NCBI GenBank assembly: GCA_017650325.1
Contig: JAGCFC010000184.1
Span: forward strand, 1 to 37,111
Source: Salinivirgaceae bacterium
Lineage (GTDB): Bacteria > Bacteroidota > Bacteroidia > Bacteroidales > SZUA-534
DNA: 37,111 nt
Direction of reading: 5' to 3'
The translations under genes were made by a program, and so were the position numbers. Below are positions 1-37,111 of the stretch, piece by piece. Within the stretch, counting starts at the first letter, position 1; every line of letters begins with the position of its first letter. The notes under the pieces are model-generated. The model was not told the DNA's origin. It did not search any database and saw nothing but the letters and a program-made list of their open reading frames with translations.

Positions 1-1
1 G

Positions 2-331
2 GTACTGAAATTAAGAGGCGTATCGTACTATTGGAAGAATGCTGAGGAGTTGGCGGCCATCAATGGCAAAGAACTCTTCGGATTCGATGACAAGAAGCAC
101 ATTGGCGTTATTGCTCAGGAAGTTGAGGCCGTTGTGCCCGAGCTGGTTGTAACTGGCAAAGATGGCTTCAAGTCTGTGACATACGAGAACATTGCTCCAC
201 TTTTGATTGAGGCCATCAAAGAGCAGCAAGCAGAGATAGAGGAGCTGAAAAGCGTCAAAGCAGAAAATGAGGCAATGAAAAAAGAAATGGCCGAAATGAA
301 GAAGATGCTGGAGGAATTGATGAAGAAATAA
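2..331 (+). CDS. Peptidase S74 (intramolecular chaperone) domain protein, 3' end only
   Basis: This is the C-terminal 109 residues of a gene that begins before the window. The frame is open from base 2, so the TTG at 50 is internal. The segment LKLRGVSYYWK, then KHIGVIAQEVEAVVPELV, then YENIAPLLIEAIKEQQ matches the pattern of the peptidase S74 domain, which in phage tail spikes and many Bacteroidota surface proteins helps a trimeric stalk to fold and then cuts itself off. The last 40 or so residues are a Lys/Glu-rich heptad coiled coil ending in Lys-Lys. The stop is followed within 30 bases by a strong terminator. The upstream part, which would show whether this is a tail-fibre-like adhesin, is not visible. 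The domain call is fairly secure; the role of the whole protein is unknown. Confidence 0.85.
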   Translation, partial: VLKLRGVSYYWKNAEELAAINGKELFGFDDKKHIGVIAQEVEAVVPELVVTGKDGFKSVTYENIAPLLIEAIKEQQAEIEELKSVKAENEAMKKEMAEMKKMLEELMKK

Positions 332-356
332 AAAGGATTTTTTCATAATGTAGTGG

Positions 357-390
357 AAAAAGGCCACAGCCGTGAGGTTGAGGCCTTTTT
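357..390 (+). terminator. Rho-independent terminator after the S74 gene
   Basis: AAAAAGGCC at 357-365 pairs with GGCCTTTTT at 382-390 around a 16-base loop, giving a 9-bp stem ending in a T tract. It lies 26 bases after the stop codon at 331. Confidence 0.8.
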
Positions 391-636
391 ATTTAGTAAA
401 CCAGTCAAAATGGTCACATGTCGTAAAAAGCCTGGGGCATGAAATAATTCAGTGGGAGATGACCCGCAAAAAAGATATGCCTAACGGCTGCAAACGGGAG
501 TGTGAGTCATGCGTTAGCCGCACATTTTCCAATCATTCCAAAAAATATGTCCCTGAAACAATAAATTACTATATTCGCACGCTTTTAATTCGGGTTAACC
601 GAGCACTTATAATTGTAATTTAAAAAGGACATATAT
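391..636. other. Non-coding interval before the Kelch lipoprotein pair
   Basis: Together with the terminator this makes about 305 bases without a gene. A weak hairpin is possible (CTAACG at 481-486 with CGTTAG at 512-517). Close to the next start, TATAATTG at about 612 differs by one base from the Bacteroidota -7 element TAnnTTTG, but no TTTG lies at the proper distance upstream. The open frame of about 80 codons across this interval has no recognisable domain and overlaps the terminator, so I do not call it a gene. Confidence 0.5.
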
Positions 637-1761
637 ATGAGAAAGACAATCAGTTCTGTTATTCTTGCGCTTTGCGTGGCTTTAACATTCTACAACTGTG
701 AGTACCGCGACGACTTGCTTGGCAATTGGAAAGGGCCATCACAAATCAACTCAAACGGGCGTGGTGGAGCATCGTGCTTCGTTATTGATGACAAGGCTTA
801 TTTTGTTGGAGGACGCGGTTATATAAAAAGCGAGGCTTATTTTCTCGATACATGGCAGTTCGATCCAGATCACAACTCATGGACTCAGTGCGCTTCGGTT
901 CCCGCCGAAAAGGGCCGTTACTATGGCGTGGCTTTTGCCGCTACTGGTGCCGATGGTAAAATAAAGGGCTATTATGGAACCGGACTCGGCAAATCGGGCG
1001 AGCTGTTCAAAGATTTCTATGAGTTTGATCCGCTTGGAACAACCCAGGTGTCGTCAACAACCGGAACCAAAGATTACCCCGGTGCATGGACAGCTACTGA
1101 CTCACTCCCGGGCGAACCCATCTATGGAATGGTTGGTTTCGCTATCAATGGTGTGGGTTATGTAGGCGCAGGCAACACCAAGAACCAGGGCTATGCCAAT
1201 ACCTATTACTCTTACAATCCGTCGAACCCAGATGGCGAGAAATGGCAGATTGTTGAGCATATCAACCCGGCCAAGCGTTGCTACGGCAGCGTGTTTGTTA
1301 TCGACGACCGTGCCTACATTGTGGGCGGAGTCAGCAACGGCTCGCTTGTACACGACTTTGAGCGTTTCGATCCAAGTATCGAAAAAGGCGAGTACCGCTG
1401 GTATAAAATCACTCAGGATTTTGAGGACGACTATCGCAGCAGCAAATACACCAAAGTTTACCGTCAGCAGGCGGCTGCGTTCGCCATCAACGGACGCGGT
1501 TATTTGTGCTGTGGACAGACTGCCGGATCGAAGTCCGATGTATGGGAGTACATTCCACTGGTTGGCCGCGACAAAATGGGCGTTTGGCATGAGGTCTGCT
1601 CTTTCGAGGGATCGCAGCGCTACGCATGCCAGGGATTCGCAACGTCGAAGGGTATTGGTTATGTTGGAACAGGCATGATTGGTACTGGCAAAGACCAGTT
1701 CTATGATGATATTTGGGAATTCTGCCCTCAGGAGGATTATGACAAGCGTCCTGACCGTTAG
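637..1761 (+). CDS. Kelch-type beta-propeller lipoprotein (first of a tandem pair)
   Basis: A 374-residue exported protein. The N-terminus (MRKTISSVILALCVALTFYNC) is a signal peptide with a lipobox-like end and Cys21, so it is probably lipid-anchored. The mature part has about six repeats of the form F-x-I-(D/N)-x-(K/R)-(A/G)-Y-x-(V/G)-G-G/T-G followed by W/F-x-F-D/C-P, for example FVIDDKAYFVGG, FAINGVGYVGAG, FVIDDRAYIVGG, FAINGRGYLCCG and the final DDIWEFCPQED. This is the Kelch/galactose-oxidase-like propeller pattern. Six blades would account for the whole length, so there is no separate catalytic domain. Propellers of this kind bind carbohydrate or protein; NanM sialate mutarotase is a distant relative, but nothing here shows that activity. 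The next gene is its paralogue. The start has an AAAAAGGA tract 8 bases upstream. Confidence 0.8.
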   Translation: MRKTISSVILALCVALTFYNCEYRDDLLGNWKGPSQINSNGRGGASCFVIDDKAYFVGGRGYIKSEAYFLDTWQFDPDHNSWTQCASVPAEKGRYYGVAFAATGADGKIKGYYGTGLGKSGELFKDFYEFDPLGTTQVSSTTGTKDYPGAWTATDSLPGEPIYGMVGFAINGVGYVGAGNTKNQGYANTYYSYNPSNPDGEKWQIVEHINPAKRCYGSVFVIDDRAYIVGGVSNGSLVHDFERFDPSIEKGEYRWYKITQDFEDDYRSSKYTKVYRQQAAAFAINGRGYLCCGQTAGSKSDVWEYIPLVGRDKMGVWHEVCSFEGSQRYACQGFATSKGIGYVGTGMIGTGKDQFYDDIWEFCPQEDYDKRPDR

Positions 1762-1782
1762 TTTCCCGCAGCCGAAGGCATG

Positions 1783-1811
1783 AAAAGGGAAATCTATGGT
1801 TTCCCTTTTTT
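1783..1811 (+). terminator. Terminator between the two Kelch lipoprotein genes
   Basis: AAAAGGGAAA at 1783-1792 pairs with TTTCCCTTTT at 1800-1809 around a 7-base loop, followed by more T. It shows that an apparent upstream ATG at 1796 lies inside the hairpin and is not the start of the next gene. Confidence 0.8.
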
Positions 1812-1852
1812 GGCTTTTAACGGATAAACACATTAAAAACTCTTTCCCGACA

Positions 1853-2905
1853 ATGAGGAAAACTCTATATAAACTCACACTGTCAGTCTTGATTGCAACC
1901 GTGTTCTGCGCTTGCGATGACGACACCTATTACGGAAACTGGCGCTCGGTATCGACTCTGAACGCCAAGGGCCGTGCCAATGCCGCATCGTTTGTAATCG
2001 ACAGCAAGGCTTATGTGGTGGGCGGCTACGGGTTCTATTATGTGCCGACTTATTTCAATGCCACATGGGAGTTCGATACCGAGGATTATTCGTGGCGTGA
2101 GCGTGACTCTCTGCCAGGCCTGCCGAGGCGTGCCGGATCGGCTTTCTCCATCAACGGAAAGGGCTACTATTGCGGCGGTATAGGTGCCGACGGCGAATAC
2201 TATAGCGACTTGTTTGAGTTCGATCCTGAAAAGGAGCCTGGCTCGCAATGGACCAAACTGGTGGCCGACTCTTTTCCCGATGGCGGTTTTTACGACGGCA
2301 TCGGATTTGCCATCAACGGCAAAGGCTATGTTGGATCAGGCATTACATTATTTCACGGCACGTCGGGCAGTTACTTCTGTTTCGATCCGTCGAAACCCGA
2401 GGGCTCGCGCTGGAGCAAGGTTGAGTCGGCAAGCGGTGCTGCAGAGAGGCGCGGTGCAAGTGTGTTTGTCATCGACGACTGCGCGTACATTATCGGTGGA
2501 CGCAGCAACGATTATCGGGTGGCTTCGTTTGAGCGCTATAATGCTTCAACCGACGAGTTCAGTGTAATAAGTAACAACATGGTTGCCGACTACAACATCG
2601 ACCTTCTCTATCGCTACAATGCTTCGGCGTTCAGTATAGGAAACGACGGATACTTGACCTGCGGTGTGAAGTTCACAGGCGAGGTTTTGCGCGACACATG
2701 GCGCTACACACCAGATGGCGGTATCGGTCACTGGCAGTTGATTGGTGATTTTGAAGGACCAAACCGTTATTCGGCCACTTGTTTTGTTGCCGGGCGAAAT
2801 GCATTCCTGCTCTGTGGCCAAAATGGCAATTTCTCGACTAGTTACAAGGACGATGTATGGCTTTTCTGTCCCGATGAAAAATACCATCGTCAACCAACAA
2901 AATAA
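1853..2905 (+). CDS. Kelch-type beta-propeller lipoprotein (second of a tandem pair)
   Basis: A 350-residue paralogue of the preceding gene. I start it at ATG 1853 because MRKTLYKLTLSVLIATVFCAC gives a clean lipoprotein signal with LIATVFCAC and matches the first paralogue's MRKT start; the frame is open further upstream, but that stretch is the terminator hairpin. The mature N-terminus YYGNWRSVSTLNAKGRANAASFVIDSKAYVVGG aligns directly with LLGNWKGPSQINSNGRGGASCFVIDDKAYFVGG of its neighbour (only partial strings compared). Again about six propeller blades fill the chain, ending DDVWLFCPDEKYH. The role is unknown. The pair probably arose by tandem duplication, and each copy may be expressed separately given the terminator between them. 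A cvpA-like gene begins 13 bases downstream. Confidence 0.8.
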   Translation: MRKTLYKLTLSVLIATVFCACDDDTYYGNWRSVSTLNAKGRANAASFVIDSKAYVVGGYGFYYVPTYFNATWEFDTEDYSWRERDSLPGLPRRAGSAFSINGKGYYCGGIGADGEYYSDLFEFDPEKEPGSQWTKLVADSFPDGGFYDGIGFAINGKGYVGSGITLFHGTSGSYFCFDPSKPEGSRWSKVESASGAAERRGASVFVIDDCAYIIGGRSNDYRVASFERYNASTDEFSVISNNMVADYNIDLLYRYNASAFSIGNDGYLTCGVKFTGEVLRDTWRYTPDGGIGHWQLIGDFEGPNRYSATCFVAGRNAFLLCGQNGNFSTSYKDDVWLFCPDEKYHRQPTK

Positions 2906-2918
2906 AAAAGACTGACCA

Positions 2919-3476
2919 ATGCCTGCCAATATTTTCGACATCGTAGTTCTGGTTTTAATCGGCATAGCGGCCGTGACGGGCTTTTTCAAAGGCTTGATAA
3001 CCATGCTTACATCGCTTGTGGCCATTTTGCTCGGCGCGTGGCTCACAATGAAGTTCTCGTACGTCACGGGCGGATTTCTGCAGGCGCACTTCAATTTCAA
3101 CGAGCAGTATGTTACTGTGGCTTCGTTTGTCATCACATTTTTGATTGTTGTTGTGGGCGTTCATCTGCTTGGTCGTACCATTAGCAGCCTTGTCAAGGCT
3201 ATTTCGCTCGGCTGGGCCGATAAGATTTTGGGTGTTGTGTTCAGTGTGTTGCGCAGTGCGTTCATTATCAGCGCTATTGTGTCGGCGCTTAACTCGTTTG
3301 GCCCGGCTTCGTCCATTTTCAGCGAGGAGATGAAGGAAGAGAGCGTATTGTTCAACAAGATTGCCCCGATTGCCCCGTTTGTATTCAAGCAGCTCAACTT
3401 TAATCTGGGCGACCATATCCCGACAGTACCGTCGAACATTGGCGACATTCTGCCCGAAGACTCGAAAATTTTATAA
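2919..3476 (+). CDS. CvpA family inner-membrane protein
   Basis: A 185-residue membrane protein with four hydrophobic segments at roughly residues 5-24, 28-48, 67-87 and 110-130. The N-terminal stretch FDIVVLVLIGIAAVTGFFKGL, with the Gly-x-x-x-Gly/Phe-x-x-Gly pattern in the first helix, is typical of the CvpA (colicin V production) family. The family is widespread and tied to envelope stress resistance; the molecular function is not settled. The C-terminal 45 residues are polar and end ILPEDSKIL. It lies 13 bases after the Kelch lipoprotein and 33 bases before tyrS, so it is probably co-transcribed with one or both. Confidence 0.85.
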   Translation: MPANIFDIVVLVLIGIAAVTGFFKGLITMLTSLVAILLGAWLTMKFSYVTGGFLQAHFNFNEQYVTVASFVITFLIVVVGVHLLGRTISSLVKAISLGWADKILGVVFSVLRSAFIISAIVSALNSFGPASSIFSEEMKEESVLFNKIAPIAPFVFKQLNFNLGDHIPTVPSNIGDILPEDSKIL

Positions 3477-3509
3477 AACCGATATATCATTTAAAATCAT
3501 ACACATACA

Positions 3510-4802
3510 ATGAATTTCATAGAAGAATTGACATGGAGAGGCATGATTCATCAGATGATGCCCGGAACAGAGGAACTACTTGCTAAAGAACAAGTTACGG
3601 CATATTTGGGAATCGACCCTACGGCCGACTCGCTTCACATTGGCCACCTTTGCGGTGTTATGATGCTGCGCCACTTCCAACGCTGTGGCCACAAGCCGCT
3701 GGCTTTGATTGGCGGTGCAACGGGAATGATTGGTGACCCATCAGGCAAAAGCCAGGAGCGCAACCTGCTCGACGAGGAGACACTGCGCCACAACGTTGCC
3801 TGCATTAAAAAGCAACTGTCGAAATTCCTTGATTTTGACAGCGATGCGCCAAACCGCGCCGAACTGGTGAACAACTACGACTGGATGAAGGATTTCACCT
3901 TCCTCGATTTTGCCCGTGAGGTGGGCAAGCATATCACCGTTAACTATATGATGGCAAAAGATTCAGTGCAGAAGCGTCTTAACGGTGAGGCTCGCGATGG
4001 TCTGTCGTTTACCGAGTTCACTTACCAGCTGCTTCAGGGTTACGATTTTCTGTACTTGAACGAGCATAAAAACTGCAAGCTGCAGCTTGGCGGTGCCGAC
4101 CAATGGGGTAACATCACCACTGGCTCTGAGCTTATTCGCCGAACCAATGGAAATGAGTGCTTCGCGCTTACCTGCCCGCTTGTGACTAAAGCCGACGGCG
4201 GTAAATTCGGCAAGACCGAGAGTGGCAACGTATGGCTCGATCCTGTCCGCACATCGCCTTACCAGTTCTATCAGTTCTGGATTAACACGTCGGATGCCGA
4301 TGCCGAGAAATACATCAAGATTTTCACCACTCTTTCGAAGGAGGAAGTTGACGAACTGATTGCCGAGCAAGCCAAAGATCCGGGGCTTCGTCCGCTGCAA
4401 AAGCGTTTGGCTAAGGAAGTTACCATTATGGTTCACTCGGAGGCTGACTACAATATGGCTGTTGAGGCATCGGGCATTCTGTTTGGAAAATCGACCAAAG
4501 ACAACCTCTTGAAACTTGACGAGCGCACGTTCCTTGAGGTGTTTGCCGGCGTGCCTACATATGAGATCAGCAAAGCCGAGCTTGCCGGTGGTATCGGTGT
4601 TATCGATCTGCTGACCGATAAAGCTCCCGTTTTCCCGTCGAAGGGCGACCTGCGGCGCAACATTCAAGGAGGCGGTGTATCTCTTGACAAAGAGAAAGTT
4701 ACCGATCCTAACTTGATTGTGAACGACTCGTTCCTGCTCAACGGCAAATATCTGCTGGCGCAAAAAGGCAAGAAGGATTATTCGCTGTTGATTGCGAAAT
4801 AG
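3510..4802 (+). CDS. tyrS: Tyrosyl-tRNA synthetase
   Basis: A 430-residue class I aminoacyl-tRNA synthetase that charges tRNA-Tyr in the cytoplasm. The HIGH motif is HIGH at residues 43-46, preceded by [11 protein letters not shown]. The KMSKS-equivalent is KFGKT at 232-236. Tyrosine and ATP pocket segments such as [13 protein letters not shown] are present. The C-terminal part (about 360-430) is the S4-type RNA-binding domain with [13 protein letters not shown]. The length is normal for the bacterial TyrRS family. The ATG at 3510 gives the expected N-terminus. A strong terminator follows. Confidence 0.97.
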
Positions 4803-4833
4803 TACAAAGCCTACGGAGGCTTACTATCTGAAC

Positions 4834-4870
4834 AAATCGCCTATGTAATGCATTACGTGGGCGATTTTTT
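4834..4870 (+). terminator. Terminator after tyrS
   Basis: AAATCGCC at 4834-4841 pairs with GGCGATTT at 4860-4867 and is followed by more T. The inner part contains the perfect palindrome GTAATGCATTAC (4845-4856), which lengthens the hairpin. Confidence 0.85.
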
Positions 4871-4923
4871 TTGCCATACACCTGCAAATTGCTAACTTGC
4901 AACCAAAGGAAAACCAAGATAAT

Positions 4924-6030
4924 ATGCTGCGTAAACTTCTGAAACACATTATATTACTTGTCAATCTTGTGTTTGTGGCGTTAATGCTTGTGGCAGGGGC
5001 GGCACGGTGGCTCAATCCGGCTGAGCACACTGCCATTGCGCTCATGGGACTTGGGTTTCCGATTCTGCTACTTATAAATGTGGCGTTTATTGTCTGGTGG
5101 ATTGTTTGCCGCAAATGGCTTTTACTACTGCCGCTTGCCGCCATTGTTCCGTTTGTGCCAAGTTATATCGATTTCCCGCTTGGTGGCGATAATGAAGCTG
5201 CCAGCAACCGGCAAATCAGAATTTTATCGTACAACGTTCACAATTTCGGATTGCACGCCCGCCCTAACCATATACAGGAGATGAAGGAAATAATGGAGTT
5301 TGTGGGGTGTGAAAACCTCGATATTGCCTGTTTTCAAGAGTATAGTAGCGGCGACAATACACTGCCTGTTCATCAGGCGTTGCGCAAAATCTTCAAATAC
5401 AGTCATCTGAAGGTCAGCAAGAGTCCATACGCCTATGGCGATGTCAGTGACGGTCTGGCAACATACAGCAACTTTCCCATTGTTGGTGGCGATTTTGTAA
5501 GATCAGACGGCGAGACCGACAATGTTATCATTTACACCGATATTGCCATTGGATCCGACACTGTCCGTGTGATCAACTGCCATTTGCAGTCGTATAAGTT
5601 TTCGGCTTCGGAGTACGATTTTATCGAGAAGGTGAACTCGCTCAACTCCGACGTTTACGATAAAACAAAGCAGAACGAGACCCGTGCGGGGCTGCGTAGT
5701 GTTTATAAAAGGATGCGGAAAGCCTACGAGTGGCGTGTAAAGCAGGCACGCACTCTTGCCAATCTAGTCGGCGAATCACCCTATCAGGTTGTTGTATGCG
5801 GCGATTTCAATGAGACGCAGTCATCATACATCTACCGTCTAGTTAGTCGCAACCTTCACGACTCACAGCGTGTGGCAAGCACCGGCTGGCGCAATACTTA
5901 CCGCAGGTTCGTGCCGGGCATCCGTATCGACTACATTCTCTATTCGGGTCGCATGAAATGCCGCAGTTGCAATGTGCCTCAGGTCGATTACTCCGATCAC
6001 AGACCGGTGGTGGGCGAGTACCAGTTTTGA
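4924..6030 (+). CDS. Membrane-anchored endonuclease/exonuclease/phosphatase family protein
   Basis: A 368-residue protein. The first 85 residues hold three hydrophobic segments (about 7-30, 37-57 and 63-80); the rest is an EEP-fold domain that should face the periplasm or cytoplasm depending on topology. Catalytic landmarks of the DNase I/exonuclease III superfamily are present: ILSYNVHNFG near the start of the domain, CFQEY with the metal-binding Glu, VVVCGDFNETQ, and the C-terminal SDHRPVVGEY. The substrate cannot be told from sequence: members cut nucleic acids, inositol phosphates or sphingomyelin. I chose ATG 4924 rather than the upstream TTG at 4897 because it has a purine-rich AAAGGAAA stretch before it and begins with basic residues before the first membrane helix. 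It lies between two terminator-like regions and may be a single-gene unit. Confidence 0.85.
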   Translation: MLRKLLKHIILLVNLVFVALMLVAGAARWLNPAEHTAIALMGLGFPILLLINVAFIVWWIVCRKWLLLLPLAAIVPFVPSYIDFPLGGDNEAASNRQIRILSYNVHNFGLHARPNHIQEMKEIMEFVGCENLDIACFQEYSSGDNTLPVHQALRKIFKYSHLKVSKSPYAYGDVSDGLATYSNFPIVGGDFVRSDGETDNVIIYTDIAIGSDTVRVINCHLQSYKFSASEYDFIEKVNSLNSDVYDKTKQNETRAGLRSVYKRMRKAYEWRVKQARTLANLVGESPYQVVVCGDFNETQSSYIYRLVSRNLHDSQRVASTGWRNTYRRFVPGIRIDYILYSGRMKCRSCNVPQVDYSDHRPVVGEYQF

Positions 6031-6326
6031 GAAATCAAGTGAAGATTATCATTTCTGGGTATTTAAAACCATGACATACACACAGTTTTTGTGTCATCGG
6101 TGAAGTAAAACGCTTGGTAAGTAGAGTTTTCCAAACTATTCACTTATGGCAAAACCCGCAGAATCTGCCAAATATTTGTTTACCTTTGTGTAAATTATGT
6201 TTTTTAAAAGAATCATGACTAAGATATTTGTGAGTTCTATCTGATAATTATTACTGAATTTCTGGTAGTTATTTTGTAAATATTTGATGTGAGACCTCCG
6301 ATTTTGAAAATGCTAAACAGTTGATT
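6031..6326. other. Non-coding interval with a possible promoter for the kinase gene
   Basis: About 296 bases without a gene. A hairpin can form from ATGACA (6071-6076) and TGTCAT (6092-6097), but no T tract follows. TACCTTTG at 6181-6188 is an exact match to the Bacteroidota -7 element TAnnTTTG; no clear TTTG sits 19-21 bases upstream of it, so the promoter call is weak. If it is used, the leader of the next gene is about 130 bases. Confidence 0.4.
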
Positions 6327-7301
6327 ATGAAAAGGATTTTAGGAATGGGCAATGCCCTAGTCGATATTATGACAACACTCCCCAGCGACAGCGTGTTGGC
6401 CGATTTTAATCTGCCCAAAGGCAGTATGCAGCTTGTTGATAGCGAATTGTGCGAAAAAATCCACAACCGTGTAGAGTGCTACAATCCGAAACTGACGGCC
6501 GGAGGCTCGGCTGCCAACACCATCCACGGCTTGGCGCACCTTGGCGTGCCGTGCGGCTTTATTGGAAAAACAGGCAGCGACAAGTTGGGTAACCTTTTCC
6601 TTCAGGATCTTACCAACTCAGGCGTCACGCCACATCTGCTTGGCAGCAAGTCGGCCACGGGACATGCCATTGCTCTTGTCTCGCCTGACTCGGAGCGCAC
6701 GTTCGCAACCCACTTGGGCGCTGCAGTCGAACTCACAGCCGCCGAGATTGACGCGGAAGTTTTCGAACAATACGATTATTTCTATATTGAAGGATATCTG
6801 GTTCAAAATCATGACCTTATAGAGACGGCCGTAAAAACCGCACGTAAGTTGGGCATGAAGGTGGCTATCGACCTTGCAAGTTATAATGTGGTTGCTGATA
6901 ATCTCGATTTTCTGCGCCGCATTTCGAAAGAATATGTCGATGTGATTTTTGCAAACGAGGAGGAAGCAAAGGCCTTTACTGGCAAGGAAGCCGAGGCTGC
7001 GGCTGAAGAGATTGCCGGAATGTGCGATATTGCTGTGGTTAAAGTTGGCAAGCGCGGATCGATAATCAGACAGGGTGGCAATGTGTACCGCACAGGCATT
7101 ATTGACGCCAATTGCATAGATACCACCGGCGCCGGCGACCTTTACGCTGCGGGATTCATGTACGGACTTGCTTCGGGTTACAGCCTTGACCGCTGCGGAC
7201 GGCTCGGTGCTTTGCTGTCGGGCAAGGTTATTGAGAATCTTGGTGGGCAGATTTCATCCGAAGGATGGAATTTCATTGACAGAGAATTAAAGAATATTTG
7301 A
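6327..7301 (+). CDS. PfkB family kinase (probable adenosine or sugar kinase)
   Basis: A 324-residue cytoplasmic kinase of the ribokinase/PfkB superfamily. Motif 1 is GGSAANTIHGLAHLG near residues 55-70, and motif 2 is DTTGAGDLYAAG near residues 265-276, with the catalytic base Asp271 and the GAGD anion hole. The opening ILGMGNALVDIM is typical of the branch annotated as adenosine kinase in Bacteroidota, but substrate assignment within PfkB from sequence alone is unreliable. The start is ATG 6327; an in-frame TTG two codons earlier is unlikely. There is no partner gene that would point to a pathway. Confidence 0.88.
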   Translation: MKRILGMGNALVDIMTTLPSDSVLADFNLPKGSMQLVDSELCEKIHNRVECYNPKLTAGGSAANTIHGLAHLGVPCGFIGKTGSDKLGNLFLQDLTNSGVTPHLLGSKSATGHAIALVSPDSERTFATHLGAAVELTAAEIDAEVFEQYDYFYIEGYLVQNHDLIETAVKTARKLGMKVAIDLASYNVVADNLDFLRRISKEYVDVIFANEEEAKAFTGKEAEAAAEEIAGMCDIAVVKVGKRGSIIRQGGNVYRTGIIDANCIDTTGAGDLYAAGFMYGLASGYSLDRCGRLGALLSGKVIENLGGQISSEGWNFIDRELKNI

Positions 7302-7359
7302 AATCCTTATACAATTGCACTCTAGTGTGTTAGGAATCGACAATTAAAGGAAAAGTGGA

Positions 7360-10071
7360 ATGGCGTCTTTTGCGAGAATAGCGGCAACCATAGGTTTTAC
7401 ACTGACTCTGCTCGGCGGCAATGTGCATGCGCAGTCTCTCGAGTATCGTTTCAGTTTCGAGGTCGAAAGCCACGCCGCTCTTGACAGCTTGTCTGATAGA
7501 ATATCAATCGACAAAGTTGAAGGCAGCCATGTGTGGGCTTACGCCAATTCCGAAGAGATGGAATGGTTTTTGCAAACAGGCATCAGTTTTGAACTGTGTT
7601 CCGACAAAAGCTCTGAAAAGGCCATCCCAATGGGGGCATCTGTCGCACAAATGCAAAATCTCGACCGCTACCCAACATATCCAGTTTACGATACGCTAAT
7701 GCGGAATTTCGAACGCGATTATCCGCAGTTGTGCCGGCTTGAGGTTGTTGCCACATTGCCGTCGGGGCGGCAGATACTGGCTCTGAAAATATCCAACAAT
7801 GTGGAGATTGATAACACTACAAAGCCCGAGGTGCTATGCACCGCAACAATGCATGGTGACGAGGGAATCTGTGCAACTACGGCGCTCAATTTTTGCAATC
7901 ATATGCTTAGCAGCTACGGAACCGACAGCAAAGTCAACCGTTTGTTGGACAGCATCGAATTTTGGGTAATCCCAATTCTCAATCCTGACGGAATGTATAA
8001 TGGCAGCAACAATTCGATAAGTGGGTCGACGCGCTCGAATAATAACTCATATGACTTGAACCGAAATTTTCCACATGTCGACGGCACCAGTGGCAACACT
8101 TTGCAGCCCGAGACCATAGCAATGATGGAATTCTTCGGCAATCATCATTTTTCACTTTCTACAAACCTGCACGGTGGCAACGAGTGTTTCAACTATCCGT
8201 GGGATACATGGGATGAAAAATACTGGAAGGACCGCATAGCCGCGGATGAAGACTGGTGGCAACTGGTAGGTGGCGCTTATCGCGATACTGCCCAGCATAA
8301 TAGTGCAAGCGGTTATTTCGATGATGGATGCGGCCATTCGGCCAACGGACTTACTCGTGGTTACAGTTGGTACAAGGTCAAAGGTGGGCAACAGGATTGG
8401 GCAAATTACTTTATGCACTGCCGTGAGGTTACCATTGAGGTATGTGGATCAAAAGAGCCGACATCGACAACCACCATCGCCAACATCTGGAAGTATAACA
8501 AAAACTCCATGTTGAACTTCTACGCCGAGAGTTTGAACGGTGTGCGCGGAACGGTAACAAATGCCGCGGGGCAGCCGCTTGCAGCCCGTATCACCATTGC
8601 AGGACATGACATCGACAACTCATGGGTGGAAACCGATATTCGTGCAGGTGACTATCACCGATTTTTGAAAGGCGGCACTTACAGTCTGACGTTCGAGGCG
8701 GAAGGTTATGAGACACAAACAATTGATAATGTTGTGGTTGTTGACGGGAAACCAACATGGCTCAATGTTGTAATGGTGACGGGACAGCACAAACTAACTG
8801 TCAGCACCAATTCTGTCAGCATCTCGTTGCCCGCAATGTCAACAGCAGCAAGTAAGATAGTAATTGCCAACATAAGCAAGTTCGATGACGAATATGCGTT
8901 GACAACATCGGGTAATGCCGATTGGCTAACATTTGACAAGTATGGACAAGCATTGCCGAAGGGTAAAACAGACACGCTTACAGCAACCATAAGCAGTTGC
9001 TGGCTCGATGATGGTGTTTACTCCTCGGTGGTGCGGTTAGAGTCGGTTAGCCAGACCATCACAATCAACTTCAGCCTGACGGTTAACAGCAATCCGGTTG
9101 AAATGAAATTGACATCGCTGCCACTCAAATACAATTACAGCATTGGTGACTCCCTTAACCTCGACGGGGCGGTAATAGAACTGAAATACTGCAATGACTC
9201 TATAGTTTCCATTGCCCTTGCAAAAGAGATGGTTAGCGGGTTCGACAGTGAAACGGTTGGCCTTAAAACCCTTACAGTGGATATTGGCGGCCAGAAGGTC
9301 TTTTTCAACATTATTGTTCTCGAAAAGACCGTTCAGCCTTCCGTACCCGCCGAATTGCAAAGCGTGGTTATTACTGCGTTGCCCGACAAACGAGTTTATA
9401 ATGTCGGTGATGATTTTGACCCGAGCGGGGGCTTATTGACCTTGACTTTCAGCAATGACTCAACGGCTGTTGTGCCAATGGAAAACGCTCTTGTCAACGG
9501 CTTCAGCAGCAAGCAGGATGGCATTGTGCTCCTGACTGTTAAGTATGGCACATTTACGAATGTGTTTACTATAAGTGTGGTAAGAGCTGAGGATAAGAAA
9601 CCATATGTTGTGTCGGCTGAGCTTACATCTCTGCCTATAAAATTGGAGTACAACATTGGTCAGACGCTCGATTTGAGTGGTGGTCAACTCACAGTAACCT
9701 ACAGTAACGACTCTACATCAGTCATGGCTTTGCAAGGCAGCATGATCAGCGGTTTCAGCAGTGACTCTGCAGGAATACAATGGGTAACGGTTTCTTGGAA
9801 TAATACAATTAATGCGTTCTGTGTCAGCGTTGTTGATGATACCAATTACACGAAAATAACCGATACGCTTGATGCCGCACCTTCGATTTATGTGCGGGAA
9901 AATACAATAGTGATTGAAAACGCTGATGCCGCAGTTGCCGTTTACAATCAGGCAGGCAGGTGCGTAGCCCAGCGTCCCCGAAGTTCGTCAATCATCCGAA
10001 TCGCGGTAAGCGAAAGCGGTGTATATATTGTCAGAATGGGCCGCACAGCACAAAAAGTCGTCATTTATTGA
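7360..10071 (+). CDS. Secreted M14 zinc carboxypeptidase with Ig-like repeats and T9SS sorting domain
   Basis: A 903-residue exported protein. Residues 1-24 are a signal peptide ending VHA-Q. Residues about 105-395 are an M14 carboxypeptidase domain: zinc ligands His165 and Glu168 in MHGDEG, His271 in LHGGNE, and the catalytic Glu360 in TIEVCG. Residues about 399-475 (GVRGTVTNAAGQPLAARI) form a carboxypeptidase regulatory-like beta sandwich. A further beta domain at about 480-580 is followed by three tandem bacterial Ig-like (group 3 type) units. The last 60 residues end in VYNQAGRCV...GVYIVRMGRTAQKVVIY, a type A C-terminal sorting domain for type IX secretion, so the protein should be exported across the outer membrane and attached to the surface or released. 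All metal and catalytic residues checked are present. It is probably transcribed alone, 58 bases after the kinase, with an AAAGGAAA ribosome-binding stretch. Confidence 0.92.
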   Translation: MASFARIAATIGFTLTLLGGNVHAQSLEYRFSFEVESHAALDSLSDRISIDKVEGSHVWAYANSEEMEWFLQTGISFELCSDKSSEKAIPMGASVAQMQNLDRYPTYPVYDTLMRNFERDYPQLCRLEVVATLPSGRQILALKISNNVEIDNTTKPEVLCTATMHGDEGICATTALNFCNHMLSSYGTDSKVNRLLDSIEFWVIPILNPDGMYNGSNNSISGSTRSNNNSYDLNRNFPHVDGTSGNTLQPETIAMMEFFGNHHFSLSTNLHGGNECFNYPWDTWDEKYWKDRIAADEDWWQLVGGAYRDTAQHNSASGYFDDGCGHSANGLTRGYSWYKVKGGQQDWANYFMHCREVTIEVCGSKEPTSTTTIANIWKYNKNSMLNFYAESLNGVRGTVTNAAGQPLAARITIAGHDIDNSWVETDIRAGDYHRFLKGGTYSLTFEAEGYETQTIDNVVVVDGKPTWLNVVMVTGQHKLTVSTNSVSISLPAMSTAASKIVIANISKFDDEYALTTSGNADWLTFDKYGQALPKGKTDTLTATISSCWLDDGVYSSVVRLESVSQTITINFSLTVNSNPVEMKLTSLPLKYNYSIGDSLNLDGAVIELKYCNDSIVSIALAKEMVSGFDSETVGLKTLTVDIGGQKVFFNIIVLEKTVQPSVPAELQSVVITALPDKRVYNVGDDFDPSGGLLTLTFSNDSTAVVPMENALVNGFSSKQDGIVLLTVKYGTFTNVFTISVVRAEDKKPYVVSAELTSLPIKLEYNIGQTLDLSGGQLTVTYSNDSTSVMALQGSMISGFSSDSAGIQWVTVSWNNTINAFCVSVVDDTNYTKITDTLDAAPSIYVRENTIVIENADAAVAVYNQAGRCVAQRPRSSSIIRIAVSESGVYIVRMGRTAQKVVIY
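9103..9837 (+). repeat. Three tandem Ig-like coding repeats within the M14 peptidase
   Basis: Units of about 75 residues begin near 9103, 9355 and 9613. Each opens with L-T-S/A-L-P-x-K/R-x-x-Y-N/S-x-G, carries a central SNDS or CNDS turn, and ends with V-S/N-G-F-(D/S)-S-x-x-x-G then a T-V-x-(Y/W) strand. The first and third units are the most alike. Such arrays usually act as stalks or ligand-binding modules in secreted proteins. Confidence 0.8.
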
Positions 10072-10088
10072 CAACTTTGCTCAAGCAA

Positions 10089-10118
10089 GCGATAAGTTGA
10101 ACTATCGTTTTTCAACTT
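10089..10118. terminator. Possible bidirectional terminator between the M14 peptidase and siaC-like gene
   Basis: Two alternative hairpins overlap here: CGATA (10090-10094) with TATCG (10103-10107) followed by TTTTT, and AAGTTGA (10094-10100) with TCAACTT (10112-10118). The stems are short and overlap the stop codon of the minus-strand gene, so this is a weak call. Confidence 0.35.
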
Positions 10119-10491
10119 CTCTGACAAAATTGAACGGGTAGCGCAGCATCTTCGAAAAACCAAGTCCGGCCTCATACATGTCATCATCGTCTTCAGAGAA
10201 GAACCAGTTGAAAACCAGCGTGTTTTTGTTGTCGGAGGCAAGAGGTTTGAGTTGCACCATAATGTCAAACAGATATTTGGTCGAAGCCGTGTTGAAATAC
10301 TTTAGTTTGAAACTGATGCTTGTGTCAGAGTTTGGATCTTTCAGATAGTTGTCGAGCCAGGCAATTATGTTGTCATAAAATTTCCGTGCGTTTTCTGGAA
10401 TTGAAGTGCCGGTAATTGTGAATTTTCCTGTCGAGGGATCGAACACTATTTCAGGCGTGTCCTCTGTGCCATTGATAATTAACGGTGTCAT
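10102..10491 (-). CDS. SiaC family (DUF1987) regulatory phosphoprotein
   Basis: A 129-residue cytoplasmic protein. The opening INGTEDTPEIVFDPSTGKF then SIPENARKFYDNIIAWLDNYL is the signature of the SiaC/DUF1987 family. In Pseudomonas aeruginosa SiaC is a small protein whose phosphorylation, by the SiaB kinase and SiaA phosphatase, controls the diguanylate cyclase SiaD; partner-switch proteins of this kind link surface or stress signals to biofilm formation. No siaA-, siaB- or siaD-like gene lies in the window, so here it is an orphan. Length and N-terminus fit the family. It is convergent with the M14 gene. Confidence 0.85.
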   Translation of the reverse strand: MTPLIINGTEDTPEIVFDPSTGKFTITGTSIPENARKFYDNIIAWLDNYLKDPNSDTSISFKLKYFNTASTKYLFDIMVQLKPLASDNKNTLVFNWFFSEDDDDMYEAGLGFSKMLRYPFNFVREVEKR

Positions 10492-10538
10492 TGATAATTA
10501 GTTTTTTGATAGTTTTTTCAGATGAAAACTCATCCGCA

Positions 10539-10546
10539 CAAATTTA
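10539..10546 (-). promoter_or_regulatory. Putative -7 element for the siaC-like gene
   Basis: On the minus strand TAAATTTG matches TAnnTTTG exactly, 48 bases before the start codon. No TTTG is found at the right distance upstream, so only the -7 half is supported. Confidence 0.4.
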
Positions 10547-10642
10547 AATTTTGTTCTGAAATATCACCTATCGTATTTAATATGTCGATGATTTTTTGCC
10601 ATTCTTATAAAAATGGAGCAAAATAAATTTATTGAACAAACC

Positions 10643-10650
10643 TAATTTTG
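10643..10650 (+). promoter_or_regulatory. Putative -7 element for the amidohydrolase-like lipoprotein gene
   Basis: TAATTTTG matches TAnnTTTG exactly, 46 bases before the ATG at 10697. A convincing -33 TTTG is lacking. Confidence 0.4.
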
Positions 10651-10696
10651 TACTTTTCAGCGCAGAAAAATAGGGTTTTATAAAAGGTGTATAGCC

Positions 10697-12277
10697 ATGA
10701 TGTTAAGTAAGCGCATATTGCTGATAATGACAAGCCTCGCCTTGACTGTTACGGGTTGCCGGCAGAAGGAGGAGGTTGACCTAATATTGAAGAATGCAAA
10801 AATCTATACAGTCAATAATAGTTTTTCTGTTGTTCAGGGTGCGGCCATACGCAACGGCAAGTTTGTGGCTGTGGCCAGCGACGCCACCATCAGCGCCCGC
10901 TACACATCGGACAGCGTTCTTGATTTGAAAGGCAAATTTGTGTATCCTGGTTTCATCGATTCGCACGCTCACTTTATGCAGTACGCTCTGTCGCTGGCGC
11001 AAGTCGATCTCGATGAGGCCGAAAGCATCAACAGCGTCCTCAACAAACTGCTCGATTTCAAGAAAAAACACGAGGGGCAGTGGATTGTGGCGCGCAACCT
11101 GGCCTATACATCGTCTGACGATTGTGTTATTCCCGACAACACCATTCTTAACAGGCAATTTGAGGATACGCCAGTATTTATCTGGACAAAGGATTACAAG
11201 ACAGCACTTGTCAACGACGCTCTGCTCAAGGCCGTAGGCCTTAAATACAAAGGCAACGGATATCTCACTAATGACCAGGCTCGCAATGTGTCAAAACAGT
11301 TGCCAGAGCCGACAAGAGACGAATTGGCCGAGCTCATCAAACGTGCTGAGCGAGATTGTTTCAATGTGGGAATAACATCAACAACCGATTTTGGCGCCAC
11401 TTGTTCAAATTTGGAGCTGATAGACAGTTTACATAAAGCTGGTATTCTGCAGATACCCGTTTATGCAATACTCGAGCCATCGGCTGAGAACATGGCACGC
11501 TATATCAGCAAAATGCCGGTTCAAACCGATAAACTGAAGGTTGTGTCGGTGGGAGTTGATATCGACGGACGGCTGTCGCAGCACAATGCTGTGATGCTGG
11601 CACCCTATACCGATCTGAATGTGAACGGGCAGCTGCGCGTCAGTCCCGACAGCCTGAAGCGCCTTTGCAAAACGGCATTTGACAACGGATTCCAGATGTG
11701 TGTTGGTTGCGTAGGTGACTCCGCCGCACGGCTGGCCTTGGAAACATACGCACGCATTCTTCCTCATAAGAACAATATGCGCTGGCGAATTGAGAATTTG
11801 CATCTGATTACCCGTCGCGACATGAAATATTTCAGCCATTTCAATGTCATTCCTTCGGTTCAGCCAACGCAGTATGAACTCAACAAGTCGTTCATGACCG
11901 ACAATATCACCCGCAAACTAAAAAAGGAGGTTTTCGCTTGGAAGCAGATGCTTGGGCAGAACCAGGGAATTGTGAGCGGCAGCAACGCTCCATATGGTCC
12001 GCTCAAGCCGACTGAGATAATGTATGCGGCCATGAGTCAGAAAAAGCGTAAGACGCATAACAAGCAAAGCCAGAAAATGACACCGACGCAGACACTGAAA
12101 TCGCTGACCATTTGGGCTGCATATTCACAGTTCGACGAGCAGCAGAAGGGTAGTATCGAAGTCGGGAAGTGGGCCGATTTTGTGGTTGTCGGTAAAAACA
12201 TAACCACAATGTACCAGCCCGACCTTCCGCAAGTTGAGATAGAACAGACTTATCTGCGAGGAAAAAGGGTTAAATAA
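10697..12277 (+). CDS. YtcJ-type amidohydrolase-like lipoprotein, metal ligands largely lost
   Basis: A 526-residue protein with a lipoprotein signal (LALTVTGC, Cys near residue 21). The fold is that of the metal-dependent amidohydrolase family 3 (YtcJ-like): an N-terminal beta sandwich with ILKNAKIYTV, then GFIDSHAHF with the first HxH pair (His90, His92), and the C-terminal SIEVGKWADFVV. However, the residues expected to hold metal further on are changed: the usual VHAIGD is VGCVGD (Gly337 in place of His), RIEH is RIEN (Asn367), and GSDAP is GSNAP (Asn430 in place of the catalytic Asp). By family knowledge this should remove or strongly weaken hydrolase activity, suggesting a binding protein or a changed chemistry. 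The frame is intact over full length, so it is not an ordinary pseudogene. Start ATG 10697 or 10700. Confidence 0.85.
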   Translation: MMLSKRILLIMTSLALTVTGCRQKEEVDLILKNAKIYTVNNSFSVVQGAAIRNGKFVAVASDATISARYTSDSVLDLKGKFVYPGFIDSHAHFMQYALSLAQVDLDEAESINSVLNKLLDFKKKHEGQWIVARNLAYTSSDDCVIPDNTILNRQFEDTPVFIWTKDYKTALVNDALLKAVGLKYKGNGYLTNDQARNVSKQLPEPTRDELAELIKRAERDCFNVGITSTTDFGATCSNLELIDSLHKAGILQIPVYAILEPSAENMARYISKMPVQTDKLKVVSVGVDIDGRLSQHNAVMLAPYTDLNVNGQLRVSPDSLKRLCKTAFDNGFQMCVGCVGDSAARLALETYARILPHKNNMRWRIENLHLITRRDMKYFSHFNVIPSVQPTQYELNKSFMTDNITRKLKKEVFAWKQMLGQNQGIVSGSNAPYGPLKPTEIMYAAMSQKKRKTHNKQSQKMTPTQTLKSLTIWAAYSQFDEQQKGSIEVGKWADFVVVGKNITTMYQPDLPQVEIEQTYLRGKRVK

Positions 12278-12345
12278 TACAATTATTTTCAGATAATTAA
12301 AACAAGTTATATAATTCGATAGTTAAACAATTAAACATTCAGATT

Positions 12346-12846
12346 ATGAAAAGATTTCTTTTGGCAGCAATGGTGGCGGCAGTATTCACGGGTGTCAACG
12401 CTCAGAATTTGAAGGTTGGCGATGACATGCCCAATTTCACACTGCAGACAGTGAAAGGCGAAGACATGAGCCTGTCGCAATTCAAAGGCAAGATTGTGCT
12501 TATCGACTTCTGGGCATCGTGGTGCGGTCCGTGCCGCCGCGAAAACCCGAATGTGGTTGCCGCATACGAAAAATTCAAAGACAAAAAGTTTAAAAAGGGC
12601 AAAGGCAAAGGACTGGTGGTTCTGAGCGTGTCGCTCGACACTGACAAGGAGGCATGGGCAAAAGCCATTGCCGATGACGGACTGGTATGGGACACACACG
12701 TGTCGGATCTGAAAAAATGGAACGGCATTGCCAAGCAATTCGGCATCACCGGTATTCCAACTAATTTCCTTGTCGATGGTAAGGGCAAAATTGTGGGCAT
12801 CGGCCTACGCGGCGAAAAACTTATGGATGCTCTTAAGAAACTATAG
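12346..12846 (+). CDS. TlpA-like periplasmic thioredoxin family protein
   Basis: A 166-residue exported protein. Residues 1-19 (MKRFLLAAMVAAVFTGVNA) are a signal peptide; the rest is a single AhpC/TlpA-type thioredoxin fold with FWASWCGPCRRE, redox cysteines Cys60 and Cys63, and the cis-Pro loop in GITGIPTNFLVD. Such proteins reduce or exchange disulfides in the periplasm, often for cytochrome maturation or repair of exported proteins. A lysine-rich insert (KKFKKGKGKG) lies between the active-site helix and the following strand. It appears to be a single-gene unit with a terminator behind it. Confidence 0.9.
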   Translation: MKRFLLAAMVAAVFTGVNAQNLKVGDDMPNFTLQTVKGEDMSLSQFKGKIVLIDFWASWCGPCRRENPNVVAAYEKFKDKKFKKGKGKGLVVLSVSLDTDKEAWAKAIADDGLVWDTHVSDLKKWNGIAKQFGITGIPTNFLVDGKGKIVGIGLRGEKLMDALKKL

Positions 12847-12871
12847 CTTTAGTTAGGAATTTAAACCTTGT

Positions 12872-12922
12872 CAGGGCGGTTGAGAAACAGGTGTTTGCCT
12901 GGATCCAGCCGCCTTGTTTTTT
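12872..12922 (+). terminator. Terminator after the TlpA-like gene
   Basis: AGGGCGGTTG (about 12873-12882) pairs with CAGCCGCCTT (about 12906-12915) with G-U pairs allowed, followed by a run of seven T. The loop is long (about 23 bases) and contains a smaller possible hairpin. Confidence 0.65.
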
Positions 12923-12947
12923 TCAAGAGCGGCATTGATGAGAGATT

Positions 12948-14072
12948 CTATTTAAGCATGCGCTCAATGTTGTTCCATAAATCGGCAGCCGATTTGTCCC
13001 ACGAGAATTTTGAACGTTGAATCTTGGCGTTGGCAATCAAACGTGCGCGGAGCTCGGTATCGTCAGCCATTCGCGCCATGGCATTGGCGATATCATCGTC
13101 GGAGTGGGGATTGACTAGCAGTCCGGCATCACCGGCAACCTCAGGCATCGAGGTGCAGTTTGATGTAATAACGGGTACGTCGCAGTTCATGGCCTCAATA
13201 AGAGGAACACCAAACCCTTCGAGAAACGACACGAGAATGAGTGCATGAGCGCTTGCCACTACGCGGCTAAGTTCGACAGGCTGCAGTCGGCCAAGAAAAA
13301 GAACGTCGTCGGCATGGCGCATATGCTCCAATTCGTGGTCGATTGATGACATTGACCACATACACTCTCCAACGATTAGCAAACGCATGTTCGAACCTGA
13401 GCGTTCCTTGTAGATGTCGAACGCGCGGAGCATTCCTTCAACATTTTTGCGTTGGTTGAGCGAACCCACATACACAAAATACGGAAACCCGCCCGATAGC
13501 TTGTTGCGCACAGCCTGCTGCTCGTCGTCGGGCAGCGGAACAAATTCTGTTTTTATGCCATTGTACACAACATCAATTTTATCGGGATTAATGCCCCAAG
13601 TCTTCACAATGTCGGCTTTTGAGTATTCCGATACGGTGCCGAGCCTGTCGGCGTTGCGGGCGAATTGCGGGAAAAATTTGTTGTAGTACCGGTTGGTCAG
13701 AAAAGGCTGACTTTTGGTGTTGTGGACAAATCCTATGTCGTGAATCACATTGTAAGTCTTCACAGTCGGATGAGTGGGCATGTAGCCGTCGGTCGATAAA
13801 AAGATGTCGGCCTTATGATGGTGGATGATGCGCGGAATTGAGTATTCGAAACGTGCGTGCCAGAGTAATGGGTGCCGCGATGGCAGAAAAGTCTTGACAG
13901 GCAGCACATTGCTGGAATAGATGAACGACTCGTCCCAGTCACGGTCGAAAATGAAAATGAACTTATGCTCAGGATGGTTGCGGACCAGTCTCGACAGAAC
14001 CTCGTCAGTGAAACTTCCAAGACCTTCGAGCTTGTCTTTGAGCAAAGTTTGAGTATTTACCGCAATAATCAT
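12948..14072 (-). CDS. Family 4 glycosyltransferase
   Basis: A 374-residue GT-B fold glycosyltransferase. The C-terminal nucleotide-sugar half carries FVYVGSLNQRKN (about 199-210) and the retaining-enzyme E-x7-E motif as EGFGVPLIE (Glu285 and Glu293), followed by a PVITSNCTSMPEVAGDAGLLV segment typical of GT4 mannosyl- or rhamnosyltransferases. The N-terminal half has the usual VSEYSKADIVKTWGI stretch. There is no signal peptide, so it acts on the cytoplasmic side of the membrane, presumably on a lipid-linked glycan. No other sugar-transfer genes are nearby, so the glycan is unknown. Confidence 0.9.
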   Translation of the reverse strand: MIIAVNTQTLLKDKLEGLGSFTDEVLSRLVRNHPEHKFIFIFDRDWDESFIYSSNVLPVKTFLPSRHPLLWHARFEYSIPRIIHHHKADIFLSTDGYMPTHPTVKTYNVIHDIGFVHNTKSQPFLTNRYYNKFFPQFARNADRLGTVSEYSKADIVKTWGINPDKIDVVYNGIKTEFVPLPDDEQQAVRNKLSGGFPYFVYVGSLNQRKNVEGMLRAFDIYKERSGSNMRLLIVGECMWSMSSIDHELEHMRHADDVLFLGRLQPVELSRVVASAHALILVSFLEGFGVPLIEAMNCDVPVITSNCTSMPEVAGDAGLLVNPHSDDDIANAMARMADDTELRARLIANAKIQRSKFSWDKSAADLWNNIERMLK

Positions 14073-14089
14073 TTCCCGTTATTTGACCG

Positions 14090-14097
14090 CAAAAGTA
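14090..14097 (-). promoter_or_regulatory. Putative -7 element for the glycosyltransferase gene
   Basis: On the minus strand TACTTTTG matches TAnnTTTG, 17 bases before the start codon at 14072. TTTA lies 23 bases upstream of it, a poor -33. Confidence 0.4.
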
Positions 14098-14250
14098 GTA
14101 GATAATTGATAAATGAATAGTAAAGGCCTTAATTTTTGGTTTACCGAATTAAAAAACAGGCTGTAGGGTAAAATGAGGCTTGAGTTTTTATCAAAATTGT
14201 CGCTTTTTTGGCATTTTTTCAGTAATTCTGCAAATCGAAAATTGAGTGAT

Positions 14251-15336
14251 ATGAAAGCCGGTAACATTTTGAAAATTATTGGAAAAACGAATGTCAAGAC
14301 GTTTGGCGGACTCCTGATAGGGAATCAAATTAGAAGAATTACAACGATTGTGCTCTGTCTTTCGGCGGTTGTAAACGCCACTGCGCAGCGCAATGAGATT
14401 TCGTCGATGAGATGGGGAGCCGATTTCAATATCCACATCACCTTCAGCAACGATTCAACATCAATTCTCGATGTGCGCGGTCTGTATCACTCAACATCCA
14501 CAATGCCTCAGATGGCTGTCGGGTCGGAGGAGGTTACCTACTACCCGGTAACACTCGATCCTGAGTTTGTAAATGCTTTGAAGAACAGACGTTTGGAATC
14601 GTTTGAAGATGACACTGCAACCATAAAATTCTCTGATACCGTGAGGGCAAAAACGCTTTGGAGCGCTTTGCATGGTGAGATAGGAGGCGGTTATATTCAC
14701 TTTATCAATTGCCTGATTTACAGCCTCGAATCGAAAAGTTTGAATCTTTGGTCGCCTTTCTTCCGCAGGCCTGAATCGAATTGGAAACCAAATCCGATGA
14801 CTGAGTCGTACCGTCGCACCAAGAATTGGAAATACTACTTCCCCGACAATCAGAAACTGGCTCAGAAAGAATATCTTACAAAACAGAAAAATGGCGAGTT
14901 GGGCGATATTCAGCTGCTGCCTAAATCGTTCATCACGCTTTTCCTAAATACAAACCAAAAACAGTACGAGCAGCTTATTGCCACTGGCGAAATCAACAAG
15001 GTGGCCATTATTGACATGATAAGGCTGCTGGTAAGCGCAAACTATCTTGGCGTCGATCAGATATCTCTCATCCAAGGTGCCGTGTCGAAATCGATAATGA
15101 AATATTCGATGAACAGTCTTCCGTCGGTTATTATTTTCGACGATTTTGACGCTGCAGTTGCCATGACTCTCGACCACGAAGGATACAAAATTGACAATGT
15201 GGTTTTTAATCATCAGGACGAACTCTCGGCCGACGAGATTGAACAGCGCATGCAACTTATGCAAGGTGTTATCAGGCAGGTGAACTCAATCAATAAGAAA
15301 TTGTTCGAGCGCAACTTGAAGAATTATTACAAATAA
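14251..15336 (+). CDS. Unrecognised exported protein
   Basis: A 361-residue protein I do not recognise. I start it at ATG 14251; the frame is open up to 14173 but that part is AT-rich and low in coding character. A hydrophobic segment at about residues 28-42 (ITTIVLCLSAVVNATAQ) looks like a signal peptide with an unusually long basic N-region, which suggests that either the true start lies a little later or the n-region is atypical. The mature part is rich in Ser, Thr and Asn early on, with conserved-looking tracts such as YYPVTLDPEFVNALKNR and DEIEQRMQLMQGVIRQVNSINKKLFERNLK, an amphipathic helix at the C-terminus. It is divergent from the glycosyltransferase gene. No catalytic motif seen. 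Confidence 0.6.
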   Translation: MKAGNILKIIGKTNVKTFGGLLIGNQIRRITTIVLCLSAVVNATAQRNEISSMRWGADFNIHITFSNDSTSILDVRGLYHSTSTMPQMAVGSEEVTYYPVTLDPEFVNALKNRRLESFEDDTATIKFSDTVRAKTLWSALHGEIGGGYIHFINCLIYSLESKSLNLWSPFFRRPESNWKPNPMTESYRRTKNWKYYFPDNQKLAQKEYLTKQKNGELGDIQLLPKSFITLFLNTNQKQYEQLIATGEINKVAIIDMIRLLVSANYLGVDQISLIQGAVSKSIMKYSMNSLPSVIIFDDFDAAVAMTLDHEGYKIDNVVFNHQDELSADEIEQRMQLMQGVIRQVNSINKKLFERNLKNYYK

Positions 15337-15585
15337 CTCCGGACATCCGCAGGGTGCGATAATTCACAACCTTTCTATTAAAGATTTTGTCTCATATTCC
15401 CGCACAAGAACAAGTGACAGGGAAAAGGGATTGTCATGTGTGAAACTCAAAATCATGACATTCAAAAAGGTGTTTTTATAATTTTTATTACTTTTACGTT
15501 TTACAAACAGACGAGGTTGTTTATGCATGATAACCGCGCTGTTAGTCGGTTTAAAATTGTATGTCAATCAAATAACGAAATAAAA

Positions 15586-18500
15586 ATGAAAAGGGTATCG
15601 TTTTTCACAAGTTTGGTATTAACAGCCATTTTTGTTCTGTCAGTAGCGTTTTGCCCAGCGCAAGACAGTCTTCATTATCAGTTGGTTATACGCGACGCTG
15701 CGGGACAACTGGTAATCAGTAAACCGGTGAACATGAAATTCAGCCTCATGAACGGCGGGCAGTCGTACTACGAGGAGACCATGAAGACCACCACCGATAA
15801 GTACGGTAACATCAGTGTAGTGGTGGGAACCGGCGAGAAACTGAAGGGCAGCATGCAGGAGGTGCCGTGGAGCACCATGGATATCAGCCTGAAGGTTGAG
15901 GCCGATACCGACAATGGCAATAATTTCAAAGAGTTGGGAACTGTGTCAATTGCAGCTGCACCTTATGCCATATATGCAGGTACGGCCGGCAGCAACGCCA
16001 ACAGCGGCAGCTCCAAGGGCGACGAGACTCTCTTTGAGGTCTGCGACCGCGACGGCCAGCCGGTGTTTGCTGTTTACGACGACGGCATTGTGGTTTATGT
16101 CGACGAGACGGCCAAAGCCAAACGCAGCGGTTTTGTAGTGACCGGACGCTCGTCGAAAGACGGGGAGTCGGCTGACTATTTCAGTGTTGACGCCGAGGGA
16201 ACACATGTATATGTCGATGGCGATAATTCAAAAGTGAAGCGCAGTGGCTTGGTGGTGTCAGGCCGTACGGCCAAAGGCGCGGGGGGCAGCTATGCTGCAG
16301 AGCGCACGGCCGGCAAGAGCTCGGGTACCGACTTATTTGCGGTTGAGGGCGGCATTACGCACGTCTATATCGACGGAGACGAGTCGAAAGCCAAACGCAG
16401 CGGTTTTGTGGTGACTGGACGCTCATCTAAAGACGACAATATTGTTGACATTTATGGTGACCACACCAACCTCAACACGGCAGCACTTAAGATTGGCAGC
16501 CCAACCGATGAAGTTTCGGCCATGCAACTCTCTGACGAGCGTTTTGAGTTCGGCAACGATGTAACCTATGGTGGCGATGTGCGCCCGGTTATCGATGTTG
16601 AAGAAGACCTTGTTTACAAAATCTACATGGGCGACACCGAGCAGAATGTCGCTGTCGATGAGTACGCCCTCACCAGTTTCGACGGCTCTTACCAATTCCA
16701 AGTGAGCAGCCTTGTTGAGGATGTTGACGAGTTCTTTGCAAAATTCTATCGTCCGGCCACGTTCCACGACGCACACTGCGTTCCGGTTTCGTCCGACAAC
16801 GCCGTTATTCTGTTCAACCGCCGCGGCGAGGAGACATCGATTATGCAAGATGCCGTAGCTGCTGTGTTTGTTGAGGAATACGGCATCAACGTGTGGCCGC
16901 TCGAGCGACTTACTGATTATAAATTCAGTTTTGCCATGACCGATTATAGGCAAACATCGGCTTACAGCGGCAAGGCGTCGAAATACGCGCGCTTCGACGT
17001 GACACTTAGCAGCGCCAAACCTTACACGGGATGCTATTTGCAGGTGAAGGCGCCGATCAACGTTTACACCTTACAAATATCAAGCAAGGCGGGATTGGCT
17101 GAACCAGAAATATCGCCAGAGTTACCATACAATGCCGATGTTGTGTATGGCGAAACTCTAACTATGGCCGTGAGCGAGGCTCCCGCCGGACAGGTGTTCG
17201 ACAGCTGGTACTATTCAACCGATTACGAAATCTACCGCCGCTCGTCTGACAGCATTCTGCGATTGCCGGTAACCACAAGATATATAGAGGTCTACCCGGA
17301 ATTCAAAGATATTTCGTCTGTTGTTTATGTCGATGGTGAAAATGGTGACGACACCAATGGAAACGGAACCAACACCGATGGCAAGCAATTCAAAACTATT
17401 GCCAAAGCACTGACTGCCATACTCGAAAGCAGCGACAACATTCGCCGCGGCTTCTGCATCGATGTAAAAAATTACGGCAATGGCGACTATGAGAAAATTA
17501 ACATTGACAACAGATACGACGGTCGCGCAAAACACATTACCATCGATTTGAACGCCGACTGCAATTTGAACACCGACTACAATTCGAACACCGACTACAA
17601 CAAGATTGGTTGCATAGATGTGAATACTTCTGTGCCTGTGATTGTTAAAAACGGAATAATCAGTCCCGTCGTTCAACCTGAAGGTAGCCTTGCCGCAATA
17701 AGACTAGAAGGAAAGCAGCTGACATTGGATAATGTTATGTGTATTAGTGGCGAAGGAACTGAGATGCGAGGTGCGGAGGTGATTACAGGCGAACTTGTGC
17801 TGACAAAATCCCAAATTGCATCTTTCTCTGGTGAAAATGGCGGTGGAGCTATTGTTTACAGAGGTGGAAAACTATCGCTCAAGCAGGAATCGTATATTGC
17901 AGATAATGAAGCATCAACTAGAGGTGGCGGTGTTTATTTGAGCGATGGTGCCATAATGTCGATTAAAGACAATTCGGTGGTTACTGGCAACTTCTCCGGC
18001 AATAAAAATGGCAACGGCGTGTATATGGTTGATGGTTCCACTCTGATAGTAAGCGGAGGCAGAATCAATGCAAACGGAGACGCTTCGGACTCTAATCACT
18101 CCGATGTTTATGTTGAAAACAGCGAAGATGGTGTCAACTTCATTATTGAGAAAGCACCATTTATGGAATATGTCGAACTTGCACCCGGAGCCTGCGTGAA
18201 AGTGAACACAAAAGAGTTTTTGGCTGGCGGATATGAAGATTTCATAGAAGTTCCTTATGTCGGTTTTTGCACAATAGACCCTGACGCCGTTGCCGTAAAA
18301 CTCGATAACGACAACATTACTGAGGAGCAGAAAGATCAGATTTTCGGCATTTTCAAAGTTGACAATGAAAACCTTTTGGCCAGCGGCTACAGTCCTGAGA
18401 TTGGCTTGGACGGCAAACCTTTTAAAACCCAAAAGCTATATGCAACGGGCAAAATAACCATTAAAAGCGAAATACAGGAATGGAACGTAGAAGACATCAT

Positions 18501-19164
18501 CACCTACATCTATTATCATGGCGAGGGTGACAACGAGTACCTTTGCCTGCAGCATGGTTTTAATAATGCTGATTATGAGTATCGCAGATTCTGGCTTGTT
18601 GGCGATAAAATATATTGCGACAATGCGTATATGTTTAGTGGAAGCGAGTGGCGTCCGTTGAAAAACAGTGATTATAAGATACTTTCTGTAGAAGACAGCC
18701 CCACATACTCATGGCAGACCAATTGGGACGAAAATGTTATTACAAGAAGCAGTGACTGCTACAACATGCTTCAGATAGATGCCAATGCGCTAAATGGTTA
18801 TTACACGCCAGTGGAAAGAGAAGGCTATTTATATTTTAATGACGCCGGAAACAATACAGTTGCGGTGCTGACAAATGGCATTGCACGTGAAATTCACGAC
18901 ACCGAAATCTTCCAAAACCATTTTTCGGGATTAAAGAAACTTCTTAGTAGGGCTGTAATATTCGAAGGCGTTGGCAATGATATCAATAGTTTAACTGAAA
19001 TTAACTGGAGCAGTCTGTCAGATGGTTATATTCTGAGTTTCGGTAACGAAGTGAAAGAGTCTGACATAAATGAAGGCTTGTTGTTCAACCATAGTGTTGA
19101 CCATCTGTATGAAATTGAGCAGATGTTTAAGAATTTGCGCTACGGAAACGACATCAATCATTAA
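15586..19164 (+). CDS. Large composite surface protein (tail-fibre-like head, InlB-type repeat, beta-helix)
   Basis: A 1192-residue exported protein. I start it at ATG 15586, where MKRVSFFTSLVLTAIFVLSVAFCPAQ gives a clean signal peptide; the 50 upstream codons are not signal-like. Residues about 28-125 (LVIRDAAGQLVISKPVNMKF ... AAAPYAIYA) are a head domain common in Bacteroidota surface proteins. Then LFEVCDRDGQPVFAVYDDGIVVYVDE leads into three imperfect KRSGFVVTGRSSKD units near residues 182, 220 and 272. Residues about 495-575 resemble a divergent InlB B-repeat. From residue 579 (VYVDGENGDDTNGNGT) a right-handed beta-helix like region follows, with GGGAIVY, RGGGVYLSD and NGVYMVDG turns. The C-terminal 350 residues are unrecognised and carry no T9SS sorting domain. 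Likely an adhesin or surface stalk; this is inference. Confidence 0.7.
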   Translation: MKRVSFFTSLVLTAIFVLSVAFCPAQDSLHYQLVIRDAAGQLVISKPVNMKFSLMNGGQSYYEETMKTTTDKYGNISVVVGTGEKLKGSMQEVPWSTMDISLKVEADTDNGNNFKELGTVSIAAAPYAIYAGTAGSNANSGSSKGDETLFEVCDRDGQPVFAVYDDGIVVYVDETAKAKRSGFVVTGRSSKDGESADYFSVDAEGTHVYVDGDNSKVKRSGLVVSGRTAKGAGGSYAAERTAGKSSGTDLFAVEGGITHVYIDGDESKAKRSGFVVTGRSSKDDNIVDIYGDHTNLNTAALKIGSPTDEVSAMQLSDERFEFGNDVTYGGDVRPVIDVEEDLVYKIYMGDTEQNVAVDEYALTSFDGSYQFQVSSLVEDVDEFFAKFYRPATFHDAHCVPVSSDNAVILFNRRGEETSIMQDAVAAVFVEEYGINVWPLERLTDYKFSFAMTDYRQTSAYSGKASKYARFDVTLSSAKPYTGCYLQVKAPINVYTLQISSKAGLAEPEISPELPYNADVVYGETLTMAVSEAPAGQVFDSWYYSTDYEIYRRSSDSILRLPVTTRYIEVYPEFKDISSVVYVDGENGDDTNGNGTNTDGKQFKTIAKALTAILESSDNIRRGFCIDVKNYGNGDYEKINIDNRYDGRAKHITIDLNADCNLNTDYNSNTDYNKIGCIDVNTSVPVIVKNGIISPVVQPEGSLAAIRLEGKQLTLDNVMCISGEGTEMRGAEVITGELVLTKSQIASFSGENGGGAIVYRGGKLSLKQESYIADNEASTRGGGVYLSDGAIMSIKDNSVVTGNFSGNKNGNGVYMVDGSTLIVSGGRINANGDASDSNHSDVYVENSEDGVNFIIEKAPFMEYVELAPGACVKVNTKEFLAGGYEDFIEVPYVGFCTIDPDAVAVKLDNDNITEEQKDQIFGIFKVDNENLLASGYSPEIGLDGKPFKTQKLYATGKITIKSEIQEWNVEDIITYIYYHGEGDNEYLCLQHGFNNADYEYRRFWLVGDKIYCDNAYMFSGSEWRPLKNSDYKILSVEDSPTYSWQTNWDENVITRSSDCYNMLQIDANALNGYYTPVEREGYLYFNDAGNNTVAVLTNGIAREIHDTEIFQNHFSGLKKLLSRAVIFEGVGNDINSLTEINWSSLSDGYILSFGNEVKESDINEGLLFNHSVDHLYEIEQMFKNLRYGNDINH
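16117..16437 (+). repeat. Three degenerate coding repeats in the composite surface protein
   Basis: Copies encoding K(A/V)KRSG(F/L)VV(T/S)GR(S/T)(S/A)K start near 16117, 16228 and 16384. The first and third are nearly identical in nucleotides (GCCAAACGCAGCGGTTTTGT in both); the middle copy has drifted. Confidence 0.75.
17548..17601 (+). repeat. Three tandem 18-base units
   Basis: Units at 17548-17565, 17566-17583 and 17584-17601 encode LNADCN, LNTDYN and SNTDYN. TTGAACACCGACTACAAT and TCGAACACCGACTACAAC differ at two positions. Copy number changes would stay in frame. Confidence 0.85.
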
Positions 19165-19223
19165 AACAGGCGTGTGCGCTAGAGTTAGTGAGCAATAACA
19201 TGACGTAAAGATAATATTCATAT

Positions 19224-20327
19224 ATGGAACAGAAAATCAGTATTATAAGCGACTGGACATTGCAGCGTTTGCTCACCGAGTTGCAGTTAGGAAACATTAA
19301 AATTCCACGTTTCCAGCGCGATTATATTTGGGAGAAGTCAAAGGTGGTGAAGTTGCTCAATTCCATCTACAACCAGTATCCCATAGGTTCGCTTTTCTTT
19401 TGGAAGGCACCTGCAAAGTACGCATTTTTCATCCGTCCGTTCGACATCGATGGCATCAACGACAGCGCAACCGACGGCGATTTTCAGTTCATTCTCGACG
19501 GGCAGCAACGCATAATGTCGCTGTTTGTCGCCCTTATGGGCAAGACAATGGGTGATTGTGATTATTCCACCATTTGTTTCAATACCGACCGTTGCGAGTT
19601 TGTCATTCCGCGCAGCCAGCGTGAGAAAAATAACGTTCCCGTTTGGCGCGTTATCGACGATAAGGCTTTCGAGGAGACCGTTGCAGAGTTGGAGAGTGGC
19701 TCCAAGAGCCGCAAAGCCGCCCAGAACCTGCGTCACTGCCGCGAGGTGTTCCTCAATTACCCCATGAGCATTGTGCTCACTACAAACACCGAGATTGACG
19801 ATGTGGTGGAGATTTTTGAGCGCATCAACCAGGGCGGAAAGCACTTGACAATCTTCGACCTGATTCACGCCACCACTTGGAGCGAGAAGTTCGACCTGAA
19901 GCAGAACATCGATGATTTCAACTCCGCGCAACGCGTCAAACAATTCGGGCGGTTGAGCGAAAAAGTGTTCTCGCTTTCGCTGACAATCAACGCATTCGGC
20001 GATGCACGCAGCCTTTACCAACTGAAACTGACACCTGAGATTTGCACTAAAATATGGCCGCGTACAAAGGCCGCGTTAGTGAGCGCGCTCGATTTTCTGA
20101 AGCAGATGCGCCTGTCGGGCGACTTGACAATGTATCACAATCTGCTGCCAACGTTGCAGTATTATTTCTTTGTGTCGGAATCGAAAACTATCGACCAGAG
20201 CCACCAGAAAACTCTCGAAAAATGGTTCTGGGACGCAAAATTCTCGAAACGTTATTCGGCATCGGCCGCAACTCGCTTGAAAGAAGATATTGCATGGGTT
20301 AAAATGTTAATCAACAACGAAATATGA
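19224..20327 (+). CDS. DUF262 (GmrS-type) domain protein without HNH partner domain
   Basis: A 367-residue cytoplasmic protein. The ParB/sulfiredoxin-like DUF262 core is clear: KIPRFQRDYIWE (residues 26-37), FILDGQQRIMSL (89-100) with the DGQQR nucleotide-binding motif, and FERINQGGKHLTIFDLIHA (about 200-218). Related proteins, such as GmrSD type IV restriction enzymes and SspE, join this domain, which binds and hydrolyses NTP, to a DUF1524 HNH nuclease. Here the chain ends after the helical part (FSKRYSASAATRLKEDIAW), with no HNH segment in it or in the next gene. Its stop codon overlaps the start of the following lipoprotein gene (ATGA at 20324-20327), so the two are translationally coupled. 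A defence role is possible but not shown. Confidence 0.85.
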   Translation: MEQKISIISDWTLQRLLTELQLGNIKIPRFQRDYIWEKSKVVKLLNSIYNQYPIGSLFFWKAPAKYAFFIRPFDIDGINDSATDGDFQFILDGQQRIMSLFVALMGKTMGDCDYSTICFNTDRCEFVIPRSQREKNNVPVWRVIDDKAFEETVAELESGSKSRKAAQNLRHCREVFLNYPMSIVLTTNTEIDDVVEIFERINQGGKHLTIFDLIHATTWSEKFDLKQNIDDFNSAQRVKQFGRLSEKVFSLSLTINAFGDARSLYQLKLTPEICTKIWPRTKAALVSALDFLKQMRLSGDLTMYHNLLPTLQYYFFVSESKTIDQSHQKTLEKWFWDAKFSKRYSASAATRLKEDIAWVKMLINNEI

Positions 20328-20917
20328 TAAAAAAACTATTGCCAGCCGTTTTGGTTTTGTGCTTTATCGGGTGCCACAAGGTGACCGAGTGCCCGTCATA
20401 CTCCGAAGACCATCTTGAGTGGCTTCCGTACGACAATGGCGGACAGACCACATTCTCAAGCGGCGGTTCGTCGCAAACCTACGTGTTCGACGATGTGTTT
20501 ATGACAAAACAATACACTATCGGCCGCACTGAGGCTTGCAATTGCGAGGCTTTCGCTCATGCCTATTCGGCTGTCGATTCGACAGGAAACATTCAGTTGC
20601 GCTGCTCATCCGAAAAGCAGAAAATACGCTATAAATTCGCATTTGAGTTCCAACACTACGGAATGATGGCTAACTACTACGTGCCGCGTAACATCGACCG
20701 ATTCACGTTCAGCATTAAAAACGACGGAACAGTTGAGAACGCCACATGGAAAGAATCGGAGATGATTGGCGGGCGCATGTTCGATAATGTTATTGTTGTT
20801 GAGATAGACACCATCTTTGTCAACACCACATCAATCTATAAACTCTATCTGGCAAAAGGATACGGAGTGGTACGCTACGACTATCGGTCGGGGCAAAGTT
20901 TTGTTATTACCGATTAG
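20324..20917 (+). CDS. Unrecognised lipoprotein coupled to the DUF262 gene
   Basis: A 197-residue protein with a short lipoprotein signal (MIKKLLPAVLVLCFIGC, Cys17). The mature part has several further cysteines (TECPSY, EACNCEA, LRCSS), a Gly/Ser-rich stretch (GGQTTFSSGGSS), and beta-rich sequence to the end. I do not recognise the family. It starts inside the stop codon of the DUF262 gene and is followed 20 bases later by the comM-like gene, so the three are probably one transcript. The pairing of a cytoplasmic DUF262 protein with an envelope lipoprotein has no obvious explanation. Confidence 0.75.
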   Translation: MIKKLLPAVLVLCFIGCHKVTECPSYSEDHLEWLPYDNGGQTTFSSGGSSQTYVFDDVFMTKQYTIGRTEACNCEAFAHAYSAVDSTGNIQLRCSSEKQKIRYKFAFEFQHYGMMANYYVPRNIDRFTFSIKNDGTVENATWKESEMIGGRMFDNVIVVEIDTIFVNTTSIYKLYLAKGYGVVRYDYRSGQSFVITD

Positions 20918-20937
20918 CTATTTTCAGACCGGAAACA

Positions 20938-22485
20938 ATGGAAGATAATTTGGTTAAGACCTATGGCTCAGCTGTTTTTGGCATCGATGCCACTACTATC
21001 ACTGTTGAGGTGAACATCTCGACCGGAATGACCTTTCATCTTGTCGGTCTGCCCGACAGCGCCGTCAAAGAGAGTCAGCAGCGCATCAATGCGGCACTGA
21101 AAAACACGGGGTTCCATTTTCCGGGCAAGAAGATTGTCATCAATATGGCGCCAGCCGATATTCGCAAAGAGGGTTCGGCCTATGACCTTACGCTGGCAGT
21201 GGGCATTCTGGCCGCATCGGGGCAGATTGACGCCGCTCAGGTTGAGGATTATGTGATTATGGGTGAGTTGTCGCTCGACGGCAGCCTGCAGCCTATCAAA
21301 GGAGCCCTTCCTATTGCCATCAAGGCACGCGAAGAGGGTTTCAAAGGATTCATACTGCCAAAGCAGAACGCCCGCGAGGCCGCCGTGGTCAATAATCTTG
21401 AGGTGTACGGAGTGTCGAACATCCGCGAGGTTGCCGATTTTCTGAATGGTAAGCAGCCGCTTGAGCCAACCATTGTGAATACCCGTGAGGAATTTGCCAA
21501 TAGTATAAACCATTGGGATTCGGACTTTGCCGATGTGCGCGGACAGGAGAATGTGAAGCGCGCAATGGAGATTGCGGCAGCCGGTGGTCACAACATAATT
21601 ATGATTGGCCCTCCGGGAGCAGGCAAGACTATGCTGGCCAAACGTCTGCCAAGCATTCTGCCGCCGTTTACGCTGCATGAGGCTTTGGAAACGACCAAGA
21701 TACACTCTGTTGCCGGAAAAATTGACAAGGATACAAGTTTGATGACCAAACGTCCGTTCCGCTCACCGCACCACACCATCAGCGATGTGGCGCTTGTTGG
21801 TGGCGGCACTTTCCCGCAGCCGGGCGAGATTTCGCTGGCTCACAACGGTGTTCTTTTCCTTGACGAACTGCCCGAATTTCAGCGCACCGTGCTTGAAGTA
21901 ATGCGTCAGCCGCTCGAAGACCGCGTGATAACCATATCGCGTGCGCGGTTCACAGTGGAATATCCGGCCAGTTTTATGCTTGTGGCCAGTATGAATCCGT
22001 GTCCGTGCGGCTACTATAATCATCCCGAAAAAGAGTGCACCTGCACGCCGATGATGCGCCAGAAGTATATGAGCCGCATATCGGGCCCGTTGCTTGATCG
22101 CATCGATATCCATATTGAAGTTGTGCCTGTGCCGTTCGACAAACTATCAGGAAAAGAGCAGCTTGAGACAAGCACTCAAATCCGCGAACGTGTGACAAAA
22201 GCCCGTGCCATCCAGCAGGAGCGTTTTGCCGATTATCAAGGTGTTCATTGTAATGCGCAAATGTCGACACGGCTAATCAGAAAATACTGTGTGCTCAGTG
22301 CCGAATGTCAGCAGATGATTAAAAACGCTATGGAGAAAGTCGGCCTTTCGGCCCGTGCCTACGACCGTATTCTGAAGGTTTCGCGCACTATAGCCGACCT
22401 TGCCGGAGAGTCAGAAATCAAACCAGAACACCTTGCTGAGGCCATCCAGTACCGCAGTTTGGATAGGGACAACTGGGGGAAATAA
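20938..22485 (+). CDS. comM: YifB/ComM family Mg-chelatase-like AAA+ ATPase
   Basis: A 515-residue cytoplasmic AAA+ protein. The N-terminal Lon-protease-like fold (about 1-170) contains GMTFHLVGLPDSAVKESQQR. Walker A is GPPGAGKT at residues 224-231, Walker B is LFLDELPEF near 305, and the cysteine cluster NPCPCGYYNHPEKECTC (353-369) is the zinc-binding-like loop seen in this family. The C-terminal Mg-chelatase domain ends SRTIADLAGESEIKPEHLAEAIQYR. In Haemophilus and Vibrio, ComM is a hexameric helicase that drives branch migration during natural transformation; in most bacteria the role is undetermined. Length and domain order are normal. Confidence 0.92.
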   Translation: MEDNLVKTYGSAVFGIDATTITVEVNISTGMTFHLVGLPDSAVKESQQRINAALKNTGFHFPGKKIVINMAPADIRKEGSAYDLTLAVGILAASGQIDAAQVEDYVIMGELSLDGSLQPIKGALPIAIKAREEGFKGFILPKQNAREAAVVNNLEVYGVSNIREVADFLNGKQPLEPTIVNTREEFANSINHWDSDFADVRGQENVKRAMEIAAAGGHNIIMIGPPGAGKTMLAKRLPSILPPFTLHEALETTKIHSVAGKIDKDTSLMTKRPFRSPHHTISDVALVGGGTFPQPGEISLAHNGVLFLDELPEFQRTVLEVMRQPLEDRVITISRARFTVEYPASFMLVASMNPCPCGYYNHPEKECTCTPMMRQKYMSRISGPLLDRIDIHIEVVPVPFDKLSGKEQLETSTQIRERVTKARAIQQERFADYQGVHCNAQMSTRLIRKYCVLSAECQQMIKNAMEKVGLSARAYDRILKVSRTIADLAGESEIKPEHLAEAIQYRSLDRDNWGK

Positions 22486-22519
22486 ACTTGGTGTTGGGTT
22501 TTAGGTGTTGGTTGTGGTG

Positions 22520-22534
22520 ACGCACTGCGTGCGT
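22520..22534. repeat. REP-like palindrome, copy 1
   Basis: ACGCAC-tgc-GTGCGT is a 6-bp inverted repeat preceded by TTAGGTGTTGG. The same combination of a TTAGGTGTT tract and a GACGCAC palindrome recurs at 27681-27720. Confidence 0.6.
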
Positions 22535-22552
22535 ACGTTAATGATTACCAAA

Positions 22553-22590
22553 CAAAAAACCGCCGCAACCTCACTAAGATTGCGGCGATT
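22553..22590 (-). terminator. Terminator after trxA
   Basis: CGCCGCAA (22561-22568) pairs with TTGCGGCG (22580-22587) around an 11-base loop. On the minus strand the stem is followed by a run of T (22555-22560 on the plus strand is A), placing it about 20 bases after the trxA stop. Confidence 0.85.
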
Positions 22591-22609
22591 TAGCTTCTGT
22601 CAAATCATA

Positions 22610-22927
22610 TTACAGTAGAGCGTCGATTTTTGCAGTCAGAGCCGGTTTTGCAGCAGCGCCAACCTGCTTGTCGACCACCTCGCCGTTCTTGAAGAACAGC
22701 AGCGTTGGGATGTTGCGGATGCCGAACTGAACAGGTGTATTCTCGGCCTCGTCAACGTTCATCTTCACAATCTTCACCTTGCCCTCGTATTCGGCGGCAA
22801 GTTCTTCGACAATCGGAAGCAGCATTTTGCAAGGTCCGCACCATTCTGCCCAAAAGTCAACTACTACTGGAATTGCCGATTTCAGAACTTCAGCCTCGAA
22901 ATCAGCGTCGGTTATTCTTTGTGCCAT
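22610..22927 (-). CDS. trxA: Thioredoxin
   Basis: A 105-residue cytoplasmic thioredoxin. The active site is WCGPC at residues 29-33 inside FWAEWCGPCKM, and the cis-Pro loop is IRNIPTLLFFKNG. It reduces protein disulfides with electrons from thioredoxin reductase. Length is normal. It is the last gene in the minus-strand series and has its own terminator. An imperfect -7 element (TACATTTA on the minus strand at 22949-22956) lies about 20 bases before the start. Confidence 0.96.
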   Translation of the reverse strand: MAQRITDADFEAEVLKSAIPVVVDFWAEWCGPCKMLLPIVEELAAEYEGKVKIVKMNVDEAENTPVQFGIRNIPTLLFFKNGEVVDKQVGAAAKPALTAKIDALL

Positions 22928-22963
22928 AATTTTAAATTTTGTTGTCGGTAAATGTAGGATTTA

Positions 22964-23029
22964 AAACGTAAACTGATAACGCTAACGTCAATAAAAAAGC
23001 TAACGCGAACATTGACACAAACGCTGACG
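22964..23029 (+). repeat. Short dispersed repeat, copy C, with iterated GCTAACG words
   Basis: The left part resembles copy A (AAACGTAAA, TG, TAACG). To its right GCTAACG occurs at 22981-22987 and 22999-23005, and GCTGACG at 23023-23029. It fills the gap between trxA and trmD. Confidence 0.4.
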
Positions 23030-23034
23030 CTAAA

Positions 23035-23712
23035 TCATTCGTCAAGCAAATCGGGACGAAGGCGGCGGGTGCGCTCAAGTGCCTGCTCGTATTTCCAGTC
23101 CTCGATTAGGCGCTCGTTGCCCGACAGCAGCACCTCGGGCACTTTCCAGCCCTTGTAATCGGCAGGGCGGGTATATACAGGTGCCGACAGCAGATTGTCC
23201 TGGAACGAGTCGGAGAGGGCCGATGTCTCGTCGCTGATGGCGCCCGGAATGAGCCGAACAACAGCGTCGGCAATAACAGCGGCAGCCAGCTCACCACCGG
23301 TAAGAACATAATCGCCTATCGATATCTCTTTGGTAATCAGATGGTCGCGTACGCGCTGGTCGATGCCTTTATAGTGCCCGCAAAGGATGATGATGTTCTT
23401 CAATTGCGACATCTGGTTGGCCATCGGCTGGTTGAACATCTCGCCGTCGGGCGAAGTGTAGATAATCTCGTCGTAGTCGCGCTCGCTCTTCAGGTGCTCA
23501 ATGCAAGCCTCAATAGGCTGGATGGTCATCACCATTCCGGCGCTTCCGCTGAAAGCATAATCGTCACAACGGCGGTGCTTGTCGGTTGAGTAGTCGCGCA
23601 GGTTGTGGATGTGTATTTCGGCAATGCCTTTCTTCTGAGCCCGCCCGATGATGCTTTGGCTGAACGGCCCGTCGAGCAGTTCGGGAACAACAGTGAGAAT
23701 GTCGATGCGCAT
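23035..23712 (-). CDS. trmD: tRNA (guanine-37-N1)-methyltransferase
   Basis: A 225-residue enzyme that methylates G37 next to the anticodon of some tRNAs using S-adenosylmethionine, which prevents +1 frameshifting. The trefoil-knot SAM site shows as [13 protein letters not shown] and [38 protein letters not shown] and [17 protein letters not shown] are the standard TrmD substrate segments. It lacks the usual rpsP/rimM/rplS neighbours, which is common in Bacteroidota. It is normally essential. Confidence 0.96.
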
Positions 23713-23734
23713 AGCAGTTAGGTTTTGTTTGCGG

Positions 23735-23742
23735 CAAAGGTA
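23735..23742 (-). promoter_or_regulatory. Putative -7 element for trmD
   Basis: On the minus strand TACCTTTG matches TAnnTTTG exactly, 22 bases before the trmD start. No good -33 TTTG. Confidence 0.45.
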
Positions 23743-23780
23743 ATACGAAAAAGTTTAGAAGTTGAGAGGGTGGAGTATGG

Positions 23781-23830
23781 TTTAGCCATCGGCTAAAAAG
23801 AATTAACGACGGCTAACGGCCGTCGTTAAT
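23781..23830 (-). terminator. Two adjacent hairpins acting as terminator after the M56 gene
   Basis: The first is a perfect 12-bp stem, ATTAACGACGGC (23802-23813) with GCCGTCGTTAAT (23819-23830), loop 5 bases; on the minus strand it is followed by TCTTTTT. A second hairpin, TTTAGCC (23781-23787) with GGCTAAA (23791-23797), lies directly behind. Both share the GGCTAA word, as in REP-type palindrome pairs, so they may be a mobile palindrome used as a terminator. Confidence 0.7.
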
Positions 23831-23900
23831 CGCAACATAAACATTTAATAGGAAACATTTGTTTCCCGATTGGTTTGAGAAATAGTTAGTAGAATAGAGG

Positions 23901-26900
23901 TTAGTTGTTTATTGCATTACTCATTAAATACAGGGTTGCTTTCAGTTTGTGATCCTCGATGGCTTTTTGATTGACTTCGTACTTGATTTTATCGTCAATC
24001 ATCACAAAGTTGATGCATGAACCATTTTCCAAAGCGCCTGGGCTGTCGCTGACAATCAAAGTGGCGGCGCTGCCGAGTTTTGCCACAGCCGACTTGATTT
24101 TGTCAGAACTGCTTTCGTCTGTGGGCAAATAAAGAATACTACACTTCGAAATTTCCTCAATATTCTTGGCGCCAACCACTGAAATTGTGCTTTTGCCAAC
24201 CGTTTTGCCTTTGGTTATTGATTCCAACTGTTTCAGCATATTATCTTGATTCACAACACATATCACAAAATCGCCTTTTGTTTCACTTGCTGGCCATTCA
24301 ACTTGTTTTGTGAAATTATAGATATTCATTGCTTTGAATTTTGAATCTTGCAACGGGTTGCTGTAAACGGGGTGTGTTGTTGCTTTGCCGTTCAACACAT
24401 TCTCAATCGTGAGTTCAAGTTCGTCGGCAGCAATGTCACGCCACAAAATTGTGCCGTCGGGACCGAAAAGTATTACTTCATCTTTGCCGCCAAGTCCATA
24501 TTGGGAAGATTTGTGAGAAGTGTCATAATACATTTTGTAGCTGATACCCATATCTTTATATATTTTGTCATAGAAATTCGACATCGAAATATGGGTGCAT
24601 TTGATACCAATCACATCTACCTTGCCTCCTTTTTGTTTCTTCCACAGTGCCTCGACAGAATCTTTGATTGCGCCATCGTCAGAATAACTGAAATGAACGA
24701 GAACGTACCGACCTTTGCCCACAATGTCGGACAGGCTCGGGCGGTTGTTGGTATTGGTCATATTCATCAAGTCCAAATCAATGAACATTTTGCCCGGAGC
24801 GGTGTTGGCGCGGGCTTCATTGCGACGCTTCAGCGATTCTTCCCTTACTTTTTTCCAATAATCGTCGCGTTGTTTCAAAAGTTTCACCATCGGATTTTGC
24901 AAGGTTTTTTGAGGCAGAATGCTGTAATCGGCATTCCATGGTCCAATCAGATATTGCATTACCAAGCCAAGATTGCTGCCGTTCTTTTTCACGTATTCGT
25001 TAATGGCTGCGTTGGCCTTGTCGCCTTGCTTGTCAAATATTTCATTGAATTTCTTCTCGGCTTTTTCCCACTCGGTATAGAATTTCGAGCCGGTCAGTTG
25101 ATACGAAGGCATTTCCATCCTAAATCCCATCCCTCCATCACGCTTAATTCCTGTTGACTTCAAAGTGAACTGCGCGTTTTCGCCGGGCACAAACGGAATG
25201 CTTACCTGGTAGGACCATATCGTTCCTCCATCGACCAAAGTTTGCAGAACCCATACCATGCACGGCTCGTCGAGATAGGTGCTGAATGTGGCCTCACCGT
25301 TACTATCAAGTTCGACATCGTCTAACAGACGAGTGGTGCTTGTATGCGTCTCATCAAGTTCAAGTCTGAAGCCTGAGAGTTCGTTTGTGAGTTCGGTTTT
25401 GAATGTAATGCTGAAGTTCGGTTTTTGGTCGGCATTCAAATTCTCGGTAATGTCCGCCACAATTACGTTTACACTATAATCGGCTACATCGACCCATTGA
25501 CTTTCACCATTCTCGTTGAAAAAGGATACCTTGTTGTTGACTTTCTGTACTAAATCGAATTGGGTTACACCTTTCGGCAGCGGCTCGAATGAATAGCGGG
25601 CGCCACGGATATAGTCGAGATAGCGACGTGTGCCACCGCTTTCGTTATGCAGCATTTTGTAAAGATTGCCCGCTGTGTCACGCAAGCAGACATCTGAACT
25701 CAAACCGGAACGCTCCCAATGCTCCGCCGAAAGGGTTAGAACGGTCTTTTTCTCACAGAATTCGACTTTTTTAATCTTTTGATTGTTACAAACGCTGTAT
25801 TTCACGTTCTCCCAGGTCTTGTATAAACCTTCGGGCTTGGCCACACCGTCGTTCAGGTGGTGGTTTTTGCAGTAGGTGTCGGCCAAACGGCGAATCCTTG
25901 TCAAGTAACCGTTGTAAAGGCTTGACGACGAGTAATATCCGTTGTGAACCGTCAGCTCGAAGGTGACTCCGGGTGCGGCAAATGTCTCAATCCAATCCGA
26001 GCAAATCTCGCCTCCGGGGAATATACAGCGTATGCGGCACACTGTCAGGTCGTCGAGCTCTACCTCGTAGTGGAATTTCTTGTCAACCACCGGCACGCAT
26101 GCCACCGGTTTTTCAATAATCTCGAAGTTCTCGTCGGCAAAATAAATCAGGTAGCACGAGTCGGTAATGCCCGGGTCAACAGCGCCCTCAATCACAAATT
26201 TTCCAGGGCCGAGCGTTTGAAAAACTGTGCGTTCGGTGGTTGTCTGTGTTGTGGCGGCAGTCCTTATTTCCTTGATAAGTGCGTCAATGCGGGCATTAAC
26301 TTCGTTTGCTGCATTTGTTTCGTCTCCTCCTTCTTCAACCATCATTTGCGCATCCATAGCAACAAACATATCTTCGTAGTCGGTAAGGGTTTTCAATCTC
26401 TCCATTATGTTTTTTTGGTAGGCGAAAAGCGTATCGTTGATAAATGAGAATATCGACTCAAGTTCTTTGCGGTTTGCATCGTTCCATTTTTCCGAAACTT
26501 CCAATAATTCCGACTGCAACTTTGGGTAATCCTCGTTATGGAGTTTTTTGAGTGCAAGTTTGTCGGGGGTATCGGACGCTTTCTCTATATAAACCCAATT
26601 TTTGGTAAGCGAATGTGAATAATTCACCATCGATTTACATTCCGCCAGCAGCTTCTGCGAAGCAGCTCTTTCGGTGGATGACAGAGCCTTTATCGAATTC
26701 GGCTCCGATTTCTTTTCGGTGAAGGTGAATGCGCAGAACATAGCTACAAACCACACCAATGTGCCAATTTTTGCCACGCGGCCAAGTGTGCCCACGGTTG
26801 ATTTTTTCATCTCGACAAAACGGCGGCGGATAAACGAGTGGTTGAAGCCGTTCACAACGGGGCTGCTCACATTCATAACCATCTCCAAAAGCGTTGTCTG

Positions 26901-27665
26901 ATAAGCGTTTATGTTGACATCGGACGAAATAACATCGTGGTCGGCCTGGAACTCGTGAACGTTGCGTAACTCGTTGCGGCAGAGCCATACAAACGGATTA
27001 AACCATAACAGTCTGGTTACCAACTCCATAAACCAAACATCAGCATAGTGACGATGGCGGATATGCGCTTTCTCGTGACGGATAATCAAGCTCTTGCCAG
27101 GCTCGTTAAGGCTCGTCGGCAGAAAAATGGTTTTGGCGAACGAGAAAGGTGTGTCAACATTTGGCGAACTAATCAGGCTATAGCCTTCAGTGGTGGTCTC
27201 AACATTCATTTTCGATTTGATAACCAATACCTTGCATATATAGTAAACTGCCAACAGCAACAATAGCAGCGATATGGCCGGGACGCCCCATTGCACCAAT
27301 GCCATCCAATCGATAACAATGGGCCGTTTCTCCTGAACGGGCGCGGCTGACGGTGCAGGTGCCTGCACGGCTGCGGGTGCAGCTGCAGTATTGGTAACTT
27401 GCACGGGCGCAACGTCTGGCACATAATCGGTCTCAACCGGTGTGGCGGGCGCTGTGTAATGGCCAAAGTCAATCTGCTCAATGGCAATTTCTGTTCCCGA
27501 TGGGTAAACCTCGAACGTTACCACACTGAATATCACGCTAATTATCGGTAGCGCAAGCAGATACGCGCGACTGACGGTATAGCTGGCTTTTCCGCGCAAT
27601 ACAATCCGGTAGAATGCGAATAGTAGTGCAGCCGAAGCAATGAATTTTAAAAAGATGGTTAACAT
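23901..27665 (-). CDS. BlaR1-type M56 membrane metallopeptidase fused to thioredoxin-like and YfiR-like domains
   Basis: A 1254-residue protein. Residues 1-320 are an M56 domain: membrane helices near 5-24, 34-51, 122-146 and 298-315, the zinc motif HEKAH (His197, Glu198, His201) and the downstream NELRNVHEFQAD. An Ala/Pro-rich linker (85-115) splits the second and third helices. A helical, Glu-rich region (about 335-480) is followed by a beta domain resembling DUF4369 (about 485-600) and unrecognised beta-rich sequence. Residues about 955-1095 are a thioredoxin-like fold (MFIDLDLMNM, YVLVHFSY, EVILFGPDGTILW) with SYSDDGA where CxxC would be, so no redox pair. Residues 1105-1254 resemble YfiR/DUF4154 (NIYNFTKQVEWP, then NFVMIDDKIKYEVNQKAI). 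It is last in the blaI operon. BlaR1 relatives sense a ligand outside and cleave BlaI inside. Confidence 0.85.
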   Translation of the reverse strand: MLTIFLKFIASAALLFAFYRIVLRGKASYTVSRAYLLALPIISVIFSVVTFEVYPSGTEIAIEQIDFGHYTAPATPVETDYVPDVAPVQVTNTAAAPAAVQAPAPSAAPVQEKRPIVIDWMALVQWGVPAISLLLLLLAVYYICKVLVIKSKMNVETTTEGYSLISSPNVDTPFSFAKTIFLPTSLNEPGKSLIIRHEKAHIRHRHYADVWFMELVTRLLWFNPFVWLCRNELRNVHEFQADHDVISSDVNINAYQTTLLEMVMNVSSPVVNGFNHSFIRRRFVEMKKSTVGTLGRVAKIGTLVWFVAMFCAFTFTEKKSEPNSIKALSSTERAASQKLLAECKSMVNYSHSLTKNWVYIEKASDTPDKLALKKLHNEDYPKLQSELLEVSEKWNDANRKELESIFSFINDTLFAYQKNIMERLKTLTDYEDMFVAMDAQMMVEEGGDETNAANEVNARIDALIKEIRTAATTQTTTERTVFQTLGPGKFVIEGAVDPGITDSCYLIYFADENFEIIEKPVACVPVVDKKFHYEVELDDLTVCRIRCIFPGGEICSDWIETFAAPGVTFELTVHNGYYSSSSLYNGYLTRIRRLADTYCKNHHLNDGVAKPEGLYKTWENVKYSVCNNQKIKKVEFCEKKTVLTLSAEHWERSGLSSDVCLRDTAGNLYKMLHNESGGTRRYLDYIRGARYSFEPLPKGVTQFDLVQKVNNKVSFFNENGESQWVDVADYSVNVIVADITENLNADQKPNFSITFKTELTNELSGFRLELDETHTSTTRLLDDVELDSNGEATFSTYLDEPCMVWVLQTLVDGGTIWSYQVSIPFVPGENAQFTLKSTGIKRDGGMGFRMEMPSYQLTGSKFYTEWEKAEKKFNEIFDKQGDKANAAINEYVKKNGSNLGLVMQYLIGPWNADYSILPQKTLQNPMVKLLKQRDDYWKKVREESLKRRNEARANTAPGKMFIDLDLMNMTNTNNRPSLSDIVGKGRYVLVHFSYSDDGAIKDSVEALWKKQKGGKVDVIGIKCTHISMSNFYDKIYKDMGISYKMYYDTSHKSSQYGLGGKDEVILFGPDGTILWRDIAADELELTIENVLNGKATTHPVYSNPLQDSKFKAMNIYNFTKQVEWPASETKGDFVICVVNQDNMLKQLESITKGKTVGKSTISVVGAKNIEEISKCSILYLPTDESSSDKIKSAVAKLGSAATLIVSDSPGALENGSCINFVMIDDKIKYEVNQKAIEDHKLKATLYLMSNAINN

Positions 27666-27703
27666 GGATGTTTAGTTTTTGTTAGGTATTAGGTGTTAGT
27701 AGG

Positions 27704-27720
27704 GACGCACCATGTGCGTC
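27704..27720. repeat. REP-like palindrome, copy 2
   Basis: GACGCAC-cat-GTGCGTC is a perfect 7-bp inverted repeat, preceded by a TTAGGTATTAGGTGTTAG tract and by TAGG. It lies in the 63-base gap between the small secreted protein gene and the M56 gene. Confidence 0.65.
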
Positions 27721-27728
27721 AGCAAAAA

Positions 27729-28145
27729 TTATCCAAGTTTTTCGAGTCGTTTCCGTGCTTTTTTAAGATTTGTTCTTGCCAGTTTGGTATCGATTTTCGG
27801 AACTAAGTAGACGATGGTAACTCGGGTGCGACCGCCCTTCAGTTGTTCTTCAATCCTGCACATCTCGTACACCGTGTTGGCCCAAATTTCGTCTGCCGAG
27901 CCTAACGGTTCCACCAGAATGCAGTCTGACGGCAGCGACAGTCGCTTGGCCTGCAAGCGCTGGATTTTCAATATAGCTTTGTTCTCGGCTTCGGCATGTC
28001 CGGCGCTAACTCTCGATGTTCCTCTTGCTACCTCATACCGGTACGAATCGCCCTTGATTGGAATATTGTAAACCGGCTCTATTTTGGTCTGCGCCGAGGC
28101 TGCCACCGAGAAGAACACAAATGCCGTTGTTAAAAATCCTTTCAT
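27729..28145 (-). CDS. Small secreted protein between blaI and the M56 gene
   Basis: A 138-residue protein starting at ATG 28145 (an in-frame TTG two codons earlier is less likely). MKGFLTTAFVFFSVAASAQ is a signal peptide with an AxA-Q cleavage site. The mature chain contains GTSRVSAGHAEAENKAILKIQRLQAKRL, an alanine-spaced helix like those in small outer-membrane lipoproteins, then beta strands (RVTIVYLVP) and a Lys/Arg-rich C-terminus (KLARTNLKKARKRLEKLG). The family is not recognised. Its position between repressor and sensor suggests it belongs to the same response, perhaps as an envelope ligand or effector. Confidence 0.75.
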   Translation of the reverse strand: MKGFLTTAFVFFSVAASAQTKIEPVYNIPIKGDSYRYEVARGTSRVSAGHAEAENKAILKIQRLQAKRLSLPSDCILVEPLGSADEIWANTVYEMCRIEEQLKGGRTRVTIVYLVPKIDTKLARTNLKKARKRLEKLG

Positions 28146-28171
28146 AATCAAATGGTTATTGTTAGCTGTAT

Positions 28172-28200
28172 GGTTTGCGTTTAAGTTTTCAGTTTACGTC
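28172..28200 (-). repeat. Short dispersed repeat, copy B
   Basis: On the minus strand this matches copy A, ending AAACGCAAACC. It overlaps the last codons of blaI and the gap before the small secreted protein gene. Confidence 0.4.
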
Positions 28201-28590
28201 TTTAGGTTCACCGCCGTTGTCCATCTCCTTCAAGATTTCGGCAAGTTCGTCGCGGCTGATTTTCTCGCTCTTGGCGAAGAAAGAGAAGAACGAGCGCATG
28301 GAACCGCCAAAGACGGTGTCGCAGGTTTCGTTCATAAATCCGCCAATGTACTCGTCACGGGTGAGCAACGGGCGATAGACATTGGCCTTGCCGTTTTTCT
28401 CGAAGTCAACCACACCCTTCTTTGTCAGAATCTGCATAACGGTGAGCGTGGTAGTATAGGCCGGTTTGGGTTCGGCAAGCACATCGTGTATTTGCTGGAC
28501 GGTGGCTTTGCCCTTATCCCACAAAATGTTCATTAAATGCAATTCCGCTTTCGTGAGCGACTGATTGCGGTTTTCTGTTTTGTTTTCCAT
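28189..28590 (-). CDS. blaI: BlaI/MecI/CopY family transcriptional repressor
   Basis: A 133-residue winged-helix repressor. LTKAELHLMNILWDKGKATVQQIHDVLAE then YTTTLTVMQILTKKGVV is the family's DNA-binding core (about residues 10-60), followed by KANVYRPLLTRDEYIG and a C-terminal dimerisation helix. In Staphylococcus the protein represses by binding palindromes and is inactivated when BlaR1/MecR1 signalling leads to its cleavage. Here the operon's third gene is a BlaR1-type peptidase, and two matching palindromes flank the promoter, so the same logic is likely. What is controlled is unknown: no beta-lactamase lies nearby. The symbol denotes family membership only. Confidence 0.92.
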   Translation of the reverse strand: MENKTENRNQSLTKAELHLMNILWDKGKATVQQIHDVLAEPKPAYTTTLTVMQILTKKGVVDFEKNGKANVYRPLLTRDEYIGGFMNETCDTVFGGSMRSFFSFFAKSEKISRDELAEILKEMDNGGEPKDVN

Positions 28591-28596
28591 AATCTC

Positions 28597-28608
28597 CTAA
28601 AATTTTAG
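28597..28608. promoter_or_regulatory. Putative BlaI operator 1, at the transcription start
   Basis: CTAAAATTTTAG is a perfect 12-bp palindrome lying 6 bases beyond the -7 element and 7 bases before the blaI start codon, so a bound repressor would block initiation. The same core occurs in operator 2, centre to centre 67 bases away. Confidence 0.7.
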
Positions 28609-28613
28609 TACTA

Positions 28614-28644
28614 CAAACATAGTATATAAAATTATACACGCAAC
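28614..28644 (-). promoter_or_regulatory. Promoter of the blaI operon
   Basis: On the minus strand the -7 element TATGTTTG (28614-28621) matches TAnnTTTG exactly; GTTG (28641-28644) matches the -33 TTTG at three of four bases, and the spacer is 19 bases. It is the best-formed promoter in the window and lies between two repressor-type palindromes. Confidence 0.75.
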
Positions 28645-28660
28645 AGTTTTGCGCAAAAAT

Positions 28661-28678
28661 TTACTAAAATTTTAGTAA
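28661..28678. promoter_or_regulatory. Putative BlaI operator 2, upstream of the promoter
   Basis: TTACTAAAATTTTAGTAA is a perfect 18-bp palindrome, 16 bases upstream of the -33 element. It contains the whole 12-bp core of operator 1. Two like sites suggest cooperative binding or a loop. Confidence 0.7.
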
Positions 28679-28787
28679 GAAAATTTGTTATGATTGAATT
28701 TCAATGAAATACGAAATATATTTTCAGAATATTGTCGCGTACCTACGGCACGCCTATTATATATGGGGACGTTTATCTACCAATCTG

Positions 28788-28803
28788 TTGTCCCTACGGA
28801 CAA
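28788..28803. repeat. REP-like palindrome, copy 3 (diverged)
   Basis: TTGTCC-ctac-GGACAA is a 6-bp inverted repeat with a CTAC loop. On the minus strand it reads GTAGGGACA, the same flank seen beside copies 2 and 4. It lies in the gap between sufD and blaI. Confidence 0.4.
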
Positions 28804-28837
28804 TCAATCCTGTTCCTAAACACTTTCCGCTAAACCC

Positions 28838-30199
28838 TTACCGCTTGTCGCACTTCATAAAGCACTCGCCGCATGCCGCTTGCTTTCCGCGAAGGCGGTT
28901 TTCAATCATTTCGGCATAGCGGTCGGCAAGGATTGGTATGCGAATGGTGCGGACAACCTCATGTGCGAAGGCCGACATCAGCATCATTTTTGCCTCCTCT
29001 TCGCCTATGCCGCGTTGGCGCATATAGAACAATGCGTTCTCGTCCAATTGGCCTACAGTGGCGCCGTGGCTGCACTTCACATCGTCAGCGTAAATCTCGA
29101 GTTGAGGCTTGGTGTACATCCGGGCCGAAGGCGAGATGCAGATGTTTTTGTTCGACTGCATTGCGTTGGTCTTTTGCGCATCGGGACGCACAAGAACATA
29201 GCCGCCAAACGCCCCCACAGAGTCGCCGTTGAGCACGTTTTTGTACAGCTCGTAGCTGGTGCAGTTTGGCACAGCGTGGTCGATGTAGGTGAAGTTGTCG
29301 ATATGTTGGTGGCCGCAAGGCAACGACAGACCGTAAATATTGGCCTCGGCGTGCTGGCCGTTCATAAGCACCTCAAGATTGTTGCGCACAAATCCGCCGT
29401 GAAGCGTGAGCGTGTTGGCAAGCAGCTGGCTGCCGGCGTTTTGCTCAATCAGTATGGATGATATCTGCGACGAATGGTCGTTGAGGTTCTGGATGCTGTA
29501 GCAGTCGAGTTGCGAACCGTCGAGCATCACAACCTCGGTGACGTTGTTCAGCAGGAACTGCCGCTCGGCCAGCGTGTGGTCGCAGAAAACAATTTTTGCC
29601 TGACTGCCGCGTCCGGCCACAATCAGGTTTCGCTGATTGACCATCAGCGGGTTTCCTCCCGACAAAACGTTGACAATCTGAATAGGCTTGTCAACAACAA
29701 CATTGTCAGGGATATAGAGGAACAGTCCGCCACGCGCAAACGCCGTGTTCAGACTGATGATAGTGTCGTTTTTGGTAGCGGCCAGACGGTTGTAGTTGGC
29801 CTCGAAAATGTCGGGGTGAAGTTGTGCACCTTCGGCCAATCCGGTCACGGTGACGCCTGCAGGCAGATTGCCGTTTTGTGTGTCAATCCAACCATTGCCG
29901 ACGGTTATGGTGTAGGTGTCGAGTCCGGGAACGGCGCAGCGGAAGGCTTTCTGGCTGTCAACTTGCTCTTTTTGCGGACCGATGGCATAGCCGTGAGTGT
30001 GGCCGAAGGCACCCATAATGTCTGTAAATCGATACCGTTCGCACCCCTTTTCAGGCAATCCCTTTTCATCAAACTGGCTGATGGCAGACTCGCGCTGACG
30101 GTTTATCGCGGCGGGCATTCCGGCGGCAATGCTGTCGGAATACTGGCGATAAAGTGCTGTGAGTTTGTTTTTTATAGCGGTCGAGCTAACCTTTTCCAT
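28838..30199 (-). CDS. sufD: Fe-S cluster assembly protein SufD
   Basis: A 453-residue component of the SufBCD scaffold complex that assembles iron-sulfur clusters in the cytoplasm. The central beta-helix and C-terminal part carry the usual NLEVLMNGQHAEANIYGL, CTSYELYKNVLNGDSVGAFGGYVLVRPDAQKTNAMQ-type segments (partly quoted) and ADDVKCSHGATVGQLDENALFYMRQRGI, including the HGA motif typical of SufD. It begins 3 bases after sufC, so the two are translationally linked. The cluster stops here: no sufS or sufE follows. Confidence 0.93.
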   Translation of the reverse strand: MEKVSSTAIKNKLTALYRQYSDSIAAGMPAAINRQRESAISQFDEKGLPEKGCERYRFTDIMGAFGHTHGYAIGPQKEQVDSQKAFRCAVPGLDTYTITVGNGWIDTQNGNLPAGVTVTGLAEGAQLHPDIFEANYNRLAATKNDTIISLNTAFARGGLFLYIPDNVVVDKPIQIVNVLSGGNPLMVNQRNLIVAGRGSQAKIVFCDHTLAERQFLLNNVTEVVMLDGSQLDCYSIQNLNDHSSQISSILIEQNAGSQLLANTLTLHGGFVRNNLEVLMNGQHAEANIYGLSLPCGHQHIDNFTYIDHAVPNCTSYELYKNVLNGDSVGAFGGYVLVRPDAQKTNAMQSNKNICISPSARMYTKPQLEIYADDVKCSHGATVGQLDENALFYMRQRGIGEEEAKMMLMSAFAHEVVRTIRIPILADRYAEMIENRLRGKQAACGECFMKCDKR

Positions 30200-30202
30200 A
30201 AA

Positions 30203-30958
30203 CTATTTGTTGTCGAATTCGCTTTTAATCCAATCGTAGCCTTTCTCTTCAAGTTCCAGTGCAAGTTCCTTGCCTCCGGTCTTGACAATCTGACCGTTAT
30301 AGAGCACGTGCACCACATCGGGCACAATGTAGTCGAGCAATCGCTGATAGTGAGTGATGACAATGGCCGATGTTTCAGGGGTTTTGAGTTTGTTCACGCC
30401 GCTGGCCACAATTCGCAGAGCATCAATGTCGAGGCCGGAATCGGTCTCGTCGAGGATTGAGAGTCGCGGCTCGAGCATTGCCATCTGGAAAATCTCGTTG
30501 CGTTTCTTCTCGCCGCCCGAAAATCCCTCATTCACAGAGCGTGAGGTCAGTCGCGAGTCGATTTCGACCAACTGGCTCTTCTCGCGCATCATCTTCAGAT
30601 ATTCGGCAGCAGAAAGAGCCGGCAGACCGTTGAATTTGCGTTTCTCGTTGACGGCGGCACGCATAAAATTGACCATACTAACGCCCGGAATCTCAACCGG
30701 ATACTGGAAACTCATAAAAAGACCCATCCGTGCGCGGTCTTCGGGCGGCAGTTCGAGCAGATTCTTGCCCAGAAACGTCACCTCGCCACCATCGACAGTG
30801 AAACGGCTATTGCCCGTCAATACCGACGACAGCGTGCTCTTTCCCGACCCGTTGGGGCCCATTATGGCGTGAATCTCGCCCGCATTGATGTGCAGATTGA
30901 TTCCCTTAAGTATCGGCTTTCCGTCAATCGAAGCCCGTAAATCTTTTATTGTCAGCAT
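30203..30958 (-). CDS. sufC: Fe-S cluster assembly ATPase SufC
   Basis: A 251-residue ABC-type ATPase that powers the SufBCD scaffold. Walker A is GPNGSGKST at residues 34-42; the signature is FSGGE at 146-150; Walker B is [12 protein letters not shown] with Asp170 and Glu171; the H-loop His is in VITHYQRLL. All catalytic residues are present. It has no membrane partner, as expected for Suf. It is separated from sufB by a foreign-looking gene, and the 165 bases upstream contain a -7-like element, so it may have its own promoter. Confidence 0.95.
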
Positions 30959-30964
30959 ATTTTA

Positions 30965-30993
30965 AACGTAAAATGTTAACGTAAACGCAAACC
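30965..30993 (+). repeat. Short dispersed repeat, copy A
   Basis: This 29-base stretch before sufC matches 28172-28200 (opposite strand) at about 23 of 29 positions, and its first 24 bases match 22965-22988 at about 20. The shared words are ACGTAAA, TAACG and AAACGCAAACC. Function unknown. Confidence 0.45.
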
Positions 30994-31004
30994 AAAACAG
31001 AGCG

Positions 31005-31012
31005 CAAAAATA
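31005..31012 (-). promoter_or_regulatory. Putative -7 element for sufC
   Basis: On the minus strand TATTTTTG matches TAnnTTTG, 46 bases before sufC. No proper -33. Confidence 0.35.
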
Positions 31013-31085
31013 CAATTGTTTACGGTTCCTGTTTTCGTTTATGTCCTCTCATTCAGTTATTCTATTAATCAATAATTCAACCATT

Positions 31086-31135
31086 TACCCACGTCTAGAC
31101 CAACCTGCAGCGATTTCCGCACATTAACGGCGAGC
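31086..31135 (-). pseudogene. Decayed copy of the sufB 3' end
   Basis: On the plus strand 31102-31133 matches 32479-32510 inside sufB at about 26 of 32 bases, including exact runs of ten (AACCTGCAGC) and eight (AACGGCGA). Translated in the sufB register it reads AVNVRKSLQVGLD against [13 protein letters not shown] of SufB. It overlaps the last codons of the Hint-domain gene in another frame, and sits just before sufC, where the true end of sufB would be if the Hint gene were absent. Confidence 0.6.
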
Positions 31136-32401
31136 ATCGCCATTTGCCGAAAGGTTGCTTGCGCCTCTGAGAGTCTCAACACCCACAACAAAGCCATTGG
31201 CAACAAAGTTGGTTCCTTCCGACAATGTTTCAATAGTATAGGTCTGCTGAAAATCTTCGACAGTGGTCATTTTTGTCAGTTTGGCGAAACCCGATATGGT
31301 CACAAACTCATCGCCAACCGCAATTTTTTGTGCCGTCTCAAAGCCTTCGTATAGGGCCGTTCCGGCAGGATTCGACGATGCCCAGCCTTTCTCTTTTAGC
31401 AGGAACGGATGGTCGGCTGTTGCTGTTATTGTCTGTCCATCGGCAAATTCGTAAGTAACAAGATTATGATGCCTTGCCGTAGCAACGCTCTTAACCACAG
31501 CGCTTTTCAGCGAATTTGTTTTTGAGTCGTAAATACTGATGTTATCGCCGGCGGCGACATTGGCAATATCTTTCTGCGATGCATCGGCCATAAGCACCTT
31601 AGTATCAGCCGCAAAACAATGGACATCTAAACCAGAAAAATAAATCTCCGACAATGCCGTATCGTCATATTTATCGCCTTTGTAAACCTCTAAAATCTCA
31701 AACTTCATTGTCCATTCAACTGAATTGGTCAACGGCGAAATCTCAAAGTCCTGGTCACTACGGCTATCTTCAAGATTAAGAATAAGATATGGCTTGTCAT
31801 TTACATAAACTTTCAATTTTTTCACTCGCGAGTTGTTTTTCCAAGCTGCATCGCTTTTGACATATCCGTTGACTACATGAATATTGGTGATTCGCGGGTT
31901 GTTGGCACGGAATGTATATTTAACCCACTCGCCTACACCATAGCCGCTTACACCCTCCACCCACGCGGTGTTGTAATACAAATCGTGAAGATTTTTTTCA
32001 GCATAATTGTTCTGCCCCTGACTGGCCAAACGGCTCGAAGCCTCAATTTTAATCGGCCCGCCATCGCCACAATACCAACTGCAACCTCCGCCAAGAATAT
32101 CCCAGTAACTTTCGCGTGTTTCGTCGAAACTTCCTAATACATCAGATTCTTCTGGCGTAAGCGGAATATTATCTTCGACTTTTTTTAACACAGCATGGAA
32201 TTTTTCGTATGCCTTGTCCTCTTCGGGTGTAAGCGGAATTTTTTTCTCCTCTTTCTCCATTGCCGAATGGCCCAAATTGAAATTTTTTTCGCCCTCGTTG
32301 GTTATATAACTCACATTAATGTAATTCTGCTCTTTTGTTTGTGCGATTATTGCCATTGGCGCGGCCAACAACAATGCTACTAGTATCGATAGTCGGTTCA
32401 T
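31124..32401 (-). CDS. Secreted protein with NADase-type glycan-binding domain and Hint (Hedgehog/intein) domain
   Basis: A 425-residue protein inside the suf operon. Residues 1-20 are a signal peptide (LLAAPMAIIAQ). Residues about 50-95 hold a doubled unit, each with IPLTPEE. Residues about 115-255 fit the NADase-type glycan-binding domain: IEASSRLASQG, TAWVEGVSGYGVGEW, VVNGYVKSD, then VYKGDKYDDTALSEIYFSG. Cys262 opens a Hint domain: CFAADTKVLM (block A), TATADHPF with Thr328 and His331 (block B), and NFVANGFVVGVE near the end. The His-Asn that ends true inteins is missing, so C-terminal cleavage is not expected, but the N-S acyl shift at Cys262 could still occur as in Hedgehog proteins. Nothing links it to Fe-S cluster assembly. 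A -7-like element lies just upstream. Confidence 0.85.
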   Translation of the reverse strand: MNRLSILVALLLAAPMAIIAQTKEQNYINVSYITNEGEKNFNLGHSAMEKEEKKIPLTPEEDKAYEKFHAVLKKVEDNIPLTPEESDVLGSFDETRESYWDILGGGCSWYCGDGGPIKIEASSRLASQGQNNYAEKNLHDLYYNTAWVEGVSGYGVGEWVKYTFRANNPRITNIHVVNGYVKSDAAWKNNSRVKKLKVYVNDKPYLILNLEDSRSDQDFEISPLTNSVEWTMKFEILEVYKGDKYDDTALSEIYFSGLDVHCFAADTKVLMADASQKDIANVAAGDNISIYDSKTNSLKSAVVKSVATARHHNLVTYEFADGQTITATADHPFLLKEKGWASSNPAGTALYEGFETAQKIAVGDEFVTISGFAKLTKMTTVEDFQQTYTIETLSEGTNFVANGFVVGVETLRGASNLSANGDARR

Positions 32402-32425
32402 TTTTTTAACAATTAAGTCTTATTA

Positions 32426-32433
32426 CAAATATA
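32426..32433 (-). promoter_or_regulatory. Putative -7 element for the Hint-domain gene
   Basis: On the minus strand TATATTTG matches TAnnTTTG, 24 bases before the start codon and within the 53-base gap after sufB. No -33 TTTG at the right spacing. Confidence 0.35.
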
Positions 32434-32454
32434 AGATAATCAAATCATTCAGCG

Positions 32455-33894
32455 CTATCCAACGCTACCCTCCAAGCTAACCTGCAGCAGTTTCTGCGCC
32501 TCAACGGCGAACTCCATCGGCAAGGTGTTCAGCACCTCTTTAGCGTAACCGTTGACAATCAGGCCCACGGCGTCTTCAGTCGATATGCCGCGCTGGTTGC
32601 AGTAGAAAATCTGGTCCTCGCCGATTTTCGACGTGGTGGCCTCGTGCTCCAAGACGGCGGTGTTGTTGGCGCACTCAACGTAGGGGAATGTGTGCGCACC
32701 GCAACGGTCGCCCAAAAGCAACGAGTCGCACTGCGAGAAGTTGCGGGCCCCATCTGCATTGGCCGAGACTTTCACAAGACCGCGGTAGCTGTTCTGGCTC
32801 TGTCCGGCCGAAATGCCCTTCGACACTATGCGGCTCCGCGTGTTCTTGCCAATATGAATCATTTTCGAGCCCGTGTCGGCTTGCTGGTGGTTGTTGGTGA
32901 CAGCCACCGAATAGAACTCTGATGAAGAACCGTCGCCCAGAAGCACCGTGCCCGGATATTTCCACGTGATGGCCGAGCCCGTCTCAACCTGGCTCCACGA
33001 CAGTCTTGAATTGACACCCTTGCACAATCCGCGTTTGGTCACGAAATTATAGATGCCGCCGCGGCCTTCCTTGTCGCCAGGGTACCAGTTCTGAACGGTT
33101 GAGTATTTTACTTCGGCGTTGTTCATCACCACAATTTCCACAATGGCGGCGTGAAGTTGGTTCTCGTCGCGGCGGGGTGCGGTGCAGCCTTCAAGGTAAC
33201 TTACATAACTGTCGTCGTCGCATACAATCAGTGTGCGCTCAAACTGGCCGGTTTTGGCCGCGTTAATGCGGAAATAGGTGCTCAACTCCATTGGGCAGCG
33301 CACCCCTTTCGGGATATAGCAGAACGAGCCGTCGCTGAACACGGCCGAGTTCAAAGCCGCGAAATAGTTATCGGTGGGCGGAACCACGGTGCCCAAATAC
33401 TGCCGCACAAGGTCGGGGTGGTTGCGCACGGCCTCGCTGAACGAGCAGAAGATTATGCCGCGCTCCGCCAGTGCGTCTTTGTATGTGGTTTTCACCGATA
33501 CGCTGTCCATCACGGCATCGAAGGCCACGCCCGAAAGCACCTTTTGCTCATCGAGTGGAATGCCCAGCTTGTCGAAGGTCTTTTTCAGTTCGGGGTCAAT
33601 CTCACCATTTTCGGGCTTCACGTTCTGTTTTGGTGCCGAATAGTAGATAATATCTTGATAATCAATTTCGGGGATATCCAAATGCGCCCACGTTGGCATT
33701 GTTTGTTTCTGCCAATGCCGATAGGCTTTCAAGCGGAACTCGAGCAGCCATTCTGGTTCTTCCTTCTTGCTCGAAATCAGACGGATAACATCCTCGTTCA
33801 AGCCTTTGGCAATGGTGTCGTGCTCAATGTCCGATACAAATCCATATTTGTATTCGCTGTCGGTTACCTCGTTGATTATGTTGGTGTTGTCCAT
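32455..33894 (-). CDS. sufB: Fe-S cluster assembly protein SufB
   Basis: A 479-residue subunit of the SufBCD scaffold on which Fe-S clusters are built. Diagnostic segments: YYSAPKQN near residue 85, [56 protein letters not shown], and the C-terminal [38 protein letters not shown] region (partly quoted). Length is normal and the stop is intact, although a second, decayed copy of its 3' end lies 1.4 kb downstream. It is the first suf gene; a DUF4837 lipoprotein gene precedes it on the same strand, 114 bases away. Confidence 0.96.
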
Positions 33895-33925
33895 ATTGTT
33901 TGTTTAATCGGTGAATTATTTAGAC

Positions 33926-33946
33926 GGACGCCATAATATGACGTCC
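33926..33946. repeat. REP-like palindrome, copy 4
   Basis: GGACG-c-CAT-aat-ATG-a-CGTCC forms a hairpin with one mismatch, followed by CTAC. With copies 1 to 3 it shares GACGC/GCGTC or GGGAC words and an intergenic position. Confidence 0.55.
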
Positions 33947-34008
33947 CTACAATGTACCTTGCCTCGTAATTCGTAATTAATTCACCCTTCACGCATTCAA
34001 TTAATCAA

Positions 34009-35013
34009 TCATTCAATAAATGATAACGTGCTCATAATGGCCTCAACCTGGCGCATATAGTTGCGTTTGTCCTTCTTACCTGCGTAAACGTAGCCGTCAA
34101 CCGTCACAATGCGGCCGTGCTTCTCGTCGTACTGCGTAATGCTGACAAACGGGCCTCCCATAAAATCGCCTTCAGTGCGCCATAGGCCGCGCAGTTCGGC
34201 GGTATAGCGCCCGTGGAAATTATAAGAACTAAAGGTTGTTATGCCTTCGTGCATATCGGTTGTCATATACGAGCCGTCCGACGGACCGCCAACATAAGCC
34301 TTGCACATTTGGTTGCGCATGGCAAGCAAGCGGTCGTAGGTGAACATGAGAGAATCGGTGTAATCGTAGTAATAGACAAACAGTCCCTGACTGATTTCGG
34401 GCGTCTCGTGCGATATCCAAACAAAGTGGCAGGTGTCGCCATTGAGAATGCAGGTGGTGTCCATATCGAAAGTGTAACCTTTTGGTATTGTCATTGTTAC
34501 ACCAGTGGCCTTCGCAAGTTTGTCCATCACTTGACGCTCGGGGAAGGTTGAGTAGTTTTTAATTATGCGGTCCTGTTCGGCTTTGAGCAGAAGTCCAACA
34601 ATTTTGTCGCGGTTGTCAGAGAAGAGTTGCTCAAAGGCTTGCGCCGATGGTGCCACAATCTGAATTACTATCTGCGGTGTAGACCAAAGGTCGTGCGCCA
34701 CTTTTATGCCAGCTGTGCTGTCGGCGGCAATGCGGCAACTGATAATATTGCGGTGACGTTGGAAAATCTCTGTAAAAGCGCTGTTCGGTATTCGCACCAC
34801 GTCGAACATCGGCTCTTCCTGCGGCAGTCCCGGCACATCGGCTTTCAGGATGTTTATAATGGTATCGGTGGTCGATTTCCAAACCTGGTCCTCGATAACG
34901 ATAACCACCTCACCAGCTTTGCCGGAAACTTGCGGAAGCACCTTTTCGCGAACATTATTGCAGCCGGCAAAAATCATTGTTGCCAAAGCCGTCAAAATCG
35001 TCAAACGTTTCAT
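34009..35013 (-). CDS. DUF4837 family lipoprotein
   Basis: A 334-residue lipoprotein: MKRLTILTALATMIFAGC is the signal with Cys18. The mature part matches the Bacteroidota family DUF4837: KAGEVVIVIEDQVWKSTTDTIINILKADVPGLPQEEPMFDVV-type opening (partly quoted here), PQIVIQIVAPSAQAFEQLF, and ending GPFVSITQYDEKHGRIVTVDGYVYAG. Function unknown; the family is restricted to this phylum and is usually a single-copy envelope protein. It precedes sufB and may share its transcript. Confidence 0.85.
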   Translation of the reverse strand: MKRLTILTALATMIFAGCNNVREKVLPQVSGKAGEVVIVIEDQVWKSTTDTIINILKADVPGLPQEEPMFDVVRIPNSAFTEIFQRHRNIISCRIAADSTAGIKVAHDLWSTPQIVIQIVAPSAQAFEQLFSDNRDKIVGLLLKAEQDRIIKNYSTFPERQVMDKLAKATGVTMTIPKGYTFDMDTTCILNGDTCHFVWISHETPEISQGLFVYYYDYTDSLMFTYDRLLAMRNQMCKAYVGGPSDGSYMTTDMHEGITTFSSYNFHGRYTAELRGLWRTEGDFMGGPFVSITQYDEKHGRIVTVDGYVYAGKKDKRNYMRQVEAIMSTLSFIE

Positions 35014-35041
35014 AAAAGTTTAGAGTATAGTGCTTTATAGT

Positions 35042-35410
35042 TTATAATTCGAGCAATCTCAAATCAAGTTCCTCTATTTTTTTGAAGCCTTTGTCGGCAG
35101 TAACAAGTGGCAACTCACACTCAATAGCTGTTGCGGCCACAATAGAGTCGGGAAGTTTAGTCCCGTATTTGCGGCGCAAAAGGATAGTCCGTTCTTTGAT
35201 TGGTTTGTTGAGAGAAATAACCGCACATTTCGAAATAAGGTTTCGCAACACAATATCATCTGCCGTTGTTATCTTACTAAATGACAACAATTCCATTTCG
35301 GTTATCACGGATATTCCTGTCCGCATATCCAAAAAAGGTTGTACACAAGGATATTTGTTAATAATGTACAACAGCGTGTTTGTGTCGGCGATAAATTCAA
35401 TCCCACTCAT
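35042..35410 (-). CDS. PIN-domain toxin of a type II toxin-antitoxin pair
   Basis: A 122-residue PIN-fold ribonuclease. The four acidic residues expected at the active site are visible: Asp9 in FIADTN, Glu40 in TEMELL, Asp88 in LPDSIVAATA and Asp106 in LVTADKGF. VapC-type toxins of this kind cut tRNA or rRNA. I start it at ATG 35410 (MSGIEFIADTN), which overlaps the antitoxin gene by 14 bases; the longer open frame upstream is the antitoxin's coding region in another frame. Confidence 0.88.
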   Translation of the reverse strand: MSGIEFIADTNTLLYIINKYPCVQPFLDMRTGISVITEMELLSFSKITTADDIVLRNLISKCAVISLNKPIKERTILLRRKYGTKLPDSIVAATAIECELPLVTADKGFKKIEELDLRLLEL

Positions 35411-35594
35411 CACGCATTTGTTTTTGAATTTCAAGGGGGTCGCCTTCAATTTTAAGCGCACCATAAAATTCTCTTAACCCAGGGCTCTTTTTTTTGCGTT
35501 TGCCACTCATCAAATTTTTGATGTACCGCGAAATGTCGTCCAAATATTCCTCTGGAACTGACCTAACCTGTTCAACTACTGCATCGTAACTCAT
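35397..35594 (-). CDS. Antitoxin of the PIN-domain pair
   Basis: A 65-residue protein starting at ATG 35594 (MSYDAVVEQVRSVPEEYLDDI). A helical N-terminus is followed by a Lys-rich hinge (GKRKKKSPGL) and the tail LREFYGALKIEGDPLEIQKQMRDEWD, a form I associate with antitoxins next to PIN toxins in Bacteroidota; the tail would wrap the toxin. The stop codon overlaps the toxin start region, the usual coupling. Upstream codons in frame do not look coding. Confidence 0.8.
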   Translation of the reverse strand: MSYDAVVEQVRSVPEEYLDDISRYIKNLMSGKRKKKSPGLREFYGALKIEGDPLEIQKQMRDEWD

Positions 35595-35691
35595 ACCGTT
35601 AAATTTAGATATTACAAATATCGCAATTTTTTCTCTAACCAAACTTATCCGAAACCACTTATGCCTTTTGCCTAGTGCCTGATGCCTTCAA

Positions 35692-37111
35692 TTAATCCAA
35701 CTTCAACACCGCCAAAAACGCCTTCTGCGGAACCTCAACGGTGCCTATTTGGCGCATACGTTTCTTACCTTCCTTCTGTTTTTCAAGCAGTTTGCGCTTT
35801 CGCGACACGTCACCGCCGTAACATTTGGCTGTCACATCTTTGCGCACCTGACGGACAGTTTCGCGGGCAATGATTTTGGCACCAATAGCCGCCTGAATAG
35901 CCACGTCGAACTGTTGGCGCGGAATCAGTTCTTTCAACTTCTCGCACATTTTGCGGCCAAGGTCGTAAGCGTGGTCGGCGTGAATGAGCGATGACAGCGC
36001 ATCGACACCCTCGCCATTGAGCAGAATATCAAGTTTCACAAGATTAGCGCGCCCGTATCCGCACGGATGGTAGTCGAACGATGCGTAACCCTTTGATATA
36101 CTTTTCAGTTTGTCGTAGAAATCGAACACAATCTCCGACAGCGGCATATCGAACGTAACCTCAACACGGTTGCCCGTCACGTAGGTCTGGTTCTTCAGCA
36201 CGCCGCGCTTTTCGATGCAGAGTTTCATTATGTTGCCGATGTAATCGACATTCGAAATTATCTGCGCGTTGATGTACGGCTCCTCAATATAGTCGATGGT
36301 GTTCACCGCAGGCAACCCCGATGGGTTGTGCACCTCAAGCGTTTCGCCTTTTTTGGTGTGGCAGATGAACGAAACGTTTGGCACGGTTGTGATGACGTCC
36401 ATATTGAACTCGCGGTCGAGCCGTTCCTGAATGATTTCCATATGAAGCAGGCCCAGGAAGCCGCAGCGGAAGCCGAATCCCAAAGCCGCCGACGATTCGG
36501 GTTGGAAAGTCAGCGAAGCGTCGTTCAGTTGCAGTTTCTCAAGCGATGCGCGAAGGTCCTCATACTCGTCGGCCACCACAGGATAGACACCTGCGAACAC
36601 CATCGGCTTCACCTCTTCGAAACCCTCGATGGCGGCGGCGCACGGACGGTCGACGTGAGTGATGGTGTCGCCCACTTTCACCTCGCGCGATGTCTTGATG
36701 CCCGAGATAATGTAGCCCACGTCGCCAGTTTTCAGCACCTTGCGCGGTTCGCGGTCGAGCCGAAGAACGCCCACCTCGTCGGCATTATATTGCTTGCCAG
36801 TGTTCACAAACTTCACAAAATCGCCAGTCGCAATCTCGCCGTTCACAATCTTGAAATAGGCGATGATGCCGCGGAACGAGTTGAAAACCGAATCGAAAAT
36901 CAGCGCCTGAAGCGGTGCCTGCGGGTCGCCTTTTGGCGGCGGAATCACCTGCACAATGCGTTCCAGAATCTTATCCACGCCCTCGCCCGTCTTGCCGCTG
37001 GCTGCCAGAATGTCGTCGCGGTCGCAGCCGATAAGGTCTACAATCTGGTCCTTCACATCTTCGGGCATAGCGTTCGGAAGGTCGATTTTATTGATGACAG
37101 GAATAATCTCA
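35692..37111 (-). CDS. lepA: Elongation factor 4 (LepA), C-terminal part
   Basis: The frame continues past the right edge of the window ([23 protein letters not shown] at 37110 inward), so about 470 of the usual roughly 600 residues are present and the ATG at 37068 is internal. The NKID guanine-specificity motif of the GTPase is visible, followed by domain II, the two EF-G-like domains ([19 protein letters not shown]) and the LepA-specific C-terminal domain ([47 protein letters not shown]). LepA is a ribosome-associated GTPase that helps translation or subunit assembly under stress. Confidence 0.95.

Follow-up and report, generated by a model that had tools for sequence, protein, structure and literature searches.

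A BlaR1-type M56 protease carrying a YfiR domain and a predicted four-helix module as a possible periplasmic switch over BlaI cleavage

The window (the whole stretch of 37,111 nucleotides analysed) encodes on its reverse strand an M56 peptidase with a composite tail (23901..27665; 1254 aa, ATG start, no internal stop). A blaI-type repressor gene of 133 aa lies upstream on the same strand (28189..28590; PF03965, E 1.5e-30), and the BlaI gene precedes the M56 gene in 11/11 loci. This order resembles that of BlaR1/MecR1, with one small ORF lying between the two genes in the window. The ORF, missed by the preliminary description, encodes 140 aa with a signal-peptide-like start (27729..28151, reverse strand), and no Pfam family was found for it. 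It is present in three of the 11 M56 loci (the window, L104, and L106), and its relative at L104 is fused to a four-helix module. The nearest named relatives of the host bacterium are from ruminant stomachs.

Two predicted BlaI operators are located before blaI. The first is a perfect palindrome, TACTA-N6-TAGTA (28662..28677), and the second, also an exact match (28609..28624), lies 53 bp from it and overlaps a TATGTTTG element similar to the Bacteroidetes -7 promoter motif. The exact palindrome has just these two sites in the 3.22 Mb assembly. Pairs of exact palindromes 53-54 bp apart are found upstream of blaI in six of the 11 loci (window included), and a seventh locus has one exact copy in this position. 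When one mismatch was allowed, 36 further sites were obtained versus 108 for the reversed control pattern, so no regulon is readable from them. With exact copies of the predicted operator confined to the region before blaI, the blaI operon itself is its most evident predicted target. Among the few neighbors scanned, there was no beta-lactamase or PBP gene, and no OmpA-type gene adjoins the M56 gene; an OmpA-type gene of the same genome adjoins another YfiR (L054). The upstream suf genes were considered as part of the system and set aside, as they recur at L038 and L040 but are absent among the neighbors shown at L037, L039, and L101-L106.

Residues 1-316 of the M56 protein (26718..27665, reverse strand) comprise four predicted transmembrane (TM) helices and the metalloprotease, as determined by Pfam and hydrophobicity. 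Peptidase_M56 matches residues 158-269 (E 8.1e-16, 58.5 bits, cut-off 31), and the zinc motif HEKAH at residues 197-201 (27063..27077, reverse strand) agrees with the zinc peptidase assigned in the preliminary description. The motif is followed downstream by HEFQAD, whose glutamate would be the third zinc ligand, as in BlaR1/MecR1. HExxH is found in 64 of the 66 rows of the table of relatives (the window’s protein counted twice). The four hydrophobic segments (1-19, 35-53, 116-134, and 297-315; Kyte-Doolittle only) fit the topology described for BlaR1, that is, four TM helices, N-out/C-out, with a cytoplasmic protease loop (PMC9834060). Residues 316-1254 would then be periplasmic, a placement outside the inner membrane that had been proposed before and is predicted here from hydrophobicity and the BlaR1 analogy only. 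The M56 motif and the palindromes before blaI are shared with the BlaR1/MecR1-BlaI/MecI systems of Staphylococcus and Bacillus, and so, by prediction from hydrophobicity, would be the four TM helices. In contrast to BlaR1/MecR1, no transpeptidase or penicillin-binding family was detected in the protein by Pfam at E<=1 (NCBIfam blaR1_generic, 29.9 bits, cut-off 400), and the tail consists of a four-helix module, a DUF4369-like domain, a dead thioredoxin, and YfiR.

The DUF4369-like beta domain (residues 482-640; 25746..26222, reverse strand) was assigned by homology to a DUF4369-thioredoxin protein encoded in the same genome (47% identity over 90 positions). It is followed by a second beta-rich stretch recognized by secondary structure (residues 641-860; 25086..25745, reverse strand), in which the homology alignment resumes at 794, and then by a helical stretch with a thioredoxin-like domain (residues 861-1092; 24390..25085, reverse strand). 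The thioredoxin part has a homolog in the same genome, a 381-aa protein of the DUF4369/ResA type with CGPC (aligned over 794-1087, E 1e-19), and in Foldseek the AlphaFold model of the tail matched ResA/TlpA-type structures (3fkf_C, E 7.5e-7, TM 0.79 by target length). The pilin at the top of the Foldseek rows was discarded as meaningless (TM 0.19). There is no CxxC anywhere in the M56 protein, and the motif is absent in 49 of the 50 thioredoxin-bearing rows (the window’s protein counted twice); the relative P0052 keeps CGPC together with M56. The thioredoxin-like fold without CxxC noticed earlier is thus well founded. For the DUF4369 assignment, the PF14289 matches are weak and below cut-off. 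The unit of beta domain and thioredoxin part resembles the DUF4369-TlpA/ResA thiol-disulfide oxidoreductases of Bacteroidota over both portions, and differs from them in lacking CxxC and in being fused to M56.

Of the 65 relatives, 18 were left out of the module table (<900 aa or without a core domain). The remaining 47 long relatives, a set selected for the beta parts, have the thioredoxin part in 47/47 cases, the four-helix module in 26, and YfiR in 19. This distribution, together with the CGPC of P0052 and the homologous redox-type protein that the same genome encodes, would suit the DUF4369-like and dead-thioredoxin unit as the real sensor (e.g., of unfolded or oxidized client proteins or of a ligand), with the four-helix module and YfiR as accessory modulators that are gained and lost. 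We consider this explanation rather unlikely; it leaves unexplained the uptake of both modules that elsewhere form a gene pair.

The YfiR (DUF4154) domain occupies residues 1105-1254 (23904..24353, reverse strand). PF13689 matches residues 1109-1244 (E 1.5e-29, 103.4 bits, cut-off 24.9), and the family profile retrieved YfiR of P. aeruginosa from the PDB (4yn7, E 5.8e-8), so that the C-terminal 150 residues, initially read as YfiR-like, represent a genuine YfiR domain. As a single sequence, this part had no match among PDB sequences; the NCBIfam YfiR models gave 1.2e-27 and 9.5e-6, both below their cut-offs, and in the AlphaFold tail model it is predicted with too little certainty to be matched structurally. 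The preliminary proposal that YfiR replaces the beta-lactam sensor is partly supported but too simple, since YfiR is optional (absent in 28/47 long relatives) and what the tails have in common is the DUF4369-like and dead-thioredoxin unit, with the predicted four-helix module placed after TM4.

Cys1136 (24258..24260, reverse strand) and Cys1175 (24141..24143, reverse strand) align with Cys71 and Cys110 of YfiR, respectively, whereas the structural disulfide Cys145-Cys152 is absent, with a single Cys1217 nearby but out of register. The corresponding pair of HmsC has been proposed as a redox sensor (PMC5550408). Among 32 aligned YfiR domains, the aromatic residue at the proposed binding surface is F or Y in 30, the first cysteine is missing in 15, and the second in 5; many YfiRs therefore cannot form the pair. 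These losses would suit a YfiR that recognizes a small ligand or a partner in the outer membrane without redox sensing, as does the sequestration of YfiR by YfiB in P. aeruginosa (PMC4655355); the cysteines would then be structural and the switch logic otherwise unchanged. Both cysteines are, however, kept in all five fused YfiRs aligned and in the gene-pair YfiRs of the same genus that were aligned alongside, and the neighbors scanned beside the M56 gene include no OmpA-type partner; we judge this explanation improbable.

The predicted four-helix-bundle receptor module (residues 336-478; 26232..26660, reverse strand) was recognized from the AlphaFold model (pLDDT 93.4), structure matches, and homologs. 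It had been overlooked in the preliminary description. The same module is the ectodomain of HAMP-GAF-PAS and MCP proteins, and it shares with the 4HB_MCP-type ectodomains a predicted four-helix fold and homologs ahead of HAMP/MCP. The 4HB_MCP profile of Pfam had no match in the M56 protein, and the relative L118 matched PF12729 below cut-off (E 1.4e-4, 21.9 bits, cut-off 27). The structure matches include the ectodomain of LytS, crystallized with the soluble sensor XylFII. XylFII-LytS of Clostridium is a precedent for a soluble protein signaling via a four-helix bundle (PMC9769921), and the likeness lies in the action of a soluble sensor, located in the periplasm, on such an ectodomain; XylFII-LytS differs from the M56 protein in that its sensor binds sugar, its receptor is a histidine kinase, and the two are not fused. 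In an alignment of 38 sequences that range from receptors to M56 proteins, ten module positions do not vary (W22, D33, K34, W59, and Y95 among them).

In the survey of the order, 63 module matches were found and 59 were used, leaving out three in the window’s family and one fragment (G171). The six-frame count, which recovered the module in 59/59 loci, showed that 22 of the 59 module-bearing receptor genes have a free same-strand YfiR at a distance of 0-579 bp; stricter gene picking gave 21/57. These counts of adjoining YfiRs are a lower bound because contig ends are close to several of the module genes. In this survey, “MCP” and “kinase” are classes defined by sequence motifs, not by Pfam. 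YfiR is present in 42/45 module-bearing genomes versus 35/153 module-free genomes, based on two draws of 198 genomes of the order taken as identical sets (Fisher p 3.6e-18, the events not being independent because the genomes are related). DUF4154 was counted among the matches listed, and other M56-YfiR fusions may exist.

All four combinations of YfiR and the four-helix module occur among the 47 long relatives, including six with YfiR and no module. Some modules are encoded in separate neighboring genes. For instance, at L103 and L104 the M56 protein has no module and a separate four-helix gene adjoins. When M56 proteins were surveyed for the same domain order, it was complete in twelve other long relatives, and five genomes have an open fused frame; the possibility that the gene was misassembled or joined by a frameshift was thus rejected. 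The alignment shows stretches of the module that are the same in loci otherwise different from each other. This pattern, the variety of combinations, and the restriction of exact operators to the locus itself would also be expected if the tail modules were recombination-exchanged scaffolds without a signaling role, and the locus a self-contained autoregulated repressor-protease pair. The ten invariant module positions, the surface aromatic in 30/32 YfiRs, and the two cysteines of the five fused forms argue against this, and we hold it to be very unlikely.

In the trees, the YfiRs of the M56 locus (five fused, two free) form a starred clade (100/99), nested in starred sets with gene-pair YfiRs (98/96 and 100/100). 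The four-helix modules of the M56 locus (seven fused, three free) also form a starred clade (100/100). The YfiR loci were partly picked via matches to the window’s protein; the 29 free YfiRs comprise 18 beside a module gene, two beside an M56 gene, and nine beside neither. YfiR and the bundle of the M56 locus are both relatives of one same-genus YfiR-receptor gene pair, with the relationship weakly supported in the case of the bundle.

The search of 20 genomes of the family, 17 of them >=90% complete, gave no GGDEF match, versus matches in 8/14 control genomes. A diguanylate cyclase partner is therefore unlikely, and the action of YfiR on such an enzyme was rejected here. The M56 protein shares with YfiBNR of P. 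aeruginosa and HmsCDE a periplasmic YfiR input that retains the surface aromatic as well as a pair of the Cys71-Cys110 type. In contrast, its output is a protease and theirs a diguanylate cyclase, its ectodomain is a predicted four-helix bundle and theirs PAS/CHASE8, and its YfiR is fused in cis in a genome without a GGDEF match. The modular YfiR-YfiN[PAS] systems have kinase, Hpt, EAL, or MCP outputs (Malone et al. 2012, PMC3375315), and similarly join YfiR and its receptor as a module to varied outputs; they differ from the protease output and four-helix receptor of the window, neither of which was found in the passages of that paper drawn on here.

The best reading is a Yfi-type switch, free of c-di-GMP, that would be wired to a BlaR1-type protease and control at least its own operon. 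With the tail, as predicted, in the periplasm and the bundle shortly after TM4, YfiR would dock on the four-helix module of the same chain, of a dimer partner, or of a neighboring secreted protein, and would keep the protease off, as YfiR/HmsC does to YfiN/HmsD. A change in the envelope, such as loss of the Cys1136-Cys1175 disulfide in reducing conditions, would lift this hold; movement via TM4 to the zinc site would then lead to the cutting of BlaI, which we infer by analogy with BlaR1, and the blaI operon would be derepressed. Likely, envelope conditions, perhaps redox, are in this way turned into cleavage of the repressor encoded nearby. That YfiR and the predicted four-helix module serve the BlaR1-type protease as a periplasmic switch over cleavage of the upstream-encoded BlaI is, judged from the sequences, an evenly balanced proposition. 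Only tentatively do we suggest its full form, namely a one-polypeptide, c-di-GMP-free Yfi system in which YfiR and its co-evolved four-helix receptor have moved onto a BlaR1 protease, periplasmic redox stress leads through BlaI proteolysis to transcription, and YfiR/four-helix is a general input module of Bacteroidales with interchangeable outputs (chemoreceptor, GAF/PAS, kinase, or protease).

Most of what is known about BlaR1-type proteases concerns beta-lactam sensing, and YfiR is best known for restraining diguanylate cyclases. In agreement with the preliminary description, which knew of no account of this architecture, none was found in the literature searched. The M56 locus offers a small testable system of operator, repressor, protease, and two separable input modules, for which natural variants without each input module exist. 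A protein in which a BlaR1-type protease and YfiR are joined would mark the M56/BlaI relay as a general output of envelope signaling and YfiR as a portable input domain, also working without c-di-GMP.

The reverse-strand gene at 23901-27665 is a frame of 1,254 residues free of internal stops. The protein matches Peptidase_M56 (Pfam, E 8.1e-16), with the zinc motif HEKAH at residues 197-201, and DUF4154/YfiR at residues 1109-1244 (Pfam, E 1.5e-29), which bears out the preliminary description of a zinc peptidase ending in a YfiR-like region. Two NCBIfam YfiR models also match (1.2e-27 and 9.5e-6), both below their equivalog cut-offs. A profile built from 32 YfiR domains of Bacteroidales, with the window's domain as first sequence, matched the crystallised YfiR of P. 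aeruginosa (4yn7 and others, E 5.8e-8); the same part used as a single sequence gave no match in the PDB. A recognisable beta-lactam sensor is missing, as had been proposed: Pfam found nothing similar to a penicillin-binding sensor in the 1,254 residues, and the NCBIfam BlaR1 model, whose cut-off is 400 bits, scored 29.9. There are four hydrophobic segments, the final one ending at residue 315; based on this and on the BlaR1 topology in the available text of PMC9834060, residues 316 onward would be periplasmic, in line with the earlier expectation of a tail outside the inner membrane.

The tail is richer than first described. The thioredoxin-like and YfiR parts stood, and a predicted four-helix module (residues 336-478) had been overlooked; the tail also holds a DUF4369-like part and a beta-rich stretch. 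Two stretches of the tail, residues 490-578 (E 2e-21) and 794-1087 (E 1e-19), are homologous to a protein of 381 aa encoded elsewhere in the genome. That protein has a DUF4369 match slightly below cut-off and a CGPC-bearing thioredoxin domain of the AhpC/TSA family. No CGPC is present at the aligned position of the M56 protein, and the tail model is consistent with a thioredoxin fold (Foldseek, 3fkf_C, TM 0.79 by target length). CxxC is missing in 49 of the 50 thioredoxin-bearing rows compared, the sole exception being P0052, an M56-thioredoxin protein with CGPC. Given this homology and distribution, the thioredoxin was probably active formerly and lost its active site later.

YfiR and the four-helix module belong together. 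Among 198 Bacteroidales genomes the module was found in 45, DUF4154 in 77 and both in 42. Outside the family, a YfiR gene lies within 3 kb of 22 of the 59 module genes, in every case in the same orientation and at a distance of 0-579 bp (MCP-like motifs 11/16, kinase-like motifs 2/2, the rest 9/41), and 37 have none within 3 kb. The 42 genomes having both average 4.6 YfiR matches; therefore, by our rough estimate, about one module gene in a hundred would have such a neighbor by chance. In a Draconibacterium record (L093, 4567-6099), a module-MCP gene beside YfiR is broken into two reading frames. In five Bacteroidales contigs (L092, L094-L097), a module-HAMP-GAF protein with no YfiR nearby directly follows one conserved gene, presumably a pseudouridine synthase.

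In the tree of 41 YfiR domains, those of the M56 loci (five fused, two free beside M56 genes) form one starred clade (100/99), nested in starred sets with YfiRs of gene pairs, that is, of free YfiR genes beside module-bearing receptor genes of the same genus (98/96; 100/100). The M56-locus modules (seven fused, three free) likewise form one starred clade in the tree of 38 modules (100/100), beside same-genus gene-pair modules with weak support (85/58). Based on both placements, this protease appears to have acquired the two halves of one YfiR-receptor gene pair.

Among 47 long relatives, 13 carry module and YfiR, 13 the module only, six YfiR only and 15 neither. Eleven M56-tail loci from ten genomes of the genus were compared. 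A free four-helix gene lies upstream of the M56 gene at L039, L103 and L104, and a free YfiR downstream at L037 and L038. The copy at L106 (G016) is an 877-aa frame that breaks off in the thioredoxin part, with stops after it. Among the matches listed, no such tail was found in one of the 11 same-genus genomes (G017) or in any of the nine family genomes from other genera. A word-limited search with the YfiR part alone (295 candidates) retrieved 19 large proteins, one of them the window's own; every one carries M56. For other large DUF4154 proteins of the family the frame lengths are 631-874 aa; the single one scanned (L041) is a histidine kinase.

BlaI is encoded upstream of the M56 gene at all 11 loci. 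Two TACTA-N6-TAGTA palindromes, spaced by 53 bp, precede the window's blaI, one overlapping TATGTTTG. These are the only two exact sites in the assembly, where the reversed control pattern has one; with up to one mismatch the window holds four against 0.20 expected. Exact boxes precede blaI at 7/11 loci and a degenerate form at the other four. Since exact palindromes stand only before blaI, its own operon is the clearest predicted target of BlaI; more targets with looser boxes may exist beyond it. Between blaI and the M56 gene lies a 140-aa ORF of no known family (27729-28151). At L104 the same place is taken by a four-helix protein of 281 aa whose C-terminal part is homologous to this ORF; there the free four-helix gene is fused to the ORF's relative. 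Directly upstream of blaI (28838-30958) lie a gene of SufBD type and one for an ABC ATPase, presumably SufC given its position; relatives of both occur at L038 and L040 and, among the neighbors listed, at no other M56 locus.

In P. aeruginosa and Yersinia, according to the available text of PMC3375315, PMC4655355 and PMC5550408, YfiR/HmsC acts in the periplasm as the repressor of a transmembrane partner, and redox sensing has been proposed for the cysteine pair that corresponds to Cys71-Cys110. The fused YfiR retains this pair as Cys1136 and Cys1175, and Tyr1229 aligns with a phenylalanine that in our own numbering is Phe162; the second cysteine pair is not retained. Among 20 genomes of the family, of which 17 are at least 90% complete, none had a GGDEF match. 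The retained features and the lack of GGDEF matches suggest a Yfi-type switch free of c-di-GMP, with output through the protease, in which binding, signal and BlaI cleavage are all putative. Reducing conditions would release the protease, by analogy with HmsC. The same genome has a Yfi-like triple without c-di-GMP (L054, 5455-10749, G000:C239), composed of an OmpA-PD40 protein, a free YfiR and a CHASE8-HAMP histidine kinase also with receiver and Hpt domains. In the genus, a gene of 709-739 aa is divergent from free YfiR (L052, 8272-11159, G000:C38; same place in L121-L128). The L052 copy, the one scanned, has O-antigen ligase (Wzy_C) and TPR domains, and the YfiR-receptor pair may have this gene as its target or partner.

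The preliminary description knew of no precedent, and the open-licence literature on YfiR/DUF4154 and BlaR1, in its available portions, yielded no description of this architecture. In the accessible text of Malone et al. (PMC3375315), the YfiR-YfiN[PAS] core is a module linked to kinases, Hpt, EAL domains and MCPs; protease output, a four-helix receptor and a single-chain fusion are not among the systems described there.
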